Shown in pieces: positions 1-64,000 of a stretch of 64,000 nt of DNA. The DNA lies in NCBI RefSeq assembly GCF_001571225.1, contig NZ_BCTJ01000001.1, positions 434,001 through 498,000 of the forward strand, given 5' to 3'. This DNA is from Hydrogenophaga palleronii NBRC 102513. GTDB taxonomy: Bacteria; Pseudomonadota; Gammaproteobacteria; Burkholderiales; Burkholderiaceae_C. The notes under the pieces were generated by a model that was not told where the DNA came from, made no database searches, and saw nothing but the letters and a program-made list of their open reading frames with translations. Every line of letters starts with the position of its first letter. Positions within the stretch are counted from its first letter, which is position 1. The position numbers and the translations under genes are program-made.

Positions 1-324
1 TGGCGTGTCGGCATGGCGCTGACCGCCATGAACTTCGTGCTGCTGGCCGTGGCCACCACCACCGGCAACCCGCGCGCCGGTCGCGGCGGCAACCTGTTCT
101 TCACCCTGTTCGCCTTCGTGTTCTATTACAACCTGCTCAACCTGGGCCAGAGCTGGGTGGCCAGTGGCCTGTTCGGCCTGGCCGGCTACATGATCACGCT
201 GCACGGCGGCGTGTTCCTGCTGTCGGTGCTCTGGCTGCTCAAGCGCCACCACAACCTGAGCTTGCGGGGCTGGCTGAGTGCCCGCCGCGCACAGCGTGAT
301 GGCGCCCAGGGAGCCAGCGCATGA
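1..324 (+). CDS. lptF: LptF, LPS export ABC transporter permease (3' part)
   Basis: Only the last 107 or so codons are in the window; the reading frame is open from base 1. LptF and LptG form the inner-membrane permease of the LptB2FG transporter that extracts lipopolysaccharide and passes it to LptC. What is seen is a hydrophobic C-terminal part with about three membrane segments, as in the end of LptF/LptG family proteins, followed by a short basic tail. The stop codon overlaps the start of lptG (ATGA at 321-324), the usual lptF-lptG operon arrangement. Identity rests on that context plus the membrane pattern. Confidence 0.85.
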   Translation, partial: WRVGMALTAMNFVLLAVATTTGNPRAGRGGNLFFTLFAFVFYYNLLNLGQSWVASGLFGLAGYMITLHGGVFLLSVLWLLKRHHNLSLRGWLSARRAQRDGAQGASA

Positions 325-1439
325 AGACCATTCGCCGACTCATCTACGGTGAAGTGTTCGCAGCGGTGGCCTTCGTGCTGGTGGCTTTTCTGTCGCTGTT
401 CTTCTTCTTCGATTTCGTCGACGAGCTGCCGGCCCTGGGCAAACCGTCGGCACTCGATCCGTCCCTGGTCTATGAGGTGCCGCACGCCCTGCTGTATGTC
501 GCGCTGCTCATGCCCAGCCGCATTTACGAGCTGCTGCCCATCGCCGTGCTGATCGGTTCCGTGTTCGTGCTGGCGCGCCTGGCGCAGGGCTCGGAATACA
601 CCATCCTGCGCACCAGCGGCCTGGGCCCCTGGCGCGCGCTGCGCACCATGCTCGGGCTGGGTGCGGTGTTCGTGGTGCTCACCTTCGCCATCGGCGACTA
701 CCTATCCCCCTTGTCGGACAGGACGGCGCAACTGCTCAAGGCGCGTTACCAGGGCAACATCAGCCTGGGCCAGACCGGGGCCTGGTTGAAGGAGAAGCAG
801 CCCTACAGCAACTTCTCGGTCAACGTGGGCTCGATGTCGCCGCAGGGCGAACTCGGCAACGTGCGCATCTTCGAGTTCAACAATGAAGGTTTTCTGGTCT
901 CCACGCTGCAGGCGCAGACCGGGCAGATCGAGAGCGACGACTCCTGGACGCTGCACCAGGTGCAACGGCGCGAGTTCGACGCTGCCGGCCTGGCCTCGGG
1001 CCGTGTGCAGCGCAGCGCGCCCGACACCTTCCGCTGGCCCAGCGGCATCAATGCCGAGATGGTGTCGGTGGCCCTGCTCAAGCCGGACCGCATGCGCACC
1101 GCCGACCTGTACGGCTACATCAGCCACCTGGAAGCCAACGGCCAGACCGCGCAGCGCTATGAGATCGAGTTCTGGCGCAAGGTGTTCTACCCGCTCAGTT
1201 GCCTGGTGATGGTGGTGCTGGCCCTGCCCTTTGCCTACCTGCACTTCCGCTCCGGCAGCATCACGGCCTATGTGTTCGGCGGCGTGATGATCGGCATCAG
1301 CTTCTTCCTGCTCAACAACGTGTTCGGCTACATCGGCAACCTCAACCAGTGGCAACCCTGGCTGGCGGCGGCCTCGCCCGCGCTGATCTACTCCATCGTC
1401 TCGCTCGGCGCCTTCGGGTGGCTGGTGCTGCGAAGGTAG
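321..1439 (+). CDS. lptG: LptG, LPS export ABC transporter permease
   Basis: Second permease subunit of the LptB2FG lipopolysaccharide exporter. The 372 residues fit the family length. Hydrophobic segments lie near residues 10-35, 60-85 and 100-125, then a large hydrophilic periplasmic region (about 130-285, the jellyroll domain that joins the LPS bridge), then three membrane segments at about 293-372. The ATG overlaps the lptF stop by four bases, so the two are translationally coupled. The next gene starts about 10 bases after the stop and may be co-transcribed. Confidence 0.92.
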   Translation: MKTIRRLIYGEVFAAVAFVLVAFLSLFFFFDFVDELPALGKPSALDPSLVYEVPHALLYVALLMPSRIYELLPIAVLIGSVFVLARLAQGSEYTILRTSGLGPWRALRTMLGLGAVFVVLTFAIGDYLSPLSDRTAQLLKARYQGNISLGQTGAWLKEKQPYSNFSVNVGSMSPQGELGNVRIFEFNNEGFLVSTLQAQTGQIESDDSWTLHQVQRREFDAAGLASGRVQRSAPDTFRWPSGINAEMVSVALLKPDRMRTADLYGYISHLEANGQTAQRYEIEFWRKVFYPLSCLVMVVLALPFAYLHFRSGSITAYVFGGVMIGISFFLLNNVFGYIGNLNQWQPWLAAASPALIYSIVSLGAFGWLVLRR

Positions 1440-1449
1440 GGTGCACCAG

Positions 1450-1815
1450 ATGCTCGGAGTGATCGTGTTTGCCCACGGCTCGCGCGACCCTTTGTGGCGC
1501 TTGCCGGTCGAGTCGGTGGCGCGACAGATCGCCAGTGCCGATGCCTCGGCCCTGGTGTCCTGCGCCTACCTGGAACTCTGCGAGCCCGACCTGGCCAGCG
1601 CCGCGCGCGACCTGGTGGGCCGGGGTGCCACGCGGGTGCGTGTGCTGCCGCTGTTCTTCGGCATGGGCAAACACGCGCGCGAAGACCTGCCGGTGCTGAT
1701 GCGCGAACTCGCCGCCAGCCATCCCCAGGTGCCTTTTGAACAATTGCCGACCGCGGGCGAAGACCCGCGCCTGACCGCCCTGCTCGCCCACATCGCGCTG
1801 GAGACCACCGCATGA
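1450..1815 (+). CDS. cbiX: CbiX/SirB-type sirohydrochlorin chelatase
   Basis: Short single-domain chelatase of about 121 residues, the size of class II CbiX/SirB proteins that insert iron or cobalt into sirohydrochlorin. The N-terminus has the family pattern VIVFAHGSRDP, with the metal-binding His followed by GSRDP, and a second half with the RVLPLFFGMGKHAREDLP pattern containing another conserved His. I chose the ATG at 1450, which has a GGTAGG-like ribosome site; a GTG at 1441 is possible. The stop overlaps the cysB start by four bases. Coupling to cysB suggests it supplies siroheme for the sulfite reductase encoded at 14.5 kb (inference). Confidence 0.8.
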   Translation: MLGVIVFAHGSRDPLWRLPVESVARQIASADASALVSCAYLELCEPDLASAARDLVGRGATRVRVLPLFFGMGKHAREDLPVLMRELAASHPQVPFEQLPTAGEDPRLTALLAHIALETTA

Positions 1816-2756
1816 ACTTGCACCAGTTCCGTTTCGTGCAGGAAGCGGTGCGCCGCAACCTCAACCTCACCGAAGCCGCCAAGGCCCTGCACACCTCGCA
1901 GCCCGGCGTGTCCAAGGCCATCATCGAGCTTGAGGACGAACTCGGCATCGAAATCTTTGCCCGCCACGGCAAACGCATCAAACGCGTCACCGAGCCGGGC
2001 CTGCAAGTGCTCAAGAGCATCGACATCATCCTGCGCGAGGTCAACAACCTCAAACGCATCGGCGAGCAGTATTCGGCGCAGGACAGCGGCACCCTGTCCA
2101 TCGCCACCACCCACACCCAGGCGCGTTACGTGCTGCCGGGCCCGGTGGCGGCGCTGCGCCAGGCCTACCCCAAGGTGGCGATCAGCCTGCACCAGGGCTC
2201 GCCCGACCAAGTGGCGCGCATGCTGATGGAAGAGGTGGCCGAGATCGGCATGGCCACCGAATCGCTGGTGAACTACCCCGAGCTCATCACCCTGCCCTGC
2301 TACGAATGGCAGCACGTGCTGGTGTTCCCGTTCGACCACCCGCTGCTCGAACGCGAACGCATCACGCTCGAAGACCTGGCGCAGGTGCCGCTGATCACCT
2401 ACCACCCGAGCTACACCGGCCGCACCCGCATCGACCAGGCGTTCACCCTGCGCCACCTGCAGCCCAACATCGTGCTCGAAGCGATCGACTCGGACGTCAT
2501 CAAGACCTATGTGAAGCTGGGCATGGGCGTGGGCATCGTGGCCGAGATGGCGATGCAGGGCGACAACCAGACGCCCGACCTCGTCTCGCGCCCCGCCGGC
2601 CAGCTGTTCGGCCACAACCTGGCGCGGGTCGCGTTCAAGCGCGGCACCTACCTGCGCCACTTCGTGATGCGTTTTGCCGAACTGTTGAGCGACCGTCTCT
2701 CGCGCGACCTGATCCTGCGCGCCATGAGCGGCACGCCCGACGACTATGAGCTTTAA
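1812..2756 (+). CDS. cysB: CysB-type LysR transcriptional regulator
   Basis: LysR-family activator of sulfate assimilation genes, 314 residues. The N-terminal winged helix (about 1-60) contains LTEAAKALHTSQPGVSKAI, the CysB/Cbl version of the LysR helix-turn-helix. The effector domain begins near residue 94 and carries TTHTQARY with T100 and T102, the residue numbers that bind sulfate in Klebsiella CysB. Its start overlaps the chelatase gene. It most likely controls the cys cluster at 13.7-19.7 kb. It could be a Cbl-like paralogue, but no second copy is seen here. Confidence 0.9.
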   Translation: MNLHQFRFVQEAVRRNLNLTEAAKALHTSQPGVSKAIIELEDELGIEIFARHGKRIKRVTEPGLQVLKSIDIILREVNNLKRIGEQYSAQDSGTLSIATTHTQARYVLPGPVAALRQAYPKVAISLHQGSPDQVARMLMEEVAEIGMATESLVNYPELITLPCYEWQHVLVFPFDHPLLERERITLEDLAQVPLITYHPSYTGRTRIDQAFTLRHLQPNIVLEAIDSDVIKTYVKLGMGVGIVAEMAMQGDNQTPDLVSRPAGQLFGHNLARVAFKRGTYLRHFVMRFAELLSDRLSRDLILRAMSGTPDDYEL

Positions 2757-2875
2757 ACCATCCCTCTCGCTTGCTCAGTGCGTGTAGCCGCATCCCCCTC
2801 CAGGGGGCAACACCTGCGGCCTGGCAAAGCCAGTTCCGCGGGTTTTCTGGACGATGCACCGCACTCCCACGATTT
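2757..2875. repeat. Comamonad-type intergenic palindromic repeat
   Basis: Intergenic sequence between cysB and the aminotransferase with CCCCCTCC followed by AGGGGGCAAC (near 2795-2813) and then a GGCAAAGCC/TTCCGCGGG tail. From memory this combination recurs between genes in many Comamonadaceae genomes. A related GGGGGCA/TGCCCCC hairpin occurs at 39688-39714. Whether it is transcribed or terminates the cysB message is unknown; there is no U-tract. Confidence 0.4.
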
Positions 2876-2887
2876 CGCAACAACGCC

Positions 2888-4066
2888 ATGACCTCTCCCG
2901 CCGTCCACACCCCCGCCCTCACCTCGCGCCTGCCCAACGTCGGCACGACCATCTTCACCGTCATGTCGGCGCTGGCGGCCGAGCACAAGGCGGTGAACCT
3001 GGGCCAGGGCTTTCCGGACTTTGATTGCGACCCGGCGCTGGTGGACGCGGTGACCGCGGCCATGAAGGCGGGCCACAACCAGTACCCGCCAATGACGGGG
3101 GTGCCGGCACTGCGCCAGGCCATGGCCGCCAAGATGCAGGCGCTGTACGGCCTGCGCTGCAACCCCGACACCGAGATCACCGTGACGGCCGGTGCCACGC
3201 AGGCCATCCTGACCGCCATACTCGCCGTGGTGCAGCCGGGTGACGAGGTCATCGTGCTCGAACCTTGCTACGACAGCTACGTGCCCAACATCGAACTCGC
3301 CGGTGGCGTGCCGGTGCGCGTGCCGCTGATCCCCGGCAGCTTCCGGCCCGACTTCGACCGCATCGCCGCCGCCATCACGCCGCGCACCCGCGCGCTCATC
3401 ATCAACAGCCCGCACAACCCCAGCGGCATGGTCTGGAGCGCAGCCGACATGCAGCGCCTGCAAGACCTGCTGGCGCCCACCGAGGTGCTGCTGATCAGCG
3501 ACGAGGTGTACGAGCACATGGTGTTCGACGGCCAGGCGCACCAGAGCGCGGCGCGTTTCCCCGGCTTGGCCGCGCGCGCCTTCATCGTCAGCAGCTTCGG
3601 CAAGACCTACCACGTGACGGGCTGGAAGGTCGGTACCGTGGTCGCGCCGGCCGCGCTCACGGCCGAGTTCCGCAAGGTGCATCAGTTCAACGTGTTCACC
3701 GTCAACACCCCGGTGCAACACGCGCTGGCCAGCCACATGGCCAACCCCGCGCCCTATCTGGAACTGGCGGCCTTCTACCAGCACAAGCGCGACCTGTTCC
3801 GCGAAGGCCTGGCCGCCACGCGCTTTCGCCTGCTGCCGGGCGAAGGCACCTACTTCCAGTGCGTGGACATCTCGCAGCTCGCAGTGCCCGAACGCGAATT
3901 GCCCGAGGCCGAGTTCTGCCAGTGGCTGACGAAAGAGATCGGTGTCGCCGCCATCCCGCTCTCGGCGTTCTACGGCAACGGCTTTGACCAGCGCGTGGTG
4001 CGCTTCTGCTTCGCCAAGAAAGACGACACGCTGCGCGAGGCGCTCCAGCGGCTGGCCCGCCTGTGA
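2888..4066 (+). CDS. ybdL: PLP-dependent aminotransferase, YbdL (methionine aminotransferase) type
   Basis: Fold-type I aminotransferase, 392 residues. An N-terminal NLGQGFPDF motif, the SPHNPSG motif in the middle, and SSFGKTYHVTGWKVG with the pyridoxal lysine at about K239 are all present. The following EFRKVHQFNVFTVNTP stretch is characteristic of the YbdL/kynurenine aminotransferase branch, which transaminates methionine with 2-oxo acids. I chose the ATG at 2888, where family homology begins; an in-frame start at 2771 would add 39 residues encoded by the upstream repeat and is unlikely. It may serve methionine salvage, consistent with the sulfur-related neighbours, but no pathway partner is adjacent. 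Confidence 0.85.
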   Translation: MTSPAVHTPALTSRLPNVGTTIFTVMSALAAEHKAVNLGQGFPDFDCDPALVDAVTAAMKAGHNQYPPMTGVPALRQAMAAKMQALYGLRCNPDTEITVTAGATQAILTAILAVVQPGDEVIVLEPCYDSYVPNIELAGGVPVRVPLIPGSFRPDFDRIAAAITPRTRALIINSPHNPSGMVWSAADMQRLQDLLAPTEVLLISDEVYEHMVFDGQAHQSAARFPGLAARAFIVSSFGKTYHVTGWKVGTVVAPAALTAEFRKVHQFNVFTVNTPVQHALASHMANPAPYLELAAFYQHKRDLFREGLAATRFRLLPGEGTYFQCVDISQLAVPERELPEAEFCQWLTKEIGVAAIPLSAFYGNGFDQRVVRFCFAKKDDTLREALQRLARL

Positions 4067-4088
4067 CGCGCCGCCGCTGACCGCACAG

Positions 4089-4115
4089 GCTCAGCGGCTC
4101 AGCGGCTCAGCGGCG
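4089..4115. repeat. Three tandem copies of GCTCAGCGG
   Basis: The nonamer GCTCAGCGG is repeated three times without spacers in the gap between the aminotransferase and the convergent hrpA gene. No function is apparent; a simple replication-slippage repeat is the simplest reading. Confidence 0.6.
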
Positions 4116-4220
4116 CACGCGCGCTTCGGGCCAGGTTCAACGGTTCAACAGCGCCCAGGCCTTGTGGCGCCGGCATCACATGCCCTTCGGGAAAATGTGA
4201 GCATCACCGAAAGCGCGGGG

Positions 4221-7200
4221 TCAACTGTTCAGTTGCACCCAGCACTTTTCCAACCGCTTCAGGCTCACCGGCTGCGGCGTGCGCAGCTCCTGCGCGAAGA
4301 AACTCACGCGCAGCTCTTCGAGCAGCCAGCGCAACTCCTGCAGACGCGCGTCTTGCACACCCTTGCGCTCGGCCACCAGACGCCAGAAGCGCTGGTCCTG
4401 TGGGCGCAGTTCGGCCAGCTTGCCGGCATCGCGCGCCGGGTCGGCACGCAGCTTGTCGAGCCGCAGCTGCACCGCCTTGAGGTAACGCGGCAGGTGCTGC
4501 AGTTGCGCGTAAGGCGTCTGCACCAGAAAACGTTTGCCCACCAGGCGCTGCAGCTGCTGCGTGATGTCGCTCGCCACATCCGCCGGCGGCTTGCCGTCCT
4601 TGAGCTTGCGTGCAGCGGCAGCGTACTCGGTAAGCACGGTGCCGGCGCTGCGCGCGATCTCGTTGGCGATCAAGGTCAGGCGTCCGCGCCCTTCTTCCAC
4701 TCGGCGCTTGAAGGCGGCCTCATCGGTCGGCAACGGATCACCGAGGAAGGCGCGGTCCAGCGCAAGCTCCAGGATTTGCGCACGCAATTCTTCGAGAGTG
4801 CCGCCGGCGCCGCTGTCCTTGCCGACCTGCATGTAGGCCACGCCCATGGTCTGCAGGCCGGGCAGGTTTTTCTCCAGGTACTTCAGCGCGTCCTTGATCT
4901 GCAGCGCGAACAGGCGCCGCAAACCCTCGCGATGGCGCGCCTGCGCCACCTCGGGTTCGTCGAACACCTCGATGCGCACGGCATCGCCATCGTCCACCAG
5001 GGCGGGGAAACCGATCAGGGTTTGTTTGCCCTGCTGGATTTCCATCAACTCGGGCAGTTCGCCGAAGGCCCAGGTGGTGTGGCGTTGCGTGGCGCTGGGG
5101 CGGTTCGCCGATGAAGCCTTCGCGCCCTCTCCCGCTGACGGGGGAGGGTTGGTGTGAGGGCCTCGCGCCTGCACGGTACCCGCACCCTGCCCTCTGCCGC
5201 CAGCGGGAGCCGGTGAAGGCTCGTTCGCCGGCGCGAGCTTGAGTTGCGCCAGCGCCTGGAACGCGCCGCGCGCCTGCGCGCCGAGTTCGGCTTTCAGCGC
5301 GCCCAGGTTGCGGCCCTGCCCCAGTTGGCGGCCATGTTCATCGACCACGCGCAGGTGCATGAAGTGGTGGGCGCTGAGCATGTCGACCTTGATGTCGTTG
5401 CGCACGATGTCGAGCTGCGTGGCCGCGCGCACCAGCTTGAGCAACGCGTCCATCAGGTTGCCGGTGCCGAACGCGGTGGGTTCGCACAAGGCCTGCGCGA
5501 ACTTCTCGGCCGTGGCCGGCAGCGGCACCAGGCGCGAGCGTGGGCGCTGGTGCAATGTTTTGAGCAGCGCGAGCACCTTGTCTTTGAGCATGCCGGGCAC
5601 CAGCCAGTCGCAGCGGTCTTCGCTGGCCTGGTTGAGCGCGAAGATCGGCAACGTGACCGACAGGCCGTCGCGCGGGTCGCCCGGTTCGTGCAGGTAGCTG
5701 CAGGCGCAATCCACACCGCCCAGGCGCAGGGTCTTCGGGAAGGTCTGTGTGGTGATGCCGGCCGCTTCGTGGCGCATCAGCTCTTCGCGGGTGAGCAGCA
5801 GGAGCCTGGGGTTCTCGCGCACCGCGTCGCGGTACCAGCGCTCCATGGCCGCGCCGTTGCAGATGTGCGCGGGCAATTGCTGGTCGTAGAAGGCGTAGAT
5901 CAGTTCGTCGTCCACCAGCACGTCCTGCCGGCGCGACTTGTGCTCCAGCTCGGCCACCTGGCGCACCAGTTTCTGGTTGGCGGCCAGGAACTGCAGGCGC
6001 GTGTCCCACTCGCCGGCCACCAGGGCTTCGCGGATAAAGATCTCTCGCGCGCCGGCCGGGTCCACGCGGCCATAGTCGGTGCGCCGGCCGTTGTAGACCA
6101 CCAGCCCGTACAGCGTGGCGCGCTCCAGCGCCGTGACCTGCGCGGCTTTCTTTTCCCAGTGCGGATCGAGCAGTTGCTTCTTGATCAGGTGGCCGCCCAC
6201 CTGCTCCAGCCACTGCGGCTCGATACCGGCGATGCCGCGCCCGAACAGGCGCGTGGTTTCCACCAGCTCGGCGCAGACGATCCAGCGTCCCGGCCGCTTG
6301 CTCAGGTTGGCGCCCGGGTGGCGGTGGAACTTGATGCCGCGCGCGCCGAGGTACACGTCTTCGGTTTCGTGCTTCTGCCCCACGTTGCCGAGCAGGCCGG
6401 ACAACATGGCCAGGTGCAGTTGCTCGTAGCTGGCGGGCTTGTCGTTCAGCCGCCACTTGTGTTCGGCCACCACCGTGTGCAGCTGGCTGTGGATGTCGCG
6501 CCACTCGCGCACGCGCCGCACGTTGATGAAGTTTTCGCGCAGCAGGTTCTCGTACTGGCGGTGGCTCAGCTTGTGCGTCTCGCCGTGCCCGCCCCGGCTG
6601 TCTCCCAGCCATTTCCATAGCTTGAGCGTGCCGCTGAACTCGCTCTTCTCGTCGTCGAACTTGGCCTGCGCCTGGTCGGCCTGGGCCTGCTTGTCCAGCG
6701 GCCGGTCGCGCACGTCCTGCACGCTCAGCGCCGAGGCAATCACCAGCACCTCGTCGAGCGCACCGCGCTGTTGCGCTTCGAGAATCATGCGGCCCACCCG
6801 CGGGTCCAGCGGCAGGCGCGAGAGCGTCTGGCCGATCGGCGTGAGTTCGTTGCCGTCGTCCACCGCGCCCAGCTCCGACAGCAACTGATAGCCGTCGACG
6901 ATGGCGCGTTTCTGCGGTGCTTCGATAAAGGCGAAGTCTTCCACCGCGCCCAGCCTCAGGGCCTTCATGCGCAGGATCACACCGGCGAGCGAGCTGCGCA
7001 GGATTTCCGGGTCGGTGAACGCGGGGCGGCCGGCAAAGCCCGCCTCGTCATAGAGGCGGATCGCAATGCCGTCGGCCACGCGGCCACAACGCCCGGCGCG
7101 CTGGTTGGCCGCGGCCTGGCTGATGGGCTCGACCATCAGCTGCTCGACCTTCTGGCGGAAGCTGTAGCGCTTGACGCGCGCGGTGCCGGCATCGATCACG

Positions 7201-8141
7201 AAACGGATGCCGGGTACGGTGAGCGAGGTCTCGGCCACGTTGGTCGAGAGCACGATGCGCCGTCCGTGGTGGTCCTGGAAGATGCGGTCCTGCTCGGCTT
7301 GCGACAGGCGTGCGAACAAGGGCAGCACCTCGGCGTTGCGCAAGGTCGGGATGTGGCTCAGGTGTTTGCGCAGGTGGTCGGCGGCCTCGCGGATCTCGCG
7401 CTCGCCGGGCAAAAAGACCAGGATGTCACCGCCCGCAGGGCCGCGCCAGAGTTCATCCACCGCGTCGGTGATGGCGCTGTTGAGGTCATACTCACGGCTC
7501 TCTTCGAACGGGCGCCAGCGCACCTCCACCGGGAAGGTGCGGCCCGACACCATCAGCACCGGTGCCGGCCCTTTGGTTGAGGCGAAATAACGCGCGAAAC
7601 GGTCGGCGTCGATGGTGGCGGAGGTCACCACCACCTTGAGGTCGGGCCGGCGCGGCAGCAACTGGCGCAGGTAACCCAGCAGGAAGTCGATGTTGAGGCT
7701 GCGCTCGTGCGCCTCGTCGATGATGATGGTGTCGTAGGCCCGCAGGTCGGGGTCGGTCTGCGTCTCGGCGAGCAGGATGCCGTCGGTCATCAGCTTGACC
7801 GACGCGTCCTTCGAGAGCCGGTCCTGGAAGCGCACCTTGTAGCCGACCACATCACCCAGCGGGGTCTTGAGCTCCTCCGCAATGCGCTTGGCCACGCTGG
7901 AAGCGGCGATGCGCCGCGGCTGGGTGTGGCCGATCAGTTGCCCCCGCTGGCCCGGCTTCGCGTTGCATTTTCCGCGGCCCATGGCGAGCGCGATCTTGGG
8001 GATCTGGGTGGTCTTGCCCGAGCCGGTTTCACCGCAGACGATCACCACCTGGTGCTCGCGCATCGCGGCCTCGATCTCGTGGCGGCGGGCCGAGACGGGC
8101 AGCGTCTCTGGAAACTCGATGTGCAGCGGTGTGGAGGACAA
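4221..8141 (-). CDS. hrpA: HrpA, DEAH-box ATP-dependent RNA helicase
   Basis: Large DExH helicase of 1306 residues, close to the roughly 1300 of E. coli HrpA, which acts on mRNA and stalled ribosomes. Walker A GETGSGKT is at 37-44, the DEAH box at 142-145 and an SAT motif near 174. Then come the second RecA domain, the winged-helix/ratchet region and the long C-terminal DUF3418 part typical of HrpA. The start appears to be TTG at 8141, since homology begins at once. Unusually, about 35-45 residues near 970-1010 (bases 5120-5222) are encoded by a palindromic REP-like repeat and form a Pro/Gly-rich linker before the conserved FGELPE segment. It is divergent from argA with a 74-base gap. Confidence 0.95.
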   Translation of the reverse strand: MSSTPLHIEFPETLPVSARRHEIEAAMREHQVVIVCGETGSGKTTQIPKIALAMGRGKCNAKPGQRGQLIGHTQPRRIAASSVAKRIAEELKTPLGDVVGYKVRFQDRLSKDASVKLMTDGILLAETQTDPDLRAYDTIIIDEAHERSLNIDFLLGYLRQLLPRRPDLKVVVTSATIDADRFARYFASTKGPAPVLMVSGRTFPVEVRWRPFEESREYDLNSAITDAVDELWRGPAGGDILVFLPGEREIREAADHLRKHLSHIPTLRNAEVLPLFARLSQAEQDRIFQDHHGRRIVLSTNVAETSLTVPGIRFVIDAGTARVKRYSFRQKVEQLMVEPISQAAANQRAGRCGRVADGIAIRLYDEAGFAGRPAFTDPEILRSSLAGVILRMKALRLGAVEDFAFIEAPQKRAIVDGYQLLSELGAVDDGNELTPIGQTLSRLPLDPRVGRMILEAQQRGALDEVLVIASALSVQDVRDRPLDKQAQADQAQAKFDDEKSEFSGTLKLWKWLGDSRGGHGETHKLSHRQYENLLRENFINVRRVREWRDIHSQLHTVVAEHKWRLNDKPASYEQLHLAMLSGLLGNVGQKHETEDVYLGARGIKFHRHPGANLSKRPGRWIVCAELVETTRLFGRGIAGIEPQWLEQVGGHLIKKQLLDPHWEKKAAQVTALERATLYGLVVYNGRRTDYGRVDPAGAREIFIREALVAGEWDTRLQFLAANQKLVRQVAELEHKSRRQDVLVDDELIYAFYDQQLPAHICNGAAMERWYRDAVRENPRLLLLTREELMRHEAAGITTQTFPKTLRLGGVDCACSYLHEPGDPRDGLSVTLPIFALNQASEDRCDWLVPGMLKDKVLALLKTLHQRPRSRLVPLPATAEKFAQALCEPTAFGTGNLMDALLKLVRAATQLDIVRNDIKVDMLSAHHFMHLRVVDEHGRQLGQGRNLGALKAELGAQARGAFQALAQLKLAPANEPSPAPAGGRGQGAGTVQARGPHTNPPPSAGEGAKASSANRPSATQRHTTWAFGELPELMEIQQGKQTLIGFPALVDDGDAVRIEVFDEPEVAQARHREGLRRLFALQIKDALKYLEKNLPGLQTMGVAYMQVGKDSGAGGTLEELRAQILELALDRAFLGDPLPTDEAAFKRRVEEGRGRLTLIANEIARSAGTVLTEYAAAARKLKDGKPPADVASDITQQLQRLVGKRFLVQTPYAQLQHLPRYLKAVQLRLDKLRADPARDAGKLAELRPQDQRFWRLVAERKGVQDARLQELRWLLEELRVSFFAQELRTPQPVSLKRLEKCWVQLNS
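5122..5220. repeat. REP-like palindromic repeat inside hrpA
   Basis: The plus strand reads CCCTCTCCCGCTGACGGGGG followed by AGGGTTGG and TGTGAGGGC, then a degraded inverted copy ending in CTCTGCCGCCAGCGGGAG. The first part folds into a strong hairpin and matches, from memory, the common intergenic CCCTCTCCCGC...GCGGGAGAGGG repeats of comamonads. Here it lies within hrpA, keeps the frame and has no stop on the coding strand. Confidence 0.7.
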
Positions 8142-8215
8142 GGGGGAACTTCGGTCAAAATCGGGCAGCCGGCCATTATCCGCGCCCGGCCCACCGCCTG
8201 CCCGACCACCAACCC

Positions 8216-9556
8216 ATGTCCACTGTTTTCAACTTCACCTTCGTCCCCTGGTTCCGCTCGGTCGCGCCCTACATCCACAAACACCGTGGCAACACCATCG
8301 TGGTCGGGATCGCGGGCGAGGCCATCGCCGCCGGCAAGCTGGAGAAGCTGGCGCAGGATCTGGCGCTGATCCAGAGCATGGGCGTGGACATCGTGCTGGT
8401 GCACGGTTTCCGGCCGCAGGTCAACGAGCAGCTGCGCCTCAAGGGGCACGAGGCCCGCTATTCGCATGGCATGCGCATCACAGACGCCGTGGCGCTGGAC
8501 TGCGCGCAGGAAGCCGCCGGCCAGCTGCGCTACGAGATCGAAGCCGCCTTCAGCCAGGGCCTGCCGAACACGCCCATGGCCGGTGCCACGGTGCGGGTGA
8601 TCTCGGGCAATTTCATCACCGCCCGCCCGGTGGGCCTGATCGATGGCGTGGACTTCATCCACTCCGGCCTGGTGCGCAAGGTCGATACCGACGGCATCCA
8701 GCGCACGCTCGACATGGGCGCCATGGTGCTGCTCTCGCCTTTCGGCTTCTCGCCCACCGGCGAGGCCTTCAACCTCACGATGGAAGACGTGGCGACCTCG
8801 GTGGCGATTGCGCTGCAGGCCGACAAGCTGATGTTCCTGACCGAAGTGCCGGGCATCCGCGTAGACAACACCAATCCAGAAAGCGACATCGACACCGAGT
8901 TGCCGCTGGCAGACGCCAAAAAGATGCTGGCTGCCCTGCCCATGGCCACCCAGCCGACCGACACCGCGTTCTACCTGCAGCACTGCATCCGCGCCTGCGA
9001 AGGCGGCGTGGAGCGCAGCCACATCCTGCCGTTCGCGGTGGACGGCGCGCTGCTGCTGGAGATCTACACCCACGATGGCATCGGCACCATGGTGGTGGAC
9101 GAAAAGCTGGAGAGCGTGCGCGAGGCCACCATGGACGACGTGAGCGGCATCGTGGCGCTGATCGAACCGTTCGAGAAGGACGGCACGCTGGTCAAGCGCG
9201 ACCGCACCGAGATCGAACGCGACGCCGGCAACTACACCATCATCGAACACGACGGCGTGATCTTCGGTTGCGCCGCGCTCTATCCCTACCCGGAAGAGCG
9301 CACCGGCGAAATGGCCGCGCTCACGGTCTCACCACACACCCAGAGCCAGGGTGATGGCGAACGCCTGCTCAAGCGCATCGAGGCGCGCGCCAAGGCACAG
9401 GGCCTGCAAAGCATCTTCGTGCTCACCACCCGCACCATGCACTGGTTCGTCAAACGTGGCTTCGTGCAGGTCAGCGCCGACTGGCTGCCCGAGGCGCGCA
9501 AGCGCAAGTACAACTGGGACCGCAAGAGCCAGGTGCTGGTGAAGAAGCTCGGCTGA
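8216..9556 (+). CDS. argA: ArgA, amino-acid N-acetyltransferase
   Basis: Classical two-domain N-acetylglutamate synthase, 446 residues, making N-acetylglutamate from glutamate and acetyl-CoA as the first step of arginine synthesis. Residues about 1-290 are an amino-acid-kinase-like domain (HRGNTIVVGIAGEA near the start, then DIVLVHGFRPQVNE), which carries arginine feedback in this family. The C-terminal part is a GNAT domain (VSPHTQSQGDGERLLKRIE, the acetyl-CoA loop). I chose the ATG at 8216 because the homology starts there with VFNFTFVPWFR. The downstream neighbour dsbB is convergent, with a GC-rich hairpin in between. Confidence 0.95.
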   Translation: MSTVFNFTFVPWFRSVAPYIHKHRGNTIVVGIAGEAIAAGKLEKLAQDLALIQSMGVDIVLVHGFRPQVNEQLRLKGHEARYSHGMRITDAVALDCAQEAAGQLRYEIEAAFSQGLPNTPMAGATVRVISGNFITARPVGLIDGVDFIHSGLVRKVDTDGIQRTLDMGAMVLLSPFGFSPTGEAFNLTMEDVATSVAIALQADKLMFLTEVPGIRVDNTNPESDIDTELPLADAKKMLAALPMATQPTDTAFYLQHCIRACEGGVERSHILPFAVDGALLLEIYTHDGIGTMVVDEKLESVREATMDDVSGIVALIEPFEKDGTLVKRDRTEIERDAGNYTIIEHDGVIFGCAALYPYPEERTGEMAALTVSPHTQSQGDGERLLKRIEARAKAQGLQSIFVLTTRTMHWFVKRGFVQVSADWLPEARKRKYNWDRKSQVLVKKLG

Positions 9557-9557
9557 G

Positions 9558-9577
9558 GGCCCGCGCGGGCGCGGGCC
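9558..9577. terminator. GC hairpin between convergent argA and dsbB
   Basis: GGCCCGCG (9558-9565) and CGCGGGCC (9570-9577) form an 8-bp stem with a CGGG loop directly after the argA stop and ahead of the dsbB stop. There is no U-tract, so it may act as a weak bidirectional terminator or an RNA end stabiliser. Confidence 0.4.
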
Positions 9578-9580
9578 GCG

Positions 9581-10105
9581 TCAGGCGGCGGGCCGCTTCA
9601 CCCAGAGCGCCACGGCCAGCGCGATGATGGCCGAGAAGCACAGGAACGACCAGTTCGCGATCGACAGGCCGAGGAAGGTCCAGTCGATCACCGAGCAGTC
9701 GCCGCTGCCACGAAAGATCATGGGGATCGCCCGGCGCAGCGGGAAGGCTTCGATCATGCCGAAGAAGTCGCGCCCGCAACTCATGATCTCCGGTGGGTTC
9801 CATTGCAACCAGCTCTGGCGCGCGGCCGTGAAGGCTCCGAAGACGGCGAGCAGGCCCATCAGCGCTACACCACTGTGGCGTGCCACGCGGCCCTTCAACA
9901 ACGCCGAAAGACCGGCCACCAGCGCCACCGCCACCAGCGCGTAACGCTGCACGATGCACATGGGGCACGGCTCCAGCCCGACGACGTGCTGCAGGTACAG
10001 GCCGAAGGCCAGCATGGCGGCGCAGGCGGCCGCGATCAGGCCGAGGATGCGGCGCGGGTGTTGGGTCAGCAGCGAAGGCCGGACCGGGGCAAGAGGGGCG
10101 TTCAA
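9581..10105 (-). CDS. dsbB: DsbB, disulfide bond formation protein B
   Basis: Inner-membrane quinone reductase that reoxidises DsbA. The 174 residues hold four hydrophobic segments. The first catalytic pair is CPMC at residues 47-50, right after the first membrane helix. The second periplasmic pair is the Cys in IMSCGRDFFG and the Cys in GSGDCSVIDW, both conserved in DsbB. Family length and topology are normal. It follows fpr on the same strand after 82 bases, so it may be co-transcribed with it, although the two have no functional link that I know of. Confidence 0.92.
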   Translation of the reverse strand: MNAPLAPVRPSLLTQHPRRILGLIAAACAAMLAFGLYLQHVVGLEPCPMCIVQRYALVAVALVAGLSALLKGRVARHSGVALMGLLAVFGAFTAARQSWLQWNPPEIMSCGRDFFGMIEAFPLRRAIPMIFRGSGDCSVIDWTFLGLSIANWSFLCFSAIIALAVALWVKRPAA

Positions 10106-10187
10106 GGGAAGTCCTGAAGTGGAGTGGCGGCAGCCGCCGAGGGCGACAGAGCAATGAGCCCTGCAGTCTGCCGCAAGTTCCCTCGCC

Positions 10188-10958
10188 TCAGCCGACGAAG
10201 GCGCGTTCGATCACGAAATCCCCCGGCGTGGTGGTGTTGCCTTCCTTGAAGCCGCGCTTTTCGCACAGGGCCTTGAGGTCGCGCAGCATCTCAGGGCTGC
10301 CGCAGATCATCACGCGGTCTTCGGCTGGGTTCAGCTGCGGCAGGCCCAGGTCTTTCGCGATCACGCCATCGGCCAGCAGTTGCGGAATGCGGCCCTGGTG
10401 CATGAAGGGCTCACGGGTAACCGTGGGGTAGTACAGCAGCTTCTGCTTGATCATGTCGCCCAGGAACTCGTCCTGCTTGAGCTGTTCGGTGATCAGCTCG
10501 CGGTAGGCCAGCTCCTTGACCTGGCGCACGCCGTGGATCAACACCACCTGTTCGTAACGCTCGTAGGTCTCGGGGTCGCGGATCACGCTCATGAACGGCG
10601 CCAGCCCGGTGCCGGTGCCCAGCAGGTACAGGCGCTTGGCCGGCAGCAGGTAGTCGATCAGCAGCGTGCCCGTGGGCTTGCGCCCGACCAGCAGGGTGTC
10701 GCCCACCTGGATGTGTTGCAGGCGCGAGGTGAGCGGACCGTCCTGCACCTTGATGCTCAGGAACTCCAGGTGGTCGGCCCAGTTGGCGCTGGCGATGCTG
10801 TAGGCGCGCAGCAGCGGCTTGCCATCCACGCGAAGGCCGATCATGGTGAAGTGGCCATTGGAGAAACGCAGCGAGGTGTCGCGCGTGGTGGTGAAGCTGA
10901 ACAGCCGGTCGGTCCAGTGGTGAACGCTGAGCACGCGCTCTTCCAGAAATGCACTCAT
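10188..10958 (-). CDS. fpr: Fpr, ferredoxin--NADP reductase (bacterial FAD type)
   Basis: FAD-containing reductase of 256 residues that moves electrons between NADPH and ferredoxin or flavodoxin. The FAD-binding barrel holds LRAYSIASANW (RxYS motif). The NADP half holds LYLLGTGTGLAPFMSVIRDPE and VMICGSPEMLRDL. It ends in FVIERAFVG, the aromatic C-terminal segment typical of bacterial subclass I Fpr. It is divergently oriented from yggX over a 283-base gap. A second, unrelated type of ferredoxin reductase is encoded at 20132-21235. Confidence 0.92.
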   Translation of the reverse strand: MSAFLEERVLSVHHWTDRLFSFTTTRDTSLRFSNGHFTMIGLRVDGKPLLRAYSIASANWADHLEFLSIKVQDGPLTSRLQHIQVGDTLLVGRKPTGTLLIDYLLPAKRLYLLGTGTGLAPFMSVIRDPETYERYEQVVLIHGVRQVKELAYRELITEQLKQDEFLGDMIKQKLLYYPTVTREPFMHQGRIPQLLADGVIAKDLGLPQLNPAEDRVMICGSPEMLRDLKALCEKRGFKEGNTTTPGDFVIERAFVG

Positions 10959-11241
10959 GAAAGTTCCTGAAGGGGAAGGGGTCGAACCCCGTATTGTAAA
11001 AAAGCGGGTCGGCCCGGCGGCTGGCGGGGTGATCGGCAGGCCCCACCGGCATGGCGGGCTCCGAAACCTTGCTACAGTGGCGGGCTTCCCGGGTGCCCCA
11101 GGGGCCCCGCGACCACCACCGGCGAACTGCGCCGACGAACAAAGAGTCCCGGATCATGCCGCCGTTTTGCCGGCCCGGGAACGATTAATTTGTTCCGACC
11201 GTTATAACCAAACCATCTAACCCACTTCCGAGGATTTCGCC

Positions 11242-11520
11242 ATGGCACGCACCGTTCACTGCATCAAACTCGGCAAGGAGGCCGAAGGCCTGGACTTCCC
11301 TCCTTACCCGGGCGAGATGGGCAAACGCCTGTACGAAAACGTCAGCAAGGAAGCCTGGGCCGCCTGGCTCAAGCACCAGACCATGCTGCTCAACGAGAAC
11401 CGCCTGAACCTGGCCGACGCACGCGCCCGCCAGTACCTGGCCCGCCAGATGGAAAAGCACTTCTTCGGTGACGGCGCCGATGCCGCTGCCGGCTATGTGC
11501 CGCCGGCCGAAGGCAGCTGA
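11242..11520 (+). CDS. yggX: YggX, probable Fe(2+)-trafficking protein
   Basis: Small protein of 92 residues of the YggX family, which protects iron-sulfur enzymes against oxidants and may traffic iron. The family signature is clear: [20 protein letters not shown] with the conserved Cys near the N-terminus, then [20 protein letters not shown] and the [17 protein letters not shown] helix. A GAGGA ribosome site lies upstream of the ATG. It is slightly longer at the C-terminus than E. coli YggX (91), within normal range. It is divergent from fpr. Confidence 0.93.
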
Positions 11521-11556
11521 TCGTTCCGGCGCGGCGCCGCCGCCGCGCCCTCCCCT

Positions 11557-12729
11557 GTGCCCACCACTCCACAACGCCACGCCCTGGTGATCGGTGCCGG
11601 CCTGGCCGGGGCTGCTGCCTGCGCCGCGTTGGCGCGGCGCGGCTGGCGCCTCACGCTGCTGGATGCCGCCGACGGCCCCGCCCGGGGTGCCTCCGCTTTG
11701 CCGGTCGGCATGCTCAGCCCGCACGTGACCCGCGCACCCACGCCCTTGTCGCGCCTGTCCGCACTCGGTGTGGCCAGCACGCTGGCCGAGCTGCAGCGCC
11801 TGGTGCCGCAGGGCCAGGGCTGGCAGGCCTGCGAGGTCGACAACCGCGGCCACGATGCCGGCCGCTGGCCCGCGGCCATGGTGCGGCCCGCCGCCCTGGT
11901 GCAGGCCTGGCTGGCCGAGGCAGCGCACGCCAGTCCCTTGGAGATGCGGTGGAACACACGGGTGAATCGTTTGGAGCACCGCGACGGCCTTTGGCTGGCG
12001 CAGGGGCCCGACGGCCAGACCCTGGCCGAGGCCCCGACGGTGGTCGTGGCTTCGGCCTACGGTAGCCAGGCATTGGTCGCACAGGCTTCCCGGCTGGTGC
12101 CGGACGAGGCCTTGCCGCTGCGCCCGGTCAAGGGACAGATGAGCCTGGCGGCGCTGGACGGCGAAGCGCTGGCACCCAGGCCGCAGCGCGACAACGGCGT
12201 GTTTGTGCCCCTGTACGAAGACACGGGGCTGCCACCCCGCTGGCCGGCGCGCCTCTGGGCCATGGGCTCGACCTACGACCGTGGCGAAGACAACAGCAGC
12301 CTGAACGACTCCGCCCACGAACGCAACGCCACCAGCCTTGAAGCGCTGTGCCCTCCGGCCGCATTGGGCCTGCGCAATGCGCTGGCCTCAGGCCGCCTGC
12401 TGGGCTGGGCCCAGGTGCGCTGCGCCTCACTCGACCGCCTGCCGCTGGCGGGCGCCCTGCCCGATACCGCTGCGCTGCACACCCTGATGGCCCATGCCGG
12501 CCCGCGCCGCGGCCGTGTGGCGCTGCAGGACACGCCGCGCCTGCCCGGCCTGTTCATGCTGAGCGCCATGGGCTCGCGTGGACTCACGCTGGCGCACTGG
12601 TGCGCGGAGCAGCTGGCGGCACGAATGAATCAAGAGCCGGCATCCGATGCCTGGGCCGATCTGCTGGCGGCGATCGATCCCGCGCGCTTCGCCTGGAAAC
12701 AGGCCCGGCGCCAGCAGCCGGCGGCCTAA
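11557..12729 (+). CDS. FAD-dependent oxidoreductase resembling the MnmC C-terminal domain
   Basis: DAO-fold flavoprotein of 390 residues. ALVIGAGLAGAAACAALARRGW is a GxGxxG dinucleotide motif at the N-terminus, followed by GASALPVGMLSPHVT and, near the end, SAMGSRGLTLAHWCAE. This pattern fits the MnmC2 half of the bifunctional tRNA enzyme that removes the carboxymethyl group of cmnm5s2U34. The methyltransferase half (MnmD), usually fused in front, is absent: the upstream gene is yggX, 36 bases away. Start is GTG at 11557. Its stop overlaps the convergent next gene by four bases. It could instead be another glycine-oxidase-like enzyme. Confidence 0.6.
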   Translation: MPTTPQRHALVIGAGLAGAAACAALARRGWRLTLLDAADGPARGASALPVGMLSPHVTRAPTPLSRLSALGVASTLAELQRLVPQGQGWQACEVDNRGHDAGRWPAAMVRPAALVQAWLAEAAHASPLEMRWNTRVNRLEHRDGLWLAQGPDGQTLAEAPTVVVASAYGSQALVAQASRLVPDEALPLRPVKGQMSLAALDGEALAPRPQRDNGVFVPLYEDTGLPPRWPARLWAMGSTYDRGEDNSSLNDSAHERNATSLEALCPPAALGLRNALASGRLLGWAQVRCASLDRLPLAGALPDTAALHTLMAHAGPRRGRVALQDTPRLPGLFMLSAMGSRGLTLAHWCAEQLAARMNQEPASDAWADLLAAIDPARFAWKQARRQQPAA

Positions 12730-13535
12730 ATCAGGTCCAGCCAGCTCGAGATCTGGCGCGGCTGGAACGGTCGCTCCACCAGGGCCGTGATGCCCACCCG
12801 GTGCGCGTCGCGGCGCACACGGCGTCGCCGCCACCAGCCCGCCAGCGGGCCCGCCAGCTCGGTCGAGGCCAGCGTGAGCGCTTGCGGGTTGCGCTGCACG
12901 AACAGGCTCATCATGGCCCAGACGTCCATGCGGTGGTCGTCCAGGTTGAACACGCCGCAGACATAGCGGTAGCGCTGCATCAGATCGAGCGCGGACTGCA
13001 CGTCGACCGCCTCGTCCACAAGCCCCACCTTGGCCAGCGCCAGCCGCGTGCGCAGGTAGGTACCTTCCTGCTCGTCGGCACCAACCACCAGGGCTCGCCG
13101 CACGGTGTGGACCGGCTCATCCACGTCCATTTCCAGATCAAAGTCGAGGGGGCCGGGCAAGGTCACATCCAGATCAAGATGGCCGGAGTCGACTTGCCGG
13201 GCGGCAAACACGAGGTCCAGATCGTGCAGCACCGCTGCCCATTCAATGGGACGCTGCAACACACGCCAGGCGTGCTCGGGGGCATCGGCACCGACCCAGA
13301 TCAGCCTCTGCCCCGCCGGCATTCCCTTGGCGTGGGACAGCACCGCCTCCAGGCTCTCGCCATCCACCAATACCACTTGAGCCGCCACCGGGGCCACCGC
13401 GCCCGTGGCCGTCATCGGCATCCACGGTTTGTAAGACAGCTCCCGCTCCTGGGAAAGGCGGAACACGGTGTTGAGCGCATGGCGCTCGACATCCGAAAAC
13501 CCCACCACATGGACCAGGACACGCTGTTTTGGCAT
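12726..13535 (-). CDS. Protein with two degenerate receiver-like domains
   Basis: About 269 residues. I see two response-regulator-like halves. The first begins RVLVHVVGFSDVERHALNTV; the second begins RALVVGADEQEGTYLRTRLA and ends ALVERPFQPRQISSWLDLI. In the second half the acidic pocket is partly kept (ADEQE), but the phosphoacceptor position reads VFNLDD (Asn where Asp is expected) and the switch Lys before PF is Arg (VERPF). So it is probably a pseudo-receiver that is not phosphorylated in the usual way. There is no DNA-binding or enzymatic domain. The start is ATG 13535 (or 13544). It is divergent from the TSUP-cys cluster, which hints at a shared control region. Function unknown. Confidence 0.7.
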   Translation of the reverse strand: MPKQRVLVHVVGFSDVERHALNTVFRLSQERELSYKPWMPMTATGAVAPVAAQVVLVDGESLEAVLSHAKGMPAGQRLIWVGADAPEHAWRVLQRPIEWAAVLHDLDLVFAARQVDSGHLDLDVTLPGPLDFDLEMDVDEPVHTVRRALVVGADEQEGTYLRTRLALAKVGLVDEAVDVQSALDLMQRYRYVCGVFNLDDHRMDVWAMMSLFVQRNPQALTLASTELAGPLAGWWRRRRVRRDAHRVGITALVERPFQPRQISSWLDLI

Positions 13536-13640
13536 TGCGCGCATGTTACGCCCAGCCAGGCGATGCTCGGTCGATTCGAAGCGATAAACGGCCGCCGCTC
13601 GTGCATTTCGGCACGCGTCCATTTTCTTATGCCTGTCGGC

Positions 13641-13675
13641 TATATCCCCATGAGCAAAAAATCGTTTGGGATATA
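13641..13675. promoter_or_regulatory. Inverted repeat upstream of the TSUP-cys cluster
   Basis: TATATCCC (13641-13648) and GGGATATA (13668-13675) are perfect 8-bp inverted arms separated by 19 bases, in an AT-rich patch of an otherwise GC-rich region. They sit 26 bases before the ATG at 13701, between two divergent genes. Position and shape suit a regulator site, CysB being the obvious candidate, but CysB sites are degenerate and I cannot match a consensus. Confidence 0.4.
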
Positions 13676-13700
13676 TCACCTCGTCTTTAAAGTCCCGCCC

Positions 13701-14492
13701 ATGCCTGACATCGCCATCATCCTGGCCGGATTCGCCGTGGGACTCATCGTGGGTCTCACGGGTGTGGGCGGCGGTTCGTTGATGACCCCGATCCTGATCT
13801 TTTTCTTCGGCATCAAACCGTACCTGGCAGTCGGCACCGACCTGCTGTTTGCCGCCGTCACCAAGATGGGTGGCACGGTGCAACTGGCGCGCCAGAAGCT
13901 GGTGCCCTGGCGCGTGGTGGGCCAGCTGAGTGCCGGCAGCCTGCCCGCGGCGCTGTTGACGCTGTTGCTGCTGCGCCAGCTGGGCCCGGCCAGCCATGCG
14001 GTGCAATCCATCATGACCAACACCCTGGGTGTGGCGCTGCTGCTGACCGCAGCTGCCATGCTCTACAAGGCCGCACGTGGCAAACAGCTGCCGCGCGACC
14101 TCCCCACCGGCCAGCTGGCGCAAGCCACGCAGGCGCGCCACTGGAGCCTGCCGGTGCTGTTCGGTGCGGTGATCGGCACCCTGGTCACGCTCACCTCGGT
14201 GGGCGCGGGCGCCATCGGCGTGTCGGTGCTGTTGCTGTTGTTTCCCCTGCTGCCCCTGCCTCGCATCGTGGCCGCTGACATCGCCTATGCGGTGCCGCTC
14301 ACGCTGGTCGCGGGTCTCGGCCATGCCAGCCTGGGCTCGGTTGACTGGCCACTGCTGGGCAAGCTGCTGGCCGGCTCCCTGCCCGGCATCTGGCTCGGCA
14401 CAAGACTGATGCGCCACACCCCCGAACGCCTGGTGCGCTCCGCGCTGTCGGTGCTGCTGGCTTATGCCGGCACCAAGCTGATCGCTCTCTGA
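13701..14492 (+). CDS. TauE/SafE (TSUP) family membrane transporter
   Basis: Integral membrane protein of 263 residues with around eight hydrophobic segments. The first segment is DIAIILAGFAVGLIVGLTGVGGGSL, and the GLTGVGGGSLMTP motif is the TSUP hallmark. The second half repeats it as GTLVTLTSVGAGAIGVSVL. TSUP proteins move sulfite, sulfonates or other sulfur anions. Placement directly ahead of cysI (22 bases) suggests sulfate/sulfite uptake or sulfite export linked to assimilation. The ATG at 13701 is preferred; an in-frame ATG at 13650 lies inside the inverted repeat and would add 17 residues. Substrate not determined. Confidence 0.85.
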   Translation: MPDIAIILAGFAVGLIVGLTGVGGGSLMTPILIFFFGIKPYLAVGTDLLFAAVTKMGGTVQLARQKLVPWRVVGQLSAGSLPAALLTLLLLRQLGPASHAVQSIMTNTLGVALLLTAAAMLYKAARGKQLPRDLPTGQLAQATQARHWSLPVLFGAVIGTLVTLTSVGAGAIGVSVLLLLFPLLPLPRIVAADIAYAVPLTLVAGLGHASLGSVDWPLLGKLLAGSLPGIWLGTRLMRHTPERLVRSALSVLLAYAGTKLIAL

Positions 14493-14514
14493 TTTCTGAA
14501 GCTCCACGAAAACG

Positions 14515-16290
14515 ATGTACCAATATTCCGACTTTGACCGCCAGTTCGTGCACCTGCGTGCCGCCCAGTACCGCGACCAGCTCACCCGCTGGCAGGCCGG
14601 CACGCTCAAGGAAGACGAGTTCAAGCCACTGCGCCTGCAGAACGGCTGGTACGTGCAGCGCTTCGCGCCCATGCTGCGCGTGGCCGTGCCGTATGGCGAG
14701 ATCTCCAGCCCGCAGTTGCGTGTTCTGGCCAAGATCGCGCGCGACTACGACCACAAGGAAGATCACGACGTGTCCAAGGCCAACGCCGGCCTGAGCGAAG
14801 TGCCCACCCTGCCCGACCGCTGCGGCCACTTCACCACGCGGCAGAACGTGCAGTACAACTGGATTCCGTTGTCGCGCTCGGCCGACGTGATGGACCTGCT
14901 GGCCAGCGTCGGCATGCACGGCATCCAGACCAGCGGCAACTGCATCCGCAACATCACCACCGACGCGCTGGCCGGCATTGCGGTTGACGAGGTGGCAGAC
15001 CCGCGCCCGTTCGCGGAAATCCTGCGCCAGTGGAGCACGCTGCACCCCGAGTTCGCCTTTCTGCCGCGCAAGTTCAAGGTGGCCATCACCGGCGCGCGCG
15101 AAGACCGCGCGGCCACGGCCTGGCACGACGTCGGCCTGCGCCTGCTGCGCAATGTGGACGGTGAGCTGGGCTTTCAGGTGCGTGTGGGCGGTGGCATGGG
15201 CCGCACGCCCATCATCGGCAGCGTGATCCGCGAGTTCCTGCCCTGGCACCAGATCCTCAACTACCTCGAAGCCGTGGTGCGCGCCTACAACCGCTTCGGC
15301 CGCCGCGACAACATCTACAAGGCCCGCATCAAGATCCTGGTGAAGGCCGAGGGCCAGGCCTACACCGACCAGGTGGAAGCCGAGTACCGCGATATCGTCG
15401 AGAAAGACGGCGCACCGCACACCATCAGCCAGGCCGAACTGAACCGCGTGAGCGCTTTCTTCGTGCCGCCCCAACTGCGCTGCGACCGCAAGAGCGCCGA
15501 CGCCAAGATCGCCCACATCCTCAAGGCCGCGGCCGAAGACGATCTGGAGTTCAGCCGCTGGCTGCAGCAGAACGTGAAGCCGCACCAGAACCCCGATCTG
15601 CGCGCGGTCACGCTGTCGTTCAAGCGTTTCGGCCAGGCCCCTGGCGACGCCACGGCCGACCAGCTGGAACGCGCCGCCGATCTGGCCGAACGTTTCTCGG
15701 CCGGTGAAGCCCGCGTGACGCACGAGCAGAACCTGCTGCTGCCCTGGGTCAGCTGCGACCAGTTGCCCGAACTCTGGCGCGAGGCGCGCCGCCTCGGTCT
15801 GGCCAAGCCCAACATCGGCCTGCTGACCGACATGATCGCCTGCCCCGGCGGTGATTTCTGCGACCTCGCCAACGCACGCTCGCTGCCGCTGGCGCAAGCC
15901 ATCCTGGGCCGCTACACCGACCTCGACGAGCTGCACGACCTGGGCGAGATCGACCTGCACATCAGCGGCTGCATCAACTCCTGCGGCCACCACCACAGCG
16001 GGCACATCGGCATCCTGGGCGTCGACAAGGACGGCCAGGAGTGGTACCAGGTCACGCTGGGCGGCTCCGATGGCGCACGCCTGTCGGGCGAGCCGATGCC
16101 CGGCAAGGTCATCGGCCCGTCGTTCGCCGCCAGCGAAGTGCCTGACGTGATCGAAGCCCTGCTCGACACCTACCGCCTGCAACGCAACGGCAACGAGACC
16201 TTCGTGTCCACCCTGCGCCGCACCGGCGCCGACCCGTTCAAGACCGCCGCCAACGCGGTGCGCACCAGCACGGCACGCGCACCCGCCTGA
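14515..16290 (+). CDS. cysI: CysI, sulfite reductase hemoprotein (siroheme/4Fe-4S)
   Basis: Reduces sulfite to sulfide with six electrons. The 591 residues contain duplicated ferredoxin-like halves. The cluster/siroheme ligands are ACPGGDFC (C443 and C449) and GCINSCGHHHSG (C486 and C490), the C-x5-C and C-x3-C pattern of the sulfite/nitrite reductase family. The sequence NCIRNIT in the first half fits the assimilatory type. No CysJ flavoprotein is nearby. A ferredoxin (19790) and its reductase (20132) follow the cluster, so ferredoxin may be the donor (inference). It is the first large gene of a tight run ending with cysN. Confidence 0.93.
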   Translation: MYQYSDFDRQFVHLRAAQYRDQLTRWQAGTLKEDEFKPLRLQNGWYVQRFAPMLRVAVPYGEISSPQLRVLAKIARDYDHKEDHDVSKANAGLSEVPTLPDRCGHFTTRQNVQYNWIPLSRSADVMDLLASVGMHGIQTSGNCIRNITTDALAGIAVDEVADPRPFAEILRQWSTLHPEFAFLPRKFKVAITGAREDRAATAWHDVGLRLLRNVDGELGFQVRVGGGMGRTPIIGSVIREFLPWHQILNYLEAVVRAYNRFGRRDNIYKARIKILVKAEGQAYTDQVEAEYRDIVEKDGAPHTISQAELNRVSAFFVPPQLRCDRKSADAKIAHILKAAAEDDLEFSRWLQQNVKPHQNPDLRAVTLSFKRFGQAPGDATADQLERAADLAERFSAGEARVTHEQNLLLPWVSCDQLPELWREARRLGLAKPNIGLLTDMIACPGGDFCDLANARSLPLAQAILGRYTDLDELHDLGEIDLHISGCINSCGHHHSGHIGILGVDKDGQEWYQVTLGGSDGARLSGEPMPGKVIGPSFAASEVPDVIEALLDTYRLQRNGNETFVSTLRRTGADPFKTAANAVRTSTARAPA

Positions 16291-16300
16291 GGACAGCCCC

Positions 16301-16690
16301 ATGAGCCAGAACCTCCAACTCTTCAGCGCCGACGCGTTCACCGCCATCGAAGCCGAGGCAGAACGCCTTGCCATCGCCAACGACGCAGACCCGCGCGAGG
16401 CCGACCTGAGCGGCATCCGCGTGATCGAACTGCACTTTCCCAAGTTCAACGATGGCCGCGCTTTCAGCCAGGCCTTCCTGCTGCGCCGCCGCCTGGGCTT
16501 CAACGGCCAGATCCGCGCCACCGGCGACGTGCTGATCGACCAGCTGGTGCAGATGCAGCGCAGCGGCTTCACGCAGGCCGTGCTGCGTGCCGACCAGAAC
16601 CTGGCCCACGGTCAGGCGCTGCTCGCGCACTACCCGGCCTTCTACCAGGGCGACGCGGTGCACACCTCGCCGCACTTTGCCACCGCCTGA
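16301..16690 (+). CDS. DUF934 family protein of the cys cluster
   Basis: A 129-residue DUF934 protein. These are found almost always next to cysI/cysH in proteobacteria and lack a proven biochemical role. The conserved parts are IRVIELHFPKFNDGRAFSQA and LRRRLGFNGQIRATGDVLIDQ, followed by an FTQAVLRADQNL segment. There are no Cys clusters, so a redox role is not obvious; an assembly or partner role for CysI or CysH is a guess. It starts 10 bases after cysI and is followed 18 bases later by cysH. It is a little shorter than many homologues. Confidence 0.85.
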   Translation: MSQNLQLFSADAFTAIEAEAERLAIANDADPREADLSGIRVIELHFPKFNDGRAFSQAFLLRRRLGFNGQIRATGDVLIDQLVQMQRSGFTQAVLRADQNLAHGQALLAHYPAFYQGDAVHTSPHFATA

Positions 16691-16708
16691 GCACCGAAAG
16701 CCGACACC

Positions 16709-17332
16709 ATGAGCAGCATCGACCTCGCACAAGTCAACGCCGAACTGGGCCGCAACGCCTCCGGGCTGGTGGCGTGGGCACTCGGCCTGGGCCAGCCCGC
16801 CATCGTCACCACCAACTTCCGCCCGTTCGAGGCCGTGATCTTGCACCTGGTCACACGCGTGAAGCCCGATGTGCCCGTGATCTGGATGGACAACGGCTAC
16901 AACACCGAAGCCACCTACCGCTTTGCCGACGAAGTGAGCAAGCAGCTGAATCTGAACCTGCGCATCTACCTGCCGCGCCGTTCGCGCGCGCACCAGGAAG
17001 CGGTGGACGGCCCGGCACCGGCACTCGACGACCCGCGCCATGCCGCCTTCACGGAGGAAGTGAAGCTGGAGCCTTTTGCACGCGCGCTGCGCGAGACGGC
17101 ACCCAAGGTGTGGTTCACCGCGCTGCGCGCCACCGACACCGCAGTGCGCGCCCAGATGGACCCCGTCAGCATCAACCCGGATGGCCTGATCAAGGTGGCG
17201 CCGCTGCTGCACTGGTCTTCCAAAGAGCTGCACCAGTACTGCGAAGACCATGGCCTGCCCAACAACTTCGACTACCAGGACCCGACCAAGGCCGAAGACA
17301 ACCGCGAGTGCGGCCTTCATCTGGCCCACTGA
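16709..17332 (+). CDS. cysH: CysH-family PAPS/APS reductase, atypical
   Basis: Adenine nucleotide alpha-hydrolase fold protein of 207 residues related to CysH. It keeps the ECGLH tail with the catalytic Cys (C201), and HLVTRVKPDVPVIWMDNGY and KVAPLLHW in the right places. It differs from the textbook enzymes. The SSSFG-type phosphate loop reads TTNFRPF (34-40). The DTGY segment reads DNGYNTEATY. The substrate-binding RRxQ region reads LRATDTAVRA. The double CC motifs for a 4Fe-4S cluster (APS type) are absent. So it looks more like the PAPS branch, yet no APS kinase is in the window and CysN is not fused to one. It lies between DUF934 and cysD. Confidence 0.75.
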   Translation: MSSIDLAQVNAELGRNASGLVAWALGLGQPAIVTTNFRPFEAVILHLVTRVKPDVPVIWMDNGYNTEATYRFADEVSKQLNLNLRIYLPRRSRAHQEAVDGPAPALDDPRHAAFTEEVKLEPFARALRETAPKVWFTALRATDTAVRAQMDPVSINPDGLIKVAPLLHWSSKELHQYCEDHGLPNNFDYQDPTKAEDNRECGLHLAH

Positions 17333-17372
17333 ACCGCACCGATCCGAGCTTGAACCAAGGTTCCCCACACCC

Positions 17373-18332
17373 ATGAACGCCCGCACCGAAACCGCCGTGA
17401 TCCAGACCGCGCTGCAACACGCCAGCGACCACCACCTGAGCAATGCCCACCTGGACGCGCTGGAAGAAGAAACCATCTTCGTCCTGCGCGAAGTTGCCGC
17501 CGCCTTCGAGCGCCCCGCGCTGCTCTTCTCTGGCGGCAAGGATTCGCTCGTCATGCTCCGCTGTGCCGAGAAAGCCTTTGGCGTGGGTCGCATCCCCTAC
17601 CCGCTGCTGATGATCGACACCGGCCACAACTTCACTGAAGTGACCGACTTCCGTGATCTGCGCGCGAAGGAACTGGGCGCCGAGCTGATCGTGCGCAATG
17701 TCGAAGACTCCATGGCACGCGGCACCGTGCGCCTGGCGCACCCGGGCGAAAGCCGCAACGTGCACCAGTCGGTGACGCTGCTGGAAGCGATTGAAGAGTT
17801 CCGCTTCGACGCCTTGATCGGTGGCGCCCGGCGCGACGAAGAAAAGGCACGCGCCAAGGAGCGCATCTTTTCCCACCGCGACAGCTTCGGCCAATGGCAG
17901 CCCAAGGCCCAGCGCCCCGAACTCTGGACGCTGTTCAACACGCGCCTGCAGCCGGGCGAACACTTCCGCGTGTTCCCGATCAGCAACTGGACCGAGCTGG
18001 ACGTCTGGCAATACATCGCCCGCGAGAACATCGCCCTGCCCTCGATCTACTACACGCACAAGCGCGAAGTGGTGGACCGCCGCGGCCTGCTGATGCCGGT
18101 GACCGAACTCACACCGCCGCGCGACGGTGAAACGGTGCAGGTGCGCGACGTGCGCTTCCGCACCGTCGGCGACATCACCTGCACGGCACCGGTCGAGAGC
18201 CTGGCCGCCTCGGCCGACGACATCGTGATCGAAACCCTGGCCGCCGAAGTGAGCGAGCGCGGTGCAACCCGCATGGACGACAAGACCTCCGACGCCTCGA
18301 TGGAGAAGCGCAAAAAGGACGGGTACTTTTGA
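17373..18332 (+). CDS. cysD: CysD, sulfate adenylyltransferase subunit 2
   Basis: ATP sulfurylase catalytic subunit, 319 residues, which with the GTPase CysN makes APS from sulfate and ATP. The PP-loop SGGKDS is at residues 53-58; HNFTEVTDFRDL and GGARRDEEKARAKERIFS are further CysD signatures, and the end is EKRKKDGYF as in the E. coli protein. I chose the ATG at 17373. It is followed by cysN after 46 bases. Length is slightly above the usual 302 because of an N-terminal extension before residue 25. Confidence 0.95.
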   Translation: MNARTETAVIQTALQHASDHHLSNAHLDALEEETIFVLREVAAAFERPALLFSGGKDSLVMLRCAEKAFGVGRIPYPLLMIDTGHNFTEVTDFRDLRAKELGAELIVRNVEDSMARGTVRLAHPGESRNVHQSVTLLEAIEEFRFDALIGGARRDEEKARAKERIFSHRDSFGQWQPKAQRPELWTLFNTRLQPGEHFRVFPISNWTELDVWQYIARENIALPSIYYTHKREVVDRRGLLMPVTELTPPRDGETVQVRDVRFRTVGDITCTAPVESLAASADDIVIETLAAEVSERGATRMDDKTSDASMEKRKKDGYF

Positions 18333-18378
18333 CGCCCCGCGCCGCCCTTGAACAGACATCTCTCGCAGAAAGATCGCC

Positions 18379-19680
18379 ATGACGACTGTTGAACACATTC
18401 CCACCGCCCAGGACACCCGTTCCGCCCTGCGCCTCATCACCTGCGGCAGCGTGGACGACGGCAAAAGCACCTTGATCGGCCGCCTGCTGGTGGACAGCAA
18501 AGCCGTGCTGCAAGACCACCTGGCCGGCGTGCAGCGCCAGGGCCAGACCGACCTTGCCCTGCTCACCGACGGCCTGTCTGCCGAGCGCGAACAGGGCATC
18601 ACCATCGACGTGGCCTACCGCTACTTCAGCACCGAGGCGCGCAAGTTCATCATTGGCGATGCCCCTGGCCACGAGCAGTACACGCGGAACATGGTGACCG
18701 CCGCATCCAGCGCCGACGCCGCCGTCGTGCTGGTCGACGCCACCAAACTGGCCTGGGCCGATGCCGCACTCAAGTTGCTGCCGCAGACGCGCCGCCACAG
18801 CCTGTTGCTCAAGCTGCTGCGTGTGCCTTCGGTGGTGTTTGCGGTCAACAAGCTCGATGCCGTCGAAGACAGCACGCTGGCTTTTGAGCACATCGGAGCG
18901 GCACTGCGCCAGTTCGCCGAACAGGCCGGCATTCCAGTCACCGCCATCGTGCCGGTCTCCGCCCTCAAGGGATGGAACGTGGTCGACGCCAGCGAGCAAA
19001 CCAACTGGTGCGGCTACAACGGCCCCACGCTGTTGCAGATCCTCGAAGGCCTGCCGGTCACGCCGGCCGACAGCGAGCTGCCGTTCGCCTTTGCCGTGCA
19101 ATGGGTGGAGAAGTTCAGCAGCTCGGCCGACACATCCAAAGGCCGACGCGTGTTCTGGGGCCGCGTCGCCACCGGTAACGTGCAGGCCGGCCAGGCCGTG
19201 CGCATCCTGCCCAACGGACAAACCGCCGTGGTGGCACAGGTGCTCAACCACGTGCGCCAGCCACAAGGCGTGCAGGCCGGCCACAGCGCCGGCATCGTGC
19301 TCGACCGCGAGGTCGACGTCTCGCGCGGCGACTGGCTGCTCGCCGACGGCGAAGGCGGCGCCCTCGCGGGCAGCCGCGAGATCCGCGCCACGGTCGCCTG
19401 GCTCGACGACGAAACCCTGGTGCCCGGCCGCGTGTACTGGGCGCTGCACGGCCACCGCTGGGTCAAGGCCAAGATCAAGCGCATCGTGCACCGCCTCGAC
19501 ATCCACACGCTGGCAGAAGAAGACGCCACGCAGCTCGAACCCAACGCCATCGGCCACATCGAACTGAGCCTGCAAGAGCCCCTGGCCACCCTGCCTTTTG
19601 CGCAGTCGCGAGCCCTCGGCTCACTGGTGCTGGTCGACACCGCCAGCCACCGCACGGCCGGCGCGCTGCTGGTGCAATGA
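18379..19680 (+). CDS. cysN: CysN, sulfate adenylyltransferase subunit 1 (GTPase)
   Basis: Elongation-factor-like GTPase that drives APS synthesis by CysD. 433 residues with G1 [17 protein letters not shown]3 [12 protein letters not shown] and G4 NKLD, followed by EF-Tu-like beta-barrel domains. The chain ends right after the barrels (LLVQ), so there is no fused CysC APS kinase domain as seen in NodQ-type proteins. It is the last gene of the compact cys run; a 109-base gap separates it from the ferredoxin gene. Confidence 0.95.
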
Positions 19681-19789
19681 GGCCAGCCGCCACGCATGCC
19701 CTTTCGCTTCTCCCTGGCAAGGGCCACGCTGCGGCCCGGCTCCGCCGGACCGCCTAAAATCACGGCTTCCACCGATTCTCCAGAACACC

Positions 19790-20119
19790 ATGACTCACGT
19801 TGTCACCGAAGCCTGCATCCGCTGCAAATACACCGACTGTGTGGACGTTTGCCCAGTGGACTGCTTCCGCGAAGGTCCGAACTTCCTCACCATCGATCCG
19901 GATGAGTGCATCGACTGCGCGGTCTGCATCCCCGAGTGCCCGGTGAGCGCCATCTACGCCGAAGAAGACCTGCCCAAGGACCAGCAGCACATGATCGCGC
20001 TCAACGCCGATCTGGCGCGCCTGCCAGGCTGGAAGAGCATCACCAAGCGCAAGGCTGCGCTGGACGATGCCGAAGAATGGAAAGACCGCACCGACAAGCT
20101 GTCGGAGCTGGTGCGCTAA
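19790..20119 (+). CDS. fdxA: FdxA-type 7Fe ferredoxin
   Basis: Soluble ferredoxin of 109 residues. N-terminal [18 protein letters not shown], where an irregular cysteine spacing gives the 3Fe-4S site, is followed by [16 protein letters not shown] for a 4Fe-4S cluster. The C-terminal extension ([16 protein letters not shown]...) is typical of the Azotobacter FdI-like/FdxA group. A TAAAAT box at 19755-19760 could be its -10 element. It lies between cysN and a ferredoxin reductase, so it could carry electrons to CysI (inference from position). Confidence 0.92.
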
Positions 20120-20131
20120 GCTCAGCGCACG

Positions 20132-21235
20132 ATGACGCCGGAGCCCAACGCACACCCCATCCCCTCACACCCCCATACGTTAGACGGCGCGATCGAAACC
20201 GATGCCGTCATCGTGGGGGCCGGCCCCGTGGGCCTGTTCCAGGTGTTCGAGCTGGGCCTGCTGGAAATCCAGTCCCACGTGATTGACGCCCTGCCCTACC
20301 CGGGCGGGCAACCGACCGAGCTGTACCCCGACAAGCCGATCTACGACATTCCGGCCATTCCGGTGTGCACCGGCCAGGAGCTGACCGAGCGCCTGCTGCA
20401 ACAGATCAAACCCTTCGGCGCATCCTTCCACCTGGGCCAGGAAGTGAGCCAAGTGCAGCCTCAGCCAGACGGGCGATTCCTCGTCGGCACATCACAAGGC
20501 AACCGCTTTCTCACCAAAACGCTGTTCATCGCAGCCGGCGTGGGCGCCTTCCAGCCGCGTCCGCTGAAGGTTGAGGGTATCGACCGCTTCAACGGCACAC
20601 AGCTGTTCTACAACGCACGCAACCCGGCGCAGTTTGCCGGCAAGCAACTGGTCATCGTCGGCGGTGGCGACTCCGCACTGGACTGGGCACTGCACTTCGC
20701 CAGCGAAGGGCCGCACCGCGCCGAGAGCGTGATCCTGCTGCACCGCCGTGACGGCTTCCAGGCCGCGCCCGCCTCCGTGGCCAGGATGCGCGCGCTCTGC
20801 GAGCAACACCAGATGCAGTTCGTGGTCGGCCAGGTCAACGGCTTCGAGGAACAGGCGGGCCGGCTCAGCGCCATCAAGGTCGCCGGCGCCGATGGCGTCA
20901 CGCGTGTGGTGCCGGCTGACATGCTGCTGGTGTTCTTTGGCCTCTCGCCCAAGCTCGGCCCGATCGCAGACTGGGGCCTGGACATCGAGCGCAAACAACT
21001 GGTGGTGGACACGGAGAAGTTCTCCACCAGCATCCCCGGCATCTTCGCCGTCGGCGACATCAACACCTACCCGGGCAAGAAGAAGCTGATCCTCTCGGGC
21101 TTCCACGAATGCGCACTCGCAGCCTACGGCGCAGCACCCATCGTCTTCCCCGACAAGCAGGTGATGCTGCAATACACAACCACCAGCCCGAAGCTGCACA
21201 AAGTACTGGGGGTGGATTCACCGGTCTTTGACTGA
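20132..21235 (+). CDS. Thioredoxin-reductase-like ferredoxin--NADP reductase
   Basis: Flavoprotein of 367 residues of the YumC/TrxR-like ferredoxin-NADP reductase group. An FAD motif [15 protein letters not shown] and [21 protein letters not shown], typical for this class, are followed by the NAD(P) motif [14 protein letters not shown] and the late FAD motif [24 protein letters not shown]. The CxxC redox pair of real thioredoxin reductases is absent. It starts 12 bases after the ferredoxin stop, so the two form a unit that would feed NADPH electrons into the ferredoxin. It is unrelated in fold type to the Fpr at 10188. Confidence 0.88.
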
Positions 21236-21279
21236 GGCCGGTATCGGTGGCCATTCGCTGAGCGAGTGGCACCAAAAAC

Positions 21280-21308
21280 AAAGGCCTTCCGAAGAAGGCC
21301 TTTGTCTG
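21280..21308. terminator. Hairpin terminator after the ferredoxin reductase
   Basis: AAAGGCCTTC (21280-21289) pairs perfectly with GAAGGCCTTT (21294-21303) around a CGAA loop. It lies between the reductase gene and the convergent tRNA-Asn, and the A-rich/T-rich flanks allow it to work in both directions. Confidence 0.65.
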
Positions 21309-21316
21309 TCTGTCTA

Positions 21317-21392
21317 TGGCTCCCCGACCTGGACTCGAACCAGGGACCTGCGGATTAACAGTCCGTCGCTCTACCGACTGAGCTATCAGGGA
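21317..21392 (-). tRNA. tRNA-Asn (GTT)
   Basis: 76-nt tRNA read on the minus strand. The acceptor stem TCCCTGA pairs with TCGGGGA. The D arm includes GCTCAGTCGGTAGAGC. The anticodon loop CTGTTAATC gives anticodon GTT. The T arm contains GGTTCGAGTCC. The 3' CCA is encoded (TGG at 21317-21319 on the plus strand). Confidence 0.96.
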
Positions 21393-21430
21393 ACAGCCTC
21401 GAATTATAGCGTTGTTTTTGCCAATTTTTT

Positions 21431-21814
21431 ATGTCACGCCCAATCTCTTTGTTCAAAGTACTTTTCTGGCTGAGTTTGATGATGCTCACCATCGCTTCAC
21501 TCGTGCCCGTCACCATGCTGCCGCCGCAGACTTTCAACATCTGGGACAAGGCGCAACATGCGTTTGGCTTCGGCTGGCTGGCCTTGATCGGATTGCTCGC
21601 CTACCCCGAGCGGCCCTGGCGTCTGGCCGCGTGCTTGCTGCTCTACGGCGGCGCCATCGAACTGGCGCAAGCCGCCACAGGCTGGCGTTATGGTGAGTGG
21701 CTGGACCTGTTGGCCGATGGGGTGGGCATTGCACTGGGCGCGCTGCTGTGGTTTGGTCTGCGCAACGTGCTGCCGACACAGCGCTTGAAAGCCTTTGGCC
21801 GCCGCGCACAATAG
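21431..21814 (+). CDS. VanZ-like family membrane protein
   Basis: 127 residues with four hydrophobic segments, including LFKVLFWLSLMMLTIASLVP, FGFGWLALIGLLAYP and VGIALGALLWFGLRNVLP. It contains a WDKAQHAFGFGWLAL stretch and a GGAIELAQAATGWRYGEWLDLLADGVGIALG stretch, the VanZ-like family pattern (DKxxHxxxf...E..Q...R..ei.D...N..G). Function in ordinary bacteria is unknown. It ends four bases before the aat start and probably shares its transcript. Confidence 0.8.
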   Translation: MSRPISLFKVLFWLSLMMLTIASLVPVTMLPPQTFNIWDKAQHAFGFGWLALIGLLAYPERPWRLAACLLLYGGAIELAQAATGWRYGEWLDLLADGVGIALGALLWFGLRNVLPTQRLKAFGRRAQ

Positions 21815-21818
21815 CGGC

Positions 21819-22589
21819 ATGTCGCAGAGTCCACCCAACCGCGCTTTGCCCTGGCTTGAGCCCGGGCAGGCGTTTCCTCCGGTCGAAGAAGCCTGGAAGG
21901 AAACCGACCCGGCGCCGGGTCTGCTGGCGGCCGGTGGTGTGCTGGACGTACCCACCCTGGTGGCAGCCTACTCGCGTGGCATCTTCCCCTGGTACAGCGC
22001 AGGCCAACCGATCCTGTGGTGGAGCACCGACCCGCGCATGGTGCTGGAAACGGCGGCATTCCGTCTGCACCGCTCCTTGCGCAAGACCATCATGCGGCTG
22101 TTGCGCGAAGGCCGCCTGGAGGTGCGCTTTGACCACGGCTTCGAGCGCGTCATCAAGGCCTGCGCGCACACCGTGCGCGACGGCCAGAGCGGCACCTGGA
22201 TCCTGCCCGCCATGGTCGATGCTTACGTGCGCCTGCACCAGACCGGCGTGGCGCACAGCGTGGAGACCTGGATAGACGGCGAACTTGCAGGCGGTCTCTA
22301 TTGCATCAACCTGGGCGCGATGGTCTACGGCGAATCCATGTTCAGCCGCCGAAGCGACGCATCCAAGATCGCACTCGCCGCACTGGTCGGCTTCTGCCGC
22401 GCCCATGCGCTGCCCCTGATCGATTGCCAGCAGAACACCGCCCACCTCGCCTCGCTCGGCGGCAAGCTGATGGCCCGAGACGCCTTCTCGCGCCATGTGC
22501 GGATGGCACTGCTGCACCCGACCCCGCGCTGGAATTTCACGCCCATATACTGGCAGCACATTCTCTCTGAAGACGGTTCTCAGGCGTGA
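21819..22589 (+). CDS. aat: Aat, leucyl/phenylalanyl-tRNA--protein transferase
   Basis: Adds Leu or Phe from tRNA to N-terminal Arg/Lys of proteins, marking them for ClpAP through ClpS (N-degron pathway). 256 residues from the ATG at 21819. Seen motifs are [40 protein letters not shown] and [20 protein letters not shown], all conserved in Aat. It overlaps the next gene, bpt, by four bases (GTGA), so both aminoacyl-transferases of the N-degron pathway are co-translated. Confidence 0.95.
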
Positions 22590-23323
22590 CCCATCTCAAA
22601 GAACTCCCGCTTCAGGCGCTGCAGTTTTACGCGACAGCGCCTTACCCTTGCAGCTACCTGCCCGATCGGCAGGCACGCTCGCAAGTGGCCACGCCCAGCC
22701 ACCTGATCCACAACGACGCCTACTCGGATCTGGTGACGCACGGCTTTCGCCGCAGCGGCATGTTCACCTACCGCCCCTATTGCGACGGCTGCCAGGCCTG
22801 TGTGCCCCTGCGTGTGCCGGTGACCACGTTTTCACCGACCCGCAGCCAACGCCGCTCCAGGGCGCAACACGGCGCCCTGCAAACGCGTGTGCTCAAGCTC
22901 TGCTTCATTCCCGAGCACTACCAGCTCTACCTGCGCTACCAGAACAGCCGGCACGCTGGCGGTGGCATGGACCACGACAGCATCGACCAGTACACCCAGT
23001 TCCTGCTGCAGAGCCGCGTCAACTCGCGGTTGGTGGAGTTCCATGCACCCGGTATCGACGGCCAGCCGCCGACATTGAAGATGGTGTCCATCATCGATGT
23101 GCTCAACGACGGCCTGTCCGCGGTCTACACCTTCTACGAACCGGAAGAAAAAAGCAGCTATGGCACTTACAGTGTGCTGTGGCAGATTGAGCAGGCACGC
23201 GCATTGGATTTGCCGCATGTGTACCTCGGCTACTGGATCGCACAGAGCAGCAAGATGAGCTACAAGGCAGGCTTTCGCCCCCACGAGCTGCTGGTGAATG
23301 GCCGCTGGGTCGAAAACCGCTGA
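22586..23323 (+). CDS. bpt: Bpt/Ate1-like aspartate/glutamate leucyltransferase
   Basis: Bacterial protein leucyltransferase of 245 residues that attaches Leu to N-terminal Asp/Glu, the second entry route to the ClpS-ClpAP N-degron pathway. N-terminal [19 protein letters not shown] and [21 protein letters not shown] with its conserved cysteines, and the later [20 protein letters not shown], match the family. It starts with GTG overlapping aat. Family length (about 240-250) is normal. Confidence 0.93.
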
Positions 23324-23399
23324 CGTGGGCACGGTTGCCCCGCATGCTGCGGCGTATGGCGATTTCATCTTGTAAAATCGCGCACAACTTCAGGCCACC

Positions 23400-24206
23400 A
23401 TGACCAAACGCTCCGAGTCCCCTCCCAGTACGCCCACCGTCCAGGTCATCGAACGCATGTTCAACCTGCTGGAGGTTTTGGCGTCTCGCGAAGAGCCGGT
23501 GTCGCTGAAAGAGATCAGCGAAAAAACCGGCTTGCACCCCTCAACAGCACACCGCATCCTCAATGACCTCACGATCGGCCGTTTTGTCGATCGCCCCGAG
23601 GCCGGCAGTTACCGCCTCGGCATGCGGCTGCTCGAACTGGGCAATCTGGTGAAGGCACGCCTGAGCGTGCGTGATGCCGCGCTGCTGCCCATGCGCGAGC
23701 TGCACAAGCTGATCCAGCAGCCGGTCAACCTCAGCGTGCGCCAGGGCGACGAGATCGTGTACGTTGAGCGCGCCTACAGTGAACGCTCGGGCATGCAGGT
23801 GGTGCGGGCCATCGGTGGCCGTGCACCGCTGCACCTGACCTCGGTGGGCAAACTGTTCCTGGCCGACGACGAGCCGCAACGCGTGCGCGCTTATGCAACC
23901 CGCACCGGTCTGGCCGGCAATACGCGCAACAGCCTGACGCAACTCAGCACGCTGGAACGCGAGCTGCTGCAATGCCGACAAGCCGGCGTGGCGCGCGACA
24001 ACGAAGAACTGGAGCTGGGTGTGCGCTGCATGGCCGCCGGCATCTACGACGACCAGAGCAAGCTGGTGGCGGGCCTGTCGATTTCCGCGCCGGCCGATCG
24101 CATCGATGAAAACTGGGTGCCCAAGCTGCGCTCTACTGCGGCCGACATCTCCGCCGCCCTGGGTTGCCCGAAGATTCCGGAACCGTTGGTGGCTTACGCG
24201 CGCTGA
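23400..24206 (+). CDS. IclR family transcriptional regulator
   Basis: 268 residues. The N-terminal winged helix (about 14-80: QVIERMFNLLEVLASREEPV, then LKEISEKTGLHPSTAHRILN) is followed by the IclR effector domain with GRAPLHLTSVGKLFL and VAGLSISAPADRI. The effector and targets cannot be read from sequence; no adjacent catabolic genes suggest one. It is monocistronic, with a TAAAAT box at 23373-23378 as a possible -10 and a strong terminator after its end. Confidence 0.9.
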   Translation: MTKRSESPPSTPTVQVIERMFNLLEVLASREEPVSLKEISEKTGLHPSTAHRILNDLTIGRFVDRPEAGSYRLGMRLLELGNLVKARLSVRDAALLPMRELHKLIQQPVNLSVRQGDEIVYVERAYSERSGMQVVRAIGGRAPLHLTSVGKLFLADDEPQRVRAYATRTGLAGNTRNSLTQLSTLERELLQCRQAGVARDNEELELGVRCMAAGIYDDQSKLVAGLSISAPADRIDENWVPKLRSTAADISAALGCPKIPEPLVAYAR

Positions 24207-24232
24207 GCACCATCGCTTGCAGCGTTTGAAGC

Positions 24233-24273
24233 CCCATGAAAAAACGGCCCCGCGGGGCCGTTTTTTTCATGGG
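24233..24273. terminator. Bidirectional terminator between iclR-type gene and pbpG
   Basis: A 41-base near-perfect palindrome: CCCATG, A6, CGGCCCCG, then CGGGGCCG, T7, CATGGG. The GC core with a T7 tract on one strand and A6 on the other makes it a strong Rho-independent terminator for both the IclR gene and the convergent endopeptidase gene. Confidence 0.85.
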
Positions 24274-24290
24274 CAGTGAGCCCGCGGGCT

Positions 24291-25484
24291 TCAGCCTTGC
24301 GGACGCACCAGCTGGCGCGCGTCGTTCTGCACTTCCACCCAACGCCGCACGCGCTCGGCGTCCTGCATGCGGTTGAGTTTGCCGGTGGCGTCCAGGAACA
24401 CCATGATCAGCTGCCGACCGGCCACCGTGGCCTGCATCACCAAGCAACGACCAGCCTCGGAGATGTAGCCGGTTTTCTGCAGGCCGATGTCCCAGGACGG
24501 GTTCTTGATCAGGCCGTTGGAGTTGTTGTAGTGCAGCGTGCGGCGACCCAGGTCCACTTCGTGGCTGGGCGAGGTCGACAGGTTGCGCAGGATGGGGCGT
24601 TGGTAGGCGACCGACACCAGCGTGGCCAGGTCGCGTGCGCTGGACTGGTTGGAGCTGGACAGGCCGGTGGGCTCCACATAGCGCGTGTCGAACATGCCGA
24701 GCTCGACCGCCTTGCGGTTCATGAGGCGCACGAATTCGTTCAGACCACCGGGATAGGTGCGGCCCAGTGCGTGAGCGGCGCGGTTTTCGCTGGACATCAG
24801 AGCCAGGTGCATCAGTTCGCCACGGCTCAGCGTGGTGCCCACGGCCAGGCGCGAACTGCTGCCCTTGTAGGTGTCCACATCGTCCGTCGTGATGGTGATC
24901 ATCTCCTGCATGTTCAGGTGCGCGTCGGCCACCACCAGGCCGGTCATCAACTTGGTCAACGAAGCGATCGGCAACACGGCCGCATCGTTCTTGCTGAACA
25001 GCACTTCGTTGGTGGCCTGGTCCACCACCAGGGCGACGCTGGAATTGAGCTCGAGCGCGTGGTCGCCGAGGGAACGCAGGCCGAGGCGCTCACCTTCCGA
25101 AAGTCGGGGCGCCACGGCAGCGCGCACCACGGCCGCGCGCGCCTCGGTGGGCTTGCGTTGCACCGCCACCTTGTGCAGCGAAGTGGTCTTGCCTGCCGCA
25201 ATCTGCACCTTGACGCGGCCTTGCTGCGTCTTGCGAGATGCCACCACCGGCGTACGGGCCGTGGGGTTGGCCTTCGCCTTGGCGGTTTGCTGGGGTTTGC
25301 TCTTGGCGCTGGCGGCGACGGTGCGTTTGGCCACAGGTTTGGCCGCAACCGCTTTTTTGCTGGTCTTCGCCGTTTTGGCCTGCGTTGCCGCGGTGGCGGG
25401 TGTCGGCGCGATCGAGAGGATCACCCAGCCGGCAACGGCCGTGGCCAGCAGGATTTTGCGAAAGCGATCAACGCCGATGACCAT
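24291..25484 (-). CDS. pbpG: PBP7-type D-alanyl-D-alanine endopeptidase
   Basis: Periplasmic peptidoglycan endopeptidase of the S11/low-molecular-mass PBP family, 397 residues. A signal peptide (about 1-32) is followed by a Lys/Ala-rich low-complexity segment (about 34-105), then the catalytic domain with SLTK at about 175-178 (acylation Ser), the SSEN motif (SxN) and KTGY (KTG triad). The basic spacer makes it roughly 85 residues longer than E. coli PBP7. The extra segment could bind anionic wall or LPS (inference). It is monocistronic, with its own promoter at 25519-25547. Confidence 0.88.
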   Translation of the reverse strand: MVIGVDRFRKILLATAVAGWVILSIAPTPATAATQAKTAKTSKKAVAAKPVAKRTVAASAKSKPQQTAKAKANPTARTPVVASRKTQQGRVKVQIAAGKTTSLHKVAVQRKPTEARAAVVRAAVAPRLSEGERLGLRSLGDHALELNSSVALVVDQATNEVLFSKNDAAVLPIASLTKLMTGLVVADAHLNMQEMITITTDDVDTYKGSSSRLAVGTTLSRGELMHLALMSSENRAAHALGRTYPGGLNEFVRLMNRKAVELGMFDTRYVEPTGLSSSNQSSARDLATLVSVAYQRPILRNLSTSPSHEVDLGRRTLHYNNSNGLIKNPSWDIGLQKTGYISEAGRCLVMQATVAGRQLIMVFLDATGKLNRMQDAERVRRWVEVQNDARQLVRPQG

Positions 25485-25518
25485 GGCTTACTCCAACAAC
25501 AGATTTGCGCAGGACCGG

Positions 25519-25547
25519 AGTATAGACAAGCAGAAAAAAACTAGCAA
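25519..25547 (-). promoter_or_regulatory. Sigma-70-like promoter of pbpG
   Basis: On the minus strand TTGCTA (25547-25542), a 17-base spacer and TATACT (25524-25519) form a near-consensus promoter about 35 bases before the pbpG ATG. The surrounding stretch is notably AT-rich. Confidence 0.6.
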
Positions 25548-25660
25548 TATCAATTGCTTGGGTTGCTGTCTTGATTGATCAGTGGAACAGATGCTACTTT
25601 TGGCACCAATTCCAAAGATCAAGAAACAATTTCACCCAAGTCTTTGATTCTTATAGATTT

Positions 25661-27202
25661 TTATCCCTGCGCCGCGACACGGTCAGATTTGCTGTGCAAC
25701 TTGTTGAGTGCGCTCAGATACGCCTTGGCCGAAGCCACCACGATGTCCGGATCTGCGCCCACGCCGTTGACCACGCGTCCGCCGTGCTGCAGGCGCACCG
25801 TCACTTCGCCCTGGCTTTCGGTCGATCCGCTGGTGATGGCGTTGACCGAGTACAGCACCAGCTCGGCGCCGCTCTTGACGTGCAGTTCGATCGCCTTGAG
25901 CGATGCGTCCACAGGCCCGTTGCCATCGCTTTCGCCATGGATCTCGGTGCCATCGACGGTGAAAACCACGTGGGCATGCGGGCGCTCACCGGTCTCGCTG
26001 CGCTGCTTGAGCGACACCAAGCCGTATTGCTCCTTCTCCGCCGTGACGCTCTCGTCGCTGCACAGGGCCAGGATGTCCTCGTCGAAGATCTCGCTCTTGC
26101 GGTCGGCGAGTTCCTTGAACGCCGCAAACGCGGTGTTGATCTCACTCTCCGACTCCATCTCGATGCCCAGGTCCTGCAGGCGCTGCTTGAACGCATTGCG
26201 GCCACTGAGCTTGCCCAGCACGATCTTGTTGGCGCTCCAGCCCACGTCTTCGGCGCGCATGATCTCGTAGGTGTCGCGCGCCTTGAGCACGCCGTCCTGG
26301 TGGATGCCGCTGGCATGCGCGAAGGCGTTGGCGCCCACCACGGCCTTGTTGGGCTGCACCACGAAACCGGTGGTCTGGCTGACCATGCGGCTGGCCGGCA
26401 CGATCTGCGTCGCGTCCACACCGACCTCCAGGCCAAAGTAGTCGCGCCGCGTGCGCACGGCCATCACGATTTCTTCCAGCGAGCAGTTGCCGGCGCGTTC
26501 GCCCAGGCCGTTGATGGTGCATTCCACCTGACGCGCGCCACCGATCTTCACACCGGCCAGCGAGTTCGCCACCGCCATGCCGAGGTCGTTGTGGCAGTGC
26601 ACCGACCAGATGGCCTTGTCGGAGTTGGGCACGCGCTCGCGCAGCGTGCGGATGAACTCGCCGTACAGCTCGGGAATCGCATAACCCACGGTGTCGGGAA
26701 TGTTCAGCGTGGTGGCGCCTTCCTTGATCACGGCTTCCAGCACGCGGCAGAGAAAGTCGGGGTCGCTGCGGTAACCGTCTTCCGGGCTGAATTCGATGTC
26801 GCTCACCAGGTTGCGCGCAAATCGCACCGACTGCCTGGCCTGCTCCAGCACCTGCTCGGGCGTCATGCGCAGCTTCTTCTCCATGTGCAGGGCACTGGTG
26901 GCGATGAAGGTGTGGATGCGCGCGCTCTGCGCCCCCTTCAGGGCCTCGGCCGCACGCGCGATGTCACGGTCGTTGGCGCGCGCCAGCGAACACACGGTGG
27001 AGTCCTTGATGGTGTTGGCGATGGCCTGCACGCAGTCGAAATCGCCATTGGAGCTGGCGGCAAAACCGGCCTCGATCACGTCCACCTTCAGGCGTTCCAG
27101 CTGGCGCGCGATGCGCAGCTTTTCGTCCTTGGTCATCGACGCGCCGGGCGACTGTTCGCCGTCACGCAAGGTGGTGTCAAAAATGATCAGTTTGTCGCTC
27201 AT
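25661..27202 (-). CDS. leuA: 2-isopropylmalate synthase (513-residue type)
   Basis: Condenses acetyl-CoA with 2-oxoisovalerate, the first committed step of leucine synthesis. Catalytic TIM barrel: [19 protein letters not shown] at the N-terminus, then [16 protein letters not shown] with the metal-binding His pair, and the GIHQDG motif. The C-terminal LeuA dimer domain (feedback site) is present ([38 protein letters not shown]). I chose the ATG at 27202 by homology. It is 40 bases downstream of another leuA and probably co-transcribed. A citramalate synthase role is possible but less likely, as typical betaproteobacterial LeuA has this form. Confidence 0.9.
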
Positions 27203-27242
27203 GGGGAGGCTCCGTTGGAAGGGTGTTCGTGGGCCGGTCGGT

Positions 27243-28928
27243 TCAGCCGACCTGCTGGATCTCGGATGTTTGGTTCGATGACGGCGCCACGCGCTGCAGG
27301 CCGGACACGATGGCCTTGAAGGACGCGGAGACGATGTTCGCATCGATGCCCACACCGAACAAGGTGCGGCTGTCATCGACGCGCAATTCGACATAGGCGA
27401 CGGCGCGCGCTTCGGCGCCCGAGCCGATCGCATGCTCATGGTAGTCGAGCACGCGAAGCTGCCGGCCGGTGGCCGCGGCCAGGCCGTTGACGAAGGCTTC
27501 GATCGGGCCGTTGCCCTGCCCGTCCACCGCCACCGGCCCGTCAGCCAGTTCCAGCCGCGCCGAGACCCGCACGCTCTGACCGTCCACGTCCTGCATCACC
27601 GGCTGCAAGGGCACCGGTGCATCGGCCAAGCCGTACTCGCGCTCGAAGATCTGCCAGAGGTCGGCCGCCGACAGTTCCTTGCCCGCCGCGTCCATGACGG
27701 CCTGCACCGCCTGGCTGAACTCGATCTGCAGGCGCCGCGGCAGCTCCAGGCCGTACTCGCTGGCCAGCAGATAGGCCATGCCGCCCTTGCCCGACTGGCT
27801 GTTGACGCGGATCACCGCCTCGTAGCTGCGGCCCAGGTCCTTGGGGTCGATCGGCAGGTAGGGAATGGCCCACACATCGCCGTCCTTGCGGACCGCAAAC
27901 GCCTTCTTGATCGCATCCTGGTGCGAACCCGAGAACGAGGTGTAGACCAGCTCGCCCACGTAGGGATGGCGCGGGTGCACCGGCAACTGGTTGCAATGCT
28001 CCACCTCGGAGCGGATGGCATCGATGTCGGAGAAGTCGAGGTTCGGCGAGACGCCTTGCACATACAGGTTGAGCGCGACGTTCACCACATCGAGGTTGCC
28101 GGTGCGTTCGCCGTTGCCGAACAGGCAGCCCTCCACGCGATGCGCGCCGGCCATCAAGGCCAGTTCGGCGGCGGCGGTGCCGGTGCCGCGATCGTTGTGC
28201 GGGTGCACCGACAGGATCACGTTGGGCCGGTCGGCAAAGCGCCGGCTCATCCACTCGATCTGGTCGGCGAACACGTTGGGCGTGGCGTTCTCCACCGTGG
28301 TCGGCAGGTTGAGGATCACCGGTCGGCCCGCACCCCAGGCCTCGATGGCGGTCTCACAGGCCTGCGCCGAGACGTCCAGTTCGGCCATGCTGAAGGTCTC
28401 GGGCGAATACTGCAGCACCCACTCGGTCTCGGGCTGCGCGTCGGTCAGGCGGCGGATCTGGCCCACGCTGCGCTGCACCAGGCCCATCACCTCGGGCACG
28501 CTCATGCCGAACACCACCTCGCGCCAGACCGGCGCCACGGCGTTGTAGACGTGCACGATGGCCTTGCGCGCACCCCGCAACGACTCCACGGTGCGGGCGA
28601 TGAGCTCTTCACGCGCGGGCGTCATCACCTGGATCGTCACGTCGGCCGGGATACGGCCCTCATCGATCAAGCGGCGCAGAAAATCGAACTCCACCTGCGA
28701 GGCCGCGGGGAAACCGACCTCGATCTCCTTGAAACCGATCTTCACCAGCAGGTCGAACATGCGCAGCTTGCGCGCCACGTCCATGGGTTCAATCAGCGCC
28801 TGGTTGCCGTCGCGCAGATCGGTGCTCAGCCAGATGGGGGCCTGCGTGAGCACGGCGTCGGGCCAGGTGCGGTCCTTGAGGCCAATCGGCTTGAAGGCGG
28901 GGTACTTGCTGGAAGGCTGTTTCAACAT
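27243..28928 (-). CDS. leuA: 2-isopropylmalate synthase (561-residue type)
   Basis: A second, distantly related LeuA of the longer type also found in actinobacteria. N-terminal [16 protein letters not shown] and [16 protein letters not shown] contain the substrate/metal residues; [17 protein letters not shown] and [10 protein letters not shown] follow; the region after about residue 430 is the LeuA allosteric domain with [16 protein letters not shown]. It is the first gene after the leucine leader peptide and attenuator at 28965-29079, so leucine supply should control it. It sits directly before the shorter leuA; the two could differ in feedback sensitivity or substrate. Confidence 0.9.
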
Positions 28929-28964
28929 GCTGCTCTTTCAATGTGATCGAAACCCACAGCCCCA

Positions 28965-29004
28965 AAATGCAAACGGCCCGCTGCGGGTGCAAACGGGCCG
29001 TTTT
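28965..29004 (-). terminator. Attenuator hairpin before the leuA pair
   Basis: On the minus strand AAACGGCCCG (29003-28994) pairs perfectly with CGGGCCGTTT (28980-28971) around a 13-base loop, followed by GCATTTT. It lies between the leader peptide stop (29023) and the leuA start (28928), the position expected for the terminator arm of a leucine attenuator. Confidence 0.75.
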
Positions 29005-29022
29005 GAATGGAATGCGCGCGCG

Positions 29023-29079
29023 CTACCAAGCCTGCCCGTGTCGGACACCCAGTAGTAGAGCGAAAGCGCGAAAAATCAT
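29023..29079 (-). CDS. leuL: leu leader peptide
   Basis: An 18-residue reading frame, MIFRAFALLLGVRHGQAW, with three consecutive leucines encoded CTA-CTA-CTG (29058-29050). CTA is very rarely used in such a GC-rich genome, so ribosome pausing under leucine shortage is plausible. It ends 19 bases before a GC-rich terminator hairpin that precedes leuA. This is the layout of classical transcription attenuation of leu operons. No clear Shine-Dalgarno sequence is seen before its ATG, which is a weakness. Confidence 0.7.
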   Translation of the reverse strand: MIFRAFALLLGVRHGQAW

Positions 29080-29124
29080 GCTGGGAACTGTATCACAAGC
29101 CCGAGCCGTATTGCGTTGAAGCCT

Positions 29125-29934
29125 TCAATCGTGCAAGCCACGTTCATCTGGCTCATCGGTCGAGGTGCTGATCACGCTGGTCGGGCGGCCCTTGGCCTTG
29201 CGCCAGAAGTACATGCCATAGCCAGACAGGCCATACACCACGAACAGCGCAAACAGCACGGTTGGCGGATGGATGTTGATGACTGCGATGCCGAGTGCCA
29301 CCAGCACGATGGACGCGAACGGCACGCTCTTCTTCAGGCTCAGGTCCTTGAAGCTGTAGAACGGCACGTTGGTCACCATGGTCAGGCCGGTGTAGAGGGT
29401 GATGGCGAACATTGGCCAGGTCACGTCCTGCGGCTCGACGCCGAGTTCGGTCATGAGCCAGATGAAGCCGGCCACCAGGGCGGCAGCCGCAGGCGATGGC
29501 AGGCCCTGGAAGAAACGTTTGTCCACCACCGCGGTGTTGACGTTGAAACGCGCCAGGCGCAAGGCGGCACAGGCGCAGTACACGAAGGCCGCGATCCAGC
29601 CCCAGCGGCCGATGTCGCGCAGCGTCCATTCGTAGGCGATCAGCGCAGGTGCGGCACCAAAAGACACCATGTCGGACAGCGAATCCATCTGTTCACCAAA
29701 CGCGCTCTGCGTGTTGGTCAGGCGGGCCACCCGGCCGTCGAGGCTGTCGAGCACCATGGCCACGAAGATGCCCACCGTGGCGAGGTCGTAGCGGCCGTTC
29801 ATGGCCATGACCACCGAGTAGAAGCCGCCGAACAGTGCGGCCAGCGTGATCATGTTGGGCACCATGTAAATGCCCTTGGGGCGGCGCGGCCGTTCTTCAC
29901 TCGGCGTCATGTGGGATTCGGTTCCGTCGTGCAT
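29125..29934 (-). CDS. pssA: PssA, CDP-diacylglycerol--serine O-phosphatidyltransferase
   Basis: Membrane enzyme making phosphatidylserine, the precursor of phosphatidylethanolamine. 269 residues with about seven hydrophobic segments. The CDP-alcohol phosphatidyltransferase signature DGx2ARx8Gx3Dx3D is exact: DGRVAR, then after eight residues GEQMDSLSD (around residues 65-87). This is the Bacillus-type (subclass II) integral membrane enzyme. It sits between ilvC and leuA, a common arrangement in this order. The start at 29934 is uncertain; ATG 29910 is an alternative. Confidence 0.92.
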   Translation of the reverse strand: MHDGTESHMTPSEERPRRPKGIYMVPNMITLAALFGGFYSVVMAMNGRYDLATVGIFVAMVLDSLDGRVARLTNTQSAFGEQMDSLSDMVSFGAAPALIAYEWTLRDIGRWGWIAAFVYCACAALRLARFNVNTAVVDKRFFQGLPSPAAAALVAGFIWLMTELGVEPQDVTWPMFAITLYTGLTMVTNVPFYSFKDLSLKKSVPFASIVLVALGIAVINIHPPTVLFALFVVYGLSGYGMYFWRKAKGRPTSVISTSTDEPDERGLHD

Positions 29935-30039
29935 CTGTGGTTTGTGGCTACTTTGTGTGTCGCGGGCCCGGGGTTATGGCACAGCGCACCGGGTCAGAAA
30001 GCCCAGTGTAAGGCAGTGCGCCACCGCATGGCAGAAACG

Positions 30040-30065
30040 AAAAGGGCCACCGAAGTGGCCCTTTT
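30040..30065. terminator. Terminator after ilvC
   Basis: AAAAGGGCCAC (30040-30050) and GTGGCCCTTTT (30055-30065) form an 11-bp perfect stem with a CGAA loop, ending in a U-tract on either strand. It lies 41 bases past the ilvC stop (minus strand) and ahead of pssA, separating the two transcripts. Confidence 0.75.
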
Positions 30066-30105
30066 GTGTGGCGGGCGCGCTGGCGGGCAGCGCGTCCGGG
30101 CACGA

Positions 30106-31235
<1,130 letters not shown>

Positions 31236-31269
31236 AGCGCGAACAGGCAAAGGCTGAGCCCCGAAAAAA

Positions 31270-31761
31270 TCAGACGCGCAGGATTCTCTCACCTCGGCCG
31301 ATGCCGCTGGCGCCGGTGCGCACGGTCTCCAAAATGGCGGTGCGGTCGATCGCCTCCAGGAAGGCGTCGTTCTTGCCCTGGTCGCCGGTGAGCTCGATGG
31401 TGTAGCTCTTCTCGGTCACGTCGATGATGCGGCCACGGAAGATGTCGGCCATGCGCTTCATCTCCTCGCGCTCCTTGCCGACCGCACGCACCTTCACCAT
31501 CATGAGCTCGCGCTCGGTGTAGGCGCCTTCGGTGAGGTCGACCACCTTGACCACTTCGATCAAGCGGTTCAGGTGCTTGGTGATCTGCTCGATGACGTCG
31601 TCCGACCCCGTGGTCTGGATCGTCATGCGCGACAGGCTCGGGTCTTCGGTGGGTGCCACCGTGAGCGATTCGATGTTGTAGCCCCGGGCCGAAAACAGGC
31701 CGACCACGCGCGACAGGGCGCCGGGTTCGTTTTCGAGCAGGACAGCGATGATGTGTTTCAT
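31270..31761 (-). CDS. ilvH: IlvH, acetolactate synthase small (regulatory) subunit
   Basis: Regulatory subunit, 163 residues, the standard size. The N-terminal ACT domain (MKHIIAVLLENEPGALSRVV, then GLFSARGYNIESLTVAPTED) binds valine. The C-terminal IlvH domain includes RELMMVKV and GRIIDVTEKSYTIELTG. It is 128 bases downstream of the large subunit gene on the same strand. Confidence 0.95.
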   Translation of the reverse strand: MKHIIAVLLENEPGALSRVVGLFSARGYNIESLTVAPTEDPSLSRMTIQTTGSDDVIEQITKHLNRLIEVVKVVDLTEGAYTERELMMVKVRAVGKEREEMKRMADIFRGRIIDVTEKSYTIELTGDQGKNDAFLEAIDRTAILETVRTGASGIGRGERILRV

Positions 31762-31889
31762 GTGCGATTCCTCTTTTCGCCGCCCTCCCCCACGCACGGT
31801 AATGCGTGGGCTCGGCGGACAATAGATTCGTCTGAGGGGATGAAGCGGCGGCACCCGGCCACCGATTCGCGGAAGAAAAGCGGCGCTGC

Positions 31890-33665
31890 TTACAGGTCTT
31901 CGGAACCCAGCAGCATCTCGGTGATGCCCTTGCCGGCCTTGACCATCGGGAACACGTTTTCCGTCGGGTCGGTGCGGAAGTCCATGAACACCGTGCGGTC
32001 CTTGAGCTTGCGCGCCTCGCGCAGCGCCGGCTCCACGTCCTGGGGCCGTTCGATCAGCATGCCGACGTGGCCATAGGCCTCGGCGAGCTTCACGAAGTTG
32101 GGCAGCGCGTCCATGTAGCTGTGGCTGTAGCGGCCTTCGTAGTCGATTTCCTGCCACTGGCGCACCATGCCGAGGTAGCGGTTGTTCAGCGCGCAGATCT
32201 TGATTGGCGTGTTGTACTGCAGGCAGGTCGAGAGTTCCTGGATGTTCATCTGCACCGAGCCTTCGCCGGTGATGGTGAACACCTCGGCGTCGGGCTTGGC
32301 CAGCTTGATGCCCATGGCGTAGGGAATGCCCACACCCATGGTACCCAGGCCGCCGGAGTTGATCCAGCGGCGCGGCTCGTCGAAGCGGTAATACTGCGCG
32401 GCCCACATCTGGTGCTGACCGACGTCGGACGTGATGTAGGCGTCGGCGTCCTTGGTCATGTTCCACAGCGTTTCCACCACGTACTGCGGCTTGATCACGT
32501 CGGTGTTGCCACGGTCGTACTTCAGGCAGTCCTTCGAGCGCCACGTCTCGATGGTCTTCCACCACTCGCCCAACGCCTTGTCGTCCGGCCGGCTGCTGCT
32601 CTCGCGGACCATGTTGATCAGCTCGGTCAGCACGTCCTTGACGTCGCCGACGATCGGCACGTCGACCTTGACTCGCTTGGAGATGCTCGACGGATCGATA
32701 TCGATGTGGATGATCTTGCGCTCGTTCTGCGCAAAGTGCTTGGGGTTGCCGATCACGCGGTCGTCGAAACGCGCCCCCACCGCGAGCAGCACGTCGCAGT
32801 TCTGCATCGCGTTGTTGGCTTCAACCGTGCCGTGCATGCCCAGCATGCCGAGGAACTTGCGGTCCGAGGCCGGGTAGGCGCCCAGGCCCATCAGCGTGTT
32901 GGTCACGGGGTAGCCGAGCATGTCCACCAGTGTGCGCAGCTCGTTGCTGGCGTTGCCCAGCAGCACACCACCGCCAGTGTAGATGTACGGGCGCTTGGCC
33001 GCCAGCAGCAGTTGCAGGGCCTTGCGGATCTGGCCGCCATGGCCCTTGCGCACCGGGTTGTAGGAGCGCATCTCCACCGACTCGGGGTAGCCGTGATAGG
33101 GCACCTTGTTGAAGGAAACGTCCTTCGGCACGTCCACCACCACGGGGCCGGGCCGGCCGCTGCGTGCGATGTGGAAGGCCTTCTTCATCACCATGGCCAT
33201 GTCGCGCGCATCCTTCACCAGGAAGTTGTGCTTGACGATGGGGCGCGTGATGCCGACGGTGTCGCATTCCTGGAAGGCGTCCAGGCCGATCGCGGCCGTG
33301 GGCACCTGGCCGGAGATGATCACCATCGGGATCGAATCCATGTAGGCGGTGGCGATGCCGGTGACGGCATTGGTCAGGCCGGGGCCCGAGGTCACCAGGG
33401 CCACGCCGACGTCACCGGTGGCACGGGCATAACCGTCGGCCGCGTGCACGGCCGCCTGCTCGTGGCGCACCAACACGTGCTGGATGGTGTCCTGCTTGTA
33501 GAAAGCGTCGTAGATGTGCAGCACAGCACCACCGGGGTAACCCCAGATGTACTTCACCTCTTCGGCCTGAAGGGCCTTGATGAGGATTTCTGCGCCGCGG
33601 AGGTCTTGAGAAGCTGCGCCGGATGCGGCGGCAGCCGAGGCCAGTTCGGCCTTGCTGATTTCCAT
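31890..33665 (-). CDS. ilvI: Acetolactate synthase large (catalytic) subunit
   Basis: Thiamine-diphosphate and FAD enzyme, 591 residues, forming acetolactate from pyruvate. The pyrimidine-domain glutamate is in VLVRHEQAAVHAADGYARATG, an FAD/central domain follows, and the diphosphate motif reads GEGSVQMN with the partner LNNRYLGMVRQWQ. I chose the ATG at 33665 (MEISKAEL) by homology; the frame is open further upstream. It is the first gene of ilvI-ilvH-ilvC. No attenuator-like leader with Ile/Val/Leu runs is seen before it. The symbol could equally be ilvB. Confidence 0.94.
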   Translation of the reverse strand: MEISKAELASAAAASGAASQDLRGAEILIKALQAEEVKYIWGYPGGAVLHIYDAFYKQDTIQHVLVRHEQAAVHAADGYARATGDVGVALVTSGPGLTNAVTGIATAYMDSIPMVIISGQVPTAAIGLDAFQECDTVGITRPIVKHNFLVKDARDMAMVMKKAFHIARSGRPGPVVVDVPKDVSFNKVPYHGYPESVEMRSYNPVRKGHGGQIRKALQLLLAAKRPYIYTGGGVLLGNASNELRTLVDMLGYPVTNTLMGLGAYPASDRKFLGMLGMHGTVEANNAMQNCDVLLAVGARFDDRVIGNPKHFAQNERKIIHIDIDPSSISKRVKVDVPIVGDVKDVLTELINMVRESSSRPDDKALGEWWKTIETWRSKDCLKYDRGNTDVIKPQYVVETLWNMTKDADAYITSDVGQHQMWAAQYYRFDEPRRWINSGGLGTMGVGIPYAMGIKLAKPDAEVFTITGEGSVQMNIQELSTCLQYNTPIKICALNNRYLGMVRQWQEIDYEGRYSHSYMDALPNFVKLAEAYGHVGMLIERPQDVEPALREARKLKDRTVFMDFRTDPTENVFPMVKAGKGITEMLLGSEDL

Positions 33666-33951
33666 GATGAACCTTTCGAGAATTTCTCTGACGAAAAACC
33701 TTGGGTGCCTCTTGACCAACTCTTGTGAAGCGGTGTCGAGACTTGAGACCAATGGCCATGAACGGGCACATACCCCGCCGGACCCTGATCCGTTTGCCTT
33801 GTTTTGAATTGCAGCGCGCATTATCGCACTGCAACACAGTCTTTTCGGCCCGCCACGCGGCGGCCACGCTCAAATAATCGCCGCCCTGTGCGGCGATGCG
33901 ACAATTCCCGCTTCCCGGCCAGCCGGCCGCGCACCCGTTTTCTCCTTCTCC

Positions 33952-34512
33952 ATGTCCGTCTCCCCGCCCTCCCCGATGCCCACCGAGGCCAGCCCCGACA
34001 CCGGCCTCAGCCTGACGGCACCGTCCCTGCGCCGGCGCATGGCCTGCTGGCTCTACGAGGGCATGCTGATGTTCGGCGTGGTCTTCATCGCCGGCTACCT
34101 GTTCTCCACGCTGACGCAGACCCGCAACGCACTGGACAACCGCCACGCCCAACAGGCCTTTCTGTTCGTGGTGTTCGGCATCTACTTCACCTGGTTCTGG
34201 GCCAAGGGCCAGACCCTTGCCATGAAGACCTGGTACATCCGCGTGCTGGACCGCCAGGGCCGGCCGCTCTCGCAATCGCGCGCGCTGCTGCGGTACGTGC
34301 TGTCGTGGCTGTGGCTGCTGCCGCCGCTGGCGCTGTCCGGCCTCATGACGGTGTCGGGCGGCGAGCTCACCGTGCTGCTGATCGGCTGGATCGTCATTTG
34401 GGCCCTGCTCTCGCGTTTTCACCCGCAGCGCCAGTTCCTGCACGACGCGCTGGCCGGCACGCGGCTGGTGCACCAGCCGCCGCCCCCACCCAAGCCCCGC
34501 GCCAAACGCTGA
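33952..34512 (+). CDS. RDD family membrane protein
   Basis: 186 residues with an N-terminal Pro-rich cytosolic piece, then RRRMACWLYEGMLMFGVVF (the R-x3-DD-like first helix, here with the acidic residue as E), a second helix at QQAFLFVVFGIYFTWFW, the QTLAMKTWYIRVLD segment typical of RDD proteins, and two further hydrophobic stretches. Function unknown; family members have been linked to ion transport. It is divergent from the ilvI gene over 286 bases and followed 13 bases later by dgkA. Confidence 0.85.
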   Translation: MSVSPPSPMPTEASPDTGLSLTAPSLRRRMACWLYEGMLMFGVVFIAGYLFSTLTQTRNALDNRHAQQAFLFVVFGIYFTWFWAKGQTLAMKTWYIRVLDRQGRPLSQSRALLRYVLSWLWLLPPLALSGLMTVSGGELTVLLIGWIVIWALLSRFHPQRQFLHDALAGTRLVHQPPPPPKPRAKR

Positions 34513-34525
34513 ACACGCCGCCGCC

Positions 34526-34915
34526 ATGACCGAACAGGAACCCGTCGACGCGCAGAAGCGCCGCACCGGCCTCACACGCATGGTGCACGCCCTGGGTTAT
34601 TCCCTCGCCGGGCTGCGCGCCGGCTGGGGCGAAACCGCCTTCCGCCAGGAAGCGCTGGCCGCGCTGGTGCTGGTGCCTGCGGCCTTCTGGGTCGGGCGCA
34701 GCTGGATGGAGACGGCCTTGCTGGTCGCCGCCGTGGTGCTGGTGATGGCGGTGGAACTGCTCAACACCGGCATTGAAACCGCCATCGACCGCATCGGCCC
34801 CGAGTGGCACGACCTGTCCAAACGCGCCAAGGACATGGGCAGCGCCGCGGTGCTGCTCAGCCTGCTGCTGTGCGCCGGCATCTGGCTGGCCGCCCTGTGG
34901 GCGCACTGGGGCTGA
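34526..34915 (+). CDS. dgkA: DgkA, diacylglycerol kinase
   Basis: Small trimeric membrane kinase, 129 residues, that returns diacylglycerol to phosphatidic acid. Three hydrophobic helices; the family signature AVELLNTGIETAIDRIG with catalytic Glu is present, followed by KRAKDMGSAAVLLSL. Residues 1-20 are a polar extension with EQEPVDAQKRR before the amphipathic helix. It lies between the RDD gene and the LOG-family gene on the plus strand and may be co-transcribed with both. Confidence 0.93.
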   Translation: MTEQEPVDAQKRRTGLTRMVHALGYSLAGLRAGWGETAFRQEALAALVLVPAAFWVGRSWMETALLVAAVVLVMAVELLNTGIETAIDRIGPEWHDLSKRAKDMGSAAVLLSLLLCAGIWLAALWAHWG

Positions 34916-34947
34916 ACGCCCGCCCTCTTCCCTTCATTCGATTCACC

Positions 34948-35535
34948 ATGACTGCTCCTGCCTTCTCCCTCTGCGTTTACTGCGGCTCCCGTCCGGGCGT
35001 TGACCCGGCCTTCACCGAACTCGCCCGCACCGTCGGCCAATGGATCGGCAGCCGAGGCGGCCAGCTGGTGTACGGCGGTGGGCGCAACGGTTTGATGGGC
35101 GTGGTGGCCGACGCCACCATGGCCGCCGGCGGCAGCGTGGTCGGCATCATCCCCAAGGCCCTGGTGGAGAAGGAATGGGCCCACAACGGCTGCACTGAGC
35201 TGCACGTGGTGGACACCATGCACGAGCGCAAGCGCCTGATGGCCGAGCGCGCCGACGCTTTCCTGGCACTGCCGGGCGGCATCGGCACCTTTGAGGAATT
35301 CTTCGAGGTCTGGACCTGGCGCCAGCTCGGTTACCACGACAAGCCGGTGGGCCTGCTCAACGCGTCGGGCTACTACGACGGTCTGGAGTTGTTCCTGCGC
35401 ACCGGGGTTGAACAGCAGTTCATGAACCCCTGGCAGATGGATCTGATCCGCATCGGCACAGATCCGGAGGCCTTGCTGCCCGAGCTGGTGCAGTCGGCCG
35501 GACTGGCGCCCGAGGCCCGCATCGAGGCCATCTGA
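34948..35535 (+). CDS. LOG family protein (cytokinin-riboside phosphoribohydrolase type)
   Basis: Rossmann-fold nucleoside 5'-monophosphate phosphoribohydrolase, 195 residues. The two defining motifs are YGGGRNGLMG (GGGxxGLMG) and LPGGIGTFEEFFEVW (PGGxGTxxE). Bacterial members act on AMP or cytokinin monophosphates and are often called TIGR00730 proteins. I chose the ATG at 34948 preceding FSLCVYCGSRPG. It is convergent with the PII gene, with a short hairpin between them. Confidence 0.9.
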   Translation: MTAPAFSLCVYCGSRPGVDPAFTELARTVGQWIGSRGGQLVYGGGRNGLMGVVADATMAAGGSVVGIIPKALVEKEWAHNGCTELHVVDTMHERKRLMAERADAFLALPGGIGTFEEFFEVWTWRQLGYHDKPVGLLNASGYYDGLELFLRTGVEQQFMNPWQMDLIRIGTDPEALLPELVQSAGLAPEARIEAI

Positions 35536-35544
35536 GCGCCCGGC

Positions 35545-35934
<390 letters not shown>

Positions 35935-35971
35935 TCATTATGCCCAAGCACATCGGCGCGGCATGCGGGGC

Positions 35972-37660
35972 TCACGCGCGGTACTTGCTGGTGATCGGGT
36001 ATCGCCAGTCCTTGCCGAAGCTGCGGTGGGTCACGCGGATGCCCACCGGCGCCTGGCGGCGCTTGTATTCGTTGATGCGGATCAGGCGCACCACCTTGTC
36101 CACGTCGGCGCGTTCGAAGCCCGCCGCCACGATGCTCTCGGGGCTCTGGTCGTTCTCCATGTAGCGCTCGATGATGGCGTCGAGCACAGGGTACTCGGGC
36201 AGGCTGTCCTGGTCGGTCTGGTCGAGCCGCAACTCGGCGCTCGGTGGGCGCGTGATGATGCGGTCGGGAATGGGGTCGGCACCGGTACCGTAGGGGTCGT
36301 GCGCATTGCGCCAGCGCGCCAGCTTGAACACCATGGTCTTGGCCACGTCCTTGATGACGGCAAAGCCGCCGGCCATGTCGCCGTAGAGCGTGCAATAGCC
36401 GGTGGCCATCTCGCTCTTGTTGCCGGTGGTCAGCACGATGCTGCCGAACTTGTTCGACAGCGCCATCAGCAGCGTGCCGCGGATGCGCGCCTGCAGGTTC
36501 TCTTCCGTGGTGTCCTCGGGCAAGCCGGCGAACTCGTTCGCCAGGCTGGCCTTGAAGGCCTCGAACTGCGGTGCGATGGCGATCTCGTCGTAACGCACGC
36601 CCATGCGCTGCGCCATGTCGCGCGCGTCGATCCAGGAAATGTCCGCCGTGTAGGGCGAAGGCATCATCACCGTGCGCACACGGTCCTTGCCCAGCGCGTC
36701 CACCGCAATCGCCAGCACCAGCGCGGAGTCGATGCCGCCGGACAGGCCCAGGATGGCGCCGGGGAAACCGTTCTTGCCCAGGTAGTCGCGCACACCCAGC
36801 ACCAGCGCGTGCCAGAGATCGGCCTCGGGGCTGTGGTCACGGTCGGTCTCGGCGCGGATCTGCCAGCCGGCGCCGCTGCGGGCAAAGGCGACGTCGAACA
36901 GCGCCTCTTCAAAACTCGGCGCACGCCCGGCCAGCTGGCCATCGGCCGCCAGCACGAAGCTGCGGCCCTCGAACACGATCTCGTCCTGCCCGCCCACCAG
37001 ATGCGCATACACCAGCGGCAGGCCGGTCTGTTCCACGCGCTGGCGCATGGTCGCCTCGCGCTCGCTGCCCTTGCCGGCATGGAAGGGCGATGCGTTGATG
37101 ACCGCCAGCAGCTCGGCGCCGGCGGCGCGGGCGTCGGCCGCCGGCGCCGGGAACCAGGCGTCTTCGCAGATCAGCAGACCCACACGCACCGGCTTGCCGC
37201 CGTCGGCCTGGACGTCGATGACGCAGTGGCCCTCGCCCGGCACGAAGTAGCGCCGCTCGTCAAACACCTGGTAGTTGGGCAGCTCGCGCTTGGCGTAGGT
37301 GTGTGTCACCCGGCCTTCGAGCAGCACGCTGGCCGCGTTGTGCAACTGCGCCACGGCAACGCCGCGCTCGCGCCGTTCGACCGCACCTGCGCGCGCCGGA
37401 TGTCCCACCACGATGTGCAGGCCTTTGAGGTGGGCGGTCGCGCTGGCAATCTGTTTGAGGGCATCATCGCAGGCGTCGATGAAGGCCGGGCGCAGGAACA
37501 GGTCTTCGGCCGCGTAGCCGCAGATCGCCAGTTCGGGTGTGAGCAGCAGCCGCACGCCGCGTGCGTGGGCCTGTTCTGCGGCGTCGATGATTCTCCGGGC
37601 ATTGCCCGACATGTCACCCACCACGAAGTTGAGCTGGGCGACACAAATGGAAAGCGTCAT
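35972..37660 (-). CDS. nadE: NadE, glutamine-dependent NAD+ synthase
   Basis: Two-domain enzyme, 562 residues. The N-terminal nitrilase-like glutaminase (about 1-270) has the triad segments LTPELAICGYAAEDL (Glu), KRELPNYQVFDE (Lys) and VGLLICEDAWF (Cys). The C-terminal amidotransferase synthase has the PP-loop LGLSGGIDSALVLAI and TTGNKSEMATGY. It makes NAD+ from deamido-NAD+ using ammonia from glutamine. It is followed by the PII gene; PII proteins of several bacteria bind this type of NadE, so the linkage may be functional (inference). Confidence 0.95.
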   Translation of the reverse strand: MTLSICVAQLNFVVGDMSGNARRIIDAAEQAHARGVRLLLTPELAICGYAAEDLFLRPAFIDACDDALKQIASATAHLKGLHIVVGHPARAGAVERRERGVAVAQLHNAASVLLEGRVTHTYAKRELPNYQVFDERRYFVPGEGHCVIDVQADGGKPVRVGLLICEDAWFPAPAADARAAGAELLAVINASPFHAGKGSEREATMRQRVEQTGLPLVYAHLVGGQDEIVFEGRSFVLAADGQLAGRAPSFEEALFDVAFARSGAGWQIRAETDRDHSPEADLWHALVLGVRDYLGKNGFPGAILGLSGGIDSALVLAIAVDALGKDRVRTVMMPSPYTADISWIDARDMAQRMGVRYDEIAIAPQFEAFKASLANEFAGLPEDTTEENLQARIRGTLLMALSNKFGSIVLTTGNKSEMATGYCTLYGDMAGGFAVIKDVAKTMVFKLARWRNAHDPYGTGADPIPDRIITRPPSAELRLDQTDQDSLPEYPVLDAIIERYMENDQSPESIVAAGFERADVDKVVRLIRINEYKRRQAPVGIRVTHRSFGKDWRYPITSKYRA

Positions 37661-37716
37661 GGGGTTTGAAAACCTTGCTGGAAGGGCCGCGACAGCGCGG
37701 CGGGCAGGAGCTGCTG

Positions 37717-38886
37717 TTGTCTGAAATCGATTATGTCATTCGGGTTTTTGACTCGCCTGCGGGCGTGCCCGCCAGCGACTGGGACGCCCTGCTGGCGCTG
37801 GAGAGCGACCCCAGCCCCTTCATGCGGCACGCCTACCTGAGCGCCCTGCACGAGAGCGGCGGCGCACGCGAGCACGCCGGCTGGCAGGCCCAATTCGTGA
37901 CGCTGTGGCAAGGCGATGTGCTGCAGGCCGCCTGCCCGATGTACCTGAAGAACCACTCGTATGGTGAGTACGTGTTCGACTGGGCCTGGGCCAATGCCTA
38001 CGCCGAGCATGGCCTGGCGTATTACCCGAAGGCGCTGGTGGCGGTGCCGTTCACCCCGGTGCCGGGTGCGCGGCTGCTGGCGCGCAACGCCGATGCGCGT
38101 GCGGCTCTGGTGCGGGCGCTGATTGCCCATGCGCGCGAAGAAGACCTGTCTTCGCTGCACCTGCTGTTCGGCCAGCCGCAAGACATTCAAGCCTGTGCCG
38201 ACGCCGGCATGATGCTGCGCCACACGGTGCAGTTCCACTGGACCAACGAAGCCGCCGATGGCAGGCCGTTCCAGGACTTCGAGCAGTTTCTCGCCGGCAT
38301 GCAGCAGGACAAGCGCAAGAAGATCCGACAGGAGCGACGCAAGGTGCGCGACGCCGGTGTGCGCATGCGCTGGTCGCGCGGCAGCGACATTTCGGCCGTC
38401 GACTGGGATTTCTTCTACCGCTGCTACGAGCGCACCTACCTCGAACACGGCAACGCGCCCTACCTCAACCGGGATTTCTTCCAGCGCATGGCCCACACCA
38501 TGCCGCAGCACTGGCTGCTGTTCGTGGCCGAGCGCGACGGCCAGCCCATGGCCTGCAGCCTCATCGGCATCGACGAGCACACGGGCACGGCCTATGGCCG
38601 TTACTGGGGGGCGCTGGAGCGGGTGGACTGCCTGCACTTCGAGGCTTGTTATTACCAGCCGCTGGTGTGGTGCATCGCACACGGCTTCAAGCGCTTTGAA
38701 GGCGGCGCCCAGGGCGAGCACAAGATGGCGCGCGCCCTGCTGCCGGTAAAGACGTCCAGCGCACACTGGCTGGCGCACCCGGCGTTCGCCGACGCGGTCG
38801 AGCGATTCCTGCAGCGCGAAGACCAGGGCATCGGGGCGTACCTCGACCACCTGGCCCAGCGCAGCCCGCTCAAGGCGCTGCCCTGA
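37717..38886 (+). CDS. DUF482/FemAB-like GNAT family protein
   Basis: 389 residues of the peptidogalycan/DUF482 acetyltransferase-like family. Conserved blocks are SPFMRHAYLSALHESGG near the start, CPMYLKNHSYGEYVFDWAWA, KRKKIRQERRKVRDAGV and YGRYWGALERVDCLHFEACYY near the end. The fold is predicted as two GNAT domains; substrate unknown. I chose TTG at 37717 because AGGAG lies six bases upstream (37706-37710); a TTG at 37666 would overlap the nadE promoter region. It is divergent from nadE. Confidence 0.8.
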   Translation: MSEIDYVIRVFDSPAGVPASDWDALLALESDPSPFMRHAYLSALHESGGAREHAGWQAQFVTLWQGDVLQAACPMYLKNHSYGEYVFDWAWANAYAEHGLAYYPKALVAVPFTPVPGARLLARNADARAALVRALIAHAREEDLSSLHLLFGQPQDIQACADAGMMLRHTVQFHWTNEAADGRPFQDFEQFLAGMQQDKRKKIRQERRKVRDAGVRMRWSRGSDISAVDWDFFYRCYERTYLEHGNAPYLNRDFFQRMAHTMPQHWLLFVAERDGQPMACSLIGIDEHTGTAYGRYWGALERVDCLHFEACYYQPLVWCIAHGFKRFEGGAQGEHKMARALLPVKTSSAHWLAHPAFADAVERFLQREDQGIGAYLDHLAQRSPLKALP

Positions 38887-38901
38887 GCGGCGTCGGGACG
38901 A

Positions 38902-39441
38902 TCAGGCCTGGTTGGCCTTGTCGTAGTTGGCGATGCCGTCAAGGATTTCCTTGTGCGCGGCATCACGACCTTCCCAGCCGATGACCTTGACCCACTTGCC
39001 GGGTTCCAGATCTTTGTAGTGCTCGAAGAAGTGCTGAATCGTGTTCAGGCGCATCGGGTTCAGGTCTTCGGGCTTTTGCCACTGGGTGTAGATCGACAGG
39101 ATCTTGTCGGTCGGCACGGCCAGCACCTTGCCGTCTTCGCCGGCTTCGTCCTGCATCTTCAGGATGCCGATGGCGCGGCACGGCACCACCACACCCGGCA
39201 CCAGCGGCACCGGGGTGATCACCAGCACGTCCACCGGGTCACCGTCGCCAGAGATGGTGCGTGGCACATAACCGTAGTTGGTCGGGTAGTGCATGGACGT
39301 GCTCATGAAACGGTCGACAAACATGGCGCCGGTTTCCTTGTCCACCTCGTACTTGATCGGGTCGGCGTTCATCGGGATTTCGATGATCACGTTGAACGAA
39401 TCGGGAACGTTTTTTCCTGGGGTGACGTTTTCAAGAGCCAT
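38902..39441 (-). CDS. ppa: Ppa, soluble inorganic pyrophosphatase (family I)
   Basis: 179 residues, the standard length for bacterial family I pyrophosphatase. Active-site segments are [39 protein letters not shown] and DVLVITP with the metal-binding aspartates. It hydrolyses PPi in the cytosol. It is divergently arranged with the membrane pyrophosphatase gene hppA, 303 bases apart, so both PPi-consuming routes share one control region. Confidence 0.95.
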
Positions 39442-39744
39442 GTTGATGAGGATGGTTGGTAAAGAAACGGACGCCCTGTCGGATGTGTGCACCGGCAGGC
39501 AAACAAAAGCGCGCTCAACAGGTAGGGCGCGCCTAGGATTTACCCTGATTTTACTGATTCCAGGCTGACGCCCCGGCGCCGGGGTGGTGGTGCAAGGCAA
39601 ATGCCGCTAAATTCGCGCTGTTGGCCAATCGCCCTGTTTTAACGTTGCGCAATGCAGCGTGAACCGGCAACGAGGAAGCAACGCAGCGGGGGCAGCCCCG
39701 GAGGCGTTGCCCCCTCCGTGTCGAAACAAGCAGGAGTAAATCTC
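39442..39744. other. Divergent control region of ppa and hppA
   Basis: 303 bases with no credible gene. It contains a 14-bp perfect palindrome CCCCGGCGCCGGGG (39571-39584), a few TAAAAT/TAAATT-like boxes that could be -10 elements for either gene, and a GGGGGCA/TGCCCCC hairpin near the hppA start. No clear -35/-10 pair could be assigned. Confidence 0.5.
39688..39714 (+). repeat. Hairpin in the hppA leader
   Basis: GGGGGCA (39688-39694) pairs with TGCCCCC (39708-39714), with an inner GCC/GGC pair. It ends 30 bases before the hppA ATG and ahead of its CAGGAG ribosome site (39731-39736). There is no U-tract. Part of it resembles the repeat after cysB. Confidence 0.5.
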
Positions 39745-41808
<2,064 letters not shown>

Positions 41809-41824
41809 GGCGCTTCCGCCTGGC

Positions 41825-42481
41825 TCAGGAGGCCCGCTTCGGCGGGCCTTTTTTCTGCCGCGCGGGCGCTGCGGGCGCTGGGGGTGCCGCGGGCGCACCG
41901 GCCAGCCGCCGCACCACCTCGCTGGCGCTGGCCGTGAGGCGGTCCAGCTGCGCCGCCTCGCCGCGTTCGATGGCCTGCAGCACCAGCTCCTGGATGCCAC
42001 CCACTGCCGCCACCGCCATGGTGGGCGCGAGCACCTCGTGTTCGGCGTTGATGGTCTCGAGCATGAAGTCCGCGAGGTGCTGCATCACCTCGCGGCGCAC
42101 CAGCGCGCCGGCCGGCCCGAGGTGGTGGACTTCCACGAACAGCATGCGGATCAGCTGCGGCCCCTTGGCCAGATGGGTCAGGTAGGCGCCGAGGGCGTGC
42201 TCCACCTGATCCTGCCAGGGGCGGTCGGCCTCGACCGACTCGCGCAGGGTACGCAGTGCCAAGGCGCTGGCGGCACGGTAGAGCGCGAGGAAACAGGCGT
42301 CCTTGTCGGCGAAGTGTTCGTAGAAGGTGCGCTTGGAGACCCCGGCCTCGGCCACCACGGCGGCGATGGAGGTCGCGGCCAGGCCCTGCGCTGCCGCCAC
42401 GCTGGCCATTGCCTGCAGCAGGCGCGCGCCATGCTCGTTGGGCGCGGCGTCGTGCTGGCGGGAGCGGGTTTTTCGGGTCAT
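41825..42481 (-). CDS. TetR/AcrR family transcriptional regulator
   Basis: 218 residues. The N-terminal helix-turn-helix reads AAQGLAATSIAAVVAEAGVS followed by KRTFYEHFADKDACFLALYR, classic TetR. The C-terminal ligand domain is not recognisable, and the end is an Ala/Pro-rich tail (from about 195) ending KKGPPKRAS. That tail is encoded by the sequence that forms the hppA terminator hairpin on the other strand. It is divergent from the metal-dependent hydrolase gene, with an operator-like palindrome at 42558-42575 between them. Confidence 0.9.
   Translation of the reverse strand: MTRKTRSRQHDAAPNEHGARLLQAMASVAAAQGLAATSIAAVVAEAGVSKRTFYEHFADKDACFLALYRAASALALRTLRESVEADRPWQDQVEHALGAYLTHLAKGPQLIRMLFVEVHHLGPAGALVRREVMQHLADFMLETINAEHEVLAPTMAVAAVGGIQELVLQAIERGEAAQLDRLTASASEVVRRLAGAPAAPPAPAAPARQKKGPPKRAS
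41830..41854 (+). terminator. Terminator of hppA, inside the tetR 3' end
   Basis: AGGCCCGC (41830-41837), TTCG loop, GCGGGCCT (41842-41849) and T5. It is a textbook Rho-independent terminator 22 bases past the hppA stop, and its bases are at the same time the last codons of the convergent TetR gene. Confidence 0.85.
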
Positions 42482-42557
42482 GGTCCGGCATCTTAGAGCC
42501 ATCTCCCGGTTGCCTTCGACTTGACAGCCGGGCCGCCAGCGCGCACCATCGCCCGAC

Positions 42558-42575
42558 TGGTACCACGTCGTACCA
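42558..42575. promoter_or_regulatory. Palindromic operator candidate, tetR/hydrolase
   Basis: TGGTAC-CACGTC-GTACCA, perfect 6-bp arms with a 6-base centre, lies between the divergent TetR gene and the hydrolase gene, 42 bases before the hydrolase ATG. A TTGACA box is at 42521-42526. Size and location fit a TetR-family operator controlling both genes. Confidence 0.5.
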
Positions 42576-42616
42576 AACCAAACACCCACACGATTCACAC
42601 CCTGCCCACCGACGCC

Positions 42617-43447
42617 ATGACCGAACTTGTTGTCCGCCGCCTGCTGATCGACCTGGAGCAACCGGTGCAGCGCCACTGGTGCGCGGGTGATGCCTTCCTC
42701 ACCGCCTGGTTCAATGCCTTGTCGATGAGCTTTCCCATCGGCGAGCAGTTCTTCATCGACTCGGTGCGCGAGGGTTTCAAGGCCCTGCCGGCCGGGCAGC
42801 AGGCCGAGCTGAAGACCGAGGTGCAGGGATTCGTCGGACAGGAGGCGACACACCGCCGCATCCACGCCCTGTTCAACGCGCAGATCGAAAAACACGGCCT
42901 GGTCAACGAATGGGAGCCCCGGGCGCGCGAGCGCATGCAGCTGCTGGCCGGCACCGACCTGCGCCACAGCCTGGCCGTCACCGCCGCCAACGAACACTTC
43001 ACCGCCCTCTTCGCCGAATGGCTGCTGGCGCGCCCGCAGCTGTTCGACGGCAGCGAGCCGCGCCTGAAAACCCTGTGGCTGTGGCACAGCGCCGAAGAGG
43101 CCGAACACAAGTGCACCGCCTTCGACCTGTACCACGCCCTCGGCGGCAGCCACGCCTGGCGCAAAACCTGGATGCGCCGCATCACCCTCATCTTTCTCAG
43201 CGACACGCTGCGCCAGACCGTGTCCAACCTGCGGCGCGACGGCACGCTGTGGCGCTGGAGCACCTGGCGCAGCGGCGCGCGCCACATGCTCGGCCGCGAC
43301 GGCCTGCTGCGCCAGAGCTTCCGGCCCTGGCGCGCCTACTTCCGGCCCGACTTCCACCCCAGCCAGCAAACCAGCGAACTCTCGGCCGACTGGCTGCGCG
43401 ACAACACCTCGTCGTACAGCCGCGTCGGCCAGCCCGAAGCGGCCTGA
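42617..43447 (+). CDS. Predicted metal-dependent hydrolase (PF10118/COG3687)
   Basis: 276 residues, helical, of the uncharacterised family called metal-dependent hydrolase. It shows His/Glu-rich motifs of a ferritin-like metal site: [46 protein letters not shown] and [20 protein letters not shown]. The EEAEH and QEATH pairs suggest a di-iron centre like that of oxygenases or hydroxylases; the enzymatic reaction is unknown. I chose the ATG at 42617. It is likely controlled by the divergent TetR regulator. Confidence 0.8.
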
Positions 43448-43545
43448 GCACGCCTGCACGCCAGGGGCGGCACGAGACCCTAGGGAAAACCGCAGTACCC
43501 GCCGGCAGCGGCGGTGCGGCACCGGGGCTCGCCCATAATCGACGC

Positions 43546-44661
43546 ATGTCGGAACGTGTCATTCCCCTGATCGATCAACGCCTGCGCTCGGTGGCTGCGC
43601 GCGTGCCGTCCGTGTTGACGCCGCCCGGCGGCCTGCTCGCCGACTCCATGGGCCGGCCGCTGCGCGACCTGCGCATCAGCGTTACCGACCGCTGCAACTT
43701 CCGCTGCAGCTATTGCATGCCCAAGGACGTGTTCGACAAGGACTACCCCTACCTGCCGCACAGCTCCCTGCTCAGCTTCGAAGAAATCACCCGCGTGGCG
43801 CGCCAGTTCGTCGCCCACGGTGTGCACAAGCTCCGCCTCACCGGCGGCGAGCCGCTGCTGCGCAAGAACCTCGAAATCCTCATCGCCCAATTGGCCGCGC
43901 TGCGCACGGTGGACGGTGAGCCGCTGGACATCACGCTCACCACCAACGGCTCGCTGCTCAAACGCAAGGCCCAGGCGCTCAAGGACGCCGGGCTGCAGCG
44001 CGTCACGGTGAGCCTGGACGGACTGGACGACCGCATCTTCCGCGCCATGAACGACGTCGACTTCCCGGTCGCCGACGTGCTCGACGGCATCGCCGCGGCA
44101 CAGGCCGCCGGCCTCGGCCCGATCAAGGTCAACATGGTGGTCAAGCGTGGCACCAACGACCACGAGATCCTGCCCATGGCGCGCCACTTCAAGGGCACGG
44201 GCGTGGTGCTGCGCTTCATCGAGTACATGGACGTCGGCGCCACCAACGGCTGGCGCATGGACGAGGTGCTGCCCAGCGCCGAGGTGGTTCGGCGCATCCA
44301 GCGCGAGCTGCCGCTGGTGCCGCTTGGCGCCACCACCCCGGGCGAGACCGCCGAGCGCTGGGGCTATGCCGACGGCAGCGGCGAGATCGGCGTCATCAGC
44401 AGCGTCACGCAGGCCTTCTGCGGCGACTGCAACCGCGCCCGCCTGTCCACCGAAGGCCATCTCTACCTCTGCCTGTTCGCCAGCCAGGGCCACGACCTGC
44501 GCCACCTGCTGCGAGGCAACGTCAGCGACGCCGAACTGGCCAGCGCCATCGCCGCCATCTGGCAGGGCCGTAGCGACCGTTACTCCGAACAACGCGCCAG
44601 CCTGCCACCCGACGCCGGCACCGGCACGCGGCGGGTCGAGATGAGCTACATCGGCGGCTGA
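43546..44661 (+). CDS. moaA: MoaA, GTP 3',8-cyclase
   Basis: Radical SAM enzyme starting molybdopterin synthesis, 371 residues. The SAM cluster is CNFRCSYC (C50, C54, C57) after [10 protein letters not shown]. The C-terminal 4Fe-4S cluster is [20 protein letters not shown] (C-x2-C-x13-C), and the chain ends in the conserved IGG needed for activity. An N-terminal extension of about 35 residues precedes the core. The ATG at 43546 has CATAAT only seven bases upstream, so a leaderless message is possible. It is the first gene of moaA-mobA-moeA. Confidence 0.95.
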
Positions 44662-44725
44662 CCACCATGCCCCCTGCGCCGCTTCGCGCCTGCCCGGCAC
44701 GCCCTCGCTTTGATCGGACCTTCCC

Positions 44726-45349
44726 TTGATCCACTCCAATGAAATCACGGGCCTCGTGCTCGCCGGTGGCCGCGGCTCGCGCATGGGCGGCGTTGACAAG
44801 GGTCTGCAGAACTTCCATGGCACGCCGCTGGCGATGCACGCGCTGCTGCGCCTGCAGATGCAGGAGGGCGGGCTGCTCGGCGAGCAGATGGTCAACGCCA
44901 ACCGCAACCTGGCGGCCTACGAGGCCTTCGGCGTGCCGGTCTGGCCCGACACGCTGAACGACTACGCAGGCCCTCTGGCAGGTTTCATGACCGGACTGGA
45001 GCGCTGCAACACGCCCTACATGCTCACCGTGCCCTGCGACACGCCGCGCTTCCCGCTCGACCTCGCCCGGCGCCTGGCGCAGGCCTTCGAGGACAAACGC
45101 ACCGAGATCGCCATGGCCGCGGCGCCGGAAGAAGACGGCCAACTGCGAGCCCAGCCGGTGTTCAGCCTGATACGGGTGGAGCTGCTGGAGAGCCTGGTGG
45201 TGTTCACCCAGGCCGGCGGCCGCAAGATCGACCGCTGGACCGACCAGCACCGCACGGTGCTCGTGCCCTTCGACCAGCCGGGCGACGACCCGCGCGCCTT
45301 CTTCAACACCAACACCCTGGCCGAACTGCACGCGCTCGAAAAGAGCTGA
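44726..45349 (+). CDS. mobA: MobA, molybdenum cofactor guanylyltransferase
   Basis: Adds GMP to molybdopterin to make the guanine dinucleotide cofactor. 207 residues with the nucleotidyltransferase signature [20 protein letters not shown] at the N-terminus, a [11 protein letters not shown] metal-binding segment and the typical C-terminal [10 protein letters not shown]. It appears to start with TTG at 44726, giving [12 protein letters not shown]. It is between moaA and moeA; the presence of MobA implies MGD-type enzymes such as nitrate reductase or formate dehydrogenase in the cell. Confidence 0.93.
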
Positions 45350-45370
45350 GCCACCGGCCCTGTCTTGCCC

Positions 45371-46648
45371 ATGAAATCCATCGAGCAGATCGCGGCCGAG
45401 CTGCAGGGCTACGACCCGCAGGCCCTGAGCGCCGAACGCGTCAAACACTTCCTGGCCCGCCTGGTCGAGCCGGTGACCGAGACCGAGCAGATCGCCGTGT
45501 TCGACGCGCTCGGCCGTGTGCTGGCACAAGACGTGGTCTCGCCCATCAACGTGCCGCCACACGACAACTCGGCCATGGACGGTTTCGCGTTCAACAGCGC
45601 CCAGCTGCCCCCGGGCGAAGCGCTCACGCTGCGCAGCGTGGGCACGGCCCTGGCCGGCAAGGCCTGGGTGGGTTCGGTGGGCGCGGGCGAGTGCGTGAAG
45701 ATCATGACCGGCGCCATCATGCCGGCCGGGCTCGACACCGTGATTCCGAACGAGTTCGTGCGCGTCGAGGGCGACCGCGTCGTGGTCCCGCCCGACGTGG
45801 TGGTGGCGGGCGACAACCGCCGCGAACTCGGCGAAGACCTCAAGGCCGGCCAGCCCGCCCTGCGCCAGGGCATCACGCTCGGCCCGAGCGCCCTGGGCCT
45901 GGTGGCCAGCCTGGGCCTGCCGCACGTCACGGTGTTCCGCCGCATCCGCGTGGCGTACTTCTCCACCGGCGACGAAATCCTGAGCCTGGGCGACGCGCCG
46001 CGCGAAGGCGCGGTGTACGACAGCAACCGCTACACCGTGTTCGGCCTGCTCACGCGCCTGGGCGTGGAAGTGATCGACCTCGGTGTGGTGCCCGACGCCC
46101 CGGCGCAGCTCGAAGCCGCGTTCCGCCATGCCGCCACCCAGGCCGACGCCGTCATCACCAGCGGCGGTGTGAGCGTGGGCGAAGCCGACCACACCAAGGC
46201 CATGATGAAACAGCTGGGCGACGTGGCCTTCTGGCGCATCGCCATGCGGCCCGGCCGCCCGATGGCGGTGGGCCGCATCCAGGGCGTAGGCCACAACCCG
46301 GTGTTGTTCGGCCTGCCCGGCAACCCGGTGGCGGTGATGGTCACCTTTCTCGCCTTCGTGCGCCCTGCCCTGCAGCGCCTGATGGGCGGCACGGCCACCG
46401 AACCGCTGCTGCTGCAGGCACACAGCGCCAAGGCCTTGCGCAAGAAGCCGGGCCGCACCGAGTACCAGCGCGGCATCGTCACGCGCGCGGCCGACGGCTC
46501 GCTGAGCGTGTGCACCACCGGCGACCAGGGCTCGGGCGTGTTGCGCTCCATGGTCGAGGCCAACGGCCTGATCGTGCTGCCGCACGAACGTGGCAACGTG
46601 GCCGCGGGCGAGATGGTGGAAGTGCTGATGTTCGTCGGCGCGATCTGA
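45371..46648 (+). CDS. moeA: MoeA, molybdopterin molybdenumtransferase
   Basis: Inserts molybdate into adenylated molybdopterin. 425 residues in the four-domain MoeA layout: PPHDNSAMDGFAF (conserved DNSAMDG) in domain 2, GAIMPAGLDTVIPNE, then the MogA-like domain with YDSNRYTVFGLL and ITSGGVSVGEADHTK, and GLPGNPVAVMV. The ATG at 45371 is preferred over an in-frame TTG two codons earlier. It closes the moaA-mobA-moeA run and is followed by a strong terminator. Confidence 0.95.
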   Translation: MKSIEQIAAELQGYDPQALSAERVKHFLARLVEPVTETEQIAVFDALGRVLAQDVVSPINVPPHDNSAMDGFAFNSAQLPPGEALTLRSVGTALAGKAWVGSVGAGECVKIMTGAIMPAGLDTVIPNEFVRVEGDRVVVPPDVVVAGDNRRELGEDLKAGQPALRQGITLGPSALGLVASLGLPHVTVFRRIRVAYFSTGDEILSLGDAPREGAVYDSNRYTVFGLLTRLGVEVIDLGVVPDAPAQLEAAFRHAATQADAVITSGGVSVGEADHTKAMMKQLGDVAFWRIAMRPGRPMAVGRIQGVGHNPVLFGLPGNPVAVMVTFLAFVRPALQRLMGGTATEPLLLQAHSAKALRKKPGRTEYQRGIVTRAADGSLSVCTTGDQGSGVLRSMVEANGLIVLPHERGNVAAGEMVEVLMFVGAI

Positions 46649-46673
46649 TCCACGCGGCAACCACGCCACCCAC

Positions 46674-46702
46674 AAAAAAGCCACGGCACGCCGTGGCTTT
46701 TT
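46674..46702. terminator. Terminator between moeA and rnhA
   Basis: A6, GCCACGG (46680-46686), CACG loop, CCGTGGC (46691-46697), T5. It is a strong hairpin with tracts on both sides, serving the convergent moeA and rnhA genes. Confidence 0.85.
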
Positions 46703-46733
46703 GGTGTCTGCTGCCTGGCAGCGACGTACGCCT

Positions 46734-47168
46734 TCAGCGCGGCACGCCCCGGTTGGCCAGCATGTCGGCGCGTTCGTTGCCCGGGTCACCCGCGTGGCCC
46801 TTGACCCAGTGCCATTCGATCTGGTGCACACCGCCGTGCACCATGGCGTCGAGCTTCTGCCAGAGGTCGGCGTTCTTCACCGGCTGCTTGGCGGCCGTCA
46901 CCCAGCCCTTGCGCTTCCAGCCGTGGATCCACTCGGTGATGCCCTTGCGCACGTACTCGCTGTCCAGATACAGCGAGACCTTGCACGGCCGCGTGAGCGC
47001 CGTCAGCGCCTCGATCACCGCAGTGAGTTCCATGCGGTTGTTGGTGGTCACGCGTTCACCGCCGCACAGGTCGCGCTCGAACTCGCCCGACTTCAGGTAC
47101 ACGCCCCAACCACCCGGGCCCGGGTTGCCCTTGCAGGCGCCGTCGGTGTAGATCACCACATGGTTCAA
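46734..47168 (-). CDS. rnhA: RnhA, ribonuclease HI
   Basis: Cleaves RNA in RNA-DNA hybrids. 144 residues. The catalytic carboxylates are visible: [19 protein letters not shown] (first Asp), [13 protein letters not shown] (Glu), [12 protein letters not shown] (Asp) and [10 protein letters not shown] (last Asp). The start is most likely TTG at 47168, giving NHVVIYTDG with GGAG eight bases upstream; a GTG at 47177 is an alternative. It is downstream of the methyltransferase gene on the same strand, with 60 bases between. Confidence 0.94.
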
Positions 47169-47228
47169 AAGAAACACTCCAGATAAAAAAAGAAAGAGGT
47201 TGCGGCGCCACACGATGGCGCATCAGGC

Positions 47229-48026
47229 TCAGTGCCGGTTGGCCACCGACACCGGCGCCGACGAGGCCGCACGGCGCGGTTTCCAGGCTGGGCCCAGCAG
47301 CCGCATGCCACGCACCCGCTTGACCGCAACGACAAAATACACCGCGCCAAAAATCGGCCACCAGCGTGCGCCGGCGCGGTCCAGCCAGGCATATCGCTGC
47401 AGCCACTTCTGCGTGCGCATCGCCGGCCGGTAGCAGCCGAAGCGGTCCGACTCTACTTCAAAGCTCAACAGGCGCAGCCAGTCGCGCAGGCGCCAGGGGC
47501 CGATGAAGTCGCCGGCCGACGGCAGGTACAGGTTGGAAGCGCCGAACGCGTTCAGGCCGATGCGGCCGCACAGGTGGCCTCGGCCCTGGCGCAGGCCCCA
47601 CAGGCTGGTCGGGTTGAAGCCCGAGATCACCACCCGCCCCTCGGGCACCAGCACCCGCTCCACTTCACGCAGCACGTGGTGCGGGTCGGCGCTGAACTCC
47701 AGCGTGTGCGGCAACACCACCAGGTCCAGGCTGGCTTCGGGAAACGGCAGCGCCGCGGCGTCGGTGATCAGCGCCACCCGCGGCGGCCTGGTCGGGCGGC
47801 TGGTTTTGCCCCCTTCGGGCTCGGGCCACACCTCCGGCAGGGCCAGCCAGCGGTGTGGCATGCGGTTGGCCTGCAGGCCTTCCAGCTCGGGCAAGCCCAG
47901 CTGCAAGGCGTTGTAGCCAAACAGGTCGGCCACCGCCAGGTCGAACTGCGCCTGCTCCCAGGTCAGCAGGTACTGGCCGGGCGCGGTGGCGAACCACTCG
48001 GGCAAACCTATAATTTTTGCGGTCAT
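47229..48026 (-). CDS. Class I SAM-dependent methyltransferase
   Basis: 265 residues. The methyltransferase core is partly degenerate. Instead of a typical glycine-rich motif I there is LFGYNALQLGLPELEGL, followed by ALITDAAALPFPEASLDLVV (motifs II/III), LPHTLEFSADPHHVLREVER and VLVPEGRVVISGFNP (motif VI region), with a C-terminal basic, hydrophobic segment. This group lies next to rnhA in many betaproteobacteria. The substrate is unknown; homologues near gloB and rnhA are annotated only as methyltransferases. Here gloB is not present. Confidence 0.8.
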   Translation of the reverse strand: MTAKIIGLPEWFATAPGQYLLTWEQAQFDLAVADLFGYNALQLGLPELEGLQANRMPHRWLALPEVWPEPEGGKTSRPTRPPRVALITDAAALPFPEASLDLVVLPHTLEFSADPHHVLREVERVLVPEGRVVISGFNPTSLWGLRQGRGHLCGRIGLNAFGASNLYLPSAGDFIGPWRLRDWLRLLSFEVESDRFGCYRPAMRTQKWLQRYAWLDRAGARWWPIFGAVYFVVAVKRVRGMRLLGPAWKPRRAASSAPVSVANRH

Positions 48027-48411
48027 GGAATGTGGGACAACAGCCATCTGCGGCGGGAAGTCTGCGACACTGCAAACCACCCGCCACAAGGCCAGCCCGC
48101 ACTCTACACGCCCGCCCCCATCCCGCGCCATGCACCGGTTCCCCCCCCCCGCTTTTCTGACCGCTTCGCCGCACCAGGCGGCGCACGGCCAGCAACGCCG
48201 GTGTCACCGGTCGGGCCGATGCGCGGTGTGTGCAAGACAGACCGAACTTTCCGGCACGGCCTTGCTCCATTGGGCTGAATCTGCGGATTCCCCCCTTCCT
48301 GCACAGCGGCGCCCGCGCCACCGTGCCTCCCGCCATGGCCTCCGTGCCCGACAGCGCCGCCACCATTTCGCCGATGGCCGCCATGCGCTGCGCCCGACCT
48401 GACGTTTCCCG
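48027..48411. other. 385-base gap between divergent methyltransferase and mltD
   Basis: No gene recognised. The stretch is C-rich and includes a run of ten cytosines at 48141-48150. Short open frames here lack homology-like patterns. Promoters for both neighbours should lie here but none stands out. Confidence 0.5.
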
Positions 48412-50151
48412 ATGACCACTGCCTGCCCGCCTGCCCACTTCCCACTCCCCGCCCTGCACGCCACACCGCTGCTGCGCCGATCACTCACCTGGGCCGCGCT
48501 CGCCGTGGCCGTTTTTCTGGCCGGTTGCGCCACCACCGTAACGCCCGACAACAGCGGCACCGCGAGCCCGGGCGGCAGCGCCAGCAGCAGTACCGGCACC
48601 AGCACGCACGCCACCGGCCGCAACACGCCTTCCGGTCTGCCGTCCTACCGCCTGCCTTCCGACGTGCCGCTGAGCGCCATCGGCACCGCAGAAACCCAGC
48701 TGCCGACCGTGATCACGCTGGACGCACCGGCCGATCTGTGGGACCGCATCCGCCGCGGCTTCGCCATGCCCGATCTGGATGGTGACCTGGTGCGTGACCG
48801 CGAGCAGTGGTACGCCACCCGGCCCGACTACATGCAGCGCATGACCGAGCGCTCCAGCCGCTACCTGTTCCACATCGTCGAGGAGATCGAGCGCCGCAAC
48901 ATGCCGATGGAGCTGGCCCTGCTGCCCTTCATCGAGAGCGCCTTCAACCCGCAAGCCGTCTCCAGCGCCCGCGCCGCCGGCATGTGGCAGTTCATGCCGG
49001 CCACCGGCCAGTCCTTCGACCTCAAGCAGAACGCCTTCCGCGACGACCGCCGCGACGTGCTGGCCTCCACCCGCGCCGCGCTCGACTACCTGCAGCAGCT
49101 CTACGTGCGCTTTGGCGACTGGCACCTCGCGCTGGCGGCCTACAACTGGGGCCAGGGCAATGTGAACCGCGCCATCACCAACAACCAACGCGCCGGCAAG
49201 CCCACCGGCTACACCGACCTCACCATGCCGGCCGAAACGCGCCAGTACGTGCCCAAGCTGCAGGCGGTGAAGAACATCATGGCGCGGCCGCAGGATTTCA
49301 ACGCCACGCTGCCACTGATCGGCAACCACCCGTTCTTCGACACCGTCACCCTGCAGCGCGACATGGACGTGGCCGTCATCGCCACCCTGGCCGAGGTGGA
49401 CGAAAAAGACTTCCGCGCCCTCAACCCCTCGCTGCGCCAGCCGGTGGTGATGGCCGCGGGCACGCCCACGGTGCTGCTGCCCTGGGACAACGCGGTGATC
49501 TTCCAGCGCAACCTGCAGTCGCACACCGGCATGCTGGCGAGCTGGACGGCCTGGGTCGTGCCCACCACCATGACGGTGGCGCAGGCCGCGGCCAAGGTCG
49601 GCATGAGCGAAGCCGAGCTGCGCCAGGTCAACAACATCCCGCCGCGCATGCAGGTGCGGGCCGGCTCCAGCCTGCTGGTGCCGCGCACCGACAAACGCAG
49701 CGCCGACGTGCCGCTGCACGTGGCCGACAACGGCCAGATCAACTTCCAGCCCGAGGTCATCCTGCGCCGCACCACGGTGAAGGCACGCAAGGGTGAAAAC
49801 CTCGCCCGGCTGGCGCAGCGCTACGGCGTGAGCGCCGCCAGCGCGGCCGGCTGGAACAAGCTGGCAGTGAACGCTTCGCTGAAGCCGGGCCAGTCGGTGG
49901 TGCTGATGCTGCCGCGCCGCGTGACCACCAGTGCCCCGGCAACCGCCACCGCCTCCGCGTCGAAGAGACCCGTGGCCAAACAGGCCGCCGCACCGGCCAC
50001 GCGCAAGGTGGCGGCCAGCGCCAGCAAGCCCGCCAAGGCCAGGGCCAAGGCGCAGAGCACCACGGCCAAAGCCAAGGCCGCCCCGGCCAGCAAGACCCGC
50101 GTGGCCAGCAACAACAGCAGCGGCAGCAAGTCGAACCCGAGAAAGAACTGA
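48412..50151 (+). CDS. mltD: MltD, membrane-bound lytic murein transglycosylase D
   Basis: Outer-membrane lipoprotein that cleaves glycan strands. 579 residues. A basic N-terminus and hydrophobic segment end in the lipobox LAGC (about 38-41). The SLT domain has LLPFIESAFNPQAVSSARAA with catalytic Glu at about 175, then GMWQFMPATGQSFDL and LALAAYNWGQGNVNRAI. Two LysM-like repeats follow (VPTTMTVAQAAAKVGMSEAE and TTVKARKGENLARLAQRYGV). After about residue 504 there is a tail of roughly 75 residues very rich in Lys, Ala and Ser, not part of standard MltD. Confidence 0.93.
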   Translation: MTTACPPAHFPLPALHATPLLRRSLTWAALAVAVFLAGCATTVTPDNSGTASPGGSASSSTGTSTHATGRNTPSGLPSYRLPSDVPLSAIGTAETQLPTVITLDAPADLWDRIRRGFAMPDLDGDLVRDREQWYATRPDYMQRMTERSSRYLFHIVEEIERRNMPMELALLPFIESAFNPQAVSSARAAGMWQFMPATGQSFDLKQNAFRDDRRDVLASTRAALDYLQQLYVRFGDWHLALAAYNWGQGNVNRAITNNQRAGKPTGYTDLTMPAETRQYVPKLQAVKNIMARPQDFNATLPLIGNHPFFDTVTLQRDMDVAVIATLAEVDEKDFRALNPSLRQPVVMAAGTPTVLLPWDNAVIFQRNLQSHTGMLASWTAWVVPTTMTVAQAAAKVGMSEAELRQVNNIPPRMQVRAGSSLLVPRTDKRSADVPLHVADNGQINFQPEVILRRTTVKARKGENLARLAQRYGVSAASAAGWNKLAVNASLKPGQSVVLMLPRRVTTSAPATATASASKRPVAKQAAAPATRKVAASASKPAKARAKAQSTTAKAKAAPASKTRVASNNSSGSKSNPRKN

Positions 50152-50196
50152 GCGCAGCAACGACGGCTGCGGCAGCGGCGGCGAAGCCGCTGCGCC

Positions 50197-51267
50197 TCAG
50201 GCGCGGAAACGGGCCTTGGCCTTGCGCGCGAAGTCGTTGGTGAAGGTCTGCGCGAGGTCCACGCGCTGCAGCGAGCCCGGCTCCTCGAACTGCGCCAGCA
50301 TGCGCGCCGCCGTCGCCGGGCCGGTCTCGGGCATCAGCCCGTCCACCGTCCAGGCCTCGCGCACGCGCTGGAACGCCGCCAGGTACAACGACCGGTCACC
50401 CTGGAAGTAACGCTCGGGCACAGTCTTGATGATGTCCGACGGCCCCGCCGTCTGCAGCCACTTGAGCGCATGCACCATGGCGTCGGCCATGGCCTGCGTG
50501 GCCTTGGGGTACTGCGCCAGGAAGGAGCCCGGCGCGCACAGGCAGGCCGAAGGGAACGGCCCACCGAACACCTCGGCCGTGCCGCGCGTGCTCCGCGTGT
50601 CGGCCACCACCTTGAGCGTGCCCAGCTGTTCGAGCTGCGTCACCGTCGGGTCGGTGTAGCTGATGGCGTCGAGGTCACCACGGCGGAACGCCTGCACGGC
50701 GGCGGCGGCATTGGCCAGGGGCACGTATTGCACGTCGGTGGCACGCAGGCCTGCCTTGCCCAGCACCAGACTCGCCACACGGTGCGAGGCCGAGCTGCTG
50801 CTCATCACCCCCACCCGGCGGCCACGCAGATCGGCCACACCACGGTAGTGGCCCATCGTGTCCAGCGACACCCCCACCACCACCAGCGGCGCGCGCCCCT
50901 GCAGCACGAAGGACTGCAGGCTCTGGCCCCGTGCCTGCAGCGCAATGGTGCTGGCGTAAGGGCCCGAGAGCGCATGCACGGCGCCGCCCTGCATGGCCAG
51001 CAGCGATTGCGTGGCGTCGGGAAACTCGCGCAGCTCCACGTCCAGGCCTTCGCGCACGAAGTAACCCAGGCGCTCCGCGATGGTCAGCGGCAGGTAGCAG
51101 AACGAGCTGCGGTTGTCGACCGCGATCACCAGCCGCGTGGCGCCGGGCCGCGGTGTCGCCGCAGATGCGGCGCCGTTGGCCGGTACCAGTTGCGCACGCA
51201 ACGCGGGCATGGCCGCGGCGGCAACGCCCAGCGCACACAAACGACCCCATTGACGGCGACTCCACAT
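50197..51267 (-). CDS. NMT1/SsuA-like ABC transporter substrate-binding protein
   Basis: Periplasmic binding protein of 356 residues. WSRRQWGRLCALGVAAAAMP then ALRA form a twin-arginine-like or Sec signal (R-R near the N-terminus). The mature part has VIAVDNRSSFCYLPLTIAER, LGYFVREGLDVELREFPDAT and AMQGGAVHALSGPYAST, the NMT1/THI5 pattern of binding proteins for sulfonates, nitrate, or pyrimidine precursors. No permease or ATPase gene is adjacent, so it is an orphan or works with a distant transporter. Ligand unknown. I chose the ATG at 51267. Confidence 0.85.
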   Translation of the reverse strand: MWSRRQWGRLCALGVAAAAMPALRAQLVPANGAASAATPRPGATRLVIAVDNRSSFCYLPLTIAERLGYFVREGLDVELREFPDATQSLLAMQGGAVHALSGPYASTIALQARGQSLQSFVLQGRAPLVVVGVSLDTMGHYRGVADLRGRRVGVMSSSSASHRVASLVLGKAGLRATDVQYVPLANAAAAVQAFRRGDLDAISYTDPTVTQLEQLGTLKVVADTRSTRGTAEVFGGPFPSACLCAPGSFLAQYPKATQAMADAMVHALKWLQTAGPSDIIKTVPERYFQGDRSLYLAAFQRVREAWTVDGLMPETGPATAARMLAQFEEPGSLQRVDLAQTFTNDFARKAKARFRA

Positions 51268-51407
51268 GGCCAGGCTTCCTCTCTGTTCCCGTTGTTCTCG
51301 GCACGTCCTTAGCGTAGGCACATGGGCAAAAACCCGCATCGGGACGAATCCCGAGCGGGTTTGTACGGATCGATTGAAAGCCTATGTAGCCGGCGAGGCT
51401 GGTGCGC

Positions 51408-51812
51408 TCAGACGAACAGGATCGCGATGTTCGTCATCAGGGCCAGCGCCCAGATCAGGCTGCGCGCGTTCGCCATGTTGGCCACGTACATCATGATGTA
51501 CAGCAAACGCAGTACGACAAACAGGAAGGCCAGCACATCAAGGCGCATCTGCACCGCGCCGAGCTGGTGGGCGATGATGACCGCGCCAATGAAGAACGGC
51601 AGTGCCTCGAAGCTGTTGGCCTGGGCCGCGTTGGCGCGTGCGCGCCAGTCGGTCTGGCGCGCCAGCCATTCGCGCGGGTGCTGATTGTCCAGGCCGCCTT
51701 TGCTGCGCGCCTTGGTCATGTAGCCCGATTTGGCGAGCCACGCGCAGCCGATCGGCAGCAGGGCCGCCACCAGCACGCACCAGTACGCCACGGTCAGTCC
51801 AGCCAGTTTCAT
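51408..51812 (-). CDS. MAPEG family membrane protein
   Basis: 134 residues with four hydrophobic helices. The MAPEG pattern is seen: RARANAAQANSFEALPFFIG (the conserved RaxxNxxE-type segment) and LFVVLRLLYIMMYVANM. Eukaryotic relatives are glutathione-dependent enzymes of eicosanoid metabolism; the role of bacterial ones is unknown, perhaps glutathione transfer. It is downstream of recR on the minus strand, 51 bases apart. Confidence 0.88.
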   Translation of the reverse strand: MKLAGLTVAYWCVLVAALLPIGCAWLAKSGYMTKARSKGGLDNQHPREWLARQTDWRARANAAQANSFEALPFFIGAVIIAHQLGAVQMRLDVLAFLFVVLRLLYIMMYVANMANARSLIWALALMTNIAILFV

Positions 51813-51863
51813 GTGCGGCTTTCGATGAAGGTTTGAATCGGAATGTCTGTTGCGTGGCGCGGC

Positions 51864-52475
51864 TCAGCGCCGGTCCACCAGGGCGTGGGCGATGGTGCCC
51901 AGGTCCACGTATTCAAGCTCGCTGCCCACCGGCACACCACGCGCCAGGCGCGTCACCTGCACATCGTCGCGGCCCTTGAGGGCCTGCGCAATGACGTGTG
52001 CGGTGGTCTCGCCTTCAGCGGTGAAGTTGGTGGCGAGGATCACCTCGTGCACCGCAGGCTCACCCTGCTCGGCGGGTGCGCTGATGCGGTCGAACAGCTT
52101 CTGCAGACCGATGTCGCGCGGGCCCACGTCGTCGAGCGGGCTGAGCTTGCCCATGAGCACGAAGAACAGGCCCTTGTAGGCACCGGTGCGCTCCATGGCG
52201 GCCTGATCGGCGGGCGTCTCCACCACGCAGAGCTGCGTGCGGTCGCGCCGCGGATCGCGGCAGGTGTGGCACAGCTCTTCTTCGGTGAAGGTGTTGCACA
52301 GCTTGCAGTGCTTCACCGATGCGGTGGCGTGCTCCAGCGCGCGCGCAATCTGCAAGGCGCCGGGGCGGTCGTGCTGCAGCAAATGGAAGGCCATGCGCTG
52401 CGCCGACTTCACGCCCACACCGGGCAGGCGACGCAGTGCCTGCACCAGCAGTTCCAGCGAGTGGTTCTCAGCCAT
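51864..52475 (-). CDS. recR: RecR, recombination protein
   Basis: Ring-forming partner of RecO/RecF in gap repair. 203 residues: an N-terminal helix-hairpin-helix ([20 protein letters not shown]), the C4 zinc finger [16 protein letters not shown], and a TOPRIM domain ([20 protein letters not shown], then [18 protein letters not shown]). Last core gene of the dnaX-ybaB-recR operon, 28 bases after ybaB. Confidence 0.96.
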
Positions 52476-52503
52476 CGAGCGGGGGATGCCCGGACCGCGG
52501 CGA

Positions 52504-52836
52504 TCAGAACGGGAACTTCATGCCACCGGGCAGGCCCGGCATGCCGGCGGTGAGCTTGCCCATCTTCTCGGCAGAGGTTTCTTCGGCCTTGCGCACCGCG
52601 GCGTTGAAGGCCGCGGCCACCAGGTCTTCCAGCATGTCCTTGTCGTCGGCCAGCAGGCTGGGGTCGATGGTCACGCGCTTGACGTCGTGCTTGCAGGTCA
52701 TGAGCACCTTCACCAGGCCGGCGCCAGATTCGCCCGTGACTTCGATGAAGGCCAGTTCGTCCTGCGCCTTCTTCAGGTTGTCCTGCATGGCCTGGGCCTG
52801 CTTCATGAGGCCGGCGAGTTGTCCTTTGTTGAACAT
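52504..52836 (-). CDS. ybaB: YbaB/EbfC nucleoid-associated protein
   Basis: Small DNA-binding dimer of 110 residues. [20 protein letters not shown] at the start and the [20 protein letters not shown] beta segment are the family hallmarks; the end [13 protein letters not shown] is usual. It sits between dnaX (39 bases) and recR, the conserved order across proteobacteria. Confidence 0.95.
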
Positions 52837-52875
52837 GGGTCTTCCTTGTGTTGTCGAGATGAATGGGGGGATGGG

Positions 52876-54885
52876 TCAGGCGCTGATGGCCTTGAGCGTG
52901 CCGGGCACGATTTTGCCGCCAAAGTCGCGCATCATGCTTTGCACGAAGGGGTCGGCCAGGATCTGGGCTTCGGCCTCGCGCTGGCGGCGCGCGGCCTCGG
53001 CGGCCACGCGGCGCGATGGTGAATCGGTCACGCTGCCGATCTCGACCACCAGGCGCACCTGATGGCCCAGGGTCTGCAGCGCAGTGGCGAGCCGCTCGCG
53101 GGTGTTGCCCTGGTTGAGCGAGCTGCGCTCCACGCGCAGCACCCACTGGTCGGCATCGCGTGCCACCAGTTGCGACTGCAGGCCAAGCTCACGCACCAGC
53201 GCGGTGATGGTTTCGGCGCGTGCGAGCTGCATCACGGTGTCAAACCAGAAGTCGCCTTCAACGCTGCCACCCGGCGCGGCCGGCAACACGGTCTGCGTGC
53301 CCGCCTCGGCCTGCGCTTGTGGCTGGTCGAGCGGACCGGGCTCACCCGCGTCGCGCACCGGAATCGAGACCACGCGGCGGCTCTGGCTCTGCGCCGGTTC
53401 GGATGCGTCGTCCCACGGCGGGCCGTCGTCTTCGGGCCAGGGCGCGTCGTCGTCCATGGGCCCTGACGGCTGTGACAGTTGCGGCGGTGGCGCACTGGCC
53501 GCCGGCGGCATGGTGACCGGGGCGGATTGCACGGGCGCGCTCACGGGCGCGGCCGGCGCTTGTGGTGTGGGCGGTGGCGGCGCCGGTGGTTGGCTCACCA
53601 CCGGCACCGGCATCATCGCTGGCGCCGGTGCGGCAGCCACGGGAGGCGCCAGCGGCGCAGCAGCCACAGGTGCGGCTGCCGGTGCAGCCACGGGCGAGGC
53701 AACGGCTGCGGCAGGCGCCTCAGCCGTTTTCAGTGTTTTTTTTTCCGCCGTGGCGGTGTTGCCGCTGCCAGTACCCGCCGGTTTGAAGGCCATCAGCCGC
53801 AGCAGCACCATGGTGAGCGCCGCGTATTCGTCGGGCGCCAGGCCCAGCTCGGCGCGGCCGTGCAGGCACAGGCTGTAGAGCAGCTGCGTCTCGTCGGCCG
53901 GCAGGCTCTGCGCCAGTTGCGCAATCTGCGCTTCGTCCGGATCTTCGAGGCCTTCGGTCTGCGCAACACGCCCCGGCACCGCCTGCAGCACCGCCATGCG
54001 CTGCAGCACGCCGGTCATTTCTTCCAGCGTGGACGCCGCGTTCAAGCCATTGAGGCGCAGCGCGTCGATGGTGTCGACCACGGTGGCGCCATCGGCACGC
54101 GCCAGTGCATCGATCAGGCGCAGCACATAAGAACGGTCCACCGCGCCCAGCATCTGGCGCACGGTGGCTTCCTGCAACTGGCCGCCGCCAAAGGCAATCG
54201 CCTGGTCGGTGAGCGAGAGCGCATCGCGCATGGAGCCGCGTGCGGCGCGCGAGATCAGGCGCAGCGCCTGCACCTCGGCCGGCACCTGCTCGGTCTGCAG
54301 CACCTGCTGCAGGTGTTCCAGCACCGTCTCGGGCGCCATCGGCCGCAGGTTGAACTGCAGGCAACGCGAGAGCACCGTCACCGGCACCTTCTGCGGGTCG
54401 GTCGTGGCGAGCACGAACTTGAGGTATTCGGGCGGCTCCTCCAGCGTCTTCAACATCGCGTTGAAGGCGGTGTTGGTGAGCATGTGCACCTCGTCGATCA
54501 TGAAGACCTTGAAGCGCCCCTGCACCGGCTTGTAGACCGCCTGCTCCAGCAGGGCCTGCACTTCGTCCACGCCGCGGTTGGAGGCGGCGTCGAGCTCTGT
54601 GTAGTCGACGAAGCGGCCGCTGTCGATGTCGGTGCAGGCCTGGCAGACGCCGCAGGGTTCGGCCGTAATGCCACCCTGGCCGTCGGTGCCCAGGCAGTTG
54701 AGCGACTTCGCCAGGATGCGCGAGACCGTGGTCTTGCCCACGCCGCGCGTGCCGGTGAACAGGTAGGCATGGTGCAGCCGCTGCGTCGTCAGCGCATTCG
54801 AGAGCGCCTGCACCACATGCCCCTGCCCCACCATTTCGGTGAAATTGCGCGGGCGGTATTTGCGGGCCAGAACGACATAGGACAT
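52876..54885 (-). CDS. dnaX: DnaX, DNA polymerase III tau (and possible gamma) subunit
   Basis: Clamp-loader ATPase, 669 residues for the full tau form. Walker A GTRGVGKT is at 45-52. A zinc finger with CGVCQAC follows. MIDEVHMLTNTAFNAMLKTL (Walker B) and the sensor LSRCLQFNLRP are present. Domain III ends near residue 370. After it comes a long Ala/Pro-rich linker and the tau-specific C-terminal domain, which binds DnaB and the polymerase. The linker starts with an A9 run at codons 381-384, with stop codons immediately in both other frames, so a gamma form of about 384-388 residues is plausible. I chose the ATG at 54885 (MSYVVLARKYRPRNF). Confidence 0.95.
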   Translation of the reverse strand: MSYVVLARKYRPRNFTEMVGQGHVVQALSNALTTQRLHHAYLFTGTRGVGKTTVSRILAKSLNCLGTDGQGGITAEPCGVCQACTDIDSGRFVDYTELDAASNRGVDEVQALLEQAVYKPVQGRFKVFMIDEVHMLTNTAFNAMLKTLEEPPEYLKFVLATTDPQKVPVTVLSRCLQFNLRPMAPETVLEHLQQVLQTEQVPAEVQALRLISRAARGSMRDALSLTDQAIAFGGGQLQEATVRQMLGAVDRSYVLRLIDALARADGATVVDTIDALRLNGLNAASTLEEMTGVLQRMAVLQAVPGRVAQTEGLEDPDEAQIAQLAQSLPADETQLLYSLCLHGRAELGLAPDEYAALTMVLLRLMAFKPAGTGSGNTATAEKKTLKTAEAPAAAVASPVAAPAAAPVAAAPLAPPVAAAPAPAMMPVPVVSQPPAPPPPTPQAPAAPVSAPVQSAPVTMPPAASAPPPQLSQPSGPMDDDAPWPEDDGPPWDDASEPAQSQSRRVVSIPVRDAGEPGPLDQPQAQAEAGTQTVLPAAPGGSVEGDFWFDTVMQLARAETITALVRELGLQSQLVARDADQWVLRVERSSLNQGNTRERLATALQTLGHQVRLVVEIGSVTDSPSRRVAAEAARRQREAEAQILADPFVQSMMRDFGGKIVPGTLKAISA
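53736..53744 (-). promoter_or_regulatory. A9 slippery run in dnaX
   Basis: Nine adenines on the coding strand, read GAA AAA AAA ACA at codons 381-384. A -1 shift (or one extra A) gives five altered codons, NTENG, and TGA at 53722-53720. A +1 shift (or one missing A) gives one codon and TGA at 53732-53730. The position is exactly at the end of the clamp-loader core. Confidence 0.65.
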
Positions 54886-54947
54886 GCGAGCGATTCTAAG
54901 CGGCGGGGGGTATGCCACCCCGGCCAGCGGCACGATGCCGCATCGCC

Positions 54948-54953
54948 TACAAT
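54948..54953 (+). promoter_or_regulatory. -10 box of the SRP RNA gene
   Basis: TACAAT ends seven bases before the inferred RNA 5' end. No good -35 hexamer is visible at the right distance, so the assignment is tentative. Confidence 0.4.
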
Positions 54954-54959
54954 CGACCC

Positions 54960-55060
54960 CGACGGGCCTTCCCGCATGGTGAAGCGGCCAACCGGGTCAG
55001 GTGGGGAACCAAGCAGCCCTAACTGTGAATCCAGTGCCGGGGTCAAGGCTCGTCACCTTT
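54960..55060 (+). ncRNA. ffs: Small signal recognition particle RNA (4.5S)
   Basis: The conserved SRP core is visible: GGTCAGGT (54995-55002) followed by GGGGAACC and AAGCAGCCC, which is the tetraloop and symmetric loop that bind Ffh. GACGGGCCTT (54961-54970) pairs with AAGGCTCGTC (55045-55054), allowing one G-U, to close the long hairpin, and CCTTTTT follows. The length of about 100 nt is that of the bacterial 4.5S type. It is divergent from dnaX, a common position in betaproteobacteria. Confidence 0.9.
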
Positions 55061-55495
55061 TTCCAAGAGCCCGTTGTGCATCAACGGGTTGACGGGACCA
55101 AAGGCCTTGCAAGGCCGGCTTGTAGCACCTGACTGTGACACGTTGAATCCAACGTGAGGTCTGGTGGCAGGTTTTCTGGTCTCTCCAAACGCGGTGGTTT
55201 CTTCAACCTCCGCATTGCTCTCCCCCACGCGGCATCTCATCCAGGGCAAGTGCGCTAACGGCCGCTTTGTTCAGTCCTTGGGCGCGTGCAGCCAGACAGG
55301 CAGGCATCAGCAATCACTTCTGCACCGCTTCAGGCCGCCACCGGGCTGTGACTCATTCTTTTGGGGCTTGCCCATGCGCCCTCCCGAGGGGTATTCGTAG
55401 AACACCCACACCCGCCCATGTCCCGGCAAGCAGAATGCCATTTCTGTTGCGTGAGCAGCAGTGGGTTCTGACGCGAAACTGAAAGGGAGTTCAAG
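55061..55495. other. 435-base gap after SRP RNA with three perfect hairpins
   Basis: No convincing gene. Three short perfect palindromes follow the SRP RNA: CCCGTTG-TGCAT-CAACGGG (55070-55088), GGCCTTG-CAAGGCC (55103-55116) and CACGTTG-AATC-CAACGTG (55139-55156). The rest, up to a GGGAG ribosome site before the lipoprotein gene, looks unstructured. A 78-codon open frame at 55164-55400 shows no family pattern. Confidence 0.5.
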
Positions 55496-56314
55496 GTGAA
55501 ATTTTCGGCACGACTTGCGTTCTGCACCGCCGCCCTGCTGGGCTTGGCTGCCTGCGCCACCAACCAGGCACCAGGCGCCTCGGCACCTGCGGGCGCCCTG
55601 GACAAGACATTGCAGGCCTTCCACTGGGATATGGAGAAGGCCACCGACGGAGGCGGCCTGCCGCTGGAGGGGTTTTCGTCAGCGCCGCCCGACAAGCGCG
55701 TGCGGTTGAATTTTGTGGGCGATGCCAGGCCCGGCGCCCCGCTGCTGGTGGTCGAGCGGCTCTGCAACCACATCAGCGCCGGCTACACGCTCGACGGCGA
55801 CAAGCTCACGGTGTCTCGGGCCGTCAGCACCGCAATGGCCTGTTCCAACCCGGCATTGATGCAACTGGAGCAGAGCGTGGCGACGAAGCTGAGCGGCGTG
55901 CACCGCGTGCAGCTGGTGGATGGCGGGCAACCACCGCGCCTCGTGCTGCAGCTCGCGAGTGGCGAGCGCTGGTATCTGAACGGCACGCCAACGGCTGCCA
56001 CGCAATACGGCAGCGCAGGCGAAACCATGTTCCTGGAGGTGGGGCCTGAGCTGAAGCCCTGCTCGCACGGCGTCATGAAGGATGCGCAGTGCATGCAGGT
56101 TCGTGAGGTGAAGTACGACAAGGCGGGCGTCAAAACCACCACCGGTGAGTGGAGCGCTTTCTACGGAATGATCGAGGGCTTCAGCCACCAACCGGGGGTT
56201 CGCAACGTGCTGCGCGTCAAGCGCTACACGTTGGCCCAGCCTCCGGCGGATGCATCCAGGTTCGTCTACCAGCTCGACCTGCGCGTTGAAACCGAAACGG
56301 TGCGCAGCCGCTAA
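55496..56314 (+). CDS. META and DUF4377 domain lipoprotein
   Basis: 272 residues. The signal peptide ends with a lipobox LAAC (about 17-20), so it is a lipoprotein. The first half resembles the META/HslJ domain (LDKTLQAFHWDMEKATDGGG and LVVERLCNHISAGYTLDGDK). The C-terminal part (from about 175: FLEVGPELKPCSHGVMKDAQ, then CMQVREVKYD and FYGMIEGFSHQPGVRNVLRV) is a DUF4377 domain with two Cys. It probably sits in the periplasm facing either membrane; function unknown. It starts with GTG preceded by GGGAG. Confidence 0.82.
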   Translation: MKFSARLAFCTAALLGLAACATNQAPGASAPAGALDKTLQAFHWDMEKATDGGGLPLEGFSSAPPDKRVRLNFVGDARPGAPLLVVERLCNHISAGYTLDGDKLTVSRAVSTAMACSNPALMQLEQSVATKLSGVHRVQLVDGGQPPRLVLQLASGERWYLNGTPTAATQYGSAGETMFLEVGPELKPCSHGVMKDAQCMQVREVKYDKAGVKTTTGEWSAFYGMIEGFSHQPGVRNVLRVKRYTLAQPPADASRFVYQLDLRVETETVRSR

Positions 56315-56338
56315 CGCAGGCAGCGCACCGGTGCGCTA

Positions 56339-57385
56339 CTAGGCCTTGGCCGGTGGGCGTTCCGGGGCATCCTGCCCCGGGTACAGTGCAAACCGCTCCA
56401 GGCCCGCGCCGTGTGTGGGCGCTGGGGTGTCCCAGGGCCAGCCACCGAAGCGCGTGCGCATGTAGTCGACGCGCGCCTGGTGCAGCTCGGCCTGGGTGTT
56501 CATGACGAAGGGCCCGGCGGCGGCCACCGGTTCGTTCAGCGGCACACCCTGCATCAACAGCACCTGCACGTTGCCATGGCCGGCATTGGACAGGCGCGTC
56601 GTCACGTTGGTCGTGATGCGCACGATGCGCTCGCCGCCCACAGCTTCACCACCAACCGACAAACCATCCCCTTCAAAAACGTACAGGGTCCTCAGGGCCT
56701 GCGCGGAGTTCGCCGCGGGCAGCTCCAGCGACGCACCCGGCTGCAGGTGCAGCAGCCACAGCGCGAGATCCGATGCGGCCTGCGCGCCCCAGCTGTCGGG
56801 TGGGGGAGACACGGGCTGCAAGGCTGCGCGCCCGTTCACCGGCCGGTACGCACCCGCGATCACGGTGACTTCAACGCCGTCCTCCGTGTAGTGGGGGATG
56901 TCTTCCGCCCACAACATCTTGAATGCCGGCGGCGCGAACTTGCTGCGCGCGGGCAGGTTGAGCCAGATCTGAAAAAGCTCCAGCGGGTTGTCGCGGTCGG
57001 TGTGCAGCAAGGGAAACATTTCGGCGTGCTGGACGCCTGCGCCTGCGGTGAGCCATTGCACGTCACCCACTCCGTAGCGCGCCTTGGCGCCGAGCGAGTC
57101 GGCGTGGTCCACATAGCCCTGGCGCACGATGGTCACGGTTTCAAACCCGCGATGCGGGTGGCTGGGGAAGCCCGGCACCATCTCGCCGTGGTACATGCTG
57201 TAGCCGTTCTCGCCGCTGAAGTCGCTGCCGAGCGGGCGGCCTTGCAGCGCGCCAGCGTCGATGCCCAGGCGGCCGTTCCCGGGCGGGTACTGGTCCGTGT
57301 GGTACATGCAGAACAGAAACGGATCAACGCCCGTCCACGGGCGGTTCATCGGGACGTTTTCGAGAATGGTGGGCGTGTCGTTCAT
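56339..57385 (-). CDS. Pirin family protein
   Basis: Bicupin metalloprotein of 348 residues. The N-terminal cupin has FPSHPHRGFETVTIVRQGYV and GAGVQHAEMFP, supplying the conserved three His and one Glu metal ligands of pirins. Bacterial pirins such as YhhW have quercetin dioxygenase activity; others act as regulators. The C-terminal pirin-C domain is present. It is convergent with the lipoprotein gene (24 bases). The N-terminus of about 20 residues before FLFCMYHTDQYPPGN fits the long pirin type. Confidence 0.9.
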   Translation of the reverse strand: MNDTPTILENVPMNRPWTGVDPFLFCMYHTDQYPPGNGRLGIDAGALQGRPLGSDFSGENGYSMYHGEMVPGFPSHPHRGFETVTIVRQGYVDHADSLGAKARYGVGDVQWLTAGAGVQHAEMFPLLHTDRDNPLELFQIWLNLPARSKFAPPAFKMLWAEDIPHYTEDGVEVTVIAGAYRPVNGRAALQPVSPPPDSWGAQAASDLALWLLHLQPGASLELPAANSAQALRTLYVFEGDGLSVGGEAVGGERIVRITTNVTTRLSNAGHGNVQVLLMQGVPLNEPVAAAGPFVMNTQAELHQARVDYMRTRFGGWPWDTPAPTHGAGLERFALYPGQDAPERPPAKA

Positions 57386-57499
57386 GCGGTCTTCTTCAAA
57401 TCCATGTCAAACGGGCTGGTGGGGTTTGCGCAAAAGAATACGCCGGTGCACAGCGCCTGACATGGCCAAGGTCATTCGCCGCCGCCCTGCTCGGCTAGC

Positions 57500-57889
57500 A
57501 TGGAAGCCCATTCACGCCCTGCGCAACACACCGACATGCAACCGAGAACACCCGACACCATTTCGAGCTGGCACGCTCACGTCTACTTCGATGCCGCAAC
57601 GCGCGACGCTGCATGGGGCTTGCGTGAGCTGATCGCCAGCGCGCTCGGCACACGCGTCGAGATCGGCCGCTTTCACGAAAAGCCCGTGGGGCCGCACCCG
57701 GTCTGGACATACCAGTTGGCGTTCGACGCTGCCGAGTTCGCCTTTGTCGTGGGCTGGCTCGCGCTCCACCATGGCGCGCTGGATGTCTTCATCCACCCCA
57801 ACACCGGCGACGAGCTGGCCGACCACCGCGATGCGGCGCTCTGGCTCGGCAAGTCCTACACCTTGAAGCTGGAAGCCCTGACGGGCTGA
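57500..57889 (+). CDS. DOPA 4,5-dioxygenase family protein
   Basis: 129 residues (117 if the ATG at 57536 is used). The family pattern is clear: SWHAHVYFDAATRDAAWGLR at the start, GRFHEKPVGPHPVWTYQLAF in the middle and WLALHHGALDVFIHPNTGDE near the end, with the His residues that would hold iron. Plant/fungal relatives open the ring of DOPA; bacterial members are small and of unknown substrate. The gene stands alone, divergent from the pirin gene. Confidence 0.85.
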   Translation: MEAHSRPAQHTDMQPRTPDTISSWHAHVYFDAATRDAAWGLRELIASALGTRVEIGRFHEKPVGPHPVWTYQLAFDAAEFAFVVGWLALHHGALDVFIHPNTGDELADHRDAALWLGKSYTLKLEALTG

Positions 57890-57911
57890 GCGTGTTGAGG
57901 GGTGGCCGGTG

Positions 57912-59195
57912 TCAGGCCGGCGCGCTGGTGCTCAGCCATTGGCGCACACCCTCGCCCGCCGCCACGCCACTGGCCAGGCAGGCCGTGAGCAGATAACCGC
58001 CGGTGGGCGCTTCCCAGTCCAGCATTTCGCCAGCACAGAACAGGCCGGGGCGCGCCTTCACCATCAGCCCCGCATCCAGCGCTTCCCAGCGCACACCGCC
58101 GGCGGTGCTGATGGCTTCGTTGATCGGGCGGGTTGCCTTGAGCGTGATCGGCAGGCCCTTGAGCGCGGCGGCCAGGCGCACCGGGTCGTGCATCGCGTCT
58201 TTTTCCACCAGCTCGTTGACGATGGCCATCTTGATGCCGTCCAGCCCCAGCCGGCTCTTGAGGTGGCTGGAGAGGCTGCGCGAACCGCGTGGGTGCGCCA
58301 CATGCGCCAGCACCTGTTCGGCATGGCGGTCGGGCAGCAGGTCGAGTTCAAACGTGGCCTGGCCCTTGCGCGCGATTTCGTCGCGCAGCAGGCTGGAGGC
58401 GGCGTACAGCAGGCTGCCTTCCACGCCGGTTTCGGTGGCGACGAATTCGCCCTTGCGCTGGAAGCTCTGGCCCAGGCTGTCGGTGGCGCGGATGCCGACC
58501 GACTTGAAGGGCTGGCCCGCAAAACGCTCACGGAAGAACGTGCTCCAGCCGCCCGCCACCTCGAAGCCGCAGTTGCTCGGCAGCAGCGGCGCCACGTCCA
58601 CGCCCGCCGCTTGCAGCGGTGGCAACCAGGCGCCATCAGACCCCAGGCGGGCCCAGCTCGCACCACCGAGTGCGAGCACGGTGGCGCGTGCCTGCACCTG
58701 CAAGGCGCCGTGCGGCGACTCGAACTGCAGCGACGCGCCCTGCTCATCCCAGCCAATCCAGCGGTGCCGCATGTGAAAGACCACCGGCGCTCCATCGCCC
58801 GAAGGATGGCGCAGGCGGTGCAGCCAGGCGCGCAGCAGCGGCGCGGCTTTCATGTCGACCGGGAACACGCGCTGCGAGCTGCCCACGAAGGTGCTGATGC
58901 CCAGGCCCGCGGCCCAGTCGCGCACGGCTTGCGGGCCAAAGGTGTCGAGCAGCGGGCGCAGGCGTTCGGCATGCGTGCCGTAGCGGCCGACGAAGGCCGA
59001 CAGGGCTTCGGCGTGGGTAAGGTTCATGCCGCCCTTGCCGGCCAGCAAGAACTTGCGGCCGACCGAGGGCATGCGGTCGAACAGGTGCACCGACAGGCCG
59101 GCGCGGCTCAGCACTTCGGCGGCCATCAGGCCGGCGGGGCCGCCACCGATCACGGCGACATCAACAATCAAGGGCGAAGGCAAATCAGGACTCAT
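57912..59195 (-). CDS. HI0933/TIGR03862 family flavoprotein
   Basis: 427 residues. DVAVIGGGPAGLMAAEVLSR is the FAD-binding motif. SVGRKFLLAGKGGMNLTHAE is the hallmark of the HI0933 (BaiN/YhiN-like) family, and GLFCAGEMLDWEAPTGGYLL near the C-terminus completes the FAD site. Reactions of the family are poorly known. Its start overlaps the stop of the helicase-nuclease gene (ATGA), so it is translationally coupled to the AddAB-like pair, which is an odd partner. Confidence 0.88.
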   Translation of the reverse strand: MSPDLPSPLIVDVAVIGGGPAGLMAAEVLSRAGLSVHLFDRMPSVGRKFLLAGKGGMNLTHAEALSAFVGRYGTHAERLRPLLDTFGPQAVRDWAAGLGISTFVGSSQRVFPVDMKAAPLLRAWLHRLRHPSGDGAPVVFHMRHRWIGWDEQGASLQFESPHGALQVQARATVLALGGASWARLGSDGAWLPPLQAAGVDVAPLLPSNCGFEVAGGWSTFFRERFAGQPFKSVGIRATDSLGQSFQRKGEFVATETGVEGSLLYAASSLLRDEIARKGQATFELDLLPDRHAEQVLAHVAHPRGSRSLSSHLKSRLGLDGIKMAIVNELVEKDAMHDPVRLAAALKGLPITLKATRPINEAISTAGGVRWEALDAGLMVKARPGLFCAGEMLDWEAPTGGYLLTACLASGVAAGEGVRQWLSTSAPA

Positions 59196-62100
59196 TCGGA
59201 AAGGGGCGCATCGGCCAGCTCAATGAGCCGGCCCTGTGCATTGATGAAAGCGAGGCGCACCGTGTCGCCGGGCCGCGCCGCGGCCATGGCCTGGCGGTAG
59301 CCCTGCATCTGGGCCAGCAGCTCGGGCTTGTGTTCGGGGTGGGCAGCGCTCTTGTAGTCCAGCACCCACCAGTGGCCGCTGTCGCGCCGGCGCACCAGGC
59401 GGTCCAGGCGCAGCAGCGTGCCCTGGTGGAACAGCTCGACCTCGTTGCCCCAGTGGTTCAACACCTCGGCGTCCCAGGCCCAGGCGGCTTCACCGGCGAC
59501 GATGCGCTGGGCCATGGCCAGGGTGTCACGCGCCTGTGCGGCGCTCAGCGCAAATTCGCGCGCCACGGCCTGCGTGTGTTCGCTGGACCAGTCGAAGCCC
59601 TGCGTGGGTGTGGGCCGCCATTGCAACAGGCGGTGCAGGGCCAGGCCGATGCGGTTGACGGTGTCGTCCACCGGTGCCGCAGGTTCGGCGGCCAGGTCGG
59701 CCACGGCGGTCGTCGTGGCTGCGGGCAAAGCGGTGAGCGCGGGCAGGCACGGCAGGCTGAAGCGCTCTGCGCCCTGCCCCGCGGCCGGGCCGACCGGTGC
59801 CACCACCGGCGGCGCTTCGGCGGCGGCGCTGAGCGGCTGCAGGCGCTGGTACCAGGTGGTGGTGTTGCGTTTGTGCGGCTCGAAACTGGAGACCACGAGG
59901 CGGATCTCGGCACGCGTCAGCGCCACGTAGAGCGCGTTGAGTTCTTCGAGCGAGCGCGCCTCCTGCTCCAGGCGCAACACGTCCACCGCGCAGGCCGGTG
60001 GCGACTTCTCGCTGGCGAGAAAGATGAAGCGGCGCGGCAAGGGGTCTTCACCCGGCCAGTCCACCAGCACGCCCATGCTCTCGGGCCGCGCCGAACCGCT
60101 GTCGGTGTCGAGCAGCAGCACGGTGTGGGCTTCCAGGCCCTTGGCGCCGTGGATGGTGAGCAGGCGCACGGCGCCGGGCGTCTGCACCGGCGTGGCCTTG
60201 ATGCCGCCGGCCTTGAGCGCGCGCACCAGGCGGTAGGGTGTGAGGAAACGGCCACCGTCCTGCGCCAGCGACTGTGTGAGCAGATCACGCAGCTGCACCA
60301 ACACGGCACCGCGTTGGCTGGCGGGCACGGCTTGCGCGAAGCGCGCCAGCACGTCGCCGTGGTCGTAGAGCGCCGACAGCGCGTCGTGCGGTGGCAGCGC
60401 CAGCAGCCAGCCGCGGTACAGCGCCAGGCGCAGCGCGGTCTCGCGCAGCTGGGTGGCCTGTTCGGCGTTCTGGCACAGCGCCAGCAGCTCGTGCTCGGGC
60501 AGTTCGGCGCAGCGTTGCAGCGCCTGCCACCACGAGAGGCGCGCGGGAGCGGCGGCGCTTGCATCGTCGCCACGCGGCGGCGTCCAGCGTTGGCGCAGGC
60601 GCGCGAGCTGGGCCAGGTCTTCGTCGTACCAGCCGCACAACGGGGACTTGAGCGCGTGCGCCAGGCTCAGGTCGTGGCGGGTGGACACCAGGGCGTCGAG
60701 CAGCGCCACCACGTCCTGCACCGCAGGCGCTTCACCGAGTTGCAGCTTCTCCGGCTGTTCGCTGTTGATGCCGCGTTCGCGCAAGGCTTCGTGCATCCAG
60801 GCCAGGCGTTCGCGCCGGCGCGCCAGCACCATGATGTCGTCCGGTTTGATGCGGCCATCGGCGACCTGCTCGGCCAGCCAGTCGGCCGCCTGCGCGGCTT
60901 CGAGCGCGGCCATGCTGTCTTCGGGCAAGACACGAGGTTTGACCAGGCTGTCGCGCCAGACCGTGGGGTCGCCCCCGGCCGAGGTCTCGCGCAGGCTGCG
61001 TGGCAGTTGCGGCAGGCACAGCGCTTCGCCGTCCTTGGTGCTTTCGGTGGTGTGGCTGCGGTAGTCGCTGCTGTATTCACCGGCGAGCACGGCCGCGCCC
61101 ATGGCGGCGTTGAGCAGGTTCACCACGGCGGGCGCGCAGCGGCGCGTGTGGTCGCAACTCAGCAGCGCACCGGCCAGGCCCTGCACCACGAAGGCCTGCG
61201 CGGCCTTGAACACCTGCGGCTCGGCACGGCGGAAGCGGTAGATGGATTGTTTGGGGTCGCCGACCAGGAACACGTTGGGCGCTTCGCCCGGGCCGGCGCC
61301 GGCATAGGCCGACAGCCAGCCGTAGAGCGCCTGCCACTGCAGCGGGTTGGTGTCCTGGAATTCGTCGATCAGCACGTGGCGCAGCCGCGCGTCCAGCCGC
61401 TGCTGCAGCCAGCCGGAGAGTTCGGCGTCACCGAGCAGGCGGCGCGCGGCGCCTTCCACGTCGTTCATGTCGACCCAGCCGCGCTCGCGCTTGAAGGCGG
61501 CGAAGCTGCCGATCAGCACGCGCGCCAGGCGCGACAAACGTTGGTGGTGCAGCCAGGCGCGGTGCTGGCGCTGGGCGTCGAGCGTGCGTTGCGCCAAGTC
61601 TTGCGCAGCGCGCACGGCCTCGATGCCGGCGAGCTTGTCGCTGAACTTGCGCGGTTCGTCTTTCTGCGTCAGCAAGGCGGTGAGCACACCGGCGGCATCG
61701 GCCTGCGTCAGCGCCTGCTCCAGCTCCACGCCCTTGGCGGCGAAGGTGACGGCGCTGGCGCGGCCGAGGGCCTGGGCGGCTTCGCGCAACAGCGTGGCGG
61801 CGCGTGCATCCTGCACCAGCCACTGCCGGGGCGGCTCGAAGCCGGTGAACTCGGGGAAACGTTCGGCCATCGGCTCCACCGAGGCGTCCAGCACGCCGGC
61901 GGCGTCGGCCAGCACGAACTCCACGCGCTTGTCCAGGGCCTTTTTCAGCGCCACCAGCGTCTGGTGGCGGCCGTGTTCGGCCACGCTGTCCATGAAGTCC
62001 TGGCGCTCCTGCGGGTGCCGCGTCAGCGCGGCGTAGAAGCGCGGCCAGACCTGGGCCACGGCTTGTGCATCGTCTTCGAGCAGCTCGTATTGCACCGGCA

Positions 62101-62557
62101 GGTCCAGCTCCTGCAGCACCGACAGGGGCGCGCCGCGCAACAAGGCAGCGAACCAGCTGTGGAAGGTGCGCACCTGCACCGGGCGGCCGATGGCGGTGAT
62201 GCGCGCATACAGGCTGCGCGCTTCGGGCACACGGCGCAGCGCGTCGGCATCGCTCAGGCCACGCGCGCGCAGCTCACCGGCCAACGCGTCGTCGGACAGC
62301 GTGGACCAGCGGCGCAGCTCGGTGTTGAGCCGGCTGCGCATTTCGCCCGCGGCCTTTTTGGTGAAGGTGATGGCCAGGATGTCTTGCGGCGCACAACCGT
62401 CGAGCAGCGCGCGCAGGATGCGCGAGACCAGCATCCAGGTCTTGCCCGCGCCGGCACAGGCTTCGACGGCAATGCTGCGCGCCGGGTCGCAGGCCAGCGC
62501 GTAAAAGGCTTCGCGTGCGGCGGGGGCGCCGTTGATGCGGTAGGCGGGTGCATTCAT
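59192..62557 (-). CDS. addA: AddA/RecB-like UvrD-type helicase-nuclease
   Basis: Large SF1 helicase with a nuclease domain, 1121 residues. Walker A ACAGAGKT is at about 33-40. LIDEFQDTNPLQW is motif II, RLLTIHGAKGLEAHTVLLLD is motif V. The C-terminal RecB-like nuclease has WWVLDYKSA (catalytic D and K near 1067-1070) and QMQGYRQAM (QxxxY). It processes double-strand ends with its partner at 62554. I chose the ATG at 62557, which overlaps the partner stop by four bases. Betaproteobacterial AddAB is the best match; RecBCD is less likely because both subunits carry nuclease motifs. Confidence 0.88.
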   Translation of the reverse strand: MNAPAYRINGAPAAREAFYALACDPARSIAVEACAGAGKTWMLVSRILRALLDGCAPQDILAITFTKKAAGEMRSRLNTELRRWSTLSDDALAGELRARGLSDADALRRVPEARSLYARITAIGRPVQVRTFHSWFAALLRGAPLSVLQELDLPVQYELLEDDAQAVAQVWPRFYAALTRHPQERQDFMDSVAEHGRHQTLVALKKALDKRVEFVLADAAGVLDASVEPMAERFPEFTGFEPPRQWLVQDARAATLLREAAQALGRASAVTFAAKGVELEQALTQADAAGVLTALLTQKDEPRKFSDKLAGIEAVRAAQDLAQRTLDAQRQHRAWLHHQRLSRLARVLIGSFAAFKRERGWVDMNDVEGAARRLLGDAELSGWLQQRLDARLRHVLIDEFQDTNPLQWQALYGWLSAYAGAGPGEAPNVFLVGDPKQSIYRFRRAEPQVFKAAQAFVVQGLAGALLSCDHTRRCAPAVVNLLNAAMGAAVLAGEYSSDYRSHTTESTKDGEALCLPQLPRSLRETSAGGDPTVWRDSLVKPRVLPEDSMAALEAAQAADWLAEQVADGRIKPDDIMVLARRRERLAWMHEALRERGINSEQPEKLQLGEAPAVQDVVALLDALVSTRHDLSLAHALKSPLCGWYDEDLAQLARLRQRWTPPRGDDASAAAPARLSWWQALQRCAELPEHELLALCQNAEQATQLRETALRLALYRGWLLALPPHDALSALYDHGDVLARFAQAVPASQRGAVLVQLRDLLTQSLAQDGGRFLTPYRLVRALKAGGIKATPVQTPGAVRLLTIHGAKGLEAHTVLLLDTDSGSARPESMGVLVDWPGEDPLPRRFIFLASEKSPPACAVDVLRLEQEARSLEELNALYVALTRAEIRLVVSSFEPHKRNTTTWYQRLQPLSAAAEAPPVVAPVGPAAGQGAERFSLPCLPALTALPAATTTAVADLAAEPAAPVDDTVNRIGLALHRLLQWRPTPTQGFDWSSEHTQAVAREFALSAAQARDTLAMAQRIVAGEAAWAWDAEVLNHWGNEVELFHQGTLLRLDRLVRRRDSGHWWVLDYKSAAHPEHKPELLAQMQGYRQAMAAARPGDTVRLAFINAQGRLIELADAPLSE

Positions 62558-64000
62558 GCCGCGGCCCAGAAGTCTTTGCGGCACAGGCCACGCGCGGCGC
62601 AATACTCGCACACGCGGCCTTCGCCCAGCGCCGGCATGGGGTGGCCGGCGGCCACCCGCGCCATGTCGTGCGCGATGCCTTCGCGCAGGTGTTCACGTGC
62701 CATCAGCACCTCGGGTTGCTCCACCAGCCAGGTGGGCGTGTCCTTGCCGCCGTCGCCGCGTTTGTCGGTGATGCTGAGGTAGGCCGCGCGCAGGGTCTCG
62801 TCGGGCAGCAGCGCGGCGTAGAACGCGAGCTGGGTGTCTTCCAGCGGTTCCTTCACGCGGTCGTTGGTCTTGCTGCGGCTCTCGGTCTTGTAGTCGATCA
62901 CGAACGGAATCGCGCCTTCGGGGCTGTCCTGCGCATCGATGCGGTCGAGCTTGCCGTAGAGCGTCCAGGGGCCAGCCATGGCGTTGAGCGCGGCCTCGGC
63001 CTGCACAAAACGCGGGCCGGGCTGGCCGGCCTGCGCTTCATAGCCCGCGAGCCAATCCAGGTAACCCTCACGCAGAGCCGGCCACACGGCCTGGTACGGC
63101 AGGAAGCCGGCACCGCCCTCGCCCGCGTTCAGGCCCATGGCGCTGGCGGTCTCGTTGCCCAGCTGATCGAGCCGTTCGCGGTCGACGTCGCGGCCCGGGC
63201 GTGTATCGCCGCGCTCTTCATGAAAAGCGCGCAGCACCGCGTGCAACCAGTTGCCAAGGTCGCGCTGATCGGGCTCGGCTTCGAGCTCGGGCGCCTCCAC
63301 CAGGCGCAGCTGGCGCAGGGCGAAAAAGCGGTAGGGGCAGTCGCGCAAATCCTGATACGCGCTGGCCGAGAGCGACTCGGGCAACACATCGGCGGCCGAG
63401 GGTGCGGGGCGTGGCCGGGCTTGGGCGCTGAGGCCACGTTGTCCACGCGGGTCGACTTGGGTATCCGCATGCTGCGGCAGGGCCTGCACCCAGGCACTGG
63501 GCAGCACCGCCTCACCGCGCTCCTGCGTGCGCCAGAGCAGATCCAGTTCGGGCATGGCGAGGGTCGAATGCCAGGCGCTTGCTGCCGCTTCGGTCAGTGC
63601 TTCGCGCGACGGCAGGCCCAGCAGCTCGCGCTGCGCCACGGTCCACTCGCCCGGCGGTTCGGGGCTCGGGCTCAGATGCGCTTCGTCGCAGCCGGGCACC
63701 ACGGTGGCGGCGAACGCGCGGCCCAGCAGCTGCGCCATGGGCAGCACCACCACGGCGGCTTCGCCCTCGTGGCGCGGCGTGAAGCTGGCACCTTCGAGCA
63801 CGTCGCGCACCCAGGCGGTGAAGGCCGGGAGCGACAGTCGCGCGCCGTTGCGTGGCGCGTCGGTGCCGCGGATGGTGTCGGCCACCGCTGCCAGCTCCAT
63901 CGCCGCGCCGTCACTGAGGCGCAGCGCCTGCAACAGCTGCTGGCCAGCCGGATCGGCTTCGAGCGACTCGCGCAAGCCACAGTGTTCAAGTGCCTCGGCC
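62554..64000 (-). CDS. addB: AddB-like PD-(D/E)XK nuclease subunit (3' part)
   Basis: C-terminal part, about 480 codons; the 5' end lies outside the window. The nuclease motif is IPFVIDYKTESRSK followed by QLAFYAALL (QxxxY). The cysteines DCPYRFF and, at the end, CEYCAARGLC (C-x2-C-x5-C) match the four-Cys iron-sulfur staple described for AddB-type nucleases. It overlaps the addA start by four bases. The remaining N-terminal inactivated helicase part is not visible. Confidence 0.85.
   Translation of the reverse strand, partial: AEALEHCGLRESLEADPAGQQLLQALRLSDGAAMELAAVADTIRGTDAPRNGARLSLPAFTAWVRDVLEGASFTPRHEGEAAVVVLPMAQLLGRAFAATVVPGCDEAHLSPSPEPPGEWTVAQRELLGLPSREALTEAAASAWHSTLAMPELDLLWRTQERGEAVLPSAWVQALPQHADTQVDPRGQRGLSAQARPRPAPSAADVLPESLSASAYQDLRDCPYRFFALRQLRLVEAPELEAEPDQRDLGNWLHAVLRAFHEERGDTRPGRDVDRERLDQLGNETASAMGLNAGEGGAGFLPYQAVWPALREGYLDWLAGYEAQAGQPGPRFVQAEAALNAMAGPWTLYGKLDRIDAQDSPEGAIPFVIDYKTESRSKTNDRVKEPLEDTQLAFYAALLPDETLRAAYLSITDKRGDGGKDTPTWLVEQPEVLMAREHLREGIAHDMARVAAGHPMPALGEGRVCEYCAARGLCRKDFWAAA

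Follow-up and report, generated by a model that had tools for sequence, protein, structure and literature searches.

The window, the whole 64,000-nucleotide stretch analyzed here, carries on its minus strand a short Leu-rich reading frame and a GC-rich hairpin in the gap between pssA and two consecutive leuA genes. Both of the latter, already read as leuA genes in an earlier note made from the sequence alone, are 2-isopropylmalate synthases according to profile matches above cut-off. The features discussed below are as follows, with the basis of each assignment given in brackets where there is one.

29087..29095, minus strand: predicted extended -10 promoter element TGA-TACAGT, 7 nt before the leader ATG (sequence and aligned loci)
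29023..29079, minus strand: leader ORF (leuL) of 18 codons, MIFRAFALLLGVRHGQAW and stop, predicted leaderless (frame and homologous leaders)
29058-29050, minus strand: putative regulatory Leu codons CTA CTA CTG (CTACTACTG) (sequence, CTA counts, homologous leaders)
29020..29061, minus strand: helix 1:2, candidate anti-antiterminator, GC-CTAC at 29061-29055 with GTAG-CGC at 29026-29020, including the stop codon (alignment)
29047-29042 with 29038-29033, minus strand: inner hairpin of helix 1:2
29034..29039, minus strand: candidate antiterminator arm 2, ACGGGC (pairing with arm 3, little variation)
28993..28998, minus strand: arm 3, GCCCGT, the partner of arm 2 within the terminator 5' arm (sequence, alignment)
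28971..29003, minus strand: predicted intrinsic terminator hairpin 3:4, stem AAACGGCCCGTT/AGCGGGCCGTTT (arms 29003-28992/28982-28971), loop TGCACCCGC (sequence, alignment)
28980..28988, minus strand: 5' strand of an extra helix, P5, in the terminator loop, ACCCGCAGC (alignment)
28952..28960, minus strand: 3' strand of P5, past the U-tract, GCTGTGGGT (alignment and covariation)
27243..28928, minus strand: leuA, long type (TIGR00970, leuA_yeast), ATG at 28928, predicted regulated gene (profile match)
25661..27202, minus strand: leuA, short type (TIGR00973, leuA_bact), next downstream (profile match)

The same gene cluster holds a second RNA element, an ilvH RNA (RF02993, 94.2 bits), at 31765-31832 of the minus strand; the gene presumed to encode the small subunit of acetolactate synthase lies shortly downstream. 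Inspection by eye upstream of ilvB revealed no obvious run of Leu, Ile or Val codons that would indicate a second leader there.

For comparison, 140 leuA loci were assembled from the window's own genome (L001), 60 genomes of the genus (30 loci, L002-L031), 150 genomes of the family (29 new loci, L032-L060) and named GTDB records (best 80, L061-L140); from its named relatives we take the family to be Comamonadaceae-like. A Leu-run leader with a GGCCCG/CGGGCC hairpin was present in 97 of these loci, including the short-leuA matches L023-L031, and the other 43 gave no such combination. Four of the 97 (L012, L062, L068, L070) were left out by hand as mis-picked or odd in frame, leaving 93, and removal of L002, L066 and L067, identical over the element to L001, L034 and L007, respectively, gave the 90 aligned rows from which a covariance model was built. 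A wider set of 120 loci was formed by dropping L002 from the 93 and adding 28 of 30 divergent loci, L176-L205 with L191 and L199 left out; it contains two repeats since L066 and L067 were kept. L144-L175 are in no count. In its own genome the model gives one confident match (E 9.5e-22), the next two having E values of 8.4 and 9.7. Across the family it matches 256 of 299 genomes, representing 124 of 141 genera, with no match in 43; the class sample yields 3 matches in 369 genomes, all from the window's family, and the order sample 8 in 250, of which six belong to the family and two to a single other family, all three samples being subject to the stricter filters used in model searches over 40 genomes, which lose weak matches. 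Conservation of the small frame and its Leu run in relatives, which the earlier note had proposed as a check, is therefore upheld by both the locus and the genome counts. Two genomes of another family in the order (L206 and L207) carry the element before a long leuA, and one genome (G103) has two copies in separate places (C12:545-690 and C77:111305-111452), preceding a long leuA in one case and a short leuA in the other.

The gene order around the element is nearly constant. A leuA gene follows directly in 120 of 120 loci (90 long, 30 short), the independent part of this count being the 28 of 28 loci found by the RNA model alone, as the other 92 were found via LeuA, and pssA lies upstream in 116 of 120. 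That the element precedes either type of leuA suggests that control goes with the locus and not with a particular enzyme.

The leader ATG at 29079 lies 45 nt 3' of the pssA stop codon on the minus strand of the window, and its TAG stop codon occupies 29025-29023, confirming the 18-codon frame with three adjacent Leu codons before leuA that had been described earlier. The rarity of CTA claimed for this DNA is also borne out, as none of the 358 Leu codons counted in 10 protein genes from the window is CTA, compared to 278 of 519 Leu codons across the 120 homologous leaders. The sequence CTACTACT is found only once on the two strands of the 64-kb window. In the aligned run, CTA is the first Leu codon in 64 of 65 leaders, and the next two mostly alternate between CTA and CTG; we infer that CTA conservation is partly structural and that codon rarity is probably the other part. 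Nearest pairs of homologous leaders differ 67, 54 and 97 times at codon positions 1, 2 and 3, and 41 of 149 codon differences are synonymous, which equals the random expectation of 0.27. Support for leader translation thus comes from CTA use and from codon position; the rate of amino acid change lends none. Judged on these features, the locus contains a short, apparently translated leader ORF with adjacent codons for the amino acid of the pathway, and the recurrence of the frame, the Leu run and the hairpin in one position throughout the family goes beyond chance.

Upstream of the frame lies an arrangement that the earlier note missed. All 120 loci have a TAnnnT hexamer upstream of the leader ATG, separated from it by 6-12 nt and, in 104 of them, by 6-8 nt, a spacing that is not fully independent in the 28 divergent loci, where the box served as a tie-break in choosing the ATG; in L004 and L051 the leader start was shifted by hand to an in-frame ATG 9 nt upstream. 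The hexamer is preceded by TGn, with T in 83 and G in 88 of the 90 aligned rows. None of the SD-like tetramers GGAG, GAGG, AGGA and AAGG occurs just upstream of the leader ATG in any of the 120 loci. This spacing and the absence of an SD-like tetramer together predict that the leader mRNA is leaderless, with a transcript from the -10-like box expected to begin at or next to the leader AUG. Because the leader has no Shine-Dalgarno sequence, RNA reading through from ilvBNC-pssA would be poorly translated in the leader and should terminate by default. A leaderless start would let only transcripts from the element's own promoter be translated efficiently at the leader, and would be a simple means of insulating leuA from ilv-pssA read-through.

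The core of the terminator stem, GGCCCG/CGGGCC, is invariant in 90 of 90 aligned rows, the same core having been a selection criterion for the loci. The GC stem reported in the earlier note holds up, with a perfect GC core, and the short T-run reported behind it is weak in the window itself (GTTTGCATTTT). Among the 81 aligned loci bearing P5, the 9 nt after the stem core include 4-8 T, and 5-7 T in 77 of them, so that sequence comparison points to an intrinsic terminator between the leader and the biosynthetic gene. Leader-based leucine control could instead act mainly through Rho access or leuA translation, with the involvement of P5. The poor U-tract of the window, the position of P5 between the terminator and leuA, and the lack of a visible T-run in the aligned Oxalobacteraceae-like leaders would suit such control; the T content of the 81 loci and the absence of consistent pairing of the leuA SD region on inspection by eye speak against it, and we consider it improbable relative to control through the intrinsic terminator.

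An antiterminator had only been inferred in the earlier note, and a clear candidate for it is now available. Within the final third of the leader, the consensus ACGGGY is able to pair with GCCCGT in the 5' arm of the terminator in 96.6% of alignment cells, compared to 19-59% when the arms are slid. Covariation was dropped as proof of this helix, since its columns vary too little: shuffled pairing already reaches 95.1%, three cells are changed on both sides, and 247 of 500 shuffles match the observed number of pairs changed on both sides. Arm 2 occurs as CAC GGG C, GAC GGG C and CCA CGG GT. Its retention across two reading frames speaks for selection at the RNA level. In the competing helix 1:2, the first Leu codons pair with the stop-codon region; its basal pairs are formed in about 79% of cells in the 90 sequences, and it covaries weakly, the counted pairs being out of register in PRVR-type leaders. 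Terminator, antiterminator and helix 1:2 constitute three predicted, mutually exclusive helices that fit the trp/leu model. The position of the hairpin 3' of pssA in the great majority of loci would also be expected of a mere terminator of the ilvBNC-pssA unit, with the small frame incidental. Such a terminator would not account for the Leu-rich frame and the conserved -10-like box that separate pssA from the hairpin, for the enrichment of that frame in a codon absent from the 10 neighboring genes counted, or for the match of the leader ACGGGY to the terminator arm, and we regard this explanation as hardly credible beside an attenuator.

Folding of the 90 leaders was calculated for the stage at which arm 3 coexists with the leader before arm 4 exists, with the extent of the ribosome footprint assumed. 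On average, the leader bound a fraction of arm 3 of 0.81 when a ribosome was stalled at the Leu run, 0.29 in naked RNA and 0.20 when the ribosome stood at the stop codon (medians of 0.83, 0.07 and 0.09, respectively). When bases between the Leu run and the stop codon were shuffled, the stalled mean fell to 0.47, and the real value was higher in 85 of 90 leaders. Exceptions were stalled values below 0.5 in 5 of 90, naked values of at least 0.5 in 27 of 90 and stop-state values of at least 0.5 in 11 of 90. Folding with a modelled stalled ribosome thus favours the antiterminator, and in these calculations the stalled ribosome releases an antiterminator that excludes the terminator, as an attenuator requires.

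These observations are consistent with the following sequence of events. RNA polymerase would start at the -10 box, placing the mRNA 5' end at or next to the leader ATG, and a ribosome would begin on the leaderless AUG. With charged tRNA-Leu present, the model calculation has the ribosome reaching the stop codon and covering arm 2 (ACGGGC), so that terminator 3:4 would form and transcription would stop before leuA. When leucine is short, the ribosome would stall on CTA-CTA-CTG and open hairpin 1:2; arm 2, just past the modelled footprint, would be free for arm 3, and transcription would proceed into leuA. Untranslated RNA would mostly adopt helix 1:2 and terminate. After read-through, the terminator loop and the segment past the U-tract would pair as P5, probably forming an H-type pseudoknot with the terminator stem. 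On the evidence of comparison and in silico folding, which support the classical attenuation reading of the earlier note across the family, the element is very probably a leucine-responsive, ribosome-mediated transcription attenuator, pairing of P5 after read-through included. Leucine control of leuA by attenuation would thereby be predicted for a whole betaproteobacterial family.

P5, which joins the terminator loop, often along with a base of arm 4, to sequence immediately past the U-tract and had escaped the earlier note, is the most covarying helix of the element. Nine pairs were counted, with 89.3% of cells paired, and six of the nine are changed on both sides. The covariation score is 0.291, compared to 0.133 for shuffled alignments (reached in 0 of 500) and at most 0.112 when slid; 17 of 500 shuffles match the number of pairs changed on both sides and 0 of 500 the number of paired cells, with the trimming of alignment rows just after P5 aiding its register in these counts. 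Independent of that trimming, dinucleotide shuffles of the downstream 50 nt place P5 at p 0.05 in 79 of 90 loci, compared to 0 of 90 for a control stretch further down. A P5 helix of at least 7 pairs is present in 81 of 90 loci, among which there are 41 different arm pairs. P5 is weaker or absent at the family edge: of 27 divergent loci used out of 30 (L180, L191 and L199 left out), 11 reach p 0.05, compared to 1 in the control stretch. No clear P5 was seen by eye in the two loci outside the family (L206 and L207), and P5 may be an addition of this family.

The geometry of P5 suits an H-type pseudoknot stacked on the terminator stem. In 69 of 81 loci its 5' strand stops at arm 4 or extends one base into it; this strand is preceded by a stretch of 5 nt in 45 of 81 (0-7 nt in all), with a connecting stretch of 11-33 nt (median 14). 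Two other roles were considered and rejected: as a nested alternative to the terminator at equilibrium, P5 is outcompeted by the terminator, which takes 0.97 of naked, 0.88 of stalled and 0.97 of stop-state RNA, and as a DNA-binding palindrome its arm gap of 15 to 41 nt among the 81 loci is ill-suited to a dimer site. P5 might also be a second intrinsic terminator hairpin, as its 3' strand is followed by at least 4 T in 6 nt in 22 of 81 loci. The other 59 lack such T content, and at equilibrium P5 as a plain hairpin takes up 12% under a stalled ribosome and 2-3% otherwise; such a hairpin would be a rival of the first terminator and arise chiefly in the ON state, opposite to what repression by leucine calls for, and we judge this role for P5 very improbable. 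As the 3' segment is made after the U-tract, P5 should matter rather in the read-through RNA, affecting stability, translation or Rho access, or between RNAs. P5 would form only after the terminator decision is over and represents a conserved feature beyond the standard attenuation model. A two-layer regulator is conceivable, if doubtful, in which the loop of the attenuated leader RNA pairs in trans with the same segment of leuA mRNA, or a cis pseudoknot sets the stability or translation of the read-through mRNA. If this were true, the attenuated product would feed back on the messages that escaped.

No Rfam leader family reaches its gathering score at the element in the window or in 10 relatives. 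This includes Leu_leader, the family for the leuA attenuators of enterobacteria and Shewanella. A search of 28900-29150 gave two hits with E up to 1, Thr_leader (23.9 bits, gathering score 55) and a viral pseudoknot family, and Rfam membership was rejected on these sub-threshold values. Vitreschak and colleagues are said to have surveyed attenuators in proteobacteria. Searches of the PMC literature, which takes in few subscription papers, showed no leuA attenuator for Comamonadaceae-like bacteria, and leuA goes unmentioned in the main text of a survey of premature terminators (PMC2965389). The Shewanella leuA attenuator comprises a leader peptide with Leu codons, an anti-antiterminator, an antiterminator and a terminator before leuA, the same parts, a leader peptide and three helices, as found or predicted here (PMC2659441). 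The E. coli leu leader peptide, with 28 aa, is longer than the window's leader (PMC6123439). The element described here differs from the enterobacterial and Shewanella attenuators in its predicted leaderless start and in the extra helix P5.

The actinobacterial LEU element also has a Leu-run leader peptide and a conserved pseudoknot upstream of leuA, the pseudoknot being predicted in our case (PMC1262725). There the pairing partner of the Leu run is the Shine-Dalgarno box of leuA, and mutations in the Streptomyces element did not fit classical attenuation (PMC1262725); here, in contrast, the Leu codons can pair with the leader stop-codon region and a standard terminator is present. The trpL leader of Sinorhizobium meliloti (peTrpL, rnTrpL) starts with the ATG of the leader ORF, as predicted here, and the attenuated RNA acts in trans (PMC7298713). 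That system responds to Trp rather than Leu and comes from another bacterial class, and trans action is a feature of trpL. Judged from sequence, a classical leucine attenuator is very probably present family-wide, its leader predicted to be leaderless and its terminator loop joined to the downstream segment by a covarying helix.

Two other arrangements were encountered before leuA. Oxalobacteraceae-like loci (L108-L111, L114, L126, L133-L136, L138 and L139) carry, some 250 nt before leuA, a conserved leader region of another make-up, centered around CTAnnG-AYCGGTTGCC-GGCC and followed in most by GTGGCC..CCGGCAGCC...CGCCAC. In these, GGTTGCCGG can pair with CCGGCAGCC and GTGGC with GCCAC, no T-run being seen, and the region is possibly another kind of leucine leader. 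In the Solimonas-type loci L099, L107 and L116, the leader ends in Leu codons and CTTCTGCCGTAA, followed directly by GGCAGACC, so that the two sequences form an inverted repeat around the stop codon.
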